Below, in pieces: positions 1 through 64,000 of a stretch of 64,000 nt of DNA (position 1 is its first letter; every line of letters starts with the position of its first letter). Origin of the DNA: Halopseudomonas phragmitis (GTDB lineage Bacteria > Pseudomonadota > Gammaproteobacteria > Pseudomonadales > Pseudomonadaceae); assembly GCF_002056295.1 (NCBI RefSeq), contig NZ_CP020100.1, forward strand, positions 1,945,501 through 2,009,500. The letters are read 5' to 3'. The notes below the pieces were generated by a model. The model was not told the origin of the DNA. It searched no databases and saw nothing but the letters and a program-made list of their open reading frames with translations. Position numbers and translations under genes: made by a program.

Positions 1-1151
1 CTCCGCTTACCGGAATGCGTTCGGCGCCACGCAATGACAGCGACCTGCGGGTGGTGCTGGATCTATCGCGTCAGGTTAACCCGAAAAGCTTTAGTTTGCC
101 GCCGAATCAACAGTACGGTCATCGTCTGGTGATTGACCTGTTTGATCAGGAACCGCCACGCAGTGATCTGCCCGCTCCGACCCAGCCCAGCGCCTCACCA
201 CTGCCGCAACAGCCGGCGCGTACTGCCGAGTCGGGCAATCGCGACGTCATTGTTGCGCTGGATGCCGGCCATGGTGGCGAAGATCCGGGCGCTGTTGGCT
301 ATCGCGGTGCCCGTGAGAAGGACGTGGTGCTGGCGATTTCCCGTGACCTGAAAGCGATGCTCGACGCCGAGCCAGGGTTCAAGGCGGTACTGGTGCGGAC
401 CGGGGACTATTTCATTCCGCTGCGTCGGCGTACCGAGATCGCCCGTCAGCACAATGCTGACCTGTTCGTTTCGATTCATGCCGACGCCTTTACCCGTGCC
501 AGCGCCTTTGGTGCCTCGGTTTTCGCGCTGTCTGATCGCGGTGCCACCTCCGAGACCGCGCGGCTGCTGGCTGACCGGGAGAACCGTTCGGACCTTATCG
601 GTGGGGTCGGTGGCGTGACCCTGGACGACAAGGACAAGGTGCTGGCCAGCGTGCTTCTGGACCTGTCCATGACAGCCACCCTGTCGGCCAGCCTGGATGT
701 GGGGCAATTGGTACTCAACTCGATTGGCCGGGTTACGCCGCTGCACAAGCGGCGGGTCGAGCAGGCGGGTTTTATGGTGCTCAAGTCGCCGGATATCCCA
801 TCGATTCTGGTCGAGACCGGGTTTATCTCCAATCCGGGCGAGGCGCAGAAACTGGTAACCCGCAGCCACCAGCAGACCCTGGCCAGAGCCATGCATAATG
901 GGATTCGCGACTATTTTCACCGTAACCCGCCGCCCGGTACCCGGCTGGCAGCACTGCGTGCCGAAGGCAGGCTGCAGGCCCAGGGGCCGCGCGAGCATAC
1001 CGTGGTGCGCGGTGATACCCTGTCTATGATTGCTACCCGCTACAGTGTCTCCCTGGCCAGTTTGCGCCAGGCCAACAATCTGACCAACGACCAGATTCGT
1101 GTCGGCCAGGTACTCAAGGTGCCGGCCGGTAGTATGCTGGTTCAGAACTGA
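1..1151 (+). CDS. amiB: N-acetylmuramoyl-L-alanine amidase AmiB, 5' partial
   Basis: Periplasmic zinc amidase that cuts the peptide stem from murein during daughter-cell separation. The frame is open from base 3, so the gene begins upstream; what is left starts inside the AMIN domain (visible strands such as LVIDLFD). A Pro/Ala linker leads to the Amidase_3 domain, with the zinc ligands in [12 protein letters not shown], in VSIHAD and the catalytic Glu in [10 protein letters not shown] LysM murein-binding domain ([17 protein letters not shown]...) closes the protein, as in Pseudomonas AmiB. The stop lies 2 bases before mutL, so the two are cotranscribed. The ATG at 15 is internal, not the true start. 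Confidence 0.95.
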
Positions 1152-1153
1152 TT

Positions 1154-3010
1154 ATGTCCCGTATTCATCTGCTTAGTCCGCGACTGGCCAACCAGATCGC
1201 GGCAGGGGAGGTCGTTGAACGGCCCGCCTCTGTTATCAAGGAGTTGCTGGAAAATAGCCTGGACGCCGGCGCCACACGTATCGATATCGATGTTGAGCAG
1301 GGCGGGGTCAAGCTCCTCAGGGTGCGTGATGATGGTGGCGGGATTGTCGAAGACGATCTGCCCTTGGCGCTGTCGCGGCATGCCACCAGCAAAATTCGTG
1401 ATCTTGACGATCTGGAGCGGGTTGCCACGCTGGGCTTTCGTGGTGAGGCACTGGCTTCGGTCAGCTCGGTTTCGCGTCTGACCCTGACCTCACGGGCCGC
1501 CAGCGCCGATCAGGCCTGGCAGGTCGAGACCGAGGGGCGCGACATGGCTCCGCGAGTACAGCCGGCGGCCCATCCTCAGGGTACGACGGTTGAGGTACGC
1601 GATCTGTTTTTCAATACCCCGGCCCGGCGCAAGTTCCTACGTACCGAGAAAACCGAGTTCGCGCACCTTGAAGAGGTGGTCAAGCGCCTGGCGTTGTCGC
1701 GTTTCGATGTGGCTTTCAGTCTGCGTCACAATGGCAAGACCATTTTCTCATTGCGTCCAGCCAATACCGAGCAAGAGGCCCGGCGGCGGGTGGCCACGGT
1801 CTGTGGTCCGGCCTTTGTCGAGCAATCGTTGCAGGTTGATTCCGAGCGCTCCGGGCTGCGCCTGTGGGGTTGGGTCGGATTGCCAACCTTTTCGCGCAGC
1901 CAGGCCGATTTGCAGTACTTCTTCGTCAATGGCCGGATGATCAAGGACAAGCTTGTCGCCCATGCGGTACGCCAGGCCTATCGGGATGTGCTGTTCAATG
2001 GACGGCATCCGACGTTCGTGTTGTTCATGGAGCTGGATCCGGCGGTGGTGGATGTCAATGTGCACCCGACCAAACATGAGGTGCGGTTCCGTGATGGGCG
2101 GATGGTGCATGATTTTCTGTTCAGCACTCTGTACCGGGCGCTGGCCGATCAGCGTCCCGGTGATGCTGGGGCGGCTAGTGACGAGCCAGGACTGCAGCCA
2201 GCTGTCGCTCAGCCGGTCGTCAGTGGCCTGGCGGCTGGGGTCTTTTCCGGCCAGGAGCGCATGCCGCTGAATGAGCCTGCGGCGGCCTGGAATCCAGCGC
2301 CCAAGGTGCCGGAGCGACCATCCAGCGAGGCGGTAGCGGGTGTCCTTAAGGGGTATGCTGAGCTGTATGCCGGAGCTGGCGAAGTGCTGCAGCGCCCCGA
2401 GCTGCCAGCCGCTGAAGCCGGAGAAGCGCCGCCGCTCGGCTATGCCCTGGCGCAGTTGCAAGGTATCTATATTCTCGCTGAGAACGCCCAGGGGCTGGTG
2501 GTGGTGGATATGCACGCGGCCCACGAGCGGATCACCTATGAGCGCTTGAAGCAGGCCATGGACAGTGAGGGGCTGCGCAGTCAGCCGTTGCTGGTGCCGG
2601 AATCGATTGCGGTCAGTCAGCGCGAGGCCGATTGCGCTGAGGAACATGCCGCCTGGTTTGCCCAGTTGGGTTTCGGTCTGCAGCGCATGGGCCCTGAAAC
2701 CCTGGCGATTCGCGAGATTCCGGCGCTGCTGCGGCAGGCCGATGCGGCGCAACTGGTACGTGATGTGCTGGCCGACCTGCTGGAGTATGGCAGCAGTGAT
2801 CGGATTCAGGCGCACCGTAATGAACTGCTGGCGACCATGGCTTGCCATGGCGCGATTCGGGCCAATCGGCGCCTGACGTTGGCGGAAATGAATGCGCTGT
2901 TGCGTGATATGGAGCAGACCGAGCGCAGTGGTCAGTGCAATCATGGGCGCCCGACCTGGACCCAGATGAGCCTGGCAGAGCTGGACAAGCTGTTCCTGCG
3001 TGGGCGTTGA
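1154..3010 (+). CDS. mutL: DNA mismatch repair protein MutL
   Basis: Matchmaker of methyl-independent mismatch repair that links MutS to strand cleavage. The 618-residue protein opens with a GHKL ATPase: the motif ENSLDAGAT carries the Mg-binding Asn, and DDGGGI and GFRGEAL follow. After a variable Pro/Ala-rich linker (about 330-430) comes the dimerisation/endonuclease domain with [12 protein letters not shown], a match to the DQHA(x)2E(x)4E metal site, so this MutL should be a nickase as in other pseudomonads, unlike the E. coli protein. The closing CNHGRPT motif is also intact. It starts 2 bases after amiB and leads into miaA. Confidence 0.97.
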
Positions 3011-3036
3011 GATATGAGTCTGTGTCGGAGTGTTGC

Positions 3037-4008
3037 ATGAGTGCGCCGGCTCTTCCGGTCATCTGCCTGATGGGGCCGACTGCAGCAGGCAAGACCGATC
3101 TGGCGCTGTATCTGGCCGATCATTTGCCTTGTGAGCTGGTCAGTGTCGATTCGGCACTGGTCTATCGGGGTATGGATATCGGTACGGCCAAGCCTGATGC
3201 AGCCACCTTGGCGGCCTACCCGCATCACTTGGTGGATATCCTTGATCCGGCCGAGGCCTACTCGGCCGCTCGCTTCGCCGAGGATGCCCGGGCGCTGATC
3301 CATGACATTCATGGTCGTGGGCGTTTGCCGCTGCTGGTTGGTGGCACCATGCTCTACTACAAGGCGTTGGCCGAAGGGCTGGCGCCAATGCCGGCTGCCG
3401 ATCCGGCGGTGCGTCAACGGATTGAGGCGCAGGCCGCCGAGATTGGCTGGCCAGGGGTGCATGCCGAGCTTGCCAAGGTCGATCCGGTGTCGGCGGCACG
3501 GATTCATCCCAACGATCCGCAGCGAATTCAGCGGGCCTATGAGGTCTTTTTGCTCAGTGGTGTGCCCTTGAGTGGCTGGCACGCCCGCCAGTCGGCGGAA
3601 AAAGCCCGTTCAGAGCCGCCCGTTGGGCAAAATATGCCTTATACTATGCATTATCTGGCTGTTGCTCCAACGGAGCGGCATATCCTGCATGAGCGTATCG
3701 CTCAGCGATTCTCTCTGATGTTGCAGCAAGGCTTTATTGCCGAGGTGCAGTCCTTGTATGCCCGCGGTGATCTGGACAGCTCGATGCCGTCAGTGCGCGC
3801 GGTTGGCTATCGTCAGGCCTGGGATTATCTGGAGGGGAAACTCTCCTATGATGGCATGGTCGAACGGGGGGTTATCGCCACGCGTCAATTGGCGAAGCGG
3901 CAGTTCACCTGGCTGCGGGGCTGGTCCGATCCTATCGACTGGCTTGATAGCCTGGATCCGAAAAGATTCGAGCAGGCCTTGAAAGCCTTGCAAACTATCG
4001 CCATATAG
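3037..4008 (+). CDS. miaA: tRNA dimethylallyltransferase MiaA
   Basis: Transfers the dimethylallyl group to N6 of A37 in tRNAs that read UNN codons. The 323-residue protein has the P-loop GPTAAGKT at its N-terminus, the substrate motif [18 protein letters not shown] region ([16 protein letters not shown]) and the [12 protein letters not shown] segment typical of the family. The ATG at 3037 is chosen because it follows GGAG at 3027-3030 and begins at the conserved N-terminus; a longer open frame from 2935 overlaps mutL and has no support. In gammaproteobacteria mutL-miaA-hfq-hflX is a standard order. Confidence 0.96.
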
Positions 4009-4136
4009 GATCGGCGTGTTCTGCTAATCTTGTTTTTGCAGTCATTTAATCAGACCAACCCGTCTTAAGGATAATGGACAGGTTGGATAAAACGCATTTT
4101 TAATGCTCAAAAAACGGTTTCCATAAGGAGTGAGCG

Positions 4137-4391
4137 ATGTCAAAAGGGCATTCTCTACAAGACCCTTACCTGAACGTTCTGCGCAAGGAACGTGTTCCGG
4201 TATCCATTTACCTGGTCAACGGCATCAAGCTGCAGGGCCAGATCGAGTCTTTCGACCAGTTTGTCATTCTGCTGAAGAACACTGTCAGCCAGATGGTCTA
4301 TAAGCACGCTATTTCTACCGTCGTACCTGGCCGTCCCGTACGTCTGCCGGCTCAGGGCGGTGTTGATGAAGCCGAGGGCGGTAACGCCTGA
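4137..4391 (+). CDS. hfq: RNA chaperone Hfq
   Basis: Sm-like hexameric chaperone that pairs small RNAs with mRNAs and, in Pseudomonas, works with Crc in catabolite repression. The 84-residue protein carries both Sm motifs: [21 protein letters not shown] with the Q8/D9-type start, and the [10 protein letters not shown] stretch that holds the KH pair of the uridine-binding proximal face. Its C-terminal tail is short, as in pseudomonads. An AAGGAG site at 4125-4130 precedes the ATG. The 128-base gap from miaA is long enough to hold its own promoter, but I could not identify a convincing one. Confidence 0.98.
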
Positions 4392-4411
4392 TGGTAGTTC
4401 AGGAGGCCTGA

Positions 4412-5713
4412 TTGTTTTTTGAGCGCCATGAAGGAGGTGAACGTGCGGTACTCGTTCACCTCGAAGGCCTGGATGACCTGACCCGCGAAGATCCCCAGGA
4501 ATTTCTCGAACTCGCCCGCTCTGCGGGTGCCGACATCGCTGCCTTTCTGACGATCAACCGACAGCAGCCCAGCCCGCGCTTCCTGATTGGCAGCGGCAAG
4601 GTTGAGGAGCTGCGTGCCCTGGTCAAGGGGCATGAGGCTGATCTGGTTATTTTTAACCACACCCTGACTCCCAGCCAGGAGCGCAATCTGGAGCGTGAGC
4701 TGGAGTGTCGGGTGATTGATCGTACCGGTCTGATTCTCGATATTTTCGCCCAGAGAGCCCGTACCCATGAGGGTAAGCTGCAGGTCGAGCTGGCTCAGCT
4801 CGAGCATCTGAGCACTCGTTTGGTCAGAGGCTGGACCCACCTTGAGCGGCAGAAGGGTGGGATTGGTTTGCGTGGGCCAGGTGAAACCCAGCTGGAAACT
4901 GACCGGCGTTTGTTGCGCGGGCGTATCAAGCAGATCCTCAAACGGCTGGAAAAAGTGCGCAGCCAGCGCGAGCAGGCCAGGCGCGGGCGCCGCCGTGCGG
5001 AAATTCCGGTAGTGTCGCTGGTAGGTTATACCAACGCCGGAAAATCGACCCTGTTCAATACCGTGACCGCTTCGGCGGTGTACGCTGCTGACCAGTTGTT
5101 CGCGACACTGGACCCGACCCTGCGACGCATCGAACTCAGCGAGATTGGTCCGGTGGTCATGGCTGACACCGTAGGTTTTATCCGTCATTTGCCGCACAAG
5201 CTGGTTGAGGCTTTCCGCGCTACGCTGGAAGAATCGAGCCAGGCCGACTTGCTGTTGCATGTGATTGATGCTGCGGATGCCGAGCGGCAGTCGAATATCG
5301 AACAGGTTCATCTGGTGCTGGATGAGATTGGTGCTGCCGAGCTGCCGGTGCTGGAGGTCTACAACAAGATCGACCTGCTGGACGAATTCGAGCCACGAAT
5401 TCAACGTGACGAGCAGGGGGTGGCCATTCGGGTTTGGCTGTCTGCGCGTGATGGTCTGGGGCTTGATCTGCTGGCTCAGGCAATGGCTGAGCGTCTGGGC
5501 GAAGATGTTCTGCAGCAGCGTATTGTGCTGGAGCATGCCGAGGCGCGCTTGCGCGCCCAGTTCTATGCGCTCGGTGCAGTTGTGCATGAGTCGATCGCTG
5601 ATGATGGTCGCCAGCAACTTGATCTGCGTTTGCCGCGCAGCGACTTCAATAGATTGCTCAAGCGCGAGGGTTGGCAGCCCGAGGCCTTCCTGACTCAACA
5701 TACTTTGCAATAA
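4412..5713 (+). CDS. hflX: Ribosome-splitting GTPase HflX
   Basis: GTPase that splits stalled 70S ribosomes, mainly under heat stress. Residues 1-200 form the HflX-specific nucleotide-binding and helical domain (the RGPGETQLETDRR stretch is diagnostic); the G domain follows with G1 GYTNAGKST at 205-213, G3 DTVGF at 252-256 and G4 NKID near 313. The start is a TTG at 4412: an AGGAGG at 4401-4406 lies 5 bases upstream and the resulting N-terminus (MFFERHEGGERA) is the one seen in other pseudomonads. No nearby ATG gives a full domain. Twenty bases separate it from hfq. Confidence 0.95.
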   Translation: MFFERHEGGERAVLVHLEGLDDLTREDPQEFLELARSAGADIAAFLTINRQQPSPRFLIGSGKVEELRALVKGHEADLVIFNHTLTPSQERNLERELECRVIDRTGLILDIFAQRARTHEGKLQVELAQLEHLSTRLVRGWTHLERQKGGIGLRGPGETQLETDRRLLRGRIKQILKRLEKVRSQREQARRGRRRAEIPVVSLVGYTNAGKSTLFNTVTASAVYAADQLFATLDPTLRRIELSEIGPVVMADTVGFIRHLPHKLVEAFRATLEESSQADLLLHVIDAADAERQSNIEQVHLVLDEIGAAELPVLEVYNKIDLLDEFEPRIQRDEQGVAIRVWLSARDGLGLDLLAQAMAERLGEDVLQQRIVLEHAEARLRAQFYALGAVVHESIADDGRQQLDLRLPRSDFNRLLKREGWQPEAFLTQHTLQ

Positions 5714-5828
5714 TGGACGGCGCTGCGGTTCGCGCAGCGTCGAGCATTTGCGGTACGATTGGCGAAACGGCCGCGGGAGCTTTTCGGCAACCTGTGGCGC
5801 GATGGTGGTTTGGACAACGGAGAACGCT

Positions 5829-7031
5829 ATGGCCTGGAATGAGCCTGGTGGTGGTAACAATTCGAATAACCAGGATCCCTGGGGAAGCGGCGGTAACCGC
5901 GGTGGCAACCGTGGTGGCAAACAAGGTCCGCCGGATCTCGATGAAGCACTGCGCAAGCTGCAGGACAGCCTGAACAATCTGTTCGGCAGCAACAAGCGCG
6001 GTGATGACAACAAGGGCGGTGGTCGCGGCGCAGGCGGCGGTCAGGGGATTCCCAAGGGGCTGTGGGCCATTGCCGGCCTGATTCTGTTTGTTTTCTGGCT
6101 GTTCAATGCGGTCTACATGGTTGACGAGCAGGAGCAGGCAGTGATTCTGCGCTTCGGTGAATACAATCGTACCGTCGAGTCGGGTCTGCACCTGTACTTC
6201 CCGCCGGTTGAGCGCAAGTTTCAACGCAACGTGACCCAGGTACGTTCTTATCGGCAAGCCGGTCAAATGCTGACCGAAGATGAAAACATCGTTGAGGTGC
6301 CACTGGCGGTTCAGTATCGGATCTCCAATCTGGAGAACTTTGTACTCAAGGTCGAAGATCCTGAGACCAGTCTGCGTCATGCTACCGAGAGTGCCCTGCG
6401 TCATGTGGTCGGTTCGACCTCTATGCACCAGGTGTTGACCGAAGGTCGTGAGCAGATGGGGGTTGAAGTGACCGAGCGTCTGCAGCGCTACCTGGATCTG
6501 TACAACACCGGCATTACCGTAGTGCAGGTCAACATCGAAAGCGCCCAGGCACCGGCCGAGGTTCAGGATGCGTTCGATGACGTGATCCGGGCCCGTGAGG
6601 ACGAGGTGCGTGAGCGCAATCAGGCCGAGGCTTACGCCAATAGCGTGATTCCTGAAGCGCGTGGTCGGGCCCAGCGTCTGCTGGAAGAGGCCAACGGTTA
6701 TCGTGATGAAGTCGTGGCACGCGCCGATGGTGAAGCCCAGCGCTTCAATCTGTTGGTCGAGCAGTATCGTCTGGCGCCTGGTGTCATGCGTGAGCGCATG
6801 TACCTGGAAACGGTGCAGGATGTGATGCAGAACACCAGCAAGGTTCTGGTTTCCAGTGGCGATGGCAACAACAACTTGCTCTATCTGCCGCTTGACCGGC
6901 TGATTCAGCAGGGAGCTGGTGCTTCCGCCAGTCCAAGTGGTTCAGCTTCGGCAAGTGGCGCTGACACCGGCACCGCTCGCCTGCCCATTCAATTGCAGCA
7001 GCGTGATCTGCGTTCCAGGGAGACCCGCTGA
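5829..7031 (+). CDS. hflK: FtsH protease modulator HflK
   Basis: Inner-membrane SPFH/prohibitin protein that forms a cage with HflC around the FtsH protease. The 400-residue protein has a Gly/Asn-rich cytoplasmic head (about 1-75), one membrane segment (WAIAGLILFVFWLFNAVYM), a large periplasmic band-7 domain and a coiled coil rich in Glu/Arg/Ala (about 240-320). The ATG at 5829 follows GGAG at 5819-5822; an upstream in-frame ATG at 5748 has no ribosome-binding site and adds non-conserved residues. It overlaps hflC by one base, so the pair is translationally coupled. Confidence 0.95.
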   Translation: MAWNEPGGGNNSNNQDPWGSGGNRGGNRGGKQGPPDLDEALRKLQDSLNNLFGSNKRGDDNKGGGRGAGGGQGIPKGLWAIAGLILFVFWLFNAVYMVDEQEQAVILRFGEYNRTVESGLHLYFPPVERKFQRNVTQVRSYRQAGQMLTEDENIVEVPLAVQYRISNLENFVLKVEDPETSLRHATESALRHVVGSTSMHQVLTEGREQMGVEVTERLQRYLDLYNTGITVVQVNIESAQAPAEVQDAFDDVIRAREDEVRERNQAEAYANSVIPEARGRAQRLLEEANGYRDEVVARADGEAQRFNLLVEQYRLAPGVMRERMYLETVQDVMQNTSKVLVSSGDGNNNLLYLPLDRLIQQGAGASASPSGSASASGADTGTARLPIQLQQRDLRSRETR

Positions 7032-7903
7032 TGAGTAACAAGTCGATGTTTGGGCTGATTGCCGCTCTGGTTCTGGTGGTGGTTGGCTGGCAAAGTTTCT
7101 TCGTGGTTAGCCAGATCGAGCGGGGCATTGTCCTGCAGTTTGGTAAGGTTGTGCGCGACGATCTGAGTCCGGGTCTGCACTTCAAATTGCCGTTCGTTCA
7201 AGAGGCACATTTGTTTGACGGCCGCTTGCTGACCCTGGATACCGCGACCCAGCGTTATCTGACTCTGGAAAAGAAAGCGCTGATGGTCGATTCCTACGCC
7301 AAGTGGCGGATCGCCAATGTGCAGCGCTTCTATACCGCGACCTCGGGTCTGCGTTCGATTGCCGAAGAGCGGTTGTCGCGCCAGTTGGAGTCAGGGCTGC
7401 GCAACGAAGTGGCACGTCGGACCTTGCATGAGGTGGTATCAGGTGAGCGCGATCAGTTGATGGCCGATATCACTGCTACGCTCAATACCAGCGCCCAGCG
7501 TGAGCTGGGGATCGAAGTGCTGGACGTGCGGGTCAAGGCTATCGATCTTCCGCGCGAGGTCAACCGCAGCGTATTTGAGCGGATGAGCACCGAGCGTGAG
7601 CGCGAAGCGCGTGAGCACCGTGCCAAGGGTCGAGAACTGGGTGAGGGTATTCGTGCTGATGCCGACCGTCAGCAGCGGGTCATCCTGGCTGAGGCCTTCC
7701 GTGAAGCCGAGCAGATTCGTGGTGATGGTGATGCGCAGGCAGCGGCTATCTATGCCGAGGCCTACCAGAAAGATCCCGAGTTCTACTCGTTCTACCGCAG
7801 TTTGCAGGCCTACCGTGAGAGCTTTGCCAGCAAGTCGGATATCCTGATTTTGGATCCGGATAGCGAGTTCTTTAAGTATTTGCAGGGTGCACAGCGACGC
7901 TGA
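7031..7903 (+). CDS. hflC: FtsH protease modulator HflC
   Basis: Partner of HflK in the periplasmic cage around FtsH. The protein has 290 residues: an N-terminal membrane anchor (LIAALVLVVVGWQSFFVVS), the band-7 domain with the conserved GIVLQFGKVV start, and the coiled-coil segment ending in FYSFYRSLQAY, a signature of HflC. Its start ATG shares a base with the hflK stop (TGATG). After the stop comes a region with two hairpins that probably ends the operon. Confidence 0.96.
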   Translation: MSNKSMFGLIAALVLVVVGWQSFFVVSQIERGIVLQFGKVVRDDLSPGLHFKLPFVQEAHLFDGRLLTLDTATQRYLTLEKKALMVDSYAKWRIANVQRFYTATSGLRSIAEERLSRQLESGLRNEVARRTLHEVVSGERDQLMADITATLNTSAQRELGIEVLDVRVKAIDLPREVNRSVFERMSTEREREAREHRAKGRELGEGIRADADRQQRVILAEAFREAEQIRGDGDAQAAAIYAEAYQKDPEFYSFYRSLQAYRESFASKSDILILDPDSEFFKYLQGAQRR

Positions 7904-7913
7904 GTCTGTTGAG

Positions 7914-7946
7914 CAACCACACCCGTCGCTTCGGCGGGTGTGGTTG
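7914..7946. other. 12-bp perfect inverted repeat downstream of hflC
   Basis: Arms at 7914-7925 and 7935-7946 (CAACCACACCCG and its complement) pair perfectly around a 9-base loop, 11 bases after the hflC stop. The stem is strong, but a run of A, not T, follows on the plus strand, and on the minus strand the T-run precedes the hairpin, so it is not a normal intrinsic terminator in either direction. It may protect the hflC mRNA 3' end or work together with the true terminator 25 bases on. Confidence 0.6.
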
Positions 7947-7971
7947 GAAAAAAACGTGTTACAATCGCGCA

Positions 7972-7993
7972 GCCGGGAAATCCCGGCTTTTTT
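7972..7993 (+). terminator. Intrinsic terminator between hflC and the DUF2065 gene
   Basis: GCCGGG at 7972-7977 pairs with CCCGGC at 7982-7987 around a 4-base loop, followed directly by six T. This is a compact rho-independent terminator for the hfl operon. A TACAAT hexamer at 7960-7965 lies just upstream, so the hairpin could also act as an attenuator for transcripts starting there and running into DUF2065-hisZ-purA. Confidence 0.75.
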
Positions 7994-8042
7994 GTGACCG
8001 GCGTGCTCTTTCCGGGTGCCCGGCAAATCGAAGGGTGGGGCA

Positions 8043-8228
8043 ATGTGGCAGAGTCTGGCGACAGCATTGTGCCTGGTGCTGGTGATCGAGGGGTTGATGC
8101 CGTTTCTGGCACCGGCTCGCTGGAAGCGTATGCTGATCACGGTAAGTCAGGTCAGTGATCGCCAGTTGCGAGTGATCGGGTTGGCCAGCATGCTGACCGG
8201 CACCGCCTTGCTGTATCTGATACGCTGA
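8043..8228 (+). CDS. DUF2065 (YjeT-type) small membrane protein
   Basis: A 61-residue protein of unknown function with two hydrophobic segments (SLATALCLVLVIEGLMPFL and the C-terminal LTGTALLYLIR) joined by a short basic loop (PARWKR). Small DUF2065 proteins occur next to hflC and hisZ or purA in many gammaproteobacteria, so the context supports a real gene, but no reaction is known. The ATG at 8043 is chosen over one at 8016 because it begins at the conserved MWQSL and is preceded by a GGGTGGGG stretch. It is followed after 35 bases by hisZ. Confidence 0.85.
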   Translation: MWQSLATALCLVLVIEGLMPFLAPARWKRMLITVSQVSDRQLRVIGLASMLTGTALLYLIR

Positions 8229-8263
8229 CCATCGCCCGCCATCGCGAATGAAAGGTTGTGAAA

Positions 8264-9454
8264 ATGCCGATTGTTGATCGCTGGCTGTTGCCCGATGGCA
8301 TCGAGGAAGTGCTGCCCGAAGAGGCCGCCCGTATCGAAGCCGCACGTCGCCAACTGCTGGACCTGTTCGCCTGTTGGGGCTATGACCTGGTCATCACCCC
8401 TCATATCGAGTATCTGGAGTCCCTGCTGACCGGCGCCGGGCATGATCTGGAGCTGCAAACCTTCAAGATGATCGATCAGCTTTCCGGGCGCATGCTCGGT
8501 CTGCGCGCCGACATCACTCCGCAGGTTGCCCGGATTGATGCTCACACCCTGGGTGCCGAAGGCCCTAGCCGCCTGTGCTACTGCGGTAGCGTGCTGCATA
8601 CCCTGCCAAGACCGCTGTCTACTGCCCGGAGTCTGATTCAACTGGGTGCCGAGCTGTATGGCGACGCCTCCAGTGCCAGTGACATCGAGGTCATGTCGTT
8701 GATGCTGGAAACCCTGACCGCCTGTCAGGTTGAGGGCGTGCATCTGGATATCGGCCATGTTGGCATCTATCGTGGTTTGGTTCAGGCCGCCAGTCTCGAT
8801 GAAGTGGCTGAGCGCGCGCTGTTCGATGCGTTGCAGCGCAAAGCTGTCGATGAGGTCAAGGTGCTAACCGCCCAGATCGGCCAGGCTTCATTGGCGGCCA
8901 TGCTCTGCAGCCTGGTCGAGCTGTCTGGTGGGACTGAGGTGCTGGAACGGGCTCATGCCCTGCTCGATGGTGCGCCGGAATCGGTGATGGCTGCGCTGGA
9001 TGACCTCAGTGAGATTGCTCAGACGCTGTCCAGGCGTTATCCGGATGTACCGTTGTACTTCGATCTGGGTGAGCTGCGTGGCTATCATTACCACACGGGC
9101 GTCGTGTTTGCGGCGTTTGTGCCAGGGGTGGGTCAGAGTGTTGCGCAGGGCGGTCGCTATGATGATATCGGTCGCGACTTCGGTCGTGCCCGTCCGGCAA
9201 CGGGCTTTTCCACCGATTTGCGGTTCCTGGTCGAGCGGGGGCAGGTGGCTCGGGGTCGACGCTCGGCGGGTATTTGGGCGCCCTATGCCGAGGAACCTGG
9301 ACTACAGGCTGAGGTGGCCGCTTTGCGGGCGGCGGGCGAACGGGTAATTGTCGCGCTGCCGGGGCAGCTCGATGGCGCTGCCCGTGAGCATGGGTGTGAT
9401 CGAATTCTGCGTTTCAGTCACGACCGCTGGCAGGTCGTGGCGCTGGTTAACTGA
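8264..9454 (+). CDS. hisZ: ATP phosphoribosyltransferase regulatory subunit HisZ
   Basis: HisRS-like paralogue without tRNA-charging activity; it joins the short-form HisG to make the first enzyme of histidine biosynthesis responsive to histidine. The 396-residue protein has class II synthetase-type motifs ([34 protein letters not shown]) but lacks the anticodon-binding domain of a true HisS. Both GTG 8258 and ATG 8264 are possible; the AAAGG at 8251-8255 suits the ATG, giving [12 protein letters not shown] as in other pseudomonads. It stands just before purA, the usual Pseudomonas arrangement. Confidence 0.93.
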
Positions 9455-9495
9455 TTCAATGGCCGTGGGCCAGTCCATTACGAACGAGGCAATAG

Positions 9496-10791
<1,296 letters not shown>

Positions 10792-10808
10792 GCGCAGAGT
10801 AAAAAGCC

Positions 10809-10832
10809 AAAGGCGCCTGCGGGCGCCTTTTT
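10809..10832 (+). terminator. Intrinsic terminator of purA
   Basis: AAAGGCGCC at 10809-10817 pairs with GGCGCCTTT at 10822-10830 around the loop TGCG, running into five T. Perfect 9-bp GC-rich stem. Confidence 0.9.
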
Positions 10833-10892
10833 GCTGTTTACGGCACGAAGGGAGCAAGTGTGTTCTGCTAAGAAGGGTTGTGGAGCAGAAAC

Positions 10893-10921
10893 GAAAAAAC
10901 CGAGTCACAAGGACTCGGTTT
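10893..10921 (-). terminator. Intrinsic terminator of tRNA-Leu
   Basis: On the minus strand AAACCGAGTC (10921-10912) pairs with GACTCGGTTT (10906-10897) around a 5-base loop, and the run continues to six T. It lies 8 bases beyond the CCA end of the tRNA gene and faces the purA terminator. Confidence 0.9.
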
Positions 10922-10928
10922 CTTGAAT

Positions 10929-11015
10929 TGGTGCCCAGGAGAAGACTCGAACTTCCACGGCCGTAAGGCCACTAGCACCTGAAGCTAGCGTGTCTACCAA
11001 TTTCACCACCTGGGC
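10929..11015 (-). tRNA. tRNA-Leu (anticodon CAG)
   Basis: An 87-base class II tRNA read from the minus strand. The acceptor stem GCCCAGG pairs with CCTGGGC before an encoded CCA; the D arm has GGTAGACACG, the anticodon loop is TTCAGGT (CAG, reading CUG) between CTAGC/GCTAG, the long variable arm is TGGCCTTACGGCCG-like, and the T arm holds GTTCGAGTC. CUG is the main leucine codon in this sequence. The gene has its own promoter and terminator and runs against purA and rnr. Confidence 0.95.
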
Positions 11016-11093
11016 GTGCCGTTTGGGTTGTTTGAACTAAGCTTAACCAGTCTTGGTTAGCTGTGTTCAACTGTTTCCCTGTCGACGGCGCGC

Positions 11094-11122
11094 ATAATAC
11101 GAAGCTGCGAAGGGCTTGTAAA
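11094..11122 (-). promoter_or_regulatory. Sigma-70 promoter of tRNA-Leu with GC-rich discriminator
   Basis: On the minus strand TTTACA (11122-11117) and TATTAT (11099-11094) are exactly 17 bases apart, followed by GCGCGCC, the GC-rich discriminator typical of stringently controlled stable-RNA promoters. Transcription would start near 11087, giving a 5' leader of about 70 bases that contains a small perfect hairpin (TAACCA/TGGTTA, 11044-11059) to be removed by processing. Confidence 0.75.
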
Positions 11123-11198
11123 CCCCTGTTTGCAAAAAAAATTCACGGCTATTGATAAAAGGTGCATGAAACGTCGTTTCGCGGTTCAATAGGTGTCT

Positions 11199-13778
11199 AT
11201 GACGAAGAAAAGCAAATCCAAAGCCTCGGACTCCGTGCCGAGCAACGCTGGTTTCCCCGACTCCGCCGGGGTACTCGACTGGACTCAATTCGATCCGGCC
11301 GCCCAGCGTGAAGCGGAGAAATACGACAACCCCATTCCCAGTCGCGAACTGATTCTGCGGCTGCTGGCCGAGCGCGGTGCGCCGGCGACCCGGGCTCAAC
11401 TACAGGCCGAGTTTGGTTTGCACGATGACGAGGCGATCGAAGCCTTGCGTCGTCGCCTGCGAGCCATGGAGCGTGACGGCCAGCTCATCTATACCCGGCG
11501 CGGGGCTTATGCTCCCGTTGACAAACTCGACCTGATCAAGGGGCGGGTGGTTGGTCATCGTGACGGGTTCGGTTTTCTGGTGCCTGATGAAGGCGGGGAA
11601 GATCTGTTCCTCGGTCCGACCCAGATGCGCTTCGTATTCGATGGTGATCGAGTGCTGGGTCGGGTCACCGGAGTTGATCGCCGCGGACGCAGCGAAGGTG
11701 CGATCGTCGAGGTACTGGAGCGGGCCCACGAATACCTGGTTGGGCGCTTCTATGAGGAAAACGGCATTGCCTTCGTGGTGGCTGATAACGCCAAGATCAA
11801 TCATGAAGTGCTGATTCCGCCGGGCTGTGCCGGCCAAGCCGTGCATGGTCAGTACGTGGAAGTGCGGATCACCCAGTGGCCGACTCTGCACCGGCCGGCG
11901 CAGGGTGAAGTCTTTGAGGTAGTGGGCGATTACATGGCGCCCGGGGTTGAGATTGAAGTGGCTCTGCGTAGCTACGATATCCCCAGCGTCTGGCCGCAGG
12001 CGGTGCTGGATGAAGCTGCCCGGCTCAAGGATTATGTCGAGGAAAAAGACAAGCTCAAACGGGTCGACTTGCGTCACCTGCCGCTGGTCACCATCGACGG
12101 TGAGGACGCTCGCGACTTCGATGACGCAGTGTACTGCGAGCCGCACAAGGCCAGCGGCTGGAAGTTGTTTTCCGGCGGCTGGAAGCTGTATGTGGCGATT
12201 GCCGATGTGTCTCACTATGTGACTATTGGTTCGGCGCTGGATGCCGAAGCCGAGCTGCGTGGTACTTCGGTGTATTTCCCCAGCGAAGTGATCCCGATGT
12301 TGCCTGAGGCCTTGTCCAACGGTCTGTGCTCGCTCAATCCGCATGTTGATCGGTTGGCGATGGTCTGCGAAATGACTATTTCCAAGCACGGCGAGCTGAC
12401 TGATTTCCAGTTCTACGAAGCGGTGATTCACTCTCACGCCCGGCTGACCTATAACCAGGTCTCGGCCATGCTTGAGCACCCGCGTAGCAAGGAAGGCAAG
12501 CTGTTCAGTCAGGAGTTCGCTACGGTACTGCCGCACCTCAAGGATCTCTACGAACTCTACAAAGCGCTGTTCAAGGCTCGTCAGGGGCGTGGCGCGATTG
12601 ATTTTGAAACTACAGAAACGCGGATTTTGTTTGGCGAGAATCGCAAGATCGCCGAGATTCTGCCGACCACGCGCAATGACGCGCACAAGATTATCGAGGA
12701 GTGCATGCTGGCGGCCAACGTTGCCACCGCGCGCTTCATGCAGGAGCTGGAAATTCCGGCGCTGTACCGTGTGCACGATGCTCCTCAGGCGGAAAAGCTC
12801 GAGCGCCTGCGTCAGTTCTTGTCGGCGCTGGGTCTGAGTCTGACGCGCAAGAAGGGCGATCCCACACCCGAGGATTACAGTGCGGTATTGCAGAAAATCC
12901 AGAGCCGGCCTGATGCCCAGTTGATCCAGACGGTGATGCTGCGCTCGCTGAGTCAGGCGGTATATAGCCCGCACAATGCTGGGCACTTCGGCCTTAATTA
13001 CGAGGCTTATACCCATTTCACCTCGCCGATCCGGCGCTATCCGGACTTGCTGACTCACCGCGCCATTCGTAGTGTGATCCGCTCGCGGCGCAAGACCGAC
13101 CGGGTGCAACGCGCTGGTGGTGGGGTGATTCCCAAGGCGCGGATATACCCCTATGAATTGCCGCAACTCGATCAGTTGGGGGTTCAGTGTTCGCAGAACG
13201 AGCGGCGTGCCGATGAGGCTTCCCGTGATGTGGTCAATTGGCTCAAGTGTGAGTTCATGCAGGATCGGGTCGGCGAGGACTTCGACGGTCTGGTGACTGC
13301 GGTGACCAACTTTGGTCTGTTCGTTGAGTTGCGTGACATCTATGTCGAAGGGTTGGTGCACATCACCGCCTTGCCGGCCGACTATTACCACTTCGATCAG
13401 ATTCACCATCGCCTGACCGGCGAGCGCGCCGGGCGCAGCTTCCGTTTGGGCGATCTGGTGCGGGTGAAGGTGGCTCGGGTTGATCTGGATGATCGCAAGA
13501 TTGATTTCGAGTTGGTGGTCGATGCCGGATCGCTCAAGCCCGACCCGAATGCCAGTCGTGCAGTGCGCGAACGGTTGATGGCCGAAGTGCGTCAGGCCGA
13601 AGGCAAAGGCAGGTCGGAGCGTAAGGGCTCGGGCAAGTCAGGCGCAAAGGTCGCAGGCAAAAAAGCCAAGACCGGCAAGTCGGCGACAGCCAGGGCTCCG
13701 GCGCCGGGCAAGGGCAAGCCGACTGCCGACAAGGGGGTTCCGGGTGGGCGGGCACCGCGTAAACGCAAGGCCAGGTAG
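11199..13778 (+). CDS. rnr: Ribonuclease R
   Basis: Processive 3'-5' exoribonuclease of the RNB family that degrades structured RNA and takes part in rRNA and tmRNA-tagged mRNA turnover. The protein (859 residues) has an N-terminal winged-helix segment, two cold-shock domains, the RNB domain with the metal-binding DGEDARDFDDAV around residues 299-310, an S1 domain (about 690-775) and a Lys/Gly/Ala-rich tail typical of RNase R. Start could be GTG 11193 or ATG 11199; neither has a strong ribosome-binding site, and I prefer the ATG. A weak promoter-like pair (TTGCAA 11130, GATAAA 11154, 18 apart) lies upstream. Confidence 0.95.
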   Translation: MTKKSKSKASDSVPSNAGFPDSAGVLDWTQFDPAAQREAEKYDNPIPSRELILRLLAERGAPATRAQLQAEFGLHDDEAIEALRRRLRAMERDGQLIYTRRGAYAPVDKLDLIKGRVVGHRDGFGFLVPDEGGEDLFLGPTQMRFVFDGDRVLGRVTGVDRRGRSEGAIVEVLERAHEYLVGRFYEENGIAFVVADNAKINHEVLIPPGCAGQAVHGQYVEVRITQWPTLHRPAQGEVFEVVGDYMAPGVEIEVALRSYDIPSVWPQAVLDEAARLKDYVEEKDKLKRVDLRHLPLVTIDGEDARDFDDAVYCEPHKASGWKLFSGGWKLYVAIADVSHYVTIGSALDAEAELRGTSVYFPSEVIPMLPEALSNGLCSLNPHVDRLAMVCEMTISKHGELTDFQFYEAVIHSHARLTYNQVSAMLEHPRSKEGKLFSQEFATVLPHLKDLYELYKALFKARQGRGAIDFETTETRILFGENRKIAEILPTTRNDAHKIIEECMLAANVATARFMQELEIPALYRVHDAPQAEKLERLRQFLSALGLSLTRKKGDPTPEDYSAVLQKIQSRPDAQLIQTVMLRSLSQAVYSPHNAGHFGLNYEAYTHFTSPIRRYPDLLTHRAIRSVIRSRRKTDRVQRAGGGVIPKARIYPYELPQLDQLGVQCSQNERRADEASRDVVNWLKCEFMQDRVGEDFDGLVTAVTNFGLFVELRDIYVEGLVHITALPADYYHFDQIHHRLTGERAGRSFRLGDLVRVKVARVDLDDRKIDFELVVDAGSLKPDPNASRAVRERLMAEVRQAEGKGRSERKGSGKSGAKVAGKKAKTGKSATARAPAPGKGKPTADKGVPGGRAPRKRKAR

Positions 13779-13785
13779 ATAGTAA

Positions 13786-14529
13786 ATGAGTGACAAGGAA
13801 TATGTATTCGGCCTGCATGCGGTGCAGGCCTTGTTGCAGCGCAATCCCAAGCGGGTCAAGCGTCTGCTGTTGCAGCGTGGTCGCCTGGATGGGCGGGTGC
13901 AGGCTGTGGTGGATCTGGCCGAGTCGCAGGGGCTGAAGCTTGAGCGGGTGGGGGCTGACGAGTTGGAGCAGTTGGCCGATGGTGTACATCAGGGCGTGGT
14001 AGCCGAGGTTGCACCGAGCCAGCTCTGGTCTGAGGAAATGCTCGGACACCTGCTCGACAAGCTGGATACACCGGCACTGCTGCTGGTGCTCGACGGCGTC
14101 ACCGATCCGCATAATCTGGGAGCCTGTCTGCGCAGCGCCGATGCCGCCGGGGCGCAGGCGGTGATTATTCCCAAGGATCGTTCCGCCGGGTTGACGCCGG
14201 TGGTGCGCAAGGTGGCCTGTGGTGCGGCGGAAACCGTGCCTCTGGTCGCCGTGACCAATCTGGCCCGCACCCTTAAGCAGTTGCAGCAGCGTGGACTGTG
14301 GGTGGTCGGCGCTGCCGGCGAGGCCGAACAGTTGATCTATCAGGTCGATATGAGTGTGCCTACGGTGATCGTCATGGGCGCTGAAGGCAGCGGCTTGCGC
14401 CGTTTGACCCGTGAGCACTGTGATTTTCTCGCCAAGCTGCCGATGGCTGGCAGTGTCAGTAGCCTCAATGTCTCGGTTGCCACCGGTATCTGTCTGTTCG
14501 AGGCGGTTCGCCAGCGTTCGCAGCCTTGA
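13786..14529 (+). CDS. rlmB: 23S rRNA (Gm2251) 2'-O-methyltransferase RlmB
   Basis: SPOUT/TrmH-family enzyme that methylates the ribose of G2251 in the P loop of 23S rRNA. The 247-residue protein has a small L30e-like substrate domain (1-75) and a knotted catalytic domain with the three SpoU motifs: DPHNLGACLRSADAAG, a VIVMGAEGSGL stretch, and VSSLNVSVATGICLFE. It starts 7 bases after rnr, as in many gammaproteobacteria, so both are probably made from one mRNA. Confidence 0.96.
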   Translation: MSDKEYVFGLHAVQALLQRNPKRVKRLLLQRGRLDGRVQAVVDLAESQGLKLERVGADELEQLADGVHQGVVAEVAPSQLWSEEMLGHLLDKLDTPALLLVLDGVTDPHNLGACLRSADAAGAQAVIIPKDRSAGLTPVVRKVACGAAETVPLVAVTNLARTLKQLQQRGLWVVGAAGEAEQLIYQVDMSVPTVIVMGAEGSGLRRLTREHCDFLAKLPMAGSVSSLNVSVATGICLFEAVRQRSQP

Positions 14530-14551
14530 TCGGTTGCGCCAGCGTTTTCCC

Positions 14552-14580
14552 TTGCCAGTAACCCGGTCGTTCTCTAGAAT
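14552..14580 (+). promoter_or_regulatory. Sigma-70 promoter of the rpsF ribosomal operon
   Basis: TTGCCA at 14552-14557 and TAGAAT at 14575-14580 are 17 bases apart, a five-of-six match for each box, followed by the GC-rich GGCCGGCCC. Transcription would begin near 14587, about 68 bases before rpsF. Confidence 0.7.
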
Positions 14581-14585
14581 GGCCG

Positions 14586-14635
14586 GCCCAATCCTATGTT
14601 CCACTCCTTGCCAGACCGTATTGGGCGGCTGGCTA
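14586..14635 (+). promoter_or_regulatory. Candidate S6:S18-binding leader of rpsF
   Basis: In the rpsF 5' leader GCCCAAT (14586-14592) pairs with ATTGGGC (14620-14626), and an unpaired CCG (14616-14618) sits immediately before the 3' arm. A helix with a bulged CCG next to it is the known mRNA target of the S6:S18 complex, a mimic of its rRNA site, so this is a plausible autoregulatory element. The overall fold was judged by eye only. Confidence 0.5.
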
Positions 14636-14654
14636 TAACCCGTAAGGAGCACCT

Positions 14655-15080
14655 ATGCGTCATTACGAAATCGTATTCCTGGTTCATCCGGACCAGAGTG
14701 AGCAGGTTAACGGCATGGTTGAGCGTTACACCAAGCTCATCGAGGAAGATGGTGGCAAGATCCATCGCCTGGAAGACTGGGGCCGTCGCCAGCTGGCTTA
14801 CCCGATCGACAAGATCCACAAAGCTCACTACATCATGCTGAATGTAGAGTGCAGCGCCAATGCCCTGGAAGAACTGACCGAGAACTTCCGTTACAACGAT
14901 GCGGTTATTCGTAACCTGGTCATCCGTCGTGACGAAGCCATCACCGAACAGTCTGACATGCTCAAGCCCGAAGATGGTGGTCGTGGTGAGCGTCGTGAGC
15001 GTCGTGAGCGCGCTGATAGCGATAACGACAGCGATAACGATGCTGACAGCAACGACGCCGAAGACGGCGACGACGAGTAA
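14655..15080 (+). CDS. rpsF: 30S ribosomal protein S6
   Basis: Binds S18 and 16S rRNA in the platform of the small subunit. The first 100 residues are the ferredoxin-like S6 fold ([14 protein letters not shown], the [10 protein letters not shown] stretch). The C-terminal tail is unusual: three ERR repeats followed by about 20 residues made almost only of Asp, Ser, Asn and Ala, ending in Glu. Pseudomonas S6 tails are modified by RimK-type glutamate ligases, and the terminal Glu keeps that option open. TAAGGAG precedes the ATG. Confidence 0.97.
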
Positions 15081-15121
15081 GTTTTCCGGTTCATTTTTTC
15101 CAATTTTAAGGAGACGCTGCC

Positions 15122-15352
15122 ATGGCACGTTTTTTCCGTCGCAGAAAGTTCTGCCGTTTCACCGCTGAAGGCGTAAAAGAGATCGATTACAAGGATCTCA
15201 ACACCCTGAAGGCCTACATCACCGAAACCGGCAAGATCGTACCCAGCCGTATCACCGGTACCAAGGCCAAGTATCAGCGTCAGCTGGCTGCTGCTATCAA
15301 GCGCGCCCGCTACCTGGCTCTGCTGCCTTACACCGATAGCCACGGCCGTTGA
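15122..15352 (+). CDS. rpsR: 30S ribosomal protein S18
   Basis: Binds S6 and 16S rRNA in the small-subunit platform. The 76-residue protein shows the expected basic start ([13 protein letters not shown]), the [17 protein letters not shown] core and the [16 protein letters not shown] end. AAGGAG lies 7 bases ahead of the ATG. It follows rpsF by 41 bases and the two products form the complex that is thought to control this operon. Confidence 0.98.
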
Positions 15353-15390
15353 TCGTTAACGGTCACAGGTAATCAGGGGTTTTAACCGGT

Positions 15391-16278
15391 ATGCGCGCGT
15401 TAGCGGAATACATCATGCGTGGTCGCAAACAGGCCACCCTGGCGGTGGCTGTTTCGACTGCCGTTCCGTTGCTGTTCTGGCTGGGCGCTGCTGCGCTGGC
15501 ACTGATCGTGCTGCGCCGGGGGCTGGCTGATGCCATGCCGGTCATGGTCTGGGGCGCGCTGCCAGCGCTGGCCTGGGCTTTTGTAGGCGATCTGACGCCG
15601 CTGCTGGTGCTTGCTGGTAGTGTGGGCCTGGCTGTGTTGCTGCGTCAGCGCAGTGACTGGGTGCCGGTAGTGTTGGCGGCAGTACCGCTGGGGCTGGTAT
15701 ACGCCCTGGTGCTGATGCTGTTTCTGGCTGAGCCGCTGCAGGCCCTGGCCGGGCAGATTCAGCAGTTGTTGCCGCAGATGCTGGGCGAACTCGATAGTGC
15801 GGTACTGGCGCGCCTGGAGCGCTTGCTGGTACCGCTGCTGGCTGGCCTGATGGGCGCAGTACACGCCATGATGGCGCTGGTAGCCTTGATGATTGGTCGT
15901 TCCTGGCAGGCCGGGTTGTATAACCCTGGTGGTTTCCGTCAGGAGTTCCATCGTCTACGCCTGCCGAGCGTGGCGGCTATTGTTCTGCTGGCACTGACCG
16001 TGTTCGGTCCGCAGTTCGGTCAGTTGGCCCTGCTGTCGCCAGTGGCCAGCGTACCGCTGGTATTGGCCGGTCTGGCTCTGGTGCATGGCGTGGTCGGTCT
16101 GAAGGGACTGGGCAGCGCCTGGCTGGTAGTGACCTATGTGCTGCTGCTGGTCTTTGCCCAGTTTGCTTTCCCCCTGATTATGTTGTTGGCGTTTGTTGAT
16201 AGTCTGTTCGATTTTCGTTCCCGCATGGCGCCGGCACAAGGGCCGCGCAACGGTGACGACTCGAACGGCCGAGATTGA
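15391..16278 (+). CDS. DUF2232 polytopic membrane protein
   Basis: A 295-residue protein with about eight hydrophobic segments and few charged residues, apart from a basic/polar C-terminus. DUF2232 proteins sit between rpsR and rplI in pseudomonads, as here, but their role is unknown; relatives are distantly linked to YybS-type proteins. The reading frame is intact and codon use resembles the neighbours. An upstream ATG at 15391 was accepted; a second possible start (ATG 15415) gives [11 protein letters not shown], so the first eight residues are uncertain. Confidence 0.85.
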
Positions 16279-16297
16279 ATTTCAAGAGGTCATCGCA

Positions 16298-16744
16298 ATG
16301 GAAGTTATCCTGCTCGAAAAGATCGCGAATCTGGGTAACCTGGGCGACAAGGTCGCTGTTAAAGCTGGTTACGCACGCAATTTCCTGCTGCCGTTCGGCA
16401 AGGCCACTCAGGCAACTGCCGATAACATCGCTGCTTTCGAAGCTCGCCGCGCCGAGCTGGAGAAGGCTGCTGCCGAGAAGAAAGCTGCTGCCGAAGCTCG
16501 TGCTGCCAAGCTGGAAGGCCTGGTTGTCACTATCGCCGCCAATGCCGGTGAAGAAGGCAAGCTGTTTGGCTCGATCGGTACTCGTGACATCGCTGACGCA
16601 GTTACCGCTGCCGGTGTTGAAATCGAGAAGAGCGAAGTTCGTCTGCCCGAAGGTGCTCTGCGCGCCATTGGTGAGTTCGAAATCGCTCTGCAGCTGCACA
16701 CCGATGTGGACGCCACTGTCAAGCTGGTCGTCATCGCCGGCTAA
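16298..16744 (+). CDS. rplI: 50S ribosomal protein L9
   Basis: L9 binds 23S rRNA domain V and reaches between ribosomes through its long helix. The 148-residue length is the family norm. The N-domain motif [21 protein letters not shown] is clear ([12 protein letters not shown]), followed by the Ala/Glu/Lys-rich connecting helix (about 45-75) and the C-domain. The true start is ATG 16298, after an AAGAGG; a longer frame overlapping the upstream gene is not supported. Confidence 0.98.
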
Positions 16745-16830
16745 GCAGTGCTCTGGAGGCGGGCCTGGGGCAATTGTCGCCAACGTTGAGGCGTTGCGGA
16801 TGATTTGCCTGGACTTTGCCGCTAGACTGG

Positions 16831-16869
16831 ACACGGCGCTTGTCGCAGACAGGCGCCGTGTTGCTTTTT
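16831..16869 (+). terminator. Intrinsic terminator downstream of rplI
   Basis: ACACGGCGC (16831-16839) pairs with GCGCCGTGT (16853-16861); the stem extends inward through TGTC/GACA to a 3-base loop, and TGCTTTTT follows. It should end the rpsF-rplI transcript 87 bases after rplI, leaving dnaB to start from its own or read-through transcription. Confidence 0.85.
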
Positions 16870-16897
16870 CTGATGTCGCTGTTTTGAGTCTGTCCCG

Positions 16898-18301
16898 ATG
16901 AATGATTCGATGGTTGCTAGCACCGCGGAACTGGACTTACAGACCAGTGCGCTAAAGATTCCCCCGCACTCGATTGAAGCCGAGCAGGCTGTGCTGGGTG
17001 GGGTGATGCTGGAAAACAGCGCCTGGGATCGGGTGGCCGAACAGGTCAGCGACAACGATTTCTACCGCCATGATCATCGGCTTATTTTCCGTGCACTGGT
17101 CAGTCTAGCTGCGCGCAACATGCCGTTTGATGTGGTGACCCTGGCCGAGGAGCTGGACCGTGAAGGCCTGATTGATCAGGTCGGAGGTCTGGCCTATCTG
17201 GGGCAGTTAGCCAAGAATACTCCTTCGGCCGCCAATATCGGCACCTATGCGCAGATCATTCGCGAGCGCGCCACTTTGCGCCAGTTGATCAGCATCAGTT
17301 CTGATATTGCCGACACAGCCTTCAATCCCAAGGGGATGCAGGCGACCGAGGTGCTCGATGAGGCCGAGCGCAAGATCTTTGCTATCGCCGAGAGCCGACC
17401 CAAGACCGGTGGTCCCGAGTCGGTCAATACCCTGTTGACCAAGGCCATTGATCGTATCGATACGCTGTTCAACAGCGAAGGCTCGATTACCGGCCTGTCG
17501 ACCGGCTTCACCGATCTGGACAACATGACATCCGGGTTGCAGCCAGCGGATCTGGTGATTGTGGCCGGTCGTCCGTCGATGGGTAAGACCACTTTTTCCA
17601 TGAACCTGGTCGAGAATGCGGTGCTGCGCAGCGACAAGGTCGTCCTTGTGTTCTCGCTGGAGATGCCGGGTGAGTCGTTGATCATGCGTATGCTATCGTC
17701 GCTGGGGCGGATTGATCAGACCAAGGTGCGCTCGGGTCGGCTTGACGATGATGACTGGCCGCGTCTGACCTCGGCGGTAAACCTGCTCAACGACCGCAAG
17801 CTGTTTATTGACGATACCGCTGGTCTGTCGCCGATGGAGATGCGAGCCCGGGCTCGACGGATTGTCCGTGAGCATGGCGACATTGCCCTGATCATGATCG
17901 ACTACCTGCAGCTGATGCGCATCGGTGGTAGTGGTTCGGAGAACCGGACCAACGAAATTTCCGAAATCTCGCGCTCACTCAAGGCGTTGGCCAAGGAGTT
18001 CAATACTCCGGTGGTGGCCTTGTCGCAGCTCAACCGCTCGCTGGAGCAGCGCCCGAACAAGCGTCCGATCAACTCCGACTTGCGTGAATCCGGAGCGATC
18101 GAGCAGGACGCCGACGTGATCATGTTCGTCTACCGTGACGAGGTCTATCACCCGGACACCCAAGACAAGGGGATAGCCGAGATCATTATCGGTAAACAGC
18201 GTAACGGCCCGATCGGTACCTGCCGACTGGCCTTCCTGGGTAAGTACACCCGTTTCGAGAACCTTGCCCCCGGCGCCTACCAGGGCTACGGGGAGGAGTA
18301 A
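16898..18301 (+). CDS. dnaB: Replicative DNA helicase DnaB
   Basis: Hexameric 5'-3' helicase of the replication fork. The 467-residue protein has the N-terminal collar domain ([16 protein letters not shown] onward), a linker helix and the RecA-type motor with Walker [10 protein letters not shown] near residue 224, the [14 protein letters not shown] segment and the [15 protein letters not shown] arginine-finger region. No intein or insertion interrupts it. Its stop shares a base with the following YgiQ-type gene (TAATG), an unusual tight coupling of a replication gene to a radical SAM gene, although the order is known in pseudomonads. Confidence 0.97.
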
Positions 18302-20523
18302 TGATGTTGGCCCCCAGCATGCCGGCGGCACGACCGCTGTTCGATTATCCGAAATACTGGGCTGAATGCTTTGGTCCGGCACCCTTTCTGCCCATGTCGC
18401 AGGAAGAGATGGATCTGCTTGGCTGGGATAGCTGCGACATCATCATCGTCACCGGCGATGCCTATGTCGACCACCCATCGTTCGGCATGGCGGTGATTGG
18501 TCGGCTGCTTGAAGCTCAGGGCTTCCGGGTCGGGATCATCAGTCAGCCGGACTGGCACAGCAAGGCCGACTTTATGAAGCTGGGCAAGCCCAACCTGTTC
18601 TACGGGGTGGCCGCCGGCAATATGGATTCGATGATCAACCGCTATACCGCGGACCGCAAGATCCGTTCCGATGATGCCTATACCGCTGGTGGCAAGGGTG
18701 GCAGCCGGCCGGATCGGGCCAGCCTGGTCTATAGTCAGCGCTGCCGTGAAGCTTATAAGGATGTGCCTATCATCCTCGGTGGGATTGAGGCCTCGCTGCG
18801 CCGGATCGCCCACTACGATTATTGGCAGGACAAGGTGCGGCGCTCGATTCTTGTCGATGCCAGGGCCGACTTGCTGCTGTTCGGCAATGCCGAGCGGGCG
18901 GTGGTCGAAGTCGCCCAGCGGCTCAGCCGCGGCGAGGCAGTCGAACAGTTGACCGACATTCGTGGTACCGCTTTCATTCGCAGAGACAGCCCAGAGGGCT
19001 GGTTTGAGCTGGATTCGAGTCGGATCGATCGGCCGGGCAAGATCGACAAGATCATCAATCCCTATATCAATACTCAGGACACCAGCGCCTGTGCGGTCGA
19101 GCAGGCCAAAGGCCCTGAGCCGGAAGCCGATGACGGTGCGCAGGTGGTGCAGTTGCTGCCGCATCCACGTCTGGAGCGTGATCGCACGGTGATTCGCTTG
19201 CCGGCTTATGAAAAGGTCAAGAGCGACCCTGTACTGTATGCCCATGCCAATCGGGTGTTGCACCTGGAAACCAATCCTGGCAATGCCCGGGCGCTGGTAC
19301 AGCGCCATGGTGATCAGGAGGTCTGGTTCAATCCGCCGCCGATTCCGCTGTCGACCGAGGAAATGGACTATGTGTTCGGGCTGCCCTATGCCCGGGTGCC
19401 ACATCCGGCCTATGGTGGTGAGAAAATTCCGGCCTACGAGATGATCCGCTTCTCGGTCAACATCATGCGTGGCTGTTTCGGTGGTTGTACCTTCTGCTCG
19501 ATCACCGAACACGAAGGACGGATCATCCAGAACCGTTCGCATGAGTCGATCATCCGTGAGATCGAAGAAATCCGCGACAAGGTGCCGGGTTTCACTGGGG
19601 TGATTTCCGATCTGGGGGGGCCAACCGCCAACATGTATCGGGTTGCCTGCAAGAGTCCGGAAATTGAGGCAGCCTGTCGTAAGCCCTCGTGCGTGTTCCC
19701 TGGCATCTGTGACAACCTCAATACCGACCACTCTTCACTGATCGGTCTGTACCGCAAGGCCCGTGAGTTGCCAGGGGTCAAGAAGATTCTGATCGCCTCG
19801 GGGCTGCGCTATGACCTGGCGGTGGAGTCGCCGGAGTACGTCAAGGAACTGGTCACTCATCATGTTGGTGGCTATCTGAAGATCGCCCCTGAGCATACCG
19901 AAGAGGGGCCGCTGAATCAGATGATGAAGCCGGGCATCGGTTCCTATGACCGCTTCAAGCAGATGTTCGAGAAGTACAGCAAGGAGGCGGGCAAGGAGCA
20001 ATACCTGATCCCGTACTTCATTGCTGCGCATCCGGGCACCACCGATGAAGACATGATGAACCTGGCGCTGTGGCTCAAGCGCAATGGTTTCCGGGCCGAT
20101 CAGGTGCAGGCCTTCTATCCTTCGCCGATGGCCACTGCCACCGCGATGTATCACAGTGGCAAGAACCCATTGCGCAAGGTGACCTACAAGAGTGATGGGG
20201 TGACCATCGTCAAGGGTGAGCGTCAGCGCCGGTTGCACAAAGCCTTCCTGCGTTATCACGATCCGAACAACTGGCCGCTGCTGCGCGAAGCGCTCAAGGC
20301 CATGGGCCGGACCGATCTGATCGGCAATGGCAAGCATCAGTTGATCCCGACTTTCCAGCCAGCGGTCGATGGCTACCAGAGTGCCCGACGCAAGAACTCG
20401 ACACCGCTCGGCAGCAAGAAGGCCGGACGCATTCTGACCCAGCATACAGGCCTGCCGCCGCGCGAGACTGGCGCCGGTAAGCCGGCCAAGCGTAAGCCGG
20501 GACGTCAGCGTCCGGGGCGCTGA
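18301..20523 (+). CDS. YgiQ-family radical SAM protein
   Basis: A 740-residue member of the YgiQ family (UPF0313). It has an N-terminal B12-binding-like region with [17 protein letters not shown], then a radical SAM core whose Fe-S cysteines are Cys392, Cys396 and Cys399 in GCFGGCTFC, and the C-terminal YgiQ extension ending in a Lys/Gly/Arg-rich tail. The substrate is unknown. Start ATG 18301 overlaps the dnaB stop; ATG 18304 is an equally good alternative two residues in size. No T-rich terminator is visible downstream. Confidence 0.92.
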
Positions 20524-20613
20524 CGCTTCTCTATGAGGGTCATACAGGCTTTCTAATGGCGTTGTCGACATGGGCCAACTAAGCTGATCAAACAGCTTCA
20601 GGAGGAATCTGTC

Positions 20614-20727
20614 ATGTCGATTGTCAAACTGATGAGTAATGTCTTCGCCTGCTATGCCGCCGCCTCAAGTGGAGTGGCGACTGAGTCTGTCAGCGATTGT
20701 GAGCTGATGCCCAGGCTTTCAATGTGA
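20614..20727 (+). CDS. Candidate 37-residue small protein
   Basis: An open frame of 37 codons (MSIVKLMSNVFACYAAAS...) begins at 20614, 8 bases after a near-perfect AGGAGG (20600-20605). A 6-bp inverted repeat AAGCTG/CAGCTT (20581-20598) lies just ahead of that site. The product is partly hydrophobic, with two Cys, and matches nothing I recognise. The ribosome-binding site is better than those of many certain genes here, but a short frame can arise by chance. The rest of 20524-20739 holds nothing else I can name. Confidence 0.4.
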   Translation: MSIVKLMSNVFACYAAASSGVATESVSDCELMPRLSM

Positions 20728-20739
20728 TGCCTGAGCCGC

Positions 20740-23496
20740 TCAGGCTTTCAGGCTCCTGCGCTCAATCCAGTAACTCATCTGTTCCTTGAGTTGCGACAGT
20801 TCGACCGGTTTGGCCATGTGGCCGTCCATTCCGGCCTTGCGTGCCCGTTCACGGTGTTCCGGCAAGATGTGTGCGGTCAGGGCAATGATCGGCAACGGCT
20901 GACGACCGTTGTGCTGCTCCCACTGACGAATGCGTTCGGCGGCGGTAAAACCGTCCATTTCGGGCATTTCGCAGTCCATTAGAATTAGATCAAAACGTCC
21001 GCTCTTGGCCGCTTCCAGGGCCTGTTGACCATTGCTGACGGCTTCCGCATCGATCTTGAGCTTGCTCAGCATGCCGCGTATTACTTTGGTCGATATGCTG
21101 TTATCTTCGGCGATCAGTACCCGAAACGGAGTGCCGAGGCTGGCATCGGACTCCGTTGTTAGCGCTTCGGTATGGGCTTGTTCGTGATGCTGGAGCCACT
21201 CATCGATCAGGGTGGTACGCAGGGTATAGCCGGCCACCGGCTTGTTCAGCACCCGACGAATACCGGCATTGCGAGCCACCACGCGACTGGGAAGCTGATT
21301 GATGCCGGTCAGCATGATGATCAGCAGGTCGTCGGGAATGCCGGGGTCGTCCTTGAGCCGGCTGGCCAGTTCCAGGCCGCTCATGCCGGGCATCGACTGA
21401 TCGACCAGCAGAATATCGAAAGGCGTGCCCAGGTTGGCTTGGCTACGCAAGAGCGCTAGTGCCTCTTTGCCGCTGGCGGCAACTTGCGGCTGCATGCCCC
21501 AGGCGCTGGTCTGCTGCTGGAGAACCTTACGGCAGGTGGCGTTGTCGTCGACGATCAGTACGCTGCGCTCCTGCAGGCAGCGACCCTCACTGTCGGGTTC
21601 AGTCTGGCTTGTGACTGCTTGAGCGGGGAGGGTGAACCAGACCGTATTGCCCTGTTCGTTGCCCTGCTTGATGCCGAGTTGGCCGTGCATCATATGGATG
21701 AGCTGACGGCTGATGGCCAGGCCAAGATACCCACTGCCGTCATATGGTCCGGCCTGACTGCGGCCCGGGTCGGCGCGCAGCAGGCAGTCACGGGCTTCAC
21801 TGGGCATGCTGGTGCCACTGTCCTGAACCGCGAAGCGCAGTACCTGTTCATCGCGGGATTTCTTTTCCAGGGCTACTGCCAGCATGATCTCTCCCTGGCT
21901 GGTGTGGCGCAGGGCGTTGGTGAGCAGGTTAAGCAGAATCTGGCGCAAGCGAGTCGGATCACCCTGTAGGGTTCTGGGTACCTCTGGATGGACGAAGCTG
22001 ATCAGTTCCAGACTGTGACCATCGACCCGGCTGCGGAAAATATCCAAACAGTCATTGACCAGCGCATGCAGGTCGAATTGGACGTTTTCCAGAATCAGTT
22101 GCCCTGATTCCAGGCGTGACATGTCGAGAATTTCGTTGATCAGGTTGAGCAGGTCATTGCCTGAACTGTGAATGGTCTGTACGTAATCGCGTTGCTTGGC
22201 CGACAGCGCGGTATCGAGCAGCAGCTCGCTCATGCCCAGTACCCCGTTCATAGGGGTGCGGATTTCATGACTGATGCGGGCCAGAAACTCGGCTTTGGCC
22301 CGGCGCTCGGCTTGGTGGGTGGCCTCGGCGCTGTTGCTGCGCCGCTGGTTGGCAAGCTGGCGCTGCAGGCGTTTGTGCAGGCTCCAGGCAAAACTGACGA
22401 GGGCCAGCCAGAGTACGAAATCGGCCAGATTCTGGTGGTGAACCAACTGTAATTGTTCGGTCTCCACCAGCCAACTGGCGATCATCAATAGCGCGCCAAA
22501 CAGGAAAGTCCGGTCGATACCTTGTTGGCGCAGCCACAGATGACCGATCAGGGCCATGGTGAACAGTGGTACGCCCAGATGCAGCAGGCTGGACAGATGC
22601 GGCATCAGCCCCGGTTGCAGCGCGGCAAGCAAAGCACAGGCGGCGCAAAGCAGCGCCCCGGCCAGTACGGCGCGACGGGCTGGAGTGGGGTCGCGTTCGG
22701 GTAGCATGCCCAGAGTCAATAGCAGAATGATCGGCATGGCCAGCAAGTGGAGAAAATCGCTGGCCGGACCGTATAGCAGAGGAATCTGGCGGGCAGCCCA
22801 GTCTATCGTACCCAGGCTGGACAGGCTGAGAATCAGTCCGCTCAGGGCCAGCAGCAGGTGTAACAAGTCGCGACCAACCAGGCCCTGGAGTAGGCCATGG
22901 AGCATAATGGCTAGCATCAGGCCGACCAGGATTCCGCTCAGGGCCTGCCCCAGAGTGTGTTCGGCAATGGCTGTTGGGGTATCGTGCAGGTGCAGGCCGG
23001 TAGTCATGGCATAGTCGCTGTGCAGACGTAGGTAGATGACGGCCTGGCTTTCAGCCTGGGGTTCGACTGGAAAGCTGAATGCTGCATGGGGAAGTGGGCG
23101 CTGGCTGGGCGGCTGATAGGCGCCGGTGTGGAAGCGGCTGCGTGGAATACCGTCTTCGAGCAGGTAGAAGTGGATACTGGGGATAACCCGGTTGTCCAGT
23201 TCCAGCCACTTAGGGTGATTGTCGGCCAGTGGCAGCATCAGCCACAGGGCGGCACCTTGGCCGGGCAGTTGCAGAGGTCCTGGCGGAGCGGGAACGAAGC
23301 GGTTGATATAACGGTTGGAAAGCATGTCGGCCAGATCCAGCTCACCACTGGCGTCGACGAAAGTACGTAAGCCGGTTTGTGGATGGCCGCTGGCCTGACT
23401 CAGGGGGCTGAAGAGCAGAAACAAGCCAACTAGGCTGCAGACTAACAACCGATAGGCGGTCACGTTGACTGGGTCCTGTCCATGGGCATCGGGCAA
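20740..23496 (-). CDS. retS: Hybrid sensor kinase RetS
   Basis: Orphan hybrid kinase that in P. aeruginosa binds GacS and blocks Gac/Rsm signalling, favouring acute over biofilm behaviour. Domains: signal segment, periplasmic 7TMR-DISMED2 (about 40-180), seven membrane helices (about 185-375), HisKA with His410 in ARISHEIRTPMNGV, an ATPase domain with a good N box but a degenerate G1 box (VQDSGTSM), and two receiver domains with Asp699 and Asp841. The order, the wording of many motifs and the purD neighbour match P. aeruginosa RetS. The open frame starts with TTG at 23496; GTG at 23463 is a likely alternative. Confidence 0.87.
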   Translation of the reverse strand: MPDAHGQDPVNVTAYRLLVCSLVGLFLLFSPLSQASGHPQTGLRTFVDASGELDLADMLSNRYINRFVPAPPGPLQLPGQGAALWLMLPLADNHPKWLELDNRVIPSIHFYLLEDGIPRSRFHTGAYQPPSQRPLPHAAFSFPVEPQAESQAVIYLRLHSDYAMTTGLHLHDTPTAIAEHTLGQALSGILVGLMLAIMLHGLLQGLVGRDLLHLLLALSGLILSLSSLGTIDWAARQIPLLYGPASDFLHLLAMPIILLLTLGMLPERDPTPARRAVLAGALLCAACALLAALQPGLMPHLSSLLHLGVPLFTMALIGHLWLRQQGIDRTFLFGALLMIASWLVETEQLQLVHHQNLADFVLWLALVSFAWSLHKRLQRQLANQRRSNSAEATHQAERRAKAEFLARISHEIRTPMNGVLGMSELLLDTALSAKQRDYVQTIHSSGNDLLNLINEILDMSRLESGQLILENVQFDLHALVNDCLDIFRSRVDGHSLELISFVHPEVPRTLQGDPTRLRQILLNLLTNALRHTSQGEIMLAVALEKKSRDEQVLRFAVQDSGTSMPSEARDCLLRADPGRSQAGPYDGSGYLGLAISRQLIHMMHGQLGIKQGNEQGNTVWFTLPAQAVTSQTEPDSEGRCLQERSVLIVDDNATCRKVLQQQTSAWGMQPQVAASGKEALALLRSQANLGTPFDILLVDQSMPGMSGLELASRLKDDPGIPDDLLIIMLTGINQLPSRVVARNAGIRRVLNKPVAGYTLRTTLIDEWLQHHEQAHTEALTTESDASLGTPFRVLIAEDNSISTKVIRGMLSKLKIDAEAVSNGQQALEAAKSGRFDLILMDCEMPEMDGFTAAERIRQWEQHNGRQPLPIIALTAHILPEHRERARKAGMDGHMAKPVELSQLKEQMSYWIERRSLKA

Positions 23497-23549
23497 CTCA
23501 GGCTCGGTATATTGCCGGGAGTATAGCTGATGGCCATGGCAAGCGGTAT

Positions 23550-23588
23550 GGATTGGTCGGCCGGGAGGTTGTCCCTGCCGGCCAATCC
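23550..23588. other. 12-bp inverted repeat between purD and retS
   Basis: GGATTGGTCGGC (23550-23561) and GCCGGCCAATCC (23577-23588) pair with one G-T position around a 15-base loop. It follows the purD stop by 11 bases on the minus strand. No T-run follows, so it is more likely a stabilising or rho-assisted 3' structure than an intrinsic terminator. Confidence 0.5.
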
Positions 23589-23598
23589 ACTATGAACC

Positions 23599-24876
23599 TC
23601 AGCTCTCCCGGGCAATCGCACGGTAGCCGATGTCCTTGCGGTAGAAGCAACCGTCCCAACTGATATCTGCGGCCAACTGATAGGCGCGCTGCTGGGCTTC
23701 GCGTACGCTGCTGCCAAGAGCGGTAGCGCAGAGCACGCGGCCACCGCTGGTGACTATCTGGCCGTCCTTCAGGGCGGTTCCAGCATGGAACACCTTGGCT
23801 TCGGCACTGCCAGCGCTCAAACCGCTGATTGGCGCGCCCTTGGCGTAGTCGCCCGGGTAGCCGCCGGCGGCCAGTACTACGCCCAGGCTCGGACGCGGAT
23901 CCCATTGGGCCTGAATCTGATCCAGGCGTGTATCAAGGGCGGCTTCGACCAGTTCCACTAAGCTCGACTGCAGGCGCAGCATGACAGGCTGGGTCTCCGG
24001 GTCGCCAAAACGGCAGTTGAACTCGATGACCTTAGGCGCGCCAGTGGCATCAATCATCAGGCCGGCGTAAAGGAAACCAGTATAGACATTGCCTTCAGCG
24101 GCCATGCCGCGCACGGTTGGCCAGATCACCTCATCCATGACCCGTTGGTGCACTGCGTCGGTGACCACCGGGGCCGGAGAGTAGGCGCCCATGCCGCCGG
24201 TATTCGGGCCGCTGTCGCCATCGCCGACACGCTTGTGGTCCTGGCTGGTGGCCATGGCCAGCACATGCTCGCCATCGACCATGACGATGAAGCTGGCTTC
24301 TTCACCATCAAGGAACTCCTCGATCACGACGCGTGAACCGGCCTCGCCAAAGGCATTGCCGGCCAGCATATCGCGCACGGCGGCTTCGGCTTCGTCCAGA
24401 GTCATGGCGACGATCACGCCTTTGCCGGCAGCCAGACCGTCAGCTTTGATCACGATGGGCGCGCCTTTTTCGCGCAGATAGGCCAGCGCGGGTTCGATCT
24501 CGGTGAAGTTGCAGTATTCGGCGGTGGGAATCTGGTGGCGGGCCAGGAAGTCTTTGGTGAAGGCCTTGGAGCCTTCCAGCTGAGCTGCGGCGGCGGTTGG
24601 ACCAAAGCATTTCAGCCCGGCGCTGCGGAAGCGATCGACCACGCCGGCGACCAGTGGAGCCTCGGGGCCGACGATGGTCAGGGCCACGTTGTCGCGGGCG
24701 AAGGCCACCAGCGCGTCCAGATCCAGCACATCAATGGCGACATTTTCACACTTGGCTTCGGTGGCGGTACCGGCATTGCCCGGAGCGACAAACACCTTCT
24801 CGACGCGCTCATCCTGCGCCACTTTCCACGCCAGTGCGTGTTCACGCCCGCCGCTGCCGATAATCAATACGTTCAT
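23599..24876 (-). CDS. purD: Phosphoribosylamine--glycine ligase PurD
   Basis: ATP-grasp enzyme for the second step of purine synthesis (GAR formation). The 425-residue protein starts MNVLIIGSGGREHALAWK, the family signature, and carries the ATP-grasp segments (IVIKADGLAAGKGV; EEFLDGEEASF) and FNCRFGDPETQ, the metal-binding region. Length is normal. It lies downstream of purH on the same strand, separated by a 179-base gap that contains a nested hairpin. Confidence 0.97.
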   Translation of the reverse strand: MNVLIIGSGGREHALAWKVAQDERVEKVFVAPGNAGTATEAKCENVAIDVLDLDALVAFARDNVALTIVGPEAPLVAGVVDRFRSAGLKCFGPTAAAAQLEGSKAFTKDFLARHQIPTAEYCNFTEIEPALAYLREKGAPIVIKADGLAAGKGVIVAMTLDEAEAAVRDMLAGNAFGEAGSRVVIEEFLDGEEASFIVMVDGEHVLAMATSQDHKRVGDGDSGPNTGGMGAYSPAPVVTDAVHQRVMDEVIWPTVRGMAAEGNVYTGFLYAGLMIDATGAPKVIEFNCRFGDPETQPVMLRLQSSLVELVEAALDTRLDQIQAQWDPRPSLGVVLAAGGYPGDYAKGAPISGLSAGSAEAKVFHAGTALKDGQIVTSGGRVLCATALGSSVREAQQRAYQLAADISWDGCFYRKDIGYRAIARES

Positions 24877-24955
24877 GCTGTTACCTCAAAATTCATTTGG
24901 GGTTTTCCGTTAGCAACTCGAAACAAGGTCGCGATCAAGCCAGTAGATGCAAGGC

Positions 24956-25015
24956 GCCGGTGACTTCGACAAGCGCAGTTGCCTGGAGGCAATGAGCATT
25001 GGCGAAGTCACCGGC
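24956..25015. repeat. Nested inverted repeat between purH and purD
   Basis: A perfect 13-bp inverted repeat, GCCGGTGACTTCG at 24956-24968 and its complement at 25003-25015, encloses a second hairpin, TTGCCT/AGGCAA (24979-24992). The GC-rich outer stem and A/T-balanced inner hairpin look like an interspersed intergenic repeat of the REP or MITE kind rather than a purine-regulatory site, but I can see only one copy in this window. Confidence 0.6.
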
Positions 25016-25055
25016 AACGCAGCAGATGCGGCTTCAGCGCGGCCGTAACCCTTAC

Positions 25056-26660
25056 TCAGTGGCGGAAATGCCGCATCCCGGTAAACACCATGGCCATGCC
25101 GGCTTCGTTGGCGGCGTCGATCACTTCCTGATCACGCATCGAGCCACCCGGCTGGATTACCGCGCTGATGCCGTTGGCGGCGGCGTTGTCGATGCCGTCG
25201 CGGAACGGGAAGAAGGCGTCTGAGGCCATGACCGCGCCGGCGACCTGCAGTCCGGCGTGCTCAGCCTTGATTGCAGCGATGCGCGCCGAGTTGACCCGGC
25301 TCATCTGGCCGGCGCCAACGCCGATGGTCTGGCGGTTCTTGGCGTAGACGATGGCGTTGGACTTGACGAACTTGGCCACTTTCCAGGCGAAGATCAGGTC
25401 GTGCATTTCCTGCTCGGTCGGGGCGCGCTGGGTCACCACCTTGAGGTCGGCTTCGGTGATCATGCCAATGTCGCGGCTCTGGATCAGCAAGCCGCCATTG
25501 ACCCGCTTGAAGTCCCAGCCAGCGGCCCGTGCAGGGCCCCATTCACCGCATTCAAGCAGGCGCACATTGGCTTTTGCAGCTACTACTTCGCGGGCAGCAG
25601 CGGAGACTTTGGGGGCGATGATGACTTCGACGAACTGGCGCTCGACGATGGCCTGGGCGGTCTCGCCGTCCAGCTCGCGGTTAAAGGCGATGATGCCGCC
25701 GAAGGCCGACTCATTGTCGGTGTCCCAGGCCAGGTCATAGGCTTTGCGGATGCCGCCATCGGCCTCCGGCACTACAGCTACGCCGCAAGGGTTGGCATGC
25801 TTGACGATCACGCAGGCTGGTTTGCTGAAGCTCTTCACACACTCCAGTGCAGCGTCGGTATCGGCGACGTTGTTGAACGATAGTTCTTTGCCCTGTAGCT
25901 GCACGGCTGTGGCCACGCAGGCCTCGGCGGCATGCTCGACATAGAAGGCCGCGCTCTGGTGCGGGTTCTCGCCGTAGCGCATGTCCTGGGCCTTGATGAA
26001 CTGGCTGTTGAAGGTGCGCGGGAAGGCGATGCGACCTTCGGTACTCAGGGTTTCGGCGCTCTGATCGATGCTACCCAGATAGTTGGCGATCATGCCGTCG
26101 TAGGCGGCGGTGTGTTCAAAGGCCTTGAGCGCCAGATCGAAACGCTGGGCATAGGTCAAACCGCCGGTCTTGAGATTATCGAGAATGCCTGCGTAGTCGA
26201 TGGCGTTCACCACGATGGCGACATCCTTGTGGTTTTTGGCGGCGCTGCGGACCATGGTCGGGCCGCCGATGTCGATATTCTCAATCGCATCGGCCAGGCT
26301 GCAACCGGGCTTGGCCACGGTGGCAGCAAATGGGTACAGATTGACTACCACCATGTCGATTGGCTGAATGCCGTGCTGCTGCATGACCTCGCCGTCAATA
26401 TCGCGGCGGCCGAGAATACCTCCATGGATTTTCGGGTGCAGGGTTTTTACCCGGCCGTCCATCATTTCCGGGAAGCCGGTGTAGTCGGCCACTTCAACGG
26501 CGTCGATAGCCTGTTCGCGCAGTAGCTTGAAAGTGCCGCCGGTGGACAGGATCTCCACGCCCAAGGCAGCCAGTTCACGGGCGAATTCAACGATCCCGGT
26601 CTTGTCAGACACGCTGATCAGCGCGCGACGTACCGGCAGGCGGGTGGTTTGGTCGGTCAT
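25056..26660 (-). CDS. purH: Bifunctional AICAR transformylase/IMP cyclohydrolase PurH
   Basis: Catalyses the last two steps to IMP. The 534-residue protein has the N-terminal MGS-like cyclohydrolase domain ([29 protein letters not shown]; the [15 protein letters not shown] motif) and the C-terminal transformylase domain with KHANPCGVA and the [20 protein letters not shown] end. Length is as expected. It follows fis by 46 bases on the same strand, so dusB-fis-purH-purD may be one transcription unit, as in other pseudomonads. Confidence 0.97.
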
Positions 26661-26706
26661 CTTGGGTCCTGGGTTGCTTTCGGGTATTCAGGTAGGGCGC
26701 CGGTGT

Positions 26707-27033
26707 TTACAGCAGTCCGTATTGCTTGAGTTTCTTGCGCAGGGTGCCACGGTTCAGGCCCAGCACCTCTGAGGCGCGGGTCTGGTTGCCGTTGACATAA
26801 TCCATAACGCACTCGAGCAGCGGCGCTTCGACCTCGGACAGGACCATGTCGTAAACGTCGGTTACGTCCTGGCCGTCAAGGTGGTCGAAGTAGTTGCGCA
26901 GGGCTTGTTCAACATTGTCGCGCAGGGTGCGGCTGCGTTCGTTGCTGTCGGGCCTGGTGTCAGTCAGGCCGGGTTCGCTGGTGTCGCTCACGGGGTGGGT
27001 TCCGTTGATCGTTGTAGTGTTGAGTAGAGTCAT
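26707..27033 (-). CDS. fis: DNA-binding protein Fis
   Basis: Nucleoid protein that bends DNA and activates stable-RNA promoters in fast growth. The 108-residue protein has a variable polar N-terminus and the conserved C-terminal four-helix core: [18 protein letters not shown], and the [23 protein letters not shown]. The ATG at 27033 follows GGAGA and overlaps the dusB stop in an ATGA; the open frame continues upstream but that part lies in dusB. dusB-fis coupling is the standard gammaproteobacterial arrangement. Confidence 0.95.
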
Positions 27034-28028
27034 GCCGCCAGGTCTCCTTCCAACAAGCGGGTGAAAAACTGCTCGATCGCCTGGCGCTGCTCTGCTGGGT
27101 CGTCGATGCGATTGAATGCCCGGCGAAACTCCCCAGCGCCGGGTAACGTCTGCAAATACCAACCCACATGCTTGCGGGCGATCCGTACGCCCTGCTCGAA
27201 ACCATAAAAGCCATGCAATGCATCGAGATGCTCAAGCAGGGTGGCATGTTGGTCAGGCAGTGGCAGTGGCGGGCGGTGACATCCATGACGCAGATAGTGA
27301 TCTATTTCGGCAAAAATCCACGGGTGTCCCTGAGCTGCGCGGCCAATCATGACTGCGTCGGCTCCGGTGTGCTGCAGCACCCGTTGGGCTTTCTCTGGGG
27401 AATCAATATCGCCATTGGCGAAAACCGGGATGCTAATGGCTTGTTTGATGGCGGCGATGGTGTCGTACTCGGCCTCGCCGGTATACAGGTCGGCACGAGT
27501 GCGGCCATGCACGGCCAGAGCCTGGATGCCGCTTTGTTCGGCGATCCGGGCAATCCGTAGGCCGTTGCGGTTGTCCCGGTCCCAGCCGGTGCGGATTTTC
27601 AGGGTGACTGGAATTTGCACGGCACCGACTACGGCTTCGAGAATTTCGGCAACCAGGGTTTCATCGCGCAGTAGTGCCGAACCGGCAGCCTTATTGCAGA
27701 CCTTCTTGGCAGGGCAGCCCATGTTGATATCGATGATCTGGGCGCCGAAGTCCTGATTCATGCGTGCGGCTTCGGCCATCATGCCGGGGTCGCCGCCGGC
27801 GATCTGAACTGAACGGGGCTCAGCTTCGCCACTATGGTCCAGACGCTGGCGTGATTTTCGGCTATGCCACAGTCGGGTATCGCTGGTGACCATTTCCGAT
27901 ACTACCAACCCCGCACCCAGGCGCCGGCACAGTTGCCGGAACGGGCGGTCGGTGACCCCGGCCATGGGGGCCAGGATAACGCGATTGGCTAGTTGGTAAG
28001 GTCCGATACTGATCACTGCATGGTCCAT
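27030..28028 (-). CDS. dusB: tRNA-dihydrouridine synthase DusB
   Basis: Flavoenzyme that reduces U17 in the tRNA D loop. The 332-residue TIM-barrel protein has the family landmarks [37 protein letters not shown] with the catalytic Cys, and the FMN-binding FANGDI and [11 protein letters not shown] segments. The ATG at 28028 begins at the conserved DUS start; 33 more upstream codons are open but lie in the probable leader. It is coupled to fis by a 4-base overlap. Confidence 0.95.
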
Positions 28029-28126
28029 CCCTGTACTGTCCAGTCGGCGGTGGCACGTCTCCGAGGACGCCGGCCAGAAAGATTTCAGGGCGCTCAGAGG
28101 TTGATTGGTGTGTGAAAAGGCCGTCA

Positions 28127-28155
28127 ATCATACCTGTAAAGAGTGACCATATAAA
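28127..28155 (-). promoter_or_regulatory. Candidate sigma-70 promoter of dusB-fis
   Basis: On the minus strand TTTATA (28155-28150) and TATGAT (28132-28127) are 17 bases apart. Transcription would start near 28120 and give a leader of roughly 90 bases. The -10 box is close to consensus, the -35 box matches in four of six positions. Confidence 0.45.
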
Positions 28156-28260
28156 GACTGGGCTGGTCGATATTTGAACAGATTGACCAGCGGTTTTGAG
28201 CGGCCTGTCCGGTTGCGGGCTACCGAATCCTGGGGGCTGAGGTAAATGCCTGGCGCGGTA

Positions 28261-29373
28261 TCAAGGGCTGTGAAAGTCGAGTTGGTAGTTGACCGCTTGC
28301 GGGCCTGGGTCAAGCATGTCGAGGGCAACATGAATCGGGGTCTGCGAGGGCATCAGGGTAACGCCGGCCAGCTCACCAGCCAGATACTCCTCCGGACGGA
28401 ACCGGCGATTGGCCAGCTCCCGGCCCTGGCTGTCACTGAAGCTCATGCTCAGTACCGGGAAAGGTTGGGCGAAGCTGGCGCGGTTATACAGGATAACGTC
28501 GATGGCGACTGCTCGGGGAAACTCCGGGTGCGGGCGCACCAACAGGTTGCTGCTGCGGATCAGACTGATATCGACCCGAGCAGGCAACTCACAGCCGGTT
28601 AACAGGCAGGCCTGTTCGATCCAGGGACGGCTGCGGTCGTCATGAGCCAGAGCCTCGAAGTTGTAAGTGACGTACTGACCAAGCAGGCCGAGCAGAGCAA
28701 GGACGCAGAGAGCGGTCCACAAGCCATTGTGCCGGCGACGCCGCCGCGGGCGTGGCAGGTCGTCCAGCAGTAGCGGCTCGTCATCCAGATCGTCGAGTCC
28801 CAGGTGCTCACCAAACCGAGGTTCATTGCGCTGCTCGTCATCTTCCTCGGTTAAAGCAGAGGGTTTGTCGACAGCGGTTGTCCGCGCGTGTCCAGGGCGG
28901 AACACGCCGTGGTCATCGCGTTCAGCCACCAGTGGTTGGAAGCGCTGGCTTGCAGTCGGGGGCGAGCTGCGCTCAGAACCTGGTGCTGTGTATTCCGGCT
29001 CGAGCGTTGAAGGTGTCAGCGGCTGAGTTGGGGGCTCGGGTGCCAGTTCCGGTGGTGCCGAATGTGATGGATTGATCTCTTCGATGATTGACTCGTCGAG
29101 CCCCAGGGCTTCCAGGTCCAGTTCATCAAGCTCCAGATCATCATGGATCAACAGGCTGGTTTGTTGTGGCACTCTGGATGGTTGGGGCGGGGCGGCTGCG
29201 GGATGCTCGGGCTCGGGCGCCGGTTGAGCAGGTTCAGCTAGTACCTTGCGGGCATCGAACACTTTCAGGCAGGCGCCGCAGCGAACGTGTCCGGCGGCGG
29301 CATTGAGTTGCTCCTGAGACAGCCGGAAGCGGGTCTGACAATAGGGGCATTGTGTGACCAGCAACTCACTCAT
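28261..29373 (-). CDS. Zinc-ribbon DUF3426 membrane protein
   Basis: A 370-residue protein with a four-cysteine N-terminal zinc ribbon of the MJ0042 type (Cys9, Cys12, Cys32, Cys35 in CPYC and CGAC), a long Pro/Glu/Asp-rich low-complexity region (40-210), a basic stretch RPRRRRRH, one membrane helix at about 218-237 and a C-terminal DUF3426 domain outside the membrane. The function is not known. Orthologues stand between dusB-fis and prmA in Pseudomonas, as here. It ends 232 bases upstream of the dusB start codon. Confidence 0.87.
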   Translation of the reverse strand: MSELLVTQCPYCQTRFRLSQEQLNAAAGHVRCGACLKVFDARKVLAEPAQPAPEPEHPAAAPPQPSRVPQQTSLLIHDDLELDELDLEALGLDESIIEEINPSHSAPPELAPEPPTQPLTPSTLEPEYTAPGSERSSPPTASQRFQPLVAERDDHGVFRPGHARTTAVDKPSALTEEDDEQRNEPRFGEHLGLDDLDDEPLLLDDLPRPRRRRRHNGLWTALCVLALLGLLGQYVTYNFEALAHDDRSRPWIEQACLLTGCELPARVDISLIRSSNLLVRPHPEFPRAVAIDVILYNRASFAQPFPVLSMSFSDSQGRELANRRFRPEEYLAGELAGVTLMPSQTPIHVALDMLDPGPQAVNYQLDFHSP

Positions 29374-29428
29374 GGGGAACGGTGCGCCTTATCGGACAGG
29401 ATTGGTAGCTATTGTGCCCTTAAGAGGT

Positions 29429-30316
29429 TCAAGCCGCCAAGTGGCGGGCTCCGCTGACACGTATCCAGCCGTCGCGTTCCGTGACCGGGTCGAGGTTGAA
29501 CCAGGGGCGATAGGCCGCGAGTATCTCATCGGTCTGCTCGGCCAGGATGCCGGACAGGGCAATGCGTCCACCGGGCAGAACCAGGCTGGCTAGTTGCGGG
29601 GCCAGGCTGACCAGAGGTCCGGCTAGTATGTTGGCGACCAGTACTTCGGCTGGTTGGGACGGCATGGCTTCGGGCAGATAGAGGCTAAAGCGCTGATCGG
29701 CAATGCCATTGCGCTGGGCATTGTCGCGCGAGGCTTCCAGCGCCTGGGGGTCAATGTCGGTACCGATGGCCTGGCCGGCACCCAGTAGCAGGGCGGCGAT
29801 GGCCAGAATGCCGGAGCCGCAACCGAAGTCGATCAGGGTTTTGCCGGTCAGAGGTTCGCTGTCGAGCCATTCCAGACACAAGGCCGTGGTCGGATGGGTG
29901 CCGGTGCCGAAAGCCAGTCCTGGGTCCAATAGCAGGTTGACGGCCTCAGGTTCAGGCGCCTGGTGCCAGCTTGGGACGATCCACAGCCGCTGGCCGAAGC
30001 GCATGGGCTGGAAGTTGTCCATCCAACTGCGTTCCCAGTCCTGGTCTTCAAGCTGCTCCAGGCTGTAATCGGGCAGTTGGCCGCCGCACAGCAGGGTCAG
30101 GTGGCTGATCAGTGCATCAGGGTCGGTATTGGCTTCGAACAGGGCCAGTAGGTGGGTGTTGGACCACAGCGGCGTGGTGCCCAGATCCGGCTCGAAAATC
30201 GGTTGATCTTCGGCATCCATGAAGGTCACGGATACTGCGCCGAGTTCAAGCAGGCGATCTTCCAGGTCGGAGGCCTGATCGGGAGAGATGGCAAGACGTA
30301 GTTGCAGCCAGGACAT
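29429..30316 (-). CDS. prmA: Ribosomal protein L11 methyltransferase PrmA
   Basis: Trimethylates N-terminal and lysine amines of ribosomal protein L11. The 295-residue protein has the N-terminal ferredoxin-like substrate domain ([13 protein letters not shown]...) and the class I SAM-binding domain with [15 protein letters not shown] and [18 protein letters not shown]. The ATG at 30316 is preferred to 30322 because the GGA at 30324-30326 then has normal spacing. A 55-base gap separates it from the DUF3426 gene on the same strand. Confidence 0.95.
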
Positions 30317-30328
30317 GGGCATTCCAAA

Positions 30329-30356
30329 TAAAAGAAGCCCGGGCAGGCCCGGGCTT
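30329..30356 (-). terminator. Intrinsic terminator of the aroQ-accB-accC operon
   Basis: On the minus strand AAGCCCGGGC (30356-30347) pairs with GCCCGGGCTT (30344-30335) with a 2-base formal loop that must open to about six, followed by CTTTTATTT. It lies 62 bases after accC and just before prmA. Confidence 0.85.
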
Positions 30357-30417
30357 TGAGGCTTGTGACCGAAGACTGGAGCTGTTTGAGGTTCCTGTCT
30401 TCAGCGTTGGGCGGATT

Positions 30418-31761
30418 TTATTTCAAACCCAGTTTGTGTTCCAGATAGTGAATGTTCACGCCGCCCTTGCAGAACCCAGGGTCGCGGACCAGTTCACGGT
30501 GCAGCTCGGTGTTGGTCTTGATACCGTCCACCACCAACTCGTCGATGGCGTTGCGCATCCGGGCCAGAGCCTCGTCGCGGGTTGCACCATAGGTGATCAG
30601 CTTGCCAACCAGCGAGTCGTAGTTCGGCGGTACCTTGTAGCCGCTGTACAGGTGCGAGTCGACCCGCACGCCGTTGCCGCCTGGAGCATGGAAGAATGTC
30701 ACGGTACCGGGGCTGGGCATGAAGGTTTTCGGGTCTTCAGCGTTGATCCGGCACTCGATGGCATGTCCAAAGACCTTTACCTGGTCCTGGGTGATGCTCA
30801 GCTTGTTGCCGGCGGCGACCAGGATCTGCTCCTTGACGATATCGATGCCGGTGACCATCTCCGAAACCGGGTGCTCGACCTGGACGCGGGTGTTCATCTC
30901 GATGAAGTAGAAGCGACCGTCTTCATAGAGGAACTCGAAGGTGCCGGCGCCACGGTAGCCAAGATCGATACAGGCCTTGACGCAGCGGGCCTGGACTTCG
31001 GCCCGGGCCTTCTCGTCGATGCCCGGGGCTGGGGCTTCCTCGATGATTTTCTGGTGTCGGCGTTGCAGCGAGCAGTCACGATCTCCCAGGTGAACGGCGT
31101 TGCCCTGGCCATCGGAAAGCACCTGGACTTCAACGTGACGCGGGTTGGTCAGGAACTTTTCCAGATAAACCATCGGGTTGCCGAAGGCGGCACCGGCTTC
31201 GGTCCGGGTCAGGCGGATCGATTTGAGCAGATCCTCTTCCTGGTGCACCACACGCATGCCGCGCCCGCCGCCGCCACCGGCGGCCTTGATGATCACCGGA
31301 TAGCCGACCTGGCGACCGATTTCCAGGCAGCGCTGGTCATCGTCTTCCGGCAGCGGGCCATCAGAGCCCGGCACCGTAGGAACGCCGGCCTTCTTCATTG
31401 CTTCGATCGCCGAGACCTTGTCGCCCATCAGCCGAATCACCTCGGCGCTGGGGCCGATAAAGGTGAAGCCGGAGCGCTCAACCTGCTCGGCGAAGTCGGC
31501 ACGTTCGGCCAGGAAACCATAGCCGGGGTGAATGCCGTCGGCGCCGGTGACTTCGGCGGCGCTGATGATCGCCGGGATGTTCAGGTAGGACTCGGTGGCA
31601 TTGGCTGGGCCGATACAGACGGTTTCGTCGGCCAGTGCCAGGTGCATGAGTTCACGGTCAGCCGTGGAGTGCACGGCCACAGTTTTCAACCCCAGTTCCT
31701 TGCAGGCACGAATGACGCGCAGGGCAATTTCACCGCGGTTGGCAATCAGGACTTTTTGCAT
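30418..31761 (-). CDS. accC: Acetyl-CoA carboxylase, biotin carboxylase subunit AccC
   Basis: Carboxylates the biotin of AccB with ATP and bicarbonate in the first step of fatty-acid synthesis. The 447-residue protein has the N-terminal domain ([20 protein letters not shown]), the ATP-grasp domain with the glycine-rich [13 protein letters not shown], the [18 protein letters not shown] active-site region and the C-terminal barrel. It follows accB by 19 bases and ends before a strong terminator. Confidence 0.98.
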
Positions 31762-31780
31762 CGCAGCCTCCGGTTTGGGC

Positions 31781-32239
31781 TCAGGCGATGCTGAACAGGG
31801 GTTGATCGAATTCCACCGGCTGACCGTTATCGACCAGGATGGCCTGGATCACGCCGCTCTTGTCGGCCTCGATGTGGTTCATCATCTTCATGGCTTCAAC
31901 GATACACAGGACATCGCCTGCCTTGACGGTCTGGCCAACTTCGGCGAAGGACGGTGCCGACGGTGAGGGCGAGCGATAGAAAGTGCCAACCATCGGCGAG
32001 CGAACCAGATGGCCGCTGGGCTCGGTAGCTGGGGCTTCTGCGGCCGGAGCAGCAGCGGCAGCTGGCGCTGCTGGCGCGGCGGCTACCGGGGCCGGCGGAG
32101 CGTAGAATTGCTGGGGGGCGGCAAGCTGCTTGCTGTGGCGGCTGATACGGACTGATTCCTCACCCTCGTGAATTTCCAGTTCGTCGATGCCGGACTCTTC
32201 CAGAAGTTCGATCAGTTTCTTGACTTTGCGGATATCCAT
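31781..32239 (-). CDS. accB: Biotin carboxyl carrier protein AccB
   Basis: Carries the biotin cofactor between AccC and the carboxyltransferase. The 152-residue protein begins [18 protein letters not shown], has an Ala/Pro-rich swinging linker (about 45-72) and a C-terminal biotinyl domain with the modified Lys in EAMKM and the thumb-like PSPSAPSF insertion. The ATG at 32239 is downstream of GGAG; the frame opens further upstream without homology. It lies between aroQ and accC. Confidence 0.97.
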
Positions 32240-32279
32240 TGGTGCTTGCACTCCAGAGCTGTAGGGTGGCGTAGATTGT

Positions 32280-32726
32280 TCAGTTACGTTGTTCAATGTT
32301 GTGTATTGCCGCTTCCAGGGCCAGTTCGTACCCTTGAGCGCCGAGCCCGCAAATCACGCCCTCGGCAACATCCGAGAAGTACGAGTGATGGCGGAACGCT
32401 TCGCGTTTATACACGTTGGATAAATGCACTTCGATGAATGGGATGCTCACAGCCAGCAATGCGTCACGTATTGCCACGCTGGTATGTGTAAAAGCAGCCG
32501 GATTGATGATGATGAAGTCGATGGCTTCATCGCGCGCGGCATGAATGCGTTCGATCAGTTCGTGTTCGGCGTTGCTTTGCAGGTTCAGCAAATGGTGGCC
32601 AAGTGCGGTGGCGCGTTCGCGCAGGCGCTGGTTGATCTGTTCCAGCGTGGTTGCGCCGTAGACGCCCGGTTCACGGGTGCCGAGCAAATTCAGGTTGGGG
32701 CCGTGCAGGACCAGAATGCTAGCCAT
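32280..32726 (-). CDS. aroQ: Type II 3-dehydroquinate dehydratase AroQ
   Basis: Converts 3-dehydroquinate to 3-dehydroshikimate. The 148-residue length and motifs are those of the type II dodecamer: [20 protein letters not shown] with the catalytic Tyr, the [11 protein letters not shown] region and [17 protein letters not shown] with the catalytic His. The ATG at 32726 lies 9 bases after GGA and starts at the conserved [11 protein letters not shown]; five upstream codons are ignored. It leads the aroQ-accB-accC operon. Confidence 0.96.
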
Positions 32727-32756
32727 TAGTTGTTGTTCCATGAATGGCGACAGTGG

Positions 32757-32770
32757 TGACCCATGGGTCA
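32757..32770. promoter_or_regulatory. Perfect 14-bp palindrome upstream of aroQ
   Basis: TGACCCATGGGTCA is a complete palindrome 31 bases ahead of the aroQ start codon, in the region where the operon promoter must lie. It could be an operator for a dimeric repressor; no regulator is named by the sequence itself, and a chance palindrome cannot be excluded. Confidence 0.35.
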
Positions 32771-32865
32771 GTTATGGGCTGGAGTTTGCCGGAATCCTGG
32801 CGCGCTGTCCAGAATCAGTCGATTGCCACCAGATACCGGCATGATGCCCGCATGTACGCCGAAAA

Positions 32866-34668
32866 TTATCCTTGTGGGATAGCACTCAGGCGGCTGGTGA
32901 AGGTCTCAAGATCGACCTCGCCCTGCAGGCGCAGGGCGCGCAGTTCCTGCCCTGCAGGGTCATAGAACAGAAACGCCGGCGGGCCGAACAGTTGCTGCTC
33001 GCTAAGCCATTGGCGCTGGTCGGCGCTGTTGCTGGTCAGATCGAGCTTGATGCGGGCAAAACCCTCCAGCTGCTGGCGCACCTGGGGTTGATTGAGGACC
33101 TGGCGTTCGATGATCTTGCAACTGATACACCAGTCGGCGTACAGCTCGATGACGGCTGGACGGTTCAGGGCTTTGGCCTGAGCCAGTTCACGAGCGATGC
33201 CGGCCTGATCATCGACCAGGGTAAAAAAACCGCTGTTATTGCTGCCGGCAGGAGCAATGCTGCCAGTCAGTGGCGCCAGTGGGCGCAGCGGGTCATTGCC
33301 GCCGGCCAGTGCACCGAATAGCGCAGCCGCAGCGTATACCGCCGCAAGCAGCGACAGGGTCTGGGCGATGCGCCCACCAGCGCCATGCGGCATGCGATCG
33401 AACAGGCCCAGACGCACCGCCAAGCCAGCGGCCAGAGCAGCCCACAACGCCAGGCTCAGAGGGCCAGGTATGACTCGCTCCAGTAGCCAGATGGCGACAC
33501 CGAGCAAGCCGAAGCCAAAGATATGCTTGACCGTGACCAGCCAGGGGCCGGAGCGGGGTAGTAGGGCGCTGCCGAAAATCGCCACCAGCAGCAGCGGCAG
33601 GCCCATGCCCAGAGCCAAAGCGAACAAGCTGGCGGCGCCGCCCACGGCATCGCCGGTCGCGCTGATGTAGACCAGGGCGCCGGCCAGGGGCGCGGAGATG
33701 CATGGTGACACTACCAGGGTCGACAGCACGCCCAGCAGGGCTGCACCAGTCAGCGAGCCACCGCGGGTGCGGCTGCCCAGGCGCTCCAATGGTTCACGCA
33801 CCATGGCTGGCAGGCGCAGCTCGAATACCCCGAACATGGCCAGCGCGAACAGGCTGAAGAACGCGGCGAAAGTACCCAGAACCCAGGCCGACTGCAATCG
33901 CGCCTGAATGTTCAGCGCCGCGCCGAACAGCCCGATCAGGGCGCCGATCAGGGCAAAGCTGATGGCCATGGCCAGTACATAACTGAGCGCCAGGGCACAG
34001 GCGCGAAACCGGTCGATATCCTGGCGGCCGAGCACCAGGCTGGACAGAATCGGCAGCATGGGCAGGACGCAGGGGGTGAAGGTCAGCCCCAGTCCGGCGA
34101 GGAAGAACAGCAGCAGCGCCCAGCCCAGTTGCTGGTTGTCGAGCAGGCCCTGAAAAACTCCGGAACCGGCGGCCGGCAGAGTGGGTTCTGCTCCTGCTCC
34201 AGGCAGATTCAGCAGCACGGTTTCCGGTGGGTAGCACAGGCCGGCGTCGGCGCAGCCCTGGAAGTCAACCCGCAGTTGCCGGCCCGGTTGGGTGCCGGCG
34301 CTCAGCCGCAGTTCGACCTGCAACTGGTTGTAGTAGACCTCGACATCACCAAAGAACTCGTCGGTCTTGTGCAGGCCGTCGGGCAGCAGGACCTGCTGGA
34401 TCGACTGGCTGCCGCCCTGGAGCTGGAAATCCAGCCGGTGACGGTAGAGATAGTATTCGGGCGCGATTTCAAAGATGAGCACAATGCGCTCGGCGTCGGC
34501 TTCGACAATACCCGGGCGGAAAGCTTCATGGACTGGCAGAAAGTTGGCCTGACCGCCGCTGCCATCAAGCAGCCCGAGCGCGCCTGTACTGCTCTGGCTG
34601 AAGGGGTTGGCTTGGGCCAGACCGGCGAAGGTCAGCCAGCAAATCAGTAGAAGGCGTAACAACTGCAT
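32866..34668 (-). CDS. dsbD: Thiol:disulfide interchange protein DsbD
   Basis: Moves reducing power from cytoplasmic thioredoxin across the inner membrane to periplasmic DsbC-type proteins and cytochrome c maturation. The 600-residue protein has a signal peptide (cut near AQA-NP), the alpha domain with Cys139 and Cys145, an eight-helix core with the redox pair Cys200 (TFTPC) and Cys323 (VVSPC), and a C-terminal thioredoxin-like domain with Cys514/Cys517 in DWCISC. All six redox cysteines are present. The ATG at 34668 is the one before a signal peptide; the open frame upstream is not coding. Confidence 0.96.
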   Translation of the reverse strand: MQLLRLLLICWLTFAGLAQANPFSQSSTGALGLLDGSGGQANFLPVHEAFRPGIVEADAERIVLIFEIAPEYYLYRHRLDFQLQGGSQSIQQVLLPDGLHKTDEFFGDVEVYYNQLQVELRLSAGTQPGRQLRVDFQGCADAGLCYPPETVLLNLPGAGAEPTLPAAGSGVFQGLLDNQQLGWALLLFFLAGLGLTFTPCVLPMLPILSSLVLGRQDIDRFRACALALSYVLAMAISFALIGALIGLFGAALNIQARLQSAWVLGTFAAFFSLFALAMFGVFELRLPAMVREPLERLGSRTRGGSLTGAALLGVLSTLVVSPCISAPLAGALVYISATGDAVGGAASLFALALGMGLPLLLVAIFGSALLPRSGPWLVTVKHIFGFGLLGVAIWLLERVIPGPLSLALWAALAAGLAVRLGLFDRMPHGAGGRIAQTLSLLAAVYAAAALFGALAGGNDPLRPLAPLTGSIAPAGSNNSGFFTLVDDQAGIARELAQAKALNRPAVIELYADWCISCKIIERQVLNQPQVRQQLEGFARIKLDLTSNSADQRQWLSEQQLFGPPAFLFYDPAGQELRALRLQGEVDLETFTSRLSAIPQG

Positions 34669-34834
34669 GGGGTATCCGAGTTTTGAGTTGTTGCCATCAT
34701 ATCGAGTTGCGCAGGCTCTGCCGAGAGGCAATCTGTCCCAGGCTGTTTCCGGGCGCAGCGGCAATGGGGTGCGGGACACGGCAGTAGGCCTTGGGAGATG
34801 ATATCCTGTTGTCGGATAACAAGGGAGAGTGGCG

Positions 34835-35827
34835 ATGAAATTTGCCAAGCGTTCCATGCAGGACGCCAATGAGCGTCTTGGAGACAGTCTGGAGTCAGCA
34901 CGGGCCTGGCTGGGTGGGCCGTTGATCAGCAAGCTGCTGGGGCTCGTGGTACTGGCCTATGTACTACTGTGCCTGCTGCTGGGCTGGTATTGGAGTCGTG
35001 AGCCGGGCCTTGAGCCGCTGGTTACTGCGCGTGAGGCGCGAGTCGAGGGCGAGTTGACCGTGCAGACCTTGCAGGCGGTGATGACAACGCTGCTGGACAA
35101 ACCTGGCGGATTCATCAGCAACGACATCATGCCGCCCGGATTGATGATGGACAACATGCCGAACTGGGAGTTTGGTGTGCTGGTGCAGGTGCGCGACATG
35201 ACCCGGGCACTGCGCCGTGATATGGCCCGCTCGCAGTCACAATCGACTGAAGACCGTGATTTGGCGCGGGCCGAGCCGCGCTTTCATTTTGACAACAAGA
35301 GCTGGGCCATGCCCGCCAGTGAAAGTGAGTACCGTGACGGGCTGCGCGCGCTGGCCAGCTATGAACAGCGTCTGCAACAGGGCGATGCAGCCTTTTATCC
35401 CCGAGCCGACAGTCTGGCCAGTTGGCTGGGTGATGTCAGCACCCGGCTCGGTTCGCTGTCGCAGCGACTGTCGGCCAGTGTCGGTCGCGAACCTTTGAGC
35501 GATAGTGGGCGCGCGCGTGAACGTACACCCTGGACCCAAATCGACGATGTGTTTTATGAGGCGCGGGGCACCTCCTGGGCGTTGGTTCACCTGTTGCGGG
35601 CGGTGGAGCAGGACTATGCCGAGGTGCTGGGCAAAAAGAATGCCCAGGTCAGCCTGCAGCAGATCATTCGCGATCTGGAGGCGACTCAGGCGCCGCTATG
35701 GAGCCCTATGGTGCTCAACGGTAGCGGCTTCGGGGTGCTGGCCAATCATTCGCTGGTCATGGCCAATTACCTGTCGCGGGCCAATGCTGCGCTTATCGAT
35801 CTGCGTCGTCTGCTGGAGCAGGGCTGA
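34835..35827 (+). CDS. DUF2333 inner-membrane protein
   Basis: A 330-residue protein of unknown function with one N-terminal membrane helix (LLGLVVLAYVLLCLLLGWYW, about 34-53) and a long soluble region predicted to face the periplasm, with the conserved stretch GGFISNDIMPPGLMMDNMPNWEFG and a C-terminal ALIDLRRLLEQG. DUF2333 proteins are found across gammaproteobacteria, often beside the Nudix gene that follows here. GGGAG at 34823-34827 supports ATG 34835 over the GTG at 34829. It is divergent from dsbD. Confidence 0.87.
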   Translation: MKFAKRSMQDANERLGDSLESARAWLGGPLISKLLGLVVLAYVLLCLLLGWYWSREPGLEPLVTAREARVEGELTVQTLQAVMTTLLDKPGGFISNDIMPPGLMMDNMPNWEFGVLVQVRDMTRALRRDMARSQSQSTEDRDLARAEPRFHFDNKSWAMPASESEYRDGLRALASYEQRLQQGDAAFYPRADSLASWLGDVSTRLGSLSQRLSASVGREPLSDSGRARERTPWTQIDDVFYEARGTSWALVHLLRAVEQDYAEVLGKKNAQVSLQQIIRDLEATQAPLWSPMVLNGSGFGVLANHSLVMANYLSRANAALIDLRRLLEQG

Positions 35828-35829
35828 GC

Positions 35830-36366
35830 GTGGATAGTCGGAAAATCGATGCCTATCTGGCCCGCTCGGCGGCTGAGCAGGTGCTCAGTGTCGATGAGCA
35901 GGATCAGCCGCTGGCGCAGGTCAGTCGGGCGCAGGTTCAGAGCGAGCGACTGATTACCCGCTGTACCTACATCTTCGTGTTCAATGCGACCGGGCAGCTG
36001 TGCCTGCATCAGCGCACTCTGCACAAGCGGCTCTATCCGGGGTATTGGGATGTCGCCGCAGGCGGTCTGGTGGCTGCCGGGGAAAGTTATCTTGAGGGCG
36101 CCCGGCGCGAACTGGCTGAGGAGCTGGGGGTGGCCGGGGTCGATTTGCACAGCCATGGGCGGTTTTTCTACGATGCCCCGGAAAGTCGGTTGTGGGGTGC
36201 AGTATTCAGTTGTCGCTGGGATGGCCCGATTGAAATGCAGCCGGAAGAGGTGCTGGCGGTGCGCTGGATTGATCTGGACACAGACTGGCGCCAGGATGAT
36301 GAACGTTATACCCCGGACTCGCTGCTGGCTCTGGAGCGTTGGCGGGCCGGGCAGTTGCTGGAATGA
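35830..36366 (+). CDS. Nudix hydrolase, YfcD-like
   Basis: A 178-residue Nudix protein. The Nudix box is intact: GGLVAAGESYLEGARRELAEELGV fits G(x5)E(x7)REuxEExGu. The N-terminal SVDEQDQPL segment and the downstream WIDLD pattern resemble YfcD and isopentenyl-diphosphate isomerase-like Nudix enzymes, whose exact substrate is uncertain. It begins with GTG at 35830, three bases after the DUF2333 stop, so the two are cotranscribed. Confidence 0.87.
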   Translation: MDSRKIDAYLARSAAEQVLSVDEQDQPLAQVSRAQVQSERLITRCTYIFVFNATGQLCLHQRTLHKRLYPGYWDVAAGGLVAAGESYLEGARRELAEELGVAGVDLHSHGRFFYDAPESRLWGAVFSCRWDGPIEMQPEEVLAVRWIDLDTDWRQDDERYTPDSLLALERWRAGQLLE

Positions 36367-36370
36367 ATAG

Positions 36371-36739
36371 ATGAAAAAAGCCAAAGGACTCGAGGCCCTC
36401 GGTGGCCTGGTGTACTCAACCGATGCTGGGCGCATGTGTCCTGACTGTCGCCAACCGACCGAGCAGTGCTGCTGCGGCCAGGCCGAGATGCCCTCGGGAG
36501 ATGGGGTGGTACGGGTTCGGCGCGAGACCAAGGGGCGTGGTGGCAAGACCGTGACCACAGTCAGTGGTGTCTTATTGGCTGGCGATGAGCTGAAGACACT
36601 GGCCAAGCGTCTGAAAAACCGCTGTGGCTGTGGCGGTGCAGTCAAGGATGGGGTGATCGAGATTCAGGGTGACAAGGCCGAGCTGGTCTGTGAGCTGCTG
36701 ACAGCCGAAGGTTTCAAGGTCAAGCGCGCCGGAGGCTGA
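36371..36739 (+). CDS. SUI1/YciH-family translation factor homologue
   Basis: A 122-residue protein with a Cys-rich N-terminal zinc-ribbon-like part (CPDCRQ...CCCG, about 23-36) and the SUI1/eIF1 fold (RRETKGRGGKTVTTVSGV, then LKNRCGCGGAVKDG and IEIQGDK). YciH of E. coli has eIF1-like effects on initiation fidelity and stress translation, so a similar role is likely. It starts 4 bases after the Nudix stop and its own stop overlaps the MATE gene by one base (TGATG). Confidence 0.9.
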   Translation: MKKAKGLEALGGLVYSTDAGRMCPDCRQPTEQCCCGQAEMPSGDGVVRVRRETKGRGGKTVTTVSGVLLAGDELKTLAKRLKNRCGCGGAVKDGVIEIQGDKAELVCELLTAEGFKVKRAGG

Positions 36740-38103
36740 TGAGCTTGACCTTGAGTCTGCGTAGCTGGCGCCAAGCCTGGCGCGATCGTGAAACCCAGCG
36801 CAAAGTCTGGGGGCTGGCCACGCCAATGATCCTGTCCAATATCAGCGTGCCGCTGGTGGGACTGGTCGATACTGCGGTAATCGGTCACCTGGACGGAGCC
36901 CATTACCTGGGTGGAGTGGCGGTTGGCACTGCCTTGATCACCTTTGTGCTGTGGGCAGCCGGTTTCCTGCGCATGGGCACCACCGGCTTCGCCGCCCAGG
37001 CCTGCGGCAGCGGCGATGGTGATGGTATTCGCCGGGTCTTGTTACAACCGCTGTGGCTGGCCGTACTGATCGCGCTGGCGGTGCTGGTCTTGCAGGCGCC
37101 GTTGATTGCCGCAGGCCTGTACTTTATCGACAGCTCGCCCGAGCTGCTGGAGCAAGCCCGCCTGTATGTGGAAATCCGCCTGTGGAGTCTGCCGGCGGCG
37201 CTGGCCAATTTCGTCCTGGTGGGCTGGTTTATTGGTATGCAGCGCGGTCGGGCACCGTTGTATCTGCTGCTGACCGTCAATCTGAGTAACGTGCTGCTGG
37301 ACCTGCTGCTGGTAGTTGGCCTGGGTTGGGGCGTGGCTGGTGCAGCTCTGGCCACGGTGATCAGCGATTATCTGGGTTTGCTGCTGGGTTTGCTGTTGGT
37401 GCGCCAGTTGCTGGCCGAGCATCCGGGGCGACTGGACTGGCTGGCGGCGATCCGGCTACGCGGCGCGGCACCGTTGTTGCGGGTCAACCGCGACATTCTG
37501 ATCCGTACCCTGGCACTGGAACTGGTGTTCTACTTGTTGGTGCTGCAGGGTGCGCGCCAGGGCGATGCGGTGGTGGCGGCCAATGCGGTGTTATTGAACT
37601 TTCTGTTGCTGACCTCCCATGGCCTGGATGGCTTGGCCCATGCGGTCGAGGCGCTGGGAGGGCGTGCTCTGGGGCAGCGCAATCGTGCGGCTTTCAAGCG
37701 GGTGCTGGTGGTGACTCTGGGCTGGTCGCTGCTGGTTGGCGTGGGCTTTGTGTTGGCTTTCAGTCTGTTTGGCCCATGGATCATCAATCGCCTGACCAAT
37801 CTCGACGAGGTGCGTGCGGTGGCCCAGGCCTATTTGCCCTGGATGGCGTTGATGCCGCTGGTCGCGGTCTGGAGCTATCTGCTCGATGGGCTGTTTATTG
37901 GCGCGACTCGGGCTCGGGCGATGCGCAACAGCATGCTGCTGGCGGTATTCGGTCTGTATGTGCCGGTGGCCTGGCTGCTACGTGATAGCGGTAACCATGG
38001 CCTGTGGCTGGGCTTTCATCTGTTCATGCTGGCGCGTGGGGCCTTACTCGGTGGCTGGTTCGTCTATCTCTGGCGTCAGGATAGCTGGTTTCCCAAGTCG
38101 TAG
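36739..38103 (+). CDS. MATE-family efflux transporter, DinF-type
   Basis: A 454-residue polytopic protein with 12 predicted helices in the two six-helix bundles of the MATE fold. The start WGLATPMILSNISVPLVGLVD and the GTTGFAAQACG stretch are characteristic of the DinF branch, which exports toxic organic compounds in exchange for cations. The substrate cannot be read from sequence. It is the last gene of the DUF2333-Nudix-SUI1-MATE run and converges with cmoM after 31 bases with no clear terminator. Confidence 0.9.
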   Translation: MSLTLSLRSWRQAWRDRETQRKVWGLATPMILSNISVPLVGLVDTAVIGHLDGAHYLGGVAVGTALITFVLWAAGFLRMGTTGFAAQACGSGDGDGIRRVLLQPLWLAVLIALAVLVLQAPLIAAGLYFIDSSPELLEQARLYVEIRLWSLPAALANFVLVGWFIGMQRGRAPLYLLLTVNLSNVLLDLLLVVGLGWGVAGAALATVISDYLGLLLGLLLVRQLLAEHPGRLDWLAAIRLRGAAPLLRVNRDILIRTLALELVFYLLVLQGARQGDAVVAANAVLLNFLLLTSHGLDGLAHAVEALGGRALGQRNRAAFKRVLVVTLGWSLLVGVGFVLAFSLFGPWIINRLTNLDEVRAVAQAYLPWMALMPLVAVWSYLLDGLFIGATRARAMRNSMLLAVFGLYVPVAWLLRDSGNHGLWLGFHLFMLARGALLGGWFVYLWRQDSWFPKS

Positions 38104-38134
38104 GTGCTGTGGCCGGCGCTCACGCTGGCGGCGG

Positions 38135-38899
38135 TCACTGCGCCCGTAACCACCAATGCAGGTAGCGGCCCAGGTGCTGGTAAGCCGGGTGGCGGCTGTA
38201 GATCAGTTCTTCGCGTATCAGGTCTTCGCTGCTGGCCTGTTGTTGCCAGTGTGGCGGCATGTAGTCATAAAACACCCGGATACCACTAGCCTGCTGTTTG
38301 TGCAGGCCCGCCTGGCTAGCCCACTGCTGGACCTCGCGCGGGTCCAGCGGGTGTTGTGGGGTCAGGCCGCGCTGGCCGACGCCCGCCAACTGTTGGCGCT
38401 CAAGTTTGCGAAACTGGCCCTTGATCAGGTTGCGGTAGATCAGTGCGTCACGGTTGTAGAATGCCAGCGACAGGGCCCCTTGCGGGTTGAGCAGGGCACG
38501 TAGGTGGTGCAGGGCCTGATGTGGGGCGGCCAGCCATTCCAGTACGGCATGACAGATGACCAGGTCGAATGTTTGCCCCTGGGCCGGCAGTTCCTGCAGC
38601 GGCAATGGCCAGTAAGCCGTTGCGGGGGTGCCGGCCGCTTGCAGGCGTTGCTCAGCGGCTGTCAGCATTTCACTGGCGGGCTCGCTGACGGTGACCTGAT
38701 GTCCCTGTGCGGCCAGCCAGGCACTGATGTGGCCAAGCCCGGCCCCTACGTCCAGAATCCGCAGGGGCCGTGCCGGCAGCTCTGCCAGCCACTCCTGCAG
38801 GTCGCGGGTCAGTACGGCCAGACGAATGGCACCCTTGGGGCCAGCATAGATTTTCTGCGCCAGATGACTGCTCAGTTGGTCAAAATAGCGGTCGTCCAT
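38135..38899 (-). CDS. cmoM: tRNA 5-carboxymethoxyuridine methyltransferase CmoM
   Basis: Makes the methyl ester of cmo5U34 in wobble-uridine tRNAs. The 254-residue class I SAM methyltransferase has the nucleotide-binding motif ILDVGAGLGHIS, acidic VSEPASEM, the ICHAVLEWLA motif that closely follows E. coli CmoM, and the C-terminal GIRVFYDYMPP and YQHLGRYLHWW segments. The start ATG at 38899 begins at the conserved RYFD. It stands next to an inverted-repeat element at its 5' end. Confidence 0.9.
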   Translation of the reverse strand: MDDRYFDQLSSHLAQKIYAGPKGAIRLAVLTRDLQEWLAELPARPLRILDVGAGLGHISAWLAAQGHQVTVSEPASEMLTAAEQRLQAAGTPATAYWPLPLQELPAQGQTFDLVICHAVLEWLAAPHQALHHLRALLNPQGALSLAFYNRDALIYRNLIKGQFRKLERQQLAGVGQRGLTPQHPLDPREVQQWASQAGLHKQQASGIRVFYDYMPPHWQQQASSEDLIREELIYSRHPAYQHLGRYLHWWLRAQ

Positions 38900-38910
38900 G
38901 CTTGGCTCCT

Positions 38911-39215
38911 AAGAAAACACTGATTGATTACACGCAAGCTTAGTAGCCCGGTTGTCGCTGACCTGTTCTGGACTGTCGATGCCCTGGTCGAAAATTGCTC
39001 CTGCATTTTCGACACTTCCGCCATCCCTGGCGGTCGGACGGGCATCGTCAAGCCCCCCATGGGTGAGGCAAGCGTTTACGAAGCATGCTTCGTGCGCAGC
39101 CGAACGCCGACCGATCTGTGATCGGTTGGCCGGACCCGGAGGGGGTTCACGGCGTGTCCAGAACAGGTCCGCGACAATTGGGCTAACACCGAAACGATTT
39201 AATCAGTGTTCCTCT
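38911..39215. mobile_element. Palindrome-rich repeat element, long form (MITE-like)
   Basis: An intergenic unit of about 305 bp whose ends are inverted copies of AACACTGATT. The arms continue inward: 38952-38973 and 39156-39177 are 22-bp inverted repeats with one mismatch. The centre holds more hairpins: TCGAAAAT/ATTTTCGA (38987-39011), CCGCCA/TGGCGG (39018-39033), GATGCCC/GGGCATC, and the 16-bp palindrome ACGAAGCATGCTTCGT near 39078. Both ends match the 78-bp element at 44771-44848. No convincing protein is encoded, so it is a non-autonomous element or a structured RNA. It occupies most of the 440-base gap between cmoM and the ppa terminator. Confidence 0.7.
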
Positions 39216-39237
39216 AGCAGGTCTGTTATTCAGGCAT

Positions 39238-39265
39238 AAAAAAAGCCAGCTTGTGGCCGGCTTTT
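39238..39265 (-). terminator. Intrinsic terminator of ppa
   Basis: On the minus strand AAAAGCCGGC pairs with GCTGGCTTTT (one mismatch) around a 5-base loop and ends in seven T. It lies about 80 bases beyond the ppa stop, after a larger inverted repeat. Confidence 0.8.
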
Positions 39266-39267
39266 GG

Positions 39268-39331
39268 AGTGCCCTGTCCGCTAGGTTCGTTATCGCTTCA
39301 GAGCGGAGCTGAATGCAGCGGACAGGGCACT
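39268..39331 (-). other. 15-bp perfect inverted repeat in the ppa 3' region
   Basis: AGTGCCCTGTCCGCT (39268-39282) and its exact complement (39317-39331) would form a 15-bp stem with a 34-base loop that itself contains TTCAG/CTGAA. The structure lies between the ppa stop and its terminator, so the ppa mRNA would end in two consecutive hairpins. It is too far from a T-run to be the terminator itself. Confidence 0.7.
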
Positions 39332-39343
39332 GGGGCCGAACGC

Positions 39344-39871
39344 TTATTTTTGATAAGCGTTCACAGCCTTAACGATTTCCGCACGGGCTTCATCAGCGTT
39401 GCCCCAACGGTCGATCTTGACCCATTTGCCGGCTTCCAGATCTTTGTAGTTCTCGAAGAAGTGCTGGATCTGCTGGATCAGCAGTTCAGGCAGGTCGGTG
39501 TATTCCTTGACGTCACGGTACAGCACGCTCAGCTTGTCGTGCGGTACGGCGACCAGCTTGGCATCACCGCCACCATCGTCGGTCATGTGCAGAACGCCTA
39601 CCGGACGTGACCGGATTACCGAACCCGGTGCGACCGGGTAGGGCGTTACCACCAGCACGTCCAGCGGGTCGCCGTCATCGGCCAGGGTATTGGGGATATA
39701 ACCGTAGTTGGCCGGATAGAACATCGGGGTGGCCATGAATCGATCGACGAACAGGGTGCTGCTGTCCTTGTCGATTTCATATTTGATCGGCGCGTGCTGA
39801 GCCGGGATTTCAATGGCGACGTAAATGTCGTTAGGGATGTCCTTGCCTGCGGGGATCTGGTCGTAGCTCAT
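39344..39871 (-). CDS. ppa: Inorganic pyrophosphatase
   Basis: Hydrolyses pyrophosphate to drive biosynthesis. The 175-residue family I enzyme begins with the conserved [12 protein letters not shown], has the signature DGDPLDVLV with the catalytic aspartates (about 66-74), the [14 protein letters not shown] metal site and the KWVKIDRWG end. Length is normal. A near-consensus promoter lies 39 bases upstream. A PPi-dependent phosphofructokinase gene is 4 kb away, which makes the pyrophosphate pool of interest here. Confidence 0.97.
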
Positions 39872-39909
39872 GGGATACCTGACTCGGGCATGTGAAATAT
39901 TGGGGCGGG

Positions 39910-39938
39910 ATTATAGGCGTTCAGGGCGGCGATACCAA
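39910..39938 (-). promoter_or_regulatory. Sigma-70 promoter of ppa
   Basis: On the minus strand TTGGTA (39938-39933) and a perfect TATAAT (39915-39910) are 17 bases apart, followed by CCCGCCCC. The start point would be near 39903, about 30 bases before the ppa ATG. Confidence 0.7.
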
Positions 39939-40063
39939 GTAAAACCGGTAAAACTATGGTCGTATGGGCAAAAGTACTGGTTTGCCGCTGTGAAGGTGTC
40001 ACCTGGGTAGCCATGCACGCACCTGGCGAGATACCGGCAGGTGCGTTGGCCCGCTAAGTGGCG

Positions 40064-40510
40064 TCAGAGTTTGAGGGCGAAGTAGTGGAAGTCAGCGTCG
40101 TCGGAAAAACCCAGGGAGCGATACAGGCTTTGAGCTGCACTGTTGTCTTCGCCAGTCATGACGGTCATACGCTGGATGCCGGCAGCCCGGGCCATCTCCT
40201 TGGCGCGGTTAATCATGCGATCAGCAACCAGTTGGCGGCGGGCCTCTTCAATCACATAGATACCCTTGAGAACCCAGCTGGGGTGCAAGGTCAGAGCCGA
40301 GAAGCTGGGGATGAACTGGGCAAAGCCCAATACCTTGCCGCTGGTTTCATCTTCTGCCAGTAGGATGATGGCCTGTTCGTTGACCAGTCGATCATGGAGA
40401 AAGCGGCGTGATGCTTCGGGCTTGGGCAACTGGCCGTAGAACTCTCGATACTTGATGAACAACGGGGTGATATCGTCGAGGCGATCCACGCCGGCCTGCA
40501 CAATTCGCAT
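40064..40510 (-). CDS. GNAT-family N-acetyltransferase
   Basis: A 148-residue acetyltransferase of the GNAT fold. Visible landmarks are the beta-strand FAQFIPSFSALTLHPSWVLKGIYV (motif D/A region), the acetyl-CoA loop RRQLVADRMINRAKEMARA, which is a divergent RxxGxG/A, and SLYRSLGF near the end. The substrate is unknown. The ATG at 40510 is preferred to the TTG two codons upstream. On the minus strand it lies downstream of nothing recognisable and its 3' end is followed by a 9-bp inverted repeat (40017-40046) without a T-run. Confidence 0.85.
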   Translation of the reverse strand: MRIVQAGVDRLDDITPLFIKYREFYGQLPKPEASRRFLHDRLVNEQAIILLAEDETSGKVLGFAQFIPSFSALTLHPSWVLKGIYVIEEARRQLVADRMINRAKEMARAAGIQRMTVMTGEDNSAAQSLYRSLGFSDDADFHYFALKL

Positions 40511-40667
40511 ACTCAATCCTCGATGCTGGTCAGATAGTGCCCGGTACTGTTGTGCCGGTCAGTACATCCTGCCCCAGACGCTGGAAATCTTCAATCGCCA
40601 ACACTGACCGGGTAGTCGCGCTTGGCAACTGGTCCCGTTGTGCTGGGAGTTAGTTATCTTATCTAGC

Positions 40668-40673
40668 TATAAT
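40668..40673 (+). promoter_or_regulatory. -10 box of a candidate metNIQ promoter
   Basis: A perfect TATAAT lies 95 bases before metN. The region 17 bases upstream (TAGTTATC...) has no good -35 hexamer, so activator help is possible. No SAM-riboswitch core could be made out in the 95-base leader. Confidence 0.4.
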
Positions 40674-40768
40674 GCACGGTTTATGACGATTTTGCGGTCT
40701 GGGCTGTGGCGGGCCAAACATGCCGGCCGACAGCTTCTTATATCTGCATTCTGTTAAAAGGTTAATGC

Positions 40769-41776
40769 GTGATTGATTTTCACCAGGTCCACAAGGCCTA
40801 TCGTGTTGCTGGGCAGTCGATCCCGGCGCTGCAGCCGACCGATCTGCAAATAGCTCGCGGAGAGGTATTCGGCATCATCGGTCATTCCGGGGCAGGCAAA
40901 AGCACCTTGCTGCGCCTGATCAACCGGCTCGAGGAGCCCTCGGGTGGACGGATCGTGATTGATGGCGAAGATGTCACCGGGCTACAGGCTACCGGGTTGC
41001 GGCGGTTTCGCCAGCAGGTCGGGATGATTTTCCAGCATTTCAATTTGCTGTCGTCCAAGACCGTGGCCGATAACGTGGCGCTGCCGCTCAGACTGGCGGG
41101 TGAATTGTCGCGCGCCGAGATCGCCCGGCGGGTCGACGAATTGCTGGCGCGGGTCGGGCTCAATGAGCACGCTAACAAGTATCCGGCGCAGTTGTCCGGC
41201 GGCCAGAAACAGCGGGTCGGAATTGCCCGGGCACTGGCTACCCGGCCGAAGATTCTGCTCTGCGACGAGGCCACCAGTGCCCTTGATCCGCAGACTACTG
41301 CGTCGGTGTTGCAGTTGCTGGCTCAGATTAATAGCGAGCTGAACCTGACGATCGTACTGATTACCCATGAGATGGATGTGATCCGTCGGGTTTGCGACCG
41401 GGTGGCGGTCATGGACGCTGGGCAGATTGTCGAGCTGGGGCCGGTAGCCGAGGTGTTCCTGCATCCGCAGCATTCGACCACCCGGCGTTTCGTACTGGAA
41501 TCCGAGCAGGTTGATGAAAGCGAGCAGCGTGATGATTTTGCCCATGTCGAGGGCCGCATCCTGCGTCTGACCTTCCAGGGTGAGGCGACTTACGCACCGC
41601 TGCTTGGTAGCGTGGCGCGTGAGACCGGGGTGGATTACAGCATCCTGGCCGGGCGTATCGACCGGATCAAGCAAACCCCCTATGGCCAGTTGACGCTGGC
41701 GCTCACCGGTGGCGACATCGAGGCGGCGCTGGCCTGCTTTGCCCGGGCCGATGTGCATCTGGAGGTGCTGCGCTGA
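40769..41776 (+). CDS. metN: Methionine ABC importer ATP-binding protein MetN
   Basis: ATPase of the MetNIQ methionine importer. The 335-residue protein has Walker [11 protein letters not shown]-loop, signature LSGGQKQR and Walker [14 protein letters not shown], then the C-terminal ACT-like NIL domain (about 265-335) that senses cytoplasmic methionine and inhibits transport. The start is GTG at 40769, with AAAAGG 8 bases ahead; sequence from [13 protein letters not shown] matches Pseudomonas MetN. It overlaps metI by one base. Confidence 0.96.
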
Positions 41777-42441
41777 TGGATGCTCTGCTGCCCAACGTCA
41801 ACTGGCCGGAAATCTGGCAGGCCAGTCTCGATACCCTGAGCATGCTAGGCGGCTCAATGCTGTTTACTGTGTTGTTTGGCTTGCCGCTCGGGGTTTTGCT
41901 GTTTCTTACTGGTCCGCGCCAGATGTTCGAGCAGAAAGCCTTCTATGGTCTGCTGTCGCTGTTGGTGAATATTGTTCGTTCAGTGCCGTTCGTTATTTTG
42001 CTGATCGTTATGATTCCCTTTACCGTGGTGATCACCGGGACTTCGCTGGGGGTGGCTGGGGCTATTCCGCCACTGGTTGTGGGGGCCACGCCGTTTTTCG
42101 CCCGTCTGGTCGAGACTGCGCTGCGTGAAGTCGATCGCGGGATCATCGAGGCGACCCAGGCCATGGGGGCCACACCACGCCAGATCGTGATCAATGCGCT
42201 GCTGCCAGAGGCGTTGCCGGGTATCGTGGCGGCGACCACGGTTACCGCCATTACCCTGGTGTCCTACACCGCGATGTCCGGGCTGATCGGTGGCGGCGGA
42301 CTGGGTGATTTGGCGGTGCGCTATGGTTATCAGCGCTATCAGCCGGATGTGATGGTGGTGACCGTGGTATTGCTGCTGGTGCTGGTGCAGGTGCTGCAAA
42401 GCGTTGGTGACCGGCTGGTGGTGCATTTTTCCCGTAAGTGA
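41776..42441 (+). CDS. metI: Methionine ABC importer permease MetI
   Basis: Inner-membrane permease of the methionine importer. The 221-residue protein has about five membrane helices and the BPD-type coupling motif EATQAMGATPRQIVINALLPEALPG, which contacts MetN. The ATG at 41776 shares a base with the metN stop (TGATG). A 77-base gap follows before metQ. Confidence 0.96.
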   Translation: MDALLPNVNWPEIWQASLDTLSMLGGSMLFTVLFGLPLGVLLFLTGPRQMFEQKAFYGLLSLLVNIVRSVPFVILLIVMIPFTVVITGTSLGVAGAIPPLVVGATPFFARLVETALREVDRGIIEATQAMGATPRQIVINALLPEALPGIVAATTVTAITLVSYTAMSGLIGGGGLGDLAVRYGYQRYQPDVMVVTVVLLLVLVQVLQSVGDRLVVHFSRK

Positions 42442-42518
42442 TGTGCTGTTTAAATAGAAAACACAGGTGCAGGGTTATCCGCTGCGCACCTGAATCAAAT
42501 CCCACAAGGAGCTTAATG

Positions 42519-43304
42519 ATGAAAAAATTGCTGACTGCCTTTGCTGTCGCCGCCGGTCTTGGTGTGCTGCCGGCGCAGGCCGCCGACAAGATCAGTATCG
42601 CCGCTACGGCGGTGCCTCACGCGGAAATTCTCGAATTCGTCAAGCCGGCCCTGGCCAGTGAGGGCGTCGAGCTGGATATCCGGGTGTTCACCGATTATGT
42701 CCAGCCCAATGTGCAGGTGGCGGAGAAACGCCTGGACGCCAACTTCTTTCAGCACCAGCCCTATCTTGACGAGTTCAACAGCAGCCGCGGCACTGAACTG
42801 GTCAGCGTCGCTGGCGTGCATATTGAGCCGTTCGGTGCCTATTCACGCAAGGTCGAGAGCTTGGATGATCTGCCCAATGGCGCCAATGTGGTAATTCCCA
42901 ACGATGCCACCAACGGTGGTCGGGCGCTGCTGTTACTGCAGAAGGCTGGGCTAATCGGGCTCAAGGATGCCGGCAATATCCTTTCTACCCCGCGCGACAT
43001 CGCCGACAACCCCAAGCGCATCCGGGTTCGTGAACTGGAAGCAGCGACCCTGCCGAGGGTTCTGGGCCAGGTTGATCTGGCACTGATCAATACCAACTAT
43101 GCGCTGGAGGCCGGGCTGAATCCGAGTGAAGATGCGTTGGTGATAGAGGGTTCCGACTCGCCCTACGTCAACATCCTGGTGACCCGCGTCGACAATGCCG
43201 ACAACCCGGCGATCCAGAAGCTGGCTCAGGCGCTGCACAGTGCCGAGGTCAAGGCCTTTATTGAAGAGAAGTATCAGGGCGCCGTGGTGCCGGCTTTCGA
43301 GTGA
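42519..43304 (+). CDS. metQ: Methionine-binding periplasmic protein MetQ
   Basis: Solute-binding protein for the MetNIQ importer. The 261-residue protein has a normal signal peptide cut near PAQA-AD, without a lipobox cysteine, so it is probably a free periplasmic protein rather than a lipoprotein. Family landmarks include DYVQPNVQVAEKRLDANFFQHQPYL and PNDATNGGRALLLLQKAGLI. AAGGAG at 42506-42511 suits ATG 42519; ATG 42516 is an alternative. A bidirectional terminator follows. Confidence 0.95.
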   Translation: MKKLLTAFAVAAGLGVLPAQAADKISIAATAVPHAEILEFVKPALASEGVELDIRVFTDYVQPNVQVAEKRLDANFFQHQPYLDEFNSSRGTELVSVAGVHIEPFGAYSRKVESLDDLPNGANVVIPNDATNGGRALLLLQKAGLIGLKDAGNILSTPRDIADNPKRIRVRELEAATLPRVLGQVDLALINTNYALEAGLNPSEDALVIEGSDSPYVNILVTRVDNADNPAIQKLAQALHSAEVKAFIEEKYQGAVVPAFE

Positions 43305-43309
43305 TACAA

Positions 43310-43337
43310 AAAAGGGCTGGTTGATACCAGCCCTTTT
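43310..43337. terminator. Bidirectional terminator between metQ and pfp
   Basis: AAAAGGGCTGGT (43310-43321) and its exact complement (43326-43337) form a 12-bp stem with loop TGAT; T-runs occur on both strands, so it serves metNIQ and the converging pfp. Confidence 0.9.
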
Positions 43338-43358
43338 CGGTTCCGTCCCGTTTCGCGA

Positions 43359-44618
43359 TCAGATCTTGAATTCCGGGAGCTTGCGCTCCACGGCCAGATT
43401 CTGCAGACGCACATAATCGGGCAGACCATTCTTGAATGGCGGGTAGTCTTCGCCCTGAATCAACGGCGACAGGTAGCGGCGGCAGGCCTCGGTGATGTGC
43501 AGGCCGTCTTCGCTGATGAACTCGCGGGGCATGAACTTCTCGACGTTGGCCACGTCCTTGAGCGGGGCTTCAATGATATCCCACTGGTAGGGCGCATCCT
43601 GCAGGCGGCGGATTGCCGGCATCACCGAGTTCTTGCCTTCCAAGGCGATGTTAACCGCTGCCTGACCTAGCGCATAGGCTTGCTCGACATCGACCTTGGA
43701 GGCAATGTGACGGGCGGCGCGCTGCAGGTAATCGGCCACGGCCCAGTGATACTTGTAACCCAGTTCATCCTTGACCAGCTTGGCGATGGTCGGCGCCACG
43801 CCGCCCAGCTGGGCATGGCCGAAAGCGTCGGTCAGGCCGGTTTCGGAGAGGAACTTGCCGTCGCTGTTCTTGATCCCTTCGGAAACGCCAATCACGCAAT
43901 AGCCATAAGTCTTGACGCACTCATCGACCCGGGCCAGGAATTTGACCTGGTCAAACTGGACTTCGGGGAACAGCAGAATGTGTGGCGGTTGACCTTCACC
44001 TTCGCTGGCTAGGCCGCAGGCCGCAGTAATCCAGCCAGCGTGACGACCCATGACTTCGAGGATGAAGACCTTGGTCGAAGTGGCGCCCATCGAGGCAACG
44101 TCGAAACCGGCTTCGCGAATCGAGGTGGCGACATACTTGGCCACTGAGCCGAAGCCGGGGCAGCAGTCGGTGATCGGCAGGTCGTTGTCGACGGTCTTGG
44201 GTACATGGATGGCCTGAATCGGGTAGCCCATCTTTTCTGCCAGTTGCGAGACCTTCAGGCAGGTGTCGGCCGAGTCGCCACCGCCGTTATAGAAGAAGTA
44301 GCCGATGTTATGGGCCTTGAACACCTCGATCAGGCGCTCGTATTCGGCGCGGTTGGCTTCCAGGCTTTTCAGTTTGTAGCGGCAGGAGCCGAAGGCGCCG
44401 GAGGGGGTGTGACGCAGAGCGGCGATATTTTCGGGTGATTCCAGGCTGGTGTCGATCAGGTCTTCGGTCAGGGCGCCGATGATGCCGTTGCGCCCGGCAT
44501 AGACCTTGCCAATTCGGTCCGGGTGCTGGCGAGCGGTTTCGATCACGCCAGCGGCGGAGGCGTTGATCACGGCGGTGACTCCGCCCGACTGGGCGTAGAA
44601 GGCGTTTTTGACGGTCAT
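43359..44618 (-). CDS. pfp: Pyrophosphate-dependent 6-phosphofructokinase
   Basis: Phosphorylates fructose 6-phosphate (reversibly) with PPi in place of ATP. The 419-residue protein has the PFK fold; the donor site reads NGGGDSADT, with Asp115 at the position of the ATP-enzyme Gly104, and PKTVDNDL, with Lys141 replacing the Gly of ATP-PFK (PGTIDND). These two substitutions mark PPi specificity. The ATG at 44618 follows GGAG; the frame upstream is non-coding. The best-studied Pseudomonas species lack any PFK and use the Entner-Doudoroff route, so this gene is notable. Its upstream region has TATCAT with a GC-rich discriminator. Confidence 0.93.
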   Translation of the reverse strand: MTVKNAFYAQSGGVTAVINASAAGVIETARQHPDRIGKVYAGRNGIIGALTEDLIDTSLESPENIAALRHTPSGAFGSCRYKLKSLEANRAEYERLIEVFKAHNIGYFFYNGGGDSADTCLKVSQLAEKMGYPIQAIHVPKTVDNDLPITDCCPGFGSVAKYVATSIREAGFDVASMGATSTKVFILEVMGRHAGWITAACGLASEGEGQPPHILLFPEVQFDQVKFLARVDECVKTYGYCVIGVSEGIKNSDGKFLSETGLTDAFGHAQLGGVAPTIAKLVKDELGYKYHWAVADYLQRAARHIASKVDVEQAYALGQAAVNIALEGKNSVMPAIRRLQDAPYQWDIIEAPLKDVANVEKFMPREFISEDGLHITEACRRYLSPLIQGEDYPPFKNGLPDYVRLQNLAVERKLPEFKI

Positions 44619-44770
44619 GCTGACTCCATGTGCTTGAATCGGGTGGCGGTTTTTTGGGGTTCCCGCAGGGAGCGGCGGGGCGCTACGGCCAATGGCGCGC
44701 ATGATAGCCGAAAGCGGTGCGCTTTGCATGGCCGTTGGGCGGGCGTGGTAATATCTCGCGAAGCTTTAAA

Positions 44771-44848
44771 AAGGAAATACTGATTAATTGCACGCAAACT
44801 CAGCGCCAATTGGGCCAACACCTAGACTGATTTAATCAGTGTTTCCTT
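44771..44848. mobile_element. 78-bp repeat element, short form (MITE-like)
   Basis: Ends are 17-bp inverted repeats with one mismatch: AAGGAAATACTGATTAA at 44771-44787 and the complement of AAGGAAACACTGATTAA at 44832-44848. The left 25 bases (44779-44803) differ from the long element at 38919-38943 by four transitions only, and the right part (44803-44847) matches 39171-39213. The palindromic centre of the long form is missing. It lies in the pfp-mpl gap, 36 bases before the mpl start, and could affect either promoter. Confidence 0.75.
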
Positions 44849-44883
44849 AATGCCGTTACACGACCAACACAAGGAGTCCGTCT

Positions 44884-46245
44884 TTGCACCTCCATATCCT
44901 CGGTATCTGCGGTACTTTCATGGGTTCGCTGGCGTTGCTGGCGCGGGAGCTGGGGCATACGGTGACGGGCTCGGATGCCAACGTCTATCCGCCAATGAGC
45001 ACCCAGCTCGAAGCCCAGGGGATTACCCTGATGGAAGGCTATGAGCCGGCGCATCTGCAGCCGGCCCCGGATCTGGTGGTGATTGGCAACGCCATGTCGC
45101 GCGGCAATCCGGCGGTCGAATATGTGCTGGATCAAGGCTTGCCCTACGTGTCTGGACCGCAGTGGCTGGCCGACCATGTGTTGCAGGGGCGCTGGGTGCT
45201 GGCTGTGGCGGGTACCCACGGCAAGACCACTACCTCCAGTCTGCTGGCCTGGATTCTGGAGCACGCCGGGATGTCGCCGGGCTTTCTGATCGGTGGTGTG
45301 CCACAGAACTTCGGGATCTCGGCGCGGCTGGGTGGGACGCCGTTTTTCGTGGTCGAGGCGGATGAGTATGACAGCGCCTTCTTCGACAAACGCTCGAAGT
45401 TCGTTCATTACCGCCCACGGACGGCGATTCTCAATAATCTCGAGTTCGACCATGCAGACATTTTTCCGGACCTGGCAGCGATCGAACGACAGTTTCACCA
45501 TCTGGTGCGTACCGTGCCAGGCTCCGGGCTGATTATTCACCCGCAGGCCGATGCGGCGCTCAAGCGAGTGATTGACATGGGCTGCTGGACATCCTGCCAG
45601 ACCACTGGTGATGGCGGTGACTGGCAGGCGCGCCTGCTGGCGGCCGATGGTTCATGTTTCGAGGTGCTGCTCGGTGGTGTCTCGCAGGGCATAGTTGAAT
45701 GGTCGCAGACCGGCGCTCACAGTGTTGCCAATGCGCTGGTGGCGTTGGCGGCGGCGCGGCATGTGGGGGTGACTCCGGCGCAGGGTATTGCCTCGCTGGG
45801 TGGTTTTGCCAGCGTCAAGCGCCGCATGGAGCTGATCGGTGAGGTTGGTGACATTCGGGTGTATGACGACTTTGCCCATCACCCGACCGCGATTGCCACC
45901 ACCTTGGCCGGGTTGCGGGCACAGATTGGTGATGCGCAGCTTATTGCGGTGATCGAGCCGCGCTCCAACACCATGCGCTTGGGTAGTCATATGGCTGCTT
46001 TGCCAGGTAGTGTCAGCGATGCCAGTGAAGTGCTCTGGTATCAGCCCGAAGGGCTGGACTGGTCGCTGGATCAGGTCGTGGCTGACAGTCCGGTGCCGGC
46101 CTGTGTGTTGAGCAGTATCGAGGCGCTGATCGATGCCGTGGTGGCGCGTGCGCGACCAGGCGCACGGGTAGTGGTCATGAGCAATGGCGGTTTTGGCGGG
46201 ATTCACCGCAAGCTGGTTCAGGCGCTGGAGGCTCGGCATGGCTGA
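44884..46245 (+). CDS. mpl: UDP-MurNAc:L-Ala-gamma-D-Glu-mDAP ligase Mpl
   Basis: Murein-recycling ligase that attaches the recovered tripeptide to UDP-MurNAc. The 453-residue Mur-ligase has the N-terminal [22 protein letters not shown] site [10 protein letters not shown], the [16 protein letters not shown] signature of Mpl and the [12 protein letters not shown] segment. The start is TTG at 44884, 7-8 bases after AAGGAG, giving the N-terminus conserved in Pseudomonas; no nearby ATG fits. It overlaps ubiX by 8 bases. Confidence 0.96.
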
Positions 46246-46846
46246 ACGGCGGCGGGTGACGCTGGCGCTGACCGGTGCCTCTGGTGCCCAATATGGCTTG
46301 CGCCTGCTGGAATGTCTGGTCAGGGCCGATGTCGAAGTGTCATTTCTGATCTCGCAGGCCGCGCAGTTGGTGGTGGCGACCGAGACCGATTGGCAGTTGC
46401 CGGCCAAGCCGCAGGCTCTGGAAGTTTTTTTGACGGAACGATTGGCCGCTGCCGAGGGTCAGATTCGGGTGTTCGGCAAGCAGGACTGGATGGCGCCGGT
46501 CGCTTCTGGCTCTGGCGCGCCTGGGGCCATGGTGGTGTGTCCCTGTTCGACCGGTACCCTGTCGGCTATCGCCACTGGGGCCAGTAACAACCTGATCGAG
46601 CGGGCGGCCGATGTGGCGCTCAAGGAGCGACGGCAGCTGATTCTGGTGCCGCGTGAAGCACCGTACTCGAGCATTCATCTGGAAAACATGCTGAAGTTGA
46701 GCCAGATGGGAGCGGTTATCCTGCCCGCCAGTCCCGGCTTTTATCATAAGCCGAACAGCATTGACGAACTGATAGATTTCGTCGTTGCCCGCATCCTCAA
46801 CCAGTTGGGGATAGAACAGACATTGCTTGCCCGTTGGGGTGAGTGA
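46238..46846 (+). CDS. ubiX: Flavin prenyltransferase UbiX
   Basis: Makes prenylated FMN, the cofactor of the UbiD decarboxylase in ubiquinone synthesis. The 202-residue flavoprotein shows the N-terminal [17 protein letters not shown], the [26 protein letters not shown] active-site region and [20 protein letters not shown] 46238 has GGAG 8 bases upstream and begins in the last codons of mpl, as in other pseudomonads. Confidence 0.96.
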
Positions 46847-46863
46847 CACCTTCAGGATTATGT

Positions 46864-47409
46864 ATGTTTTGCAGTAAAACCAGATTGCGGACGTCGCTGG
46901 CGTTCGCCATGGGGAGTTTTGTGCTGCCGGCGGTGGCCGGGCAGGCCAATGAGAGTCCTTTGCTCGAGTCGTCCCGCGAGCTGGCCGGCAAGCTGTTGGC
47001 TCCGGTCGAGGCCGAGCCCTACTGGTATGTTCAGGGTAGTGTCTGGACTGCCCATTTCAACCCCGACTCCGACCACAACAACAATCAGGATCTGATCGGT
47101 CTGGAGCGTCATCGTGCTGACAGCTATCTGTGGGGCGCTGCGACCTTTCGTCATTCGTTCGGAGATCGCTCCTACTACGCTTATGGCGGCAAACGTTTTG
47201 ACTTCGAGGGTACGCCGTTCAATGTCAAGCTGACAGCAGGCTTGCTGCATGGCTATCGAGGTGAGTACCGGGACAAGATTCCGCTCAATCGCTTTGGTGT
47301 TGCGCCGGCGATTATTCCGTCGGTTGGTGTCAGTTATCAGCGGGTCGGTGCTGACCTGGTGCTGCTGGGGGCGGCTGCGGTGATGGTTAATGTTGGGATC
47401 AAGCTATAA
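46864..47409 (+). CDS. Predicted secreted, possibly outer-membrane beta-barrel protein
   Basis: A 181-residue protein with a signal peptide (cut near AVA-GQ) and a body rich in aromatic, Gly and alternating residues (YWYVQGSVWTAHFNPDSDHNNNQD; TAGLLHGYRGEYRDKIPL), ending VMVNVGIKL with a hydrophobic C-terminus, features of a small outer-membrane barrel of the PagP-like size. Homologues in Pseudomonas are, I believe, conserved but uncharacterised. Start ATG 46864 is preceded by AGGA; a GTG at 46843 overlaps the ubiX stop and gives no signal-peptide improvement. It ends the mpl-ubiX run. Confidence 0.75.
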   Translation: MFCSKTRLRTSLAFAMGSFVLPAVAGQANESPLLESSRELAGKLLAPVEAEPYWYVQGSVWTAHFNPDSDHNNNQDLIGLERHRADSYLWGAATFRHSFGDRSYYAYGGKRFDFEGTPFNVKLTAGLLHGYRGEYRDKIPLNRFGVAPAIIPSVGVSYQRVGADLVLLGAAAVMVNVGIKL

Positions 47410-47525
47410 GAGCCCGTCCATGACCTGCTGCGCGTCGGCCCTGCGTTGTTAAAAACAGGGCTCTAGCTCGCTATGCCATGAACAGACTTTGGCGTGCGCG
47501 GCCCGCTGGCGCGGGCCGAACCGGG
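47410..47525. other. Gap between the barrel gene and the MaoC gene, with hairpins
   Basis: This 116-base convergent gap has GCCCTG/CAGGGC (about 47439-47456) around an A-rich loop and the stronger GGCCCGC/GCGGGCC (47500-47517) with a 4-base loop. Neither is followed by a T-run on either strand. The first hairpin resembles an interspersed intergenic repeat; I do not see a second copy in the window. Confidence 0.4.
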
Positions 47526-47984
47526 TTACACGAAATACAGGGTCAAACCTTCCGCAATGAAGGCTGGCTTGTCCACGCCTTCGATCTCCAGAGTGGAGCG
47601 CGCCTTGACCAGCCACTGGCCAGGATTCTTCTCGGTTACATCGACTACCGTCACGTGCAGGCGTACGCGTGAGCCCACACGTACCGGCTGGATGAAACGC
47701 AGGCTGTCCAGGCCGTAGTTGACTGCCATCTTCAGACCCTGCGGGCGAACCAGCAGGCCGGCAGACAGGACCGGCAGCAGTGACAGTGAGAGGAAACCGT
47801 GGGCAATGGTGCCGCCAAACGGAGTCAGCTTGGCTTTTTCTTCGTCGATGTGAATGAACTGGTGGTCACCGGTGCACTCGGCAAATTGGTTGACACGTTC
47901 CTGATCAATGGTCAGCCAGTCTGAGTGGCCCATATCCTTGCCAATGTAGGACGTGAGTTCGGAAGCGGGTACGGCAGCTGCCAT
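47526..47984 (-). CDS. MaoC-like (NodN-type) hot-dog dehydratase
   Basis: A 152-residue single hot-dog protein of the MaoC/(R)-hydratase superfamily, likely acting on an enoyl-CoA or similar thioester. The hydratase motif FAECTGDHQFIHIDEEKA carries the Asp/His pair, and FGGTIAHGFLSLSLLP is the matching helix region. It is closer to NodN than to PhaJ, so the substrate is open. GGAG at proper distance supports ATG 47984 instead of 47996. It is divergent from the Lon-domain gene. Confidence 0.88.
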   Translation of the reverse strand: MAAAVPASELTSYIGKDMGHSDWLTIDQERVNQFAECTGDHQFIHIDEEKAKLTPFGGTIAHGFLSLSLLPVLSAGLLVRPQGLKMAVNYGLDSLRFIQPVRVGSRVRLHVTVVDVTEKNPGQWLVKARSTLEIEGVDKPAFIAEGLTLYFV

Positions 47985-48156
47985 GGCGTTCTCCATGCTC
48001 TGTTATTGTGGTGGTAGCGGATAACCGCTACACGCTACGTTAATACAGACGGTCGAGCTTGTCTGCTGACATGTTTGCAATCCGCGCCGAGAGGGTCAAT
48101 TGGGCGAGCTCACCATTGGTGTGCTGAATGATGGTACCAAGCTGAAAGGGGAATGC

Positions 48157-48741
48157 ATGACTGAACGGATGGCCCTGTTTCCATTGAATACGGTGTTGCT
48201 GCCGGGGTGTGTGCTGGATCTGCAGATCTTCGAACCGCGCTATCTGGATATGGTCAGCCGCTGTTTTCGTCAAAATGCCGGATTTGTGGTGGTAACCCTG
48301 GAAGAAGGGGCTGAGGCCGGGCCGGGGGCGGTGCGGTTCAAAGCGCTGGGTTGTGAGGCCAGGATCATCGACTGGGAACGGCGTGACAATGGTCTGCTGG
48401 GGATTCGGGTCGAAGGAGGGCGGCGGGCCGAAGCGAGTGCGGTGGAGGTCGCGTCGGATGGTTTGCTCAGCGCCAGTGTCGATTGGCTGGTCGAGCAGCC
48501 AGATGCCGAATTACTGGCTAGCCATGCCGACTTGCTGGCCTTGCATACAACCTTGCTGGAGCATCCCATCGCGGCAGCGCTGAAGTTGCCTGCGGTGGCT
48601 GGCAGTCAGCAGCGTCTGGCCTGGCAACTGGCTTATCTGCTGCCGCTGGATGTTGAGGAAAAGCTGGAGTTGCTGGCTCAGGCCGATCCATTGTTGCGCC
48701 TGCAGCAGATTGAGCGCTGGTTGCGGTCAATGCAGGCCTGA
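48157..48741 (+). CDS. Lon N-terminal substrate-binding domain protein
   Basis: A 194-residue stand-alone copy of the Lon N-terminal domain (ALFPLNTVLLPGCVLDLQIFEPRYLDM is diagnostic) without ATPase or protease domains. Such small proteins occur widely in pseudomonads; their function is unknown, possibly peptide or substrate binding. ATG 48157 follows AAAGGGGA. Its 3' end overlaps the converging DedA gene by 15 bases. Confidence 0.9.
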   Translation: MTERMALFPLNTVLLPGCVLDLQIFEPRYLDMVSRCFRQNAGFVVVTLEEGAEAGPGAVRFKALGCEARIIDWERRDNGLLGIRVEGGRRAEASAVEVASDGLLSASVDWLVEQPDAELLASHADLLALHTTLLEHPIAAALKLPAVAGSQQRLAWQLAYLLPLDVEEKLELLAQADPLLRLQQIERWLRSMQA

Positions 48742-49953
48742 GAGTATCACCAGCGGGGCCCAGGCCAGTAGCACCAGGTTACGCCAGCGCTGGCTGCGGT
48801 GCATCGGTGCGCCACGCTCAACTGCCCAGCTGGCCAGTGCACTGGCGCTCAGGGCTAGTAGCAGGGCCTGCAACATGCTGAGAATGCTGGTGTCGGTGAT
48901 CACCAGGCTGGCAAATGCCAGGGGGGCTCCGAGCAGCAGGGGGTAAAGCAGCCAGAGACAACGCATCCAGAAGCCTTGGTCGCGGCCCAGGCAGATGGCG
49001 ACGACAACCAGCCAGGTCCACTGGCCGGTGAGGATCAGAGCCGGTTGACTCATCTCCAGCAGCCAGCCCAGACCAAGGGCGATGACCAGTGTCAGCAGGG
49101 CGAACAGTGGCTGGCGATAGGGGCTGAGCAGGGTTAGCCAGGCCAGTCCGGGAACTAGTAGCCAGAGGGTGGTATCCAGGTCGGTCAAGGGTGTCAGCCA
49201 GGCGTGCCAGCCCAGCAGCGGGGCGCGCTGGCTTATCCAGTATTCGCTGGTGAACAGCACCACCTCCAGCCAGGGCTCGACCACTGGCAGGCTGACGGCG
49301 CCGAGCAGCAGCAGCGCGGCGCAGGCCAGGTTGCTCCAGCGGTGCTGAGCTTTGAGTAGCCATAGACAAAGTAGGCCAAGGCCGGCCAGTGCGCCGGTCA
49401 GAGCCAGGGTCTGGGGCCAGAAAAACTGTGGCACCGGCCAGGTCAGAGCATGTCCGGCAGTGTAGCCGGGTAGAGCGTAGATCGGTGCCCAGGCCAGTGC
49501 CGATAGCAGGCTGACGGCCAAAAAGCGCCAAAACGGCATGTCGAACATGCCGGCGATCATCGGGATGATCGGCCGGACCGGGCCAAAGAAACGGCCAATC
49601 AGTACGCTCATCATGCCGTAGCGGCGGAAAAAACCTTCCCCCTGATCGATCCACTGCGGATAGCGCTGAAACAGGCGCAGACGGCGAATGTCCTGGTGAA
49701 ACAGGCGGCCCAGGACAAAGCTCAGCAGGTCGCCGCAGACTGCACCGGCAAAGGCCCAGCCAAGCATGACCGGGATCGACATGTCGCTGCTTCCGGCGAT
49801 GGCGGTTACTGCGAACAGTAATACCACGCCTGGGACCAGCAGCCCGGCGATGGCCAGTGACTCAAGCAGGGCGATGGCGAAGATCACCGGCCCCAGCCAG
49901 CTCTGATGGCTGCTGAGCCAGGTGCTCAGGTGGTCGCTCAGCAGGCTTTCCAT
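48727..49953 (-). CDS. DedA/VTT-family membrane protein with C-terminal extension
   Basis: A 408-residue membrane protein. The first 210 residues are a DedA (VTT) domain: LLVPGVVLLFAVTAIAG, the GRFFGPVRPIIPMIAGMF motif with the conserved Arg-Pro, and ALPGYTAGHAL. DedA proteins take part in lipid (undecaprenyl or phospholipid) flipping and membrane homeostasis. The remaining 200 residues contain several more helices, of a PAP2-like region without the KxxxxxxRP/SRxxxxxHxxxD catalytic motifs that I could see. It overlaps mpg by 16 bases at its start. Confidence 0.85.
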   Translation of the reverse strand: MESLLSDHLSTWLSSHQSWLGPVIFAIALLESLAIAGLLVPGVVLLFAVTAIAGSSDMSIPVMLGWAFAGAVCGDLLSFVLGRLFHQDIRRLRLFQRYPQWIDQGEGFFRRYGMMSVLIGRFFGPVRPIIPMIAGMFDMPFWRFLAVSLLSALAWAPIYALPGYTAGHALTWPVPQFFWPQTLALTGALAGLGLLCLWLLKAQHRWSNLACAALLLLGAVSLPVVEPWLEVVLFTSEYWISQRAPLLGWHAWLTPLTDLDTTLWLLVPGLAWLTLLSPYRQPLFALLTLVIALGLGWLLEMSQPALILTGQWTWLVVVAICLGRDQGFWMRCLWLLYPLLLGAPLAFASLVITDTSILSMLQALLLALSASALASWAVERGAPMHRSQRWRNLVLLAWAPLVILSGLH

Positions 49954-50648
49954 GGTGCGTTCAGGCGCTGGTAGTCGCGCCCCTCGATACGGTTGCGGCC
50001 CATGGGGTTGCGGGTACAGTGACGGGCGTAGCTGGCGTCGACAAAGCGATAGGGCAGGTGCTCATCGCGTCCGGCGGGAATCCCCAGGCGAGTAGTTTGC
50101 AGGATATGCTGCGGGCGATAGCTGTCATCATCGACGAACAGTTGCCCAGTGTCGAAACGTTGGGCGTTCCAGTCCGGAACCTTCAGTGCCAGCGCCTTGC
50201 ACAGCAGGGTCTGCCCGGCGCAGAGCTTTTCCGCTGGTCGGTAGTCGCCGTTGGCAGCCGGGTTGAGTTGTTGCATCAGGCGCAGGCTGGCCTGATCGCT
50301 GACCGTGTCAAGCAGTGGATGGCCGGATTTGATCAGTACCCCGTTGCCTGAGCCAGCGGCGCTGAAGTTCAGCGAGTCGCCGCCGCGGGCGTAGTACATG
50401 TAGAGCGTACCGCCGTCCATGAACAGCGCCCGCCGGGCTTCGGTATAACCAAGCGAGGCATGGCTGCCTTTCTCTTCCAGCAGGTAGGCTTCGGTCTCAA
50501 TGATACGGGCCGATAGCCAGCGTCCCTGATAGCGGCGGCGAATGACCTTGCCAAGCAGGGCGCAAGCCAGTTCGCGGGCATCGCGCTGGAAGAAGCTGTC
50601 AGGCAGTGGGCGAGCAGTGGCCCAGGGCAGTGTCTCAGGGTTTTGCAT
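49938..50648 (-). CDS. mpg: DNA-3-methyladenine glycosylase (AAG/Mpg family)
   Basis: Excises alkylated purines such as 3-methyladenine. The 236-residue protein has the AAG catalytic core: [13 protein letters not shown] with the active-site Glu, [20 protein letters not shown] with the intercalating-Tyr region, and [11 protein letters not shown] near the end. Length fits the bacterial enzyme. It precedes the DedA gene, overlapping it by 16 bases, and is divergent from proA. Confidence 0.92.
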
Positions 50649-50698
50649 GTAATCGATGATAGCAGGCCTGCGCCCTGTCCAGTGTCAGGGCAGCCCGT

Positions 50699-50704
50699 TA
50701 TAAT
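50699..50704 (+). promoter_or_regulatory. -10 box of a candidate proA promoter
   Basis: A perfect TATAAT lies 35 bases before the proA start. With a 17-base spacer the -35 hexamer would be TGTCCA at 50676-50681, only three matches to consensus. It is the likely head of the proA-nadD-rsfS-rlmH run. Confidence 0.45.
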
Positions 50705-50738
50705 GCACCTTTTGCAACGCAGGCAAGTGGTGGTGTCC

Positions 50739-52004
50739 ATGGGTGGCGAACAGGTAAGCGAATACATGAAGGGGCTGGGAAACCAGGCCCGAGCGGCCTC
50801 GCGGGTTATCGCCCGGGCTTCGACGGCGGTCAAGAATCAGGCGTTGCTGGCTACCGCTGAAGCTATTGAGGCTGCTACTGCCGAGCTTGAGGCTGCCAAT
50901 ACCCTGGATCTGGAGGCCGGTCGAGCCAACGGGCTGGATGCTGCGATGCTTGACCGTCTGGCCCTGACCCCTGAGCGGTTGCAGGGCATGATTGAAGGCC
51001 TGCGCCAGGTTGCCGCCTTGCCGGACCCGGTGGGCGCGATTCGTGACATGAAGTTTCTTCCCTCTGGGATTCAGGTCGGACGTATGCGGGTGCCGCTGGG
51101 GGTCATCGGGATCATCTATGAGTCGCGCCCCAATGTGACCGTTGAGGCAGCCAGTCTGTGTCTCAAGGCCGGCAATGCCTGCATTCTGCGTGGTGGCTCG
51201 GAGTCGATTCACTCCAATCAGGCGATTGCCGCCTGCCTGCGCCGCGGCCTGGCCGCCGCTGGCTTGCCGGATCAGGTCGTGCAGGTGGTGGAAACCACCG
51301 ACCGCGCCGCCGTTGGAGCCTTGATCACTATGCCCGAGTATGTCGATGTGATCGTACCGCGTGGCGGCAAGGGGCTGATCGAGCGTATCAGCCGCGAGGC
51401 CCGGGTGCCGGTGATCAAGCATCTGGATGGTATCTGCCATGTTTATGTCGATGATCGTGCCGATCTGGACAAGGCCGAAGCCATCTGTTTTAACGCCAAG
51501 ACCCATCGCTATGGGGTCTGCAACGCCATGGAGACTCTGCTGGTACATGAGGCAGTGGCGGCTGAGTTTTTGCCGCGCATGGCCCTGCGTTATGCGCAGA
51601 AAGATGTTGAGTTGCGCGGTTGCCCGGCTACCTGTGCACTGTTGCCGCAGGCTATCGCTGCCAGCGAGCAAGACTGGAGTACTGAATACCTGGCGCCGAT
51701 CCTGTCGATCCGGGTGGTCGCGGATATGGATGCCGCTATCGAGCACATCAATCGTTTCAGCTCGCAGCATACCGATGCGATGGTCAGCGAGGATTACACC
51801 CGGGCCCGGCGCTTCCTGGCCGAAGTGGATTCCAGCTCGGTGATGATCAATGCTTCGACCCGTTTCGCCGACGGCTTCGAGTATGGTCTGGGCGCCGAGA
51901 TTGGCATTTCAACCGACAAGATCCATGCCCGCGGGCCGGTGGGCCTGGAAGGCCTGACCAGCGAGAAGTACGTGGTATTCGGCGACGGTCATATCCGTCA
52001 GTGA
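50739..52004 (+). CDS. proA: Glutamate-5-semialdehyde dehydrogenase ProA
   Basis: Reduces glutamyl 5-phosphate in proline synthesis. The 421-residue aldehyde dehydrogenase-fold protein shows [23 protein letters not shown], the [16 protein letters not shown] region, and [18 protein letters not shown] with the catalytic Cys. The ATG at 50739 starts a sequence aligned with Pseudomonas ProA (...[19 protein letters not shown]); the open frame upstream overlaps mpg and is not coding. nadD follows after 7 bases, the usual order. Confidence 0.96.
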
Positions 52005-52011
52005 TTGTCTG

Positions 52012-52656
52012 ATGCGTATCGGCCTGCTCGGCGGGACCTTCGATCCGATCCATTTTGGCCATCTGCGCAGTGCCGTAGAGGTGCATGAGGCTTTGGCGCT
52101 GGATGAGCTGCGGCTGATCCCCAGCGCCCGGCCGCCCCATCGGGAGCAGCCCGGCTGCAGTGCCGAGCATCGCCTGAACATGGTGCGTCTGGCGGCAGGT
52201 GTGGACTCCGGGCTGCTGGTGGATGACCGTGAGCTGCGACGTGACAAGCCTTCCTGGACGGTGGATACCCTGGAATCTTTGCGTGCGGAGTTGGGGCCGG
52301 AGGTGGCGCTGTTTCTGATCGTTGGCTGGGATGCCTTCTGCGGATTGCCGAGCTGGCACCGCTGGGAGTGTTTGCTGGAGCTGGCCAATCTCGTGGTATT
52401 ACAGCGTCCAGACTACGATCTGGACGTGCCTGAAGTACTCAAGGATTTGCTGGCGGCCCGCTCGGTCGCTGAACCGGCGCAAGCCAAGGCACTGCATGGG
52501 CAGATTGTCTGCCTGGCGCAGACGCCGCTGGCAATTTCGGCAACGCATATCCGGAGCTTGCTGGCCAGCCACCGGTCGCCGCGTTTTTTGTTGCCGGAGG
52601 CGGTGCTTGACTATATTGAAACCAACGGGCTGTACGGCCCTGTGACTGAGGATTGA
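52012..52656 (+). CDS. nadD: Nicotinate-nucleotide adenylyltransferase NadD
   Basis: Makes deamido-NAD from nicotinate mononucleotide. The 214-residue nucleotidyltransferase has [16 protein letters not shown], the (H/T)xGH-type motif, and the C-terminal [12 protein letters not shown] matching the ISxT(x)IR signature. Length is normal. It sits between proA and rsfS, 7 and 9 bases apart. Confidence 0.96.
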
Positions 52657-52665
52657 ACCCTTATT

Positions 52666-53025
52666 ATGCAGATTGATGACCTGATCAAACTGGTTGAGCA
52701 TGAGCTGGACGAGCTCAAGGCCAAGGATGTGGTCAAGATCGATGTTCGTGAGCAGACCAGCGTGACTGACTACATGATCATCGCCAGCGGTACCTCCTCC
52801 CGTCATGTGTCCTCGCTCAGTGACAACCTGGTGGAAAAGGCCAAGGCCGCCGGTCGTCAGCCGTTGGGGGTTGAGGGCCAGGATTCCGGAGAGTGGGTGC
52901 TGGTCGACCTGGGCGATGTCGTGGTGCATATCATGCAACCGGCTACCCGCCAGTTCTATGACTTGGAGCGTCTGTGGCAAAGTGCCGAGTCGCGCCGTGC
53001 CCAGCATCAACCGACCCCGGAGTAA
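52666..53025 (+). CDS. rsfS: Ribosomal silencing factor RsfS
   Basis: Binds L14 and keeps the ribosomal subunits apart in starvation. The 119-residue protein carries the DUF143 landmarks [23 protein letters not shown] and [18 protein letters not shown] and FYDLERLW. It is followed by rlmH after 6 bases, the typical nadD-rsfS-rlmH order. Confidence 0.96.
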
Positions 53026-53031
53026 GCAGTC

Positions 53032-53499
53032 TTGCGCCTGCGTCTGATCAGCGTGGCATCACGGATGCCACGCTGGGTCGAGGACGGCTATCAGGAATAT
53101 GCCAAGCGTCTGCCGCCTGACCTGCCGTTGGAGTTGGTGGAAATTCCCTTGACGACCCGCGGCAAGAATGCCGATGTCGCCCGGTTGATGCGTCGTGAAG
53201 GCGAGCAGATGCTGGCCGCAACCCAGCCTGGGGAACGAATCGTGACCCTGGAGGTCAATGGCCGTGCATGGTCGACCGAGCAACTGGCCGAGCAGCTTGA
53301 GCGCTGGCGCCTGGAAGCGCGCACGGTCAACCTGATGGTGGGCGGGCCCGAAGGGCTGGCTGAAGAGGTGCAGGCGCGCAGTGAGCAGCGCTGGTCACTG
53401 TCGCCTTTGACCCTGCCGCATCCACTGGTGCGTATTCTGCTGGCCGAGCAGCTCTATAGGGCTTGGACCATTCTCAACCGCCACCCATATCACAAGTAA
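53032..53499 (+). CDS. rlmH: 23S rRNA (pseudouridine1915-N3)-methyltransferase RlmH
   Basis: SPOUT methyltransferase that acts on pseudouridine 1915 of 23S rRNA in assembled 70S. The 155-residue length is exact for the family; MVGGPEGL (SAM loop) and [24 protein letters not shown] are typical. The start is TTG at 53032; sequence from [13 protein letters not shown] matches the conserved N-terminus and no ATG lies nearby. Three bases later mrdA begins. Confidence 0.96.
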
Positions 53500-53502
53500 T
53501 CG

Positions 53503-55374
53503 ATGGCCAAGCCGATTCAGCTCAAGGATCACCTCAGCGATGCCCGTACTGTACAGCGACGGGTGGTGCTGGCGGCTGTGTTCATGCTGGCGCTGGTGGC
53601 CGGGCTGGTGGCGCGCATGTATTACCTGCAGGTGGTGCAGTACGAATACCATTCAACCCTGTCGGAAAACAACCGGGTGCATGTACAGCCGGTGCCGCCG
53701 CCCCGTGGCCGGATTTATGACCGCAACGGCATCGTGCTGGCCGAGAACCGACCCAGCTTCAGCCTCAACATCACCCGGGAGCGGGTGACTGATCTGGATA
53801 CGACCTTCGCCCTGCTGCAGTCACTGCTTGAACTTTCCGACGAGGATGTCGAGCGCTCTCAACGGCGCCTGACCCAAACTCGCCGCCGGCCGTTCGAGTC
53901 GGTGCCGGTGGTGTTCGAGTTGAGCGACGAGCAGATCGCCCGGATTGCGGTCAACCAATTTCGTTTGCCTGGGGTCGAGGTGCAGGCCAGCTTCGTTCGG
54001 CACTATCCGTTCGCCGAACATTTCGCCCATGCCGTTGGTTACGTCGGCCGGATCAACGAGCAGGAAATGGCCCGGATAGATCAGGTCGCCTACGCTGGCA
54101 CCCATTATATCGGCAAGACCGGGATCGAGCGTTACTACGAGGACTGGCTACATGGCACTGTTGGTTACGAGGAGGTCGAAACTAACGCACGTGGTCGGGT
54201 ATTGCGGGTGCTCAAGCGGATTGATCCGGAACCTGGGCGTGACCTGACCCTGCATCTGGACAGTCGCTTGCAAGCGGTAGCCGAGCATGCGCTTGGTAAT
54301 CGCCGCGGTGCGGTGATCGCCATCGAGCCGGAGACCGGCGGGGTGCTGGCTTATGTAAGCCAGCCTGGCTTTAACCCTAATCTGTTCGTCACTGGCATCA
54401 GTTACGCCGACTACGGCGCGCTACGCGACTCTCTGGATCAGCCGTTGTTCAACCGGGTTGTGCGCGGCCTCTATCCACCAGGCTCGACGATCAAGCAGAT
54501 GGTCGCTCTGGCCGGTTTGGATACCGGGGTGGTGACCCGCACCAGTCGGGTTTTCGACCCTGGCTTCTACCAGTTGCCAAACCACAGCCACAAGTACCGC
54601 AACTGGAACCGTAGTGGTGATGGCTGGGTTGACATGCATCTGGCCATCGTTCGCTCTAACGACACCTATTTCTATGATCTGGCCCATAAGCTGGGCATTG
54701 ATCGGCTGCATGACTACATGACCCGCTTTGGTATTGGGACTCGGGTGTCGCTGGATATGCATGAGGAAGCGGCCGGGCTGATGCCCTCGCGTGAGTGGAA
54801 GCGTAATGCCCGGCGTCAGCCCTGGTATCCGGGGGAAACCCTGATCGCCGGGATTGGCCAAGGTTACATGCTGGCCACACCTTTGCAGTTGGCGCACAGT
54901 ACCGCCCTGATCGCTAATCGGGGGGTATGGAAGCGGCCGCGTCTTTTGCTGCATGCCGAGGGTATGGCGCCGGATGAAAGCGAAACCCCGGATAATGTGC
55001 ATTTGCGCAATGACGGCGACTGGGATTTCATCATTGCGGCCATGGAGGCTGTGATGCATGGTGAGCGAGGCACTGCACGCAGTGCGGCACAGAATGCGCC
55101 CTACCGGATGGCGGGCAAGACCGGGACGGCTCAGGTCGTTGCCATCGCCCAAGGTGAGAAATATGACTCGGCGGCCCTGCAGGAGCGTCATCGTGATCAC
55201 GCGCTGTTTGTTGGCTTTGCGCCGGTCGATGATCCGAAGATTGCCGTGGCGGTGATGGTCGAGAACGGTGAGTCCGGTGGCCGGGTTGCTGCGCCGGTCG
55301 CTCGTCAGTTGTTCGATGCCTGGCTGTTGCCTGACCAGGAACCGATGAGTTTCACTGCGGAGACCAGTCAATGA
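53503..55374 (+). CDS. mrdA: Penicillin-binding protein 2 (transpeptidase)
   Basis: Essential cross-linking enzyme of cell elongation that works with RodA. The 623-residue protein has a membrane anchor (about 20-42), a dimerisation/pedestal domain, and a transpeptidase domain with the nucleophile Ser328 in PPGSTIK, the SxN motif (RSNDTYF, about residue 384) and KTG in MAGKTGTAQV near residue 538. All three motifs are intact, and length is as in other pseudomonads. It overlaps rodA by 4 bases (ATGA). Confidence 0.96.
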   Translation: MAKPIQLKDHLSDARTVQRRVVLAAVFMLALVAGLVARMYYLQVVQYEYHSTLSENNRVHVQPVPPPRGRIYDRNGIVLAENRPSFSLNITRERVTDLDTTFALLQSLLELSDEDVERSQRRLTQTRRRPFESVPVVFELSDEQIARIAVNQFRLPGVEVQASFVRHYPFAEHFAHAVGYVGRINEQEMARIDQVAYAGTHYIGKTGIERYYEDWLHGTVGYEEVETNARGRVLRVLKRIDPEPGRDLTLHLDSRLQAVAEHALGNRRGAVIAIEPETGGVLAYVSQPGFNPNLFVTGISYADYGALRDSLDQPLFNRVVRGLYPPGSTIKQMVALAGLDTGVVTRTSRVFDPGFYQLPNHSHKYRNWNRSGDGWVDMHLAIVRSNDTYFYDLAHKLGIDRLHDYMTRFGIGTRVSLDMHEEAAGLMPSREWKRNARRQPWYPGETLIAGIGQGYMLATPLQLAHSTALIANRGVWKRPRLLLHAEGMAPDESETPDNVHLRNDGDWDFIIAAMEAVMHGERGTARSAAQNAPYRMAGKTGTAQVVAIAQGEKYDSAALQERHRDHALFVGFAPVDDPKIAVAVMVENGESGGRVAAPVARQLFDAWLLPDQEPMSFTAETSQ

Positions 55375-56516
55375 AATCTCTGGGTAGCCTGGCGTCGCCC
55401 ACCGCCATGGGAATGCATCGTCGGCAGCCGTTCTGGCAACGTATTCATGTTGACCCCTGGCTGTTGCTGCTGATCCTGGTGCTGGCCACGGTTGCTGGCT
55501 TCGTTCTGTACTCGGCCAGTGGGCGCAGTACAGCGATGCTTTACCGTCAGGGTGCCGCCTTTGCTGTGGGTTTGGCCGTGATGCTGACCATCGCCCAGTT
55601 TCAGCCCCGGTTCATGCAGCGCTGGACGCCTTTGGCCTATCTTGGCGGCTTGATGCTGTTGGTAGCGGTGCTGGTTGTCGGTACTGAAGCCAAGGGGGCC
55701 CAACGCTGGCTGACGATTCCCGGCATGATGCGCTTTCAGCCCTCCGAGGTGATGAAGTTAATCATGCCCATGAGTGTGGCCTGGTACCTGGGCCGGCGTA
55801 CTCTGCCGCCCAGCTTCAAGTATGTTTTCATTAGCCTGTTGATCATCGGTTTGCCGGTGTTGCTGATCCTGAAGCAGCCGGATCTGGGTACTTCATTGCT
55901 GATCGGTGCTTCGGGAGTCTTCGCCCTGCTGCTGGCCGGGTTGCGCTGGCGCTATATTCTGGGCGCTCTGGTGGCGCTGGTGCCGGCAGCGCTGGCGATG
56001 TGGTTCTTCGTCTTGCACGGTTACCAGAAGCGTCGGGTATTGACCTTTCTCAACCCTGAAAGCGATCCGCTTGGGGCAGGCTGGAACATTATTCAGTCCA
56101 AGGCCGCGATCGGTTCTGGCGGCATCTATGGCAAGGGCTGGTTGCAGGGCACTCAGTCGCACTTGGATTTTTTGCCCGAGGGGCATACTGACTTCATCAT
56201 CGCGGTGTTGGCCGAAGAGTTTGGTCTGGTCGGCGTGTGCCTGCTGATCTGCGTGTATCTGCTGGTAATCGCGCGCGGGCTCTACATTACCCTGCAGGCT
56301 CAGGATAGTTTCAGCAAGTTGCTGGCCGGCAGTATTACCTTGACCTTCTTCGTTTACGTATTCGTCAATATCGGTATGGTCAGCGGACTGTTGCCGGTGG
56401 TAGGTGTGCCGTTACCATTAATCAGCTATGGCGGTACCTCGTTGGTGACATTGTTGTCCGGGTTCGGCATCCTGATGTCGATCCACACCCACCGTAAATG
56501 GATGCCACAAGGATAA
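55371..56516 (+). CDS. rodA: Rod-shape murein polymerase RodA
   Basis: SEDS-family glycosyltransferase that polymerises lipid II in the elongasome. The 381-residue protein has about ten membrane helices, the WLTIPGMMRFQPSEVMKL motif, LKQPDLGTSLL and GKGWLQGTQSHLDFLPEGHTDFI extracellular loop, and closes with the PVVGVPLPLISYGGTSL signature. It overlaps mrdA by 4 bases, consistent with stoichiometric PBP2-RodA production. Confidence 0.97.
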   Translation: MKSLGSLASPTAMGMHRRQPFWQRIHVDPWLLLLILVLATVAGFVLYSASGRSTAMLYRQGAAFAVGLAVMLTIAQFQPRFMQRWTPLAYLGGLMLLVAVLVVGTEAKGAQRWLTIPGMMRFQPSEVMKLIMPMSVAWYLGRRTLPPSFKYVFISLLIIGLPVLLILKQPDLGTSLLIGASGVFALLLAGLRWRYILGALVALVPAALAMWFFVLHGYQKRRVLTFLNPESDPLGAGWNIIQSKAAIGSGGIYGKGWLQGTQSHLDFLPEGHTDFIIAVLAEEFGLVGVCLLICVYLLVIARGLYITLQAQDSFSKLLAGSITLTFFVYVFVNIGMVSGLLPVVGVPLPLISYGGTSLVTLLSGFGILMSIHTHRKWMPQG

Positions 56517-56526
56517 AAGCTCGGAG

Positions 56527-57546
56527 ATGCGGATTTTCATGATCAAACCTGTTTCGCGCTGGCTGCGTCTGCCGCTGGCATGTGCCCTGACGGCCGTGAG
56601 CCCCTGGCTATTGGCCGCCAACTACACCAGTGAACACCCGGGGGTCGAACCCTTCGTTGCCGAAATGAAGGCTGAGCACGGCTTCAGTGCCGAGCATGTA
56701 CGCAGCCTGCTGGCTCAGGCCGAGCGCAAGGAGGCTATCCTCAACGCTATCTCGCGTCCGGCTGAGCGAGTGCGGCCCTGGCACGAGTACCGGGCGATTT
56801 TCATTACCGATCAGCGCATCCGCGAAGGGGTGGCGTTCTGGGATCAGCACCGTGATGCTTTGGAGCGGGTCGAGCAGGAGTATGGGGTTGAGCCGGAGGT
56901 GATCGTGGCGATCATCGGGGTGGAAACCTTCTATGGCCGCAACAAGGGCAGTCATCGGGTGATTGATGCCCTGACTACCCTGGGCTTCGACTATCCGCCG
57001 CGGGCCGATTTTTTCCGTCGTCAGCTCAAGTCCTATCTGGTCCTTACTCGTGAGCAGCAGATGGACCCGTTGGCATTGACCGGCTCCTACGCCGGGGCCA
57101 TGGGCTATCCGCAGTTTATCCCCAGTAGCTACCAGGCCTTCGCTGTGGATTTTGACGGTGATGGCAAGGTTGATATCTGGAACAACCCGGTTGATGCGAT
57201 TGGCAGTGCCGCCAACTATTTCAAGGAGCACGGCTGGCGCCATGGTGAGCGTGTGGCCATCCCGGCCAAGGTCGAGGGTGAACGCTTCAGCCAGGGGCTG
57301 AGTGTGCCCGAAGGGCTGGAAGCGCGCCGCCGGGTCGGTGAACTGCGTGCCCTGGGCTGGCAGCCCGAGCAGGCGCTGGATGACGATCTCGAGGTGATGA
57401 CCTACGAGTTCGACGCCGGGGAACAGATGGAGTACTGGCTGGGTCTGAACAATCTGTATGTGATCACCCGCTATAATCGCAGCGTGATGTATGCCATGGT
57501 GGTGCACCAACTGGCCGATCTGATCCGTGACGCGAGGGAGCAATGA
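56527..57546 (+). CDS. mltB: Membrane-bound lytic murein transglycosylase B
   Basis: Cleaves murein glycan strands to give 1,6-anhydro ends. The 339-residue protein has a signal peptide (cut near LLA-AN), the catalytic Glu133 in GVETFYGRNKG, and the substrate-site motif GSYAGAMGYPQFIPSSY, with the calcium-loop-like FDGDGKVDIWNN. In P. aeruginosa terms it corresponds to SltB1. Translation may begin at ATG 56527 or ATG 56539; neither has an ideal Shine-Dalgarno. It overlaps rlpA by 4 bases. Confidence 0.94.
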   Translation: MRIFMIKPVSRWLRLPLACALTAVSPWLLAANYTSEHPGVEPFVAEMKAEHGFSAEHVRSLLAQAERKEAILNAISRPAERVRPWHEYRAIFITDQRIREGVAFWDQHRDALERVEQEYGVEPEVIVAIIGVETFYGRNKGSHRVIDALTTLGFDYPPRADFFRRQLKSYLVLTREQQMDPLALTGSYAGAMGYPQFIPSSYQAFAVDFDGDGKVDIWNNPVDAIGSAANYFKEHGWRHGERVAIPAKVEGERFSQGLSVPEGLEARRRVGELRALGWQPEQALDDDLEVMTYEFDAGEQMEYWLGLNNLYVITRYNRSVMYAMVVHQLADLIRDAREQ

Positions 57547-58418
57547 GTCCTATGCCGATGCCGTCTGTTCGAGTTGTCTTGCTGGGTTCCTTGTTGGGGT
57601 TGCTGACCGCCTGTTCATCATCTTCGGTCAAAACACCGGCACCGAGTCAGCCGAGTGCGCCCAGCAGCCGTCCGGCAGTGGATGGGCCGCCCAGTTATTT
57701 CATGGATGTATCGCAAATTCCCGATGCCGTGCCAACGCCGCATACCGGCGCCTATAAGGCCTCGCCCTATACCGTACTGGGCCAGTCCTATACGCCGATG
57801 CAGGATGGCCGCAATTATCGGGAAGTCGGTCTGGCGTCCTGGTACGGCACCAAGTTCCATGGCCAGAATACCGCCAATGGCGAGGTCTATGATCTGTACG
57901 GCATGACTGCTGCACACAAGACTCTGCCGCTGCCGACCTACGTCTACGTGACCAATCAGGCCAACGGTCGACGGATTATCGTGCGGGTCAATGATCGTGG
58001 GCCGTTCTACTCGGATCGAATCATCGACCTGTCCTACGCCGCGGCCAAGAAGCTCGGTTTTGCCGAGCAAGGCACGGCCCGGGTACTGGTCGAGGGGATC
58101 GACCCGGTAGCCTGGCAGCAGCAGAACAACCCGGGTTATCTGGTGCGTAACAATCCGCCTCAGGAAACCCTGCCAAGCGGCCAGGAGCTGTATCTGCAGG
58201 TTGGAGCTTTTTCTTCCAACCAGGCCGCCGAGCAACTGCGCCAACGGCTACAGGGGGTGGTCAATGCCACTGTGTTTGTCAGCCCGGTTGAGCAGAATGC
58301 CCAAACCCTGCACCGGGTGCGACTGGGTCCGGTTGCCAGCCATGCCGAGGCGCAGCAACTGATCGACGCGGTACGCCTGGCCAATCTGGGTAATCCGACC
58401 CTGGTCTCGGCCAATTGA
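57543..58418 (+). CDS. rlpA: Septal lipoprotein and lytic transglycosylase RlpA
   Basis: Outer-membrane lipoprotein that cuts denuded glycan strands at the division septum. The 291-residue protein has a lipobox LTAC (Cys24), a linker, a double-psi beta-barrel domain (GLASWYG onward) with His125 and Asp151 at the positions needed for activity in P. aeruginosa, and a C-terminal SPOR domain (about 215-291) that binds denuded murein. It starts in an ATGA overlap with mltB. Confidence 0.95.
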   Translation: MSPMPMPSVRVVLLGSLLGLLTACSSSSVKTPAPSQPSAPSSRPAVDGPPSYFMDVSQIPDAVPTPHTGAYKASPYTVLGQSYTPMQDGRNYREVGLASWYGTKFHGQNTANGEVYDLYGMTAAHKTLPLPTYVYVTNQANGRRIIVRVNDRGPFYSDRIIDLSYAAAKKLGFAEQGTARVLVEGIDPVAWQQQNNPGYLVRNNPPQETLPSGQELYLQVGAFSSNQAAEQLRQRLQGVVNATVFVSPVEQNAQTLHRVRLGPVASHAEAQQLIDAVRLANLGNPTLVSAN

Positions 58419-58468
58419 GACTTTCAACTGAAGTTGCCCAACAACGTCCAACATCACTAGTGAGTAAC

Positions 58469-59653
58469 ATGCTGAAAAAACTGCTCAATACCCTGCTGAT
58501 TACCGGTGTCGCCAGTATCGCCGGTCTGACCCAGGCCCAGGTTCCGACCCCCACCCCAAGTGCTATGCCGCAGATCGTGCCGGCCGCGCCGCAACTGGCG
58601 GCCAGCAGCTATATCCTGATGGATGCCAACAGTGGTGTGGTGCTGGTCGAGCACAATGCCGATGAGCGCCTGCCGCCGGCTAGTCTGACCAAGATGATGA
58701 CCAGCTATATCGCCAGTCTTGAGTTGATCGAAGGGCGTATTGGCGAGCAGGACGAAGTGCTGATCAGCGAAACCGCCTGGCGCAAGGGTGGTTCAAAGAT
58801 GTTCGTCGAAGTCGGTAACCGGGTGCCGTTCATCGACCTCAAGCGTGGCATCATCATTCAGTCAGGCAACGACGCCAGCATCGCCGTGGCCGAACATGTC
58901 GCCGGCAGCGAAGACGCCTTTGCCGATGTGATGAACACCCATGCCCGGCGTCTGGGGATGCGTAACACCAACTTCACCAACTCGACCGGATGGCCGGACG
59001 ACAACCTGTATTCCAGCGCGCGCGACATGGCCATCCTGGCCCAGGCAATCATCCGTGACGATGTCGAGTACTACCCGATCTACAAGGAGAAGGAGTTTGT
59101 CTGGAACGGTATTCGCCAGGTCAACCGTAATCGTATGCTATGGCGTGACTCCAGTGTTGACGGGCTCAAGACCGGGCATACCGAAGCGGCAGGTTATTGC
59201 CTGGTGGCATCGGCCGAGCGTGACGGCATGCGCCTGATCTCGGTGGTTATGGGTACCAGCGGCGATGCGGTACGAACTGCCGAAACCCAGAAGCTGTTGA
59301 CCTGGGGCTTTCGTTTCCACGAAACCCGGCGCTTCTATCAGCCGGGTCAGGTACTGTCCAGCGCCCGGGTCTGGGGTGGTGCCAACAAGCAGGTTGATGT
59401 TGGTCTGAGTGATGGTCTGATCCTGACCTTGCAACGTGGTCAGTTCGATGATCTGGAAGCCGGTATCAGCATGAATTCGGCGATCAAAGCGCCGATCAGC
59501 GCTGGCGATGTGCTTGGTACCGTTGAAGTCAAGCGTGGTGACAGTGTGGTCCACAGCGCGCCGTTGGTTGCCCTGGCCGATGTCGAGCGCGGTGGTCTGT
59601 TCTCGCGTTTGTGGGACAATATTCGCCTGTTCTTCTACGGCCTGTTCAACTGA
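58469..59653 (+). CDS. dacA: D-alanyl-D-alanine carboxypeptidase (PBP5 type)
   Basis: Trims the terminal D-Ala from murein stems and helps set cell shape. The 394-residue protein has a signal peptide (cut near TQA-QV), the motifs Ser72-x-x-Lys75 (ASLTKMM), SGN at 132-134 and KTG at 234-236, a beta-rich second domain and a C-terminal amphipathic anchor ([16 protein letters not shown]). The ATG at 58469 has a weak ribosome-binding site. P. aeruginosa calls its counterpart here dacC, so the symbol is by family. Confidence 0.94.
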
Positions 59654-59663
59654 GGAGCTGCGC

Positions 59664-59939
59664 ATGAGCGAGACAACTCCTGAAGCCCCGCGAATCGAGT
59701 TTCCCTGCCAGTACCCGATCAAGGTGATTGGTGAGGCCGGGGAGGGGTTTACCGAATTGGTGATCAGTATCGTCGAGCGCCATGCGCCGGGAGTGGATAG
59801 CACGCTGGTCGAGGTGCGTGACAGCAAGAATGGTCGGTTCCTGTCGGTACGTCTGGAAATTACCGCGACCGGGCCGGATCAGTTGCAGGCGCTGCATGCT
59901 GAACTCAAGGCCACCGGGCGTGTGCACATGGTGTTGTGA
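59664..59939 (+). CDS. ybeD: DUF493 (YbeD) protein
   Basis: A 91-residue protein of the YbeD family with an ACT-like fold; the landmark is [19 protein letters not shown]. Its function is not established, although it is regularly placed between dacA and lipB, as here, suggesting a link to lipoate metabolism. GAGGAG at 59652-59657 precedes the ATG. Its stop overlaps the lipB start by one base. Confidence 0.93.
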
Positions 59940-60565
59940 TGCCGGAACTGATCGTCCGTGATCTGGGGTTGGTTGATTACCTGCCAACCCTGGAGGCCAT
60001 GCGCAAGCTGACTGCCGAGCGCGATCAACAGACAGTCGATGAGATCTGGCTGTTGCAGCATCCCAAGGTGTTCACCCAGGGACAGGCTGGCAAGGCTGAG
60101 CATGTGCTGGCGCCGGGCGATATTCCGGTGATCCAGGTCGAGCGCGGTGGTCAGGTAACCTACCATGGCCCCGGACAACTGGTCGGTTATCTGATGCTGG
60201 ATCTGCGCCGGCTTGGCCTGGGGGTGCGTGAGCTGGTGACGGCCATGGAGCAAAGTCTGGTCGATGTACTGGCCGGTTATGGCATCCAGGCTGCGCCCAG
60301 GCCAGATGCGCCTGGGGTGTATGTGGATGGCGCGAAGATCGCCTCACTGGGCCTGCGGGTGCGGCGGGGTTGCTCTTTCCATGGTCTGGCCCTGAATGTC
60401 GATATGGACATGGAACCGTTTGCCCGGATCAATCCGTGTGGCTATTCCGGTCTGCGCATGACCCAGATGAGCGAGTTGCTGGGGCGGTCGGTAGCGATTG
60501 ATGAAGTGGCGCTGCGATTGGAACAGGCCCTGCGCCGACGATTGGGGTATCTGCGCACCGATTGA
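59939..60565 (+). CDS. lipB: Lipoyl(octanoyl) transferase LipB
   Basis: Transfers octanoyl from acyl carrier protein to lipoyl domains, the first lipoylation step. The 208-residue protein has [20 protein letters not shown], the [17 protein letters not shown] region with the catalytic Lys, and the [14 protein letters not shown] segment with the catalytic Cys. ATG 59939 shares a base with the ybeD stop (TGATG); a GTG one codon earlier is less likely. Confidence 0.96.
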
Positions 60566-60591
60566 CTTGACCGGATCAACAGTCTTGTTTC

Positions 60592-60606
60592 GCGGCTGCG
60601 AGCCGC
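60592..60606. other. Small hairpin between converging lipB and lipA
   Basis: GCGGCT/AGCCGC with a 3-base loop sits in the 43-base gap. There is no T-run on the plus strand and only a short one on the minus strand, so its value as a terminator is doubtful. Confidence 0.35.
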
Positions 60607-60608
60607 TT

Positions 60609-61658
60609 CTACTTGATATTCAGCGCCGGAATCAGATTCGGGTCGATGTCCTGACCCGGGACCGGAGCAGGGGCGGCCAGGCCCAGGTTGTTCTTCTCGA
60701 ATACCCGGTCGGCCCGGTAGCTGGAGCGTACCAGCGGTCCGGCAGCGACTTCCATGAATCCTTTCTCAAGCCCCACTTCGCGGTAGCGGTTGAACTCTTC
60801 CGGGCTGACCCAGCGCTTGACCGGCAAGTGGTTGCGGGTCGGTTGCAGGTACTGGCCAAGGGTGACGATGTCCACACCGATGGCGCGCAGGTCATCGAAG
60901 GTTTGGAAAATCTCATCGTCGGTTTCACCCAGGCCAACCATCAGACTGGTCTTGGTCAGCACTTGAGGGCGATGGCGCTTGGCGTGTTCAAGAACTTTCA
61001 GGGTCTTTTCGTAGCCGGCACGCGGGTCGCGGACTTCGTAAGTCAGGCGTTTCACCGTTTCGACGTTCTGGGCGAACACTTCCAGACCGGAGTCGACCAC
61101 CAGCTCAATCGCACTCAGTTCGGCATCGAAGTCTGGTGTCAGGGCTTCAACCACCACCTGAGGGGTACGCTGCTTGATCGCGCGAACACAGGCGGCATAG
61201 TGGCTGGCGCCGCCGTCGGCCAGGTCGTCACGGTCAACTGAGGTAAGCACGATGTAGCGCAGCGCCATCAGCTCGACTGACTTGGCGGTGTTTTCCGGCT
61301 CCTCATGATCGAGCCAGCCGTGCGGATTGCCGGTATCCACGGCGCAGAAGCGGCAGGCGCGAGTGCAGACCGAGCCCATCAGCATGATGGTGGCGGTGCC
61401 ATTGGACCAGCACTCACCCATATTCGGGCAATGCGACTCCTGGCAGACGGTGCTCAGGCGATGTTCGGAGACGTTGCGCTTGACCGCTTCAAAACGGTCG
61501 CCGCCGGGTGCCTTGACCCGCAGCCACTTGGGTTTGGGCTCGAAAACCTGAGGCTCGGCAGAGGTACGGCGTTTCTGGCCGTCCTTGATGGCGGCAATAC
61601 CCTGGGCATTGCGGAACTTTTCACCACTGGCGACAGTTTTTTGCTCGGCGTCAGACAT
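60609..61658 (-). CDS. lipA: Lipoyl synthase LipA
   Basis: Radical SAM enzyme that inserts the two sulfurs into octanoyl-lipoyl domains. The 349-residue protein has the auxiliary cluster cysteines 72, 77 and 83 ([12 protein letters not shown]) and the SAM cluster cysteines 98, 102 and 105 (CTRACRFC), plus the end SYRAD motif with the Ser ligand. All are present. It runs towards lipB from the opposite strand, unlike the co-directional lipB-lipA order usual in relatives (as far as I know). Confidence 0.97.
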
Positions 61659-61723
61659 CGGGGATCAGGGCTCCTGGTTAGAGGCTCCGGCTATGCCGTA
61701 GAAGAGGCTTGTGGCCTGGGCGC

Positions 61724-61729
61724 ATTCTA
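61724..61729 (-). promoter_or_regulatory. Extended -10 box of a candidate lipA promoter
   Basis: On the minus strand TGATAGAAT combines the TGn extension with TAGAAT, then GCGCCC. The -35 region is weak, as expected for extended -10 promoters. Transcription would begin about 57 bases before the lipA start. Confidence 0.4.
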
Positions 61730-61759
61730 TCACAGAGTCGCCTGAGCGGCGCACGCTTC

Positions 61760-61806
61760 GCGGCCGCAGGCCGCTCCGCCGGAGTCGGGTTTTCGCAAGC
61801 GCGAAA
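61760..61806. repeat. Two adjacent palindromes between lipA and the sltB-type gene
   Basis: GCGGCC/GGCCGC with loop GCA (61760-61774) is followed by TTTCGC/GCGAAA with a 4-base loop (about 61791-61806). They resemble a REP-type intergenic unit or the 3' structure of the upstream minus-strand transglycosylase gene; no T-run supports intrinsic termination. Confidence 0.4.
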
Positions 61807-61820
61807 GGGGGAGGGGGTCC

Positions 61821-63104
61821 CTAGAGTTCGCGTAATTTTTCCAGCAGCGCCGGAGATGGGTAGCCGTCGGCGGGCCATTCCAGAGTTTGCTGGAAGCGGC
61901 GAATTGCCTGGCGGGTATTGGCTCCGATGATGCCATCTACGCCGCCCGGCTCGAAACCGCCTGCGCTCAGCCGTTCCTGGAGTTCCAGACGTTCGCTACG
62001 TGACAGTGGTCGGTCGTCGGTCGGCCAGTTGCCGTTGATCTGGCCGGCATTCTGGAAGCGTTCGCTGAGCAGGCCGATGGCCAGCGCGTAGCTGGTGGAG
62101 TTGTTGTAGCGCAGGATGCTGCGAAAGTTGTTCATGACCAGAAAAGCTGGGCCGCGATGGCCGGCCGGTAACAGCAAAGAGGCGCTGTGCTCGCCAGGAT
62201 TGGCTCGCAGAGCCCGGCCATTGCCATCACGTACTCCCAGCGTGCTCCAGTCGCTCAATGGCTTGCGCACATTCATGTCGGCCAGAGCGTAATCGAAGTC
62301 ATTCGGCAGGGTGACTTCCAGGCCCCAGGGTTGACCGCTTTGCCAGCCTGAAGCGTTGAGGTAGTTGGCCGCAGAGGCCAGAGCATCGGCCGAAGAATTC
62401 CAGATATCACGTTTGCCATTGCCGTCGAAGTCCACCGCATAGCTGTTGTAGGTGGTGGGAATGAACTGGGTCTGGCCCATGGCGCCTGCCCAGGAGCCGA
62501 GCATCCGCTCCGGGGTGATGTCACCGCGCTGAAGAATCTCCAGGGCTGCCAACAACTGAGTGCGGGCAAACACCGGACGGCGCCCTTCATAGGCCAGGGT
62601 GGCCAGCGAGCGTACTACCTGGCGGTCGCCCATATTGTTGCCGTAGTTGCTTTCCAGCCCCCAGATGGCGACCAGAATATGGCGGTCGACCCCATAGCGC
62701 TGCTCGATGGCATTCAGTGTATCGTGTTGCTGAAGCAGCAGACGCTTGCCGCTGGCGACCCGTTGCGGTGACACTGCGCCGTCAAGGTATTCCCAGACGG
62801 GACGGGTAAACTCCGGTTGACTCTGGTCGGCGCGCAGAACCCCTGGGTCCGGTTGCAGGCCAGTGGTAACCCGGTCGAACAGGTCGGCCCTGATGCCGGC
62901 CTGGAGTGCATCCTGGCGCAATTCGCCCAGCCAATGGGCAAAGCTTTGGGCTGGGGCGCTGGGGGTAAGAGCGGCGCTGGTTGGTGAGGCGGTGCTTGCA
63001 GTCTGAATCGGGGTGTCGGCACAGGCAGCCAGGGCCAGCATGCCAACGCCGGCGATGGCCAGAAAGCGACTTGCTGTGGCGCGAAGTGTTTGGGTTTTCA
63101 GCAT
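61821..63104 (-). CDS. Lytic murein transglycosylase, MltB family (SltB3-like)
   Basis: A 427-residue MltB-family enzyme. Features: a lipobox-like LALAAC (Cys28), a disordered Ala/Thr/Pro stretch, the transglycosylase domain with Glu151 in GLESNYGNN and GSWAGAMGQTQFIPTTY, and a C-terminal PG_binding_1 domain (about 365-425; GGVDGIIGANTRQAIRRFQ). The additional binding domain separates it from the MltB at 56527. The P. aeruginosa counterpart is, I believe, SltB3, also close to lipA. It is upstream of lipA on the same strand. Confidence 0.93.
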   Translation of the reverse strand: MLKTQTLRATASRFLAIAGVGMLALAACADTPIQTASTASPTSAALTPSAPAQSFAHWLGELRQDALQAGIRADLFDRVTTGLQPDPGVLRADQSQPEFTRPVWEYLDGAVSPQRVASGKRLLLQQHDTLNAIEQRYGVDRHILVAIWGLESNYGNNMGDRQVVRSLATLAYEGRRPVFARTQLLAALEILQRGDITPERMLGSWAGAMGQTQFIPTTYNSYAVDFDGNGKRDIWNSSADALASAANYLNASGWQSGQPWGLEVTLPNDFDYALADMNVRKPLSDWSTLGVRDGNGRALRANPGEHSASLLLPAGHRGPAFLVMNNFRSILRYNNSTSYALAIGLLSERFQNAGQINGNWPTDDRPLSRSERLELQERLSAGGFEPGGVDGIIGANTRQAIRRFQQTLEWPADGYPSPALLEKLREL

Positions 63105-63436
63105 TCAAAGTTCCAGCAGAATCCGGGTTTCGATCATAGGCAGTCAGTAGTGTTGCCTCACTGTAGCATGCTGGTCAGGTCGAGGATATCGAACCAAACC
63201 TGTGCTTGTTGGAGTCGTGGGGATTGAGCTCGGTTCCGTCTTGCCGGGCAGGTTGCGAAAAATCGCTGTGCAATGAACTAAGTTCCTTGCCTGCGGGTCG
63301 TATTCGCAGTGCCAGGAGAGTCTTGAGAGTGCCATTGTGTCGACCCGATGTTATCGATGGGATTGACAGGTTGATCAAGGTCGAACAATTCATGCCAGTT
63401 GCCAGGGAAGGGCAAATAACAAGAGGTTTAGGAGTG
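63105..63436. other. Divergent intergenic region, no gene seen
   Basis: This 332-base gap separates the transglycosylase gene from the sialidase-type gene. A perfect TTGACA (63363-63368) is present but no acceptable -10 box lies 16-18 bases downstream. GAGG at 63423 and AGGAG at 63430-63434 provide the ribosome-binding region of the next gene. I see no RNA gene or supported small protein. Confidence 0.4.
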
Positions 63437-64000
63437 ATGAAGGTCTTGGGGATGCTGGGCCGGCGGGCCATGTTGGCGCCGCTGGTGGTAGTTGTGTTCG
63501 TTTCAGCTTCGCTGACCCGGCCTGATTACCAATGGTCGGGATTTCAGGTGCCGGAGGTCTCGGGCAACACTCTGGAGGCGATCAGTGAACAATTGTCTGG
63601 GCATGAGCGCAAGCCGGTCTATGAGCAGCGTTTTGCTTCATCGGATCTTGACGAGTTCGTACACTCGCCCTCGATTACCGCGTTGCCTGATGGCGGGCTG
63701 ATGGCGGCCTGGTTTGCCGGCTCGCGTGAGGGCGCGGCGGATGTTGAAATACGTACATCACGCTTTGATCCGGCTACGGGCTGGTCAGACGAAGAGGCCC
63801 TGGTAACCCGGGAAATGACCCGTCAGGCGCTTGGCAAACCAATCCGCAAGCTGGGCAACCCGGTGATTGCTTTGGCCCCGGATCAACGCCTGTGGCTGTT
63901 CTATGTATCGGTATCGCTGGGCGGCTGGGCTGGCAGTGCGATCAACAGCATGGTTTCCGAGGATTTTGGCCAGAGCTGGTCTGAGCCACAGCAACTGGTG
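63437..64000 (+). CDS. BNR/sialidase-like exported protein, 3' partial
   Basis: The frame from ATG 63437 stays open for 188 codons to the end of the window, so the gene is cut. It begins with a hydrophobic export or anchor segment (MLAPLVVVVFVSASL), then a beta-propeller-type sequence with HSPSITALPDGGLMAAWFAGSREG, where the conserved Arg and the Ala-Trp-Phe strand are those of the BNR_2 sialidase-like family, and SEDFGQSWSEPQQL, a clear Asp-box (SxDxGxxW). Such proteins may be glycosidases or merely sugar-binding propellers; true sialic acid activity is not shown. Confidence 0.8.
   Translation, partial: MKVLGMLGRRAMLAPLVVVVFVSASLTRPDYQWSGFQVPEVSGNTLEAISEQLSGHERKPVYEQRFASSDLDEFVHSPSITALPDGGLMAAWFAGSREGAADVEIRTSRFDPATGWSDEEALVTREMTRQALGKPIRKLGNPVIALAPDQRLWLFYVSVSLGGWAGSAINSMVSEDFGQSWSEPQQLV

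Follow-up and report, generated by a model that had tools for sequence, protein, structure and literature searches.

Copies of an apparent IS5-family MITE in Halopseudomonas phragmitis carry a widespread hairpin and appear to have been remodelled in place

Two related repeats lie in the window (the 64,000-nucleotide stretch of the Halopseudomonas phragmitis genome analysed here), and from their sequence both look like copies of a single non-autonomous IS5-family transposon, a miniature element (MITE) with no evident gene product. The centre of the MITE contains a conserved three-way-junction hairpin, which we call K and which also occurs in other species without the MITE. The best explanation overall, and in our judgement a likely one, is that IS5-family MITE copies carrying K have been remodelled in place after insertion. 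The window elements are best filed as a known kind, an IS5 MITE, and it is the cargo, the widespread hairpin K, that is unusual.

The two copies are as a preliminary description of this DNA gave them, a long element at 38911-39215 and a short one at 44771-44848. Their left ends correspond over 25 bases with four differences, all of them transitions, their right ends have about 40 bases in common, and within the long element lie inner arms of 22 bp in inverted orientation, together with the 16-bp palindrome ACGAAGCATGCTTCGT. The inverted ends of the MITE read GGRAACACTGATTAAW; with up to two mismatches this motif occurs four times in the window where 0.10 occurrences are expected, so that the end repeats lie beyond chance. 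From the end motif together with a YTAR rule for the flanking 4-mers, the boundaries are better set as in Table 1, which also gives the 4-mers at both window copies and at the short-copy site of a sister species (G018). Both forms fold better than every shuffled sequence (long form, z = -11.7, 0 of 100 shuffles equally good; short form, z = -4.87, 0 of 200 shuffles equally good).

Table 1. Coordinates in the window of the two putative MITE copies, their parts and the adjoining genes
Feature	Position	Strand	Description and basis
Long copy of the putative IS5-family MITE	38913..39213	+	301 bp; 295-bp class between AACACTG ends; from end motif and size classes
Left target duplication of long copy, CTAA (YTAR)	38909..38912		4-mer analysis
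Right target duplication of long copy, CTAG (YTAR)	39214..39217		One base off the left one; 4-mer analysis
Left inner arm of hairpin K	38944..38970	+	Fold of long form; arm alignment
Core K (GACTGT...GTGTC)	38971..39158	+	Modules B and C lie within; from alignments; compact cores modelled as R1
Module B	38986..39035	+	Forms two hairpins on the H1 tip of K; missing in the orthologous G018 copy
Module C	39065..39142	+	Forms several hairpins on the H2 tip of K; contains the palindrome at 39078-39093; missing in the orthologous G018 copy
Right inner arm of hairpin K	39159..39184	+	Fold of long form; arm alignment
Short copy of the same MITE, K deleted	44773..44846	+	Reads inverted in place in G018
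Right target duplication of short copy, TTAA	44847..44850		Left flank now AAAA; TTAA/TTAA in G018; 4-mer analysis
Methyltransferase gene	38135..38899	-	Start adjoins the long copy
Inorganic pyrophosphatase gene	39344..39871	-	End adjoins the long copy

Searches with the ends and with the centre show that both recur across the host genome (G000, one 4.035-Mb contig), which has many matches to the long element, to the short element and to the end motif; solitary end motifs were also scanned for copies. Dozens of copies of the family are present in the genome, and they fall into size classes of about 65-80, 155-168, 243-248 and 295 bp. The copy set used here consists of the distinct copies with at least 300 bp of flank among the loci examined, 36 from the host and 21 from the sister species. 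Lengths in the host, measured between the AACACTG ends, are 65-80 bp (7 copies), 155-168 bp (20, two of them degenerate), 244-245 bp (6), 295 bp (2) and 336 bp (1, doubtful), and the two size classes originally described are sizes of one family, although there are at least four classes rather than two. In alignment all of the classes have the same asymmetric left and right ends, and the build is nested: outer ends enclose inner arms, which enclose a core, which contains two optional modules. No copies were matched in plasmids, phages, viral contigs or E. coli; these searches used BLAST, except for one made with a single exact pattern only.

The sequences flanking the copies point to the IS5 group, whose target is YTAR. 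Among the 57 copies from the host and sister species, the four bases outside the GGA/TCC ends fit YTAR on the left in 26 and on the right in 37. Both sides fit in 21 copies, and the two 4-mers are identical in 16 of these, compared with a shuffled mean of 5.25 (0 of 10,000 shuffles as high); in the whole set 19 copies have identical 4-mers. Because the 57 copies include 14 orthologous pairs we recounted the 36 host copies alone, where 12 have YTAR on both sides and 10 of these are identical (shuffled mean 3.33, 0 of 10,000). Counting against the assignment, YTAR is missing from one or both sides of 36 of the 57 copies. Of 15 loci compared with the site of the long copy, 12, from twelve other species, are free of the element, while the site is filled at one (the sister species, with a 166 form) and not comparable at two; the ends are neither confined to the two places in the window nor lacking an insertion boundary at the empty sites.

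DUF772 transposase-domain genes are present in 19 of 37 genomes of the genus, but PF05598, which was searched in the host genome together with PF01797, has no match there or in the sister species. A relative (G031, locus L402) carries an IS5 transposase (NF033581 match, E 5.7e-100) between one end identical to the MITE end at 14 of 15 bases and another at 11 of 15, with CTAG outside both. At a locus in a second relative (G033, L400) the ends match at 13 of 15 and 11 of 15 bases and the protein is an IS5-family transposase. Weaker MITE-like ends are found beside DUF772 genes in G033, G025 and G019, and most of the 30 loci scanned have no close end. The earlier suggestion of movement by an unseen transposase holds as to the kind of element, given the ends, the YTAR flanks, the empty sites and the IS5 transposase of the relative, whereas movement itself is something that we infer.

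In the MITE the core of K is about 59 nt, GACCGT-H1-GAGC-H2-TTCACGGCGTGTC, lying between the inner arms; RNAalifold places the junction pairs slightly displaced relative to the structure drawn here. In other species the core is flanked by arms of quite different sequence and has no MITE ends. A covariance model (R1) finds 37 compact cores in the host genome. Copy numbers from this model are lower bounds, 127 candidates per genome having been scored in the genus and at most 12 per genome in the Gammaproteobacteria, and zero means that none was found. Read in this way, K looks all-or-none in the genus, with at least 7 to 67 copies in each of 28 of the 37 species and none found in the other nine. 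Although R1 finds K in 66 of the 369 gammaproteobacterial genomes sampled (59 of 272 genera), it would be a structured repeat missing from Rfam: there is no gathering-level Rfam 15 match at the window element or in 10 K loci, and at E up to 5 there are only chance-level matches to K. Marinimicrobium, Rheinheimera, Shewanella, Plasticicumulans, Aquisalimonas and Marinobacter are among the matches listed for an exact K pattern, which number at least 100 stretches, and metagenome-assembled genomes (MAGs) among them include Chromatiales, Methylococcaceae and Nitrococcus. The literature searched, in which subscription journals are thinly represented, holds no description of K.

The arms of K tend to change as pairs. 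We distinguished 169 compact cores, 41 with MITE-like arms and 128 others. The arms of the non-MITE copies, mostly about 15-30 bp long, differ between loci and yet are complementary. The 128 form 69 arm clusters, 65 of which score at least 8, with arms mostly of 19-28 bp (range 11-31), compared with 2 of 5,000 random positions; the search picks the left end that gives the best arm, a slight bias towards pairing that has no counterpart in the random control (highest score 16). Thirteen copies in one Chromatiales genome have related 27-bp arms, in which 64 changes affect both sides, 2 affect one side and 4 cells are unpaired. Matched 1-base indels inflate such column counts, so we also counted without the two rows that have them (L292 and L305), giving 46, 2 and 4 respectively. 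The covariation score of the 31 copies whose arms are unrelated is 0.747, compared with 0.156 for shuffled arms and at most 0.142 for slid pairings; rows of the arm alignment (A6) were preselected for an arm score of at least 8. Purine-pyrimidine flips and double transitions are about equally common in the related copies (163 and 177, in 11 rows), and the corresponding 3013 and 1523 in the 31 unrelated-arm copies are uninformative, since unrelated arms give 2:1 anyway.

Eighteen comparisons of orthologous K copies, not all independent (L189, L190 and L198 share members, as do L201, L206 and L357), contain 60 double arm changes and 25 single ones. Restricting the count to the 13 comparisons that have fewer than 12 core differences leaves 27 double and 20 single changes; about 5 and 64 would be expected if the two sides changed independently at that rate. 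The remaining five, whose cores are unequal or have at least 12 differences, account for 33 of the double changes and look like replacement of the whole interior. These counts favour either arm-to-arm copying or strong selection that keeps the arms paired, and we consider DNA template switching the best account of the concerted change, for which selection and recombination offer partial alternatives. Arm homogenisation and spacer inversion by template switching are described in PMC8604942, and the creation and maintenance of RNA hairpins by this process in PMC8794818. As a sole process template switching is countered by the points that selection for pairing could also yield double changes and that single changes and G.T states occur. 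Derivation of the arms from the target, the element copying its flank, is not favoured: two K copies of the sister species are missing, arms included, at the host sites, so that in these two cases the arms are part of the element and do not derive from its flank. At a third site (L179 in comparison with L455) the two species have different hairpins.

Mismatches within the arms are unequal between strands. On the K strand of the non-MITE copies there are 109 GT and 16 AC, 20 GG and 1 CC, and 36 AG and 8 CT mismatches, and cluster representatives have 52 GT and 7 AC. A strand-neutral process would give equal numbers; therefore the K-strand fold, as RNA or as single-stranded DNA, either matters or biases the persistence of mismatches. 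The proposal that the long copy could carry a structured RNA is sustained in its structural part, by conserved structure, strong covariation and the one-strand bias, while the acting molecule may be RNA or single-stranded DNA.

The same bias, the conserved three-way junction with its covarying H1 and the two-hairpin domains found at the H1 tip in several genera would all suit a functional structured RNA, for example an element of mRNA 3' ends or stability or a small RNA, held under selection for its fold, with compensatory arm changes and the MITE as passenger or vehicle. There is also a slight excess of copies lying sense to the upstream gene (70 versus 45 of 157), which is a hint drawn from the approximate calls of a simple longest-ORF caller, with 20 copies lacking neighbours and 22 lying inside ORFs. 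We regard a functional RNA as possible but doubtful. It has no Rfam match, many copies per genome and scattered presence in the genus look selfish, and stepwise compensation is disfavoured by the scarcity of G.U states and by flips about as frequent as double transitions.

Under a distinctly unlikely reading K would be a large REPIN-like element, a hairpin of single-stranded DNA that a Y1 (HUH) transposase moves, with inverted K pairs as the mobile unit. The strand-specific fold would suit single-stranded DNA, many copies of K do occur as inverted pairs with a spacer, and Y1 genes are present in 25 of the 28 K-bearing species. However, they are also present in seven of the nine species without K, the arms have no conserved sequence, and none of 30 Y1 loci examined (94,065 bases) has K within about 1.5 kb. 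At this resolution a RAYT mobiliser for K is not supported, and that no K mobiliser was identified counts against our preferred explanation too, in which K rides in remodelled MITE copies.

Remodelling is seen most directly where the host and sister species have copies at the same place. Among 14 orthologous MITE loci, five have changed size class and four read inverted between collinear flanks. At the site of the long copy the sister species has the 166 form, in which two separate segments, module B (50 bp) and module C (78 bp), are absent; the outer parts of the element are nearly unchanged. In three orthologous pairs the short copy is the longer copy of the sister minus 87, 172 or 99 bp, the junctions having 3-4-bp direct repeats (GGT, ACAG and TCAG) and the aligned bases matching at 79 of 80, 72 of 73 and, more weakly, 56 of 68. 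These pairs bear out the view that the short form is a deletion derivative, and the short copy in the window fits a 99-bp TCAG-type deletion of the medium form (62 of 68), not specifically of the 305-bp form. That the two sizes are independent elements, alike at their ends through common IS5 ancestry and neither derived from the other, is very improbable; short, medium and long copies do coexist and the window short copy is short in both species, but all classes share the same asymmetric ends, and at the three sites a single microhomology-bounded segment accounts for the difference.

The short copy in the window is among the four loci that read inverted in place. Inversion is clearly supported by alignment scores at L010/L089, L022/L097 and L033/L123. 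It is weakly supported at L034/L093, where the lengths differ, the element aligns poorly both ways (-6.5 versus -31.5) and the call rests on the flanks. A further inverted locus, L017/L352, has a different core type.

A plausible scenario is that the MITE was spread by an IS5 transposase that recognised these ends and would no longer be encoded by this genome. The K strand would be the folding strand, and DNA polymerase switching templates between the inverted arms could copy one arm onto the other and sometimes flip the interior. Slippage across the palindrome would delete the interior to give short forms, and long forms probably arise when modules B and C are brought in by ectopic recombination between copies. 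PMC8604942 describes spacer inversions of a few bases, but the inverted interiors of the present copies span tens of bases to more than 100 bp, and end-to-end recombination or re-insertion at the same palindromic target may therefore fit better. A broader proposal, which we offer tentatively and as something short of probable, is that K represents an undescribed element spread across the class Gammaproteobacteria, in which the junction is fixed and the arms are free and need only to pair, being continually rewritten from each other by template switching. As a selfish repeat it would keep its single-strand fold while its sequence varied freely, could ride in IS5 MITEs and would gain or lose whole hairpin domains at its tips.

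The window elements resemble IS5-family MITEs in being short and multi-copy, with no evident gene product, inverted ends, a 4-bp YTAR duplication and a transposase-bearing relative in the genus; they differ in the nested conserved hairpin with optional modules and in the size and orientation differences between orthologs. REP sequences and REPINs, associated with RAYT (TnpA-REP) proteins, are multi-copy palindromes, often in inverted pairs, of which one strand folds. K shares each of these properties but differs in its three-way junction and hypervariable arms, and no K lies beside the 30 Y1 genes examined. The mitochondria of sponges have repetitive hairpin-forming elements that spread into intergenic regions and become divergent in both sequence and structure (PMC2800124). 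Fungal double-hairpin elements behave likewise. Both of these are organellar, whereas K is bacterial and has a conserved junction core with locus-specific self-complementary arms. The Pae-1 family of Pseudomonas aeruginosa, an 84-bp intergenic family with a pair of adjacent stem-loops (PMC2267715), is a possible relative of K, compared by description and not by sequence. R0, R2 and other intergenic repeats of Pseudomonas fluorescens are MITE-like, with inverted repeats around a variable core (PMC2718517); their likeness to the present family is one of general description.

The present family offers many natural bacterial orthologs in which matched arm change, inversion and slippage deletion are seen side by side, and it is a test bed for the survival and change of long palindromes. 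Template switching between inverted arms appears to be well studied in reporters and for short repeats.

Among the various other features of K, we note that module B is found at the same H1 tip but in the opposite direction in L065 (G015) and L067 (G029), as if inserted twice or flipped, and that Chromatiales and Marinimicrobium have a different two-hairpin domain at the H1 tip. The inverted pairs of K are mostly minus then plus, with the order plus then minus in L069 and L072, and the spacer is tens to a few hundred bp (L191, L192, L183, L316, L251 and L189). Ends resembling GTCCGG/CCGGAC enclose the pair at two loci of Marinimicrobium. In the MAG records L247, L254, L258, L260, L263, L265, L267, L284, L287, L290 and L306, K is no more than about 100 bases away from the end of a contig, which suggests that K causes assembly breaks.

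Two other features of the window may be mentioned. The sole Rfam gathering-level match is one tRNA gene at 10932-11015 on the minus strand. A second hairpin, with perfect 15-bp arms (AGTGCCCTGTCCGCT / AGCGGACAGGGCACT), lies at 39268-39331 after the ppa terminator. It is absent from the 12 aligned element-free sites, and G019 (L367) has a similar hairpin at the same place with another arm sequence.
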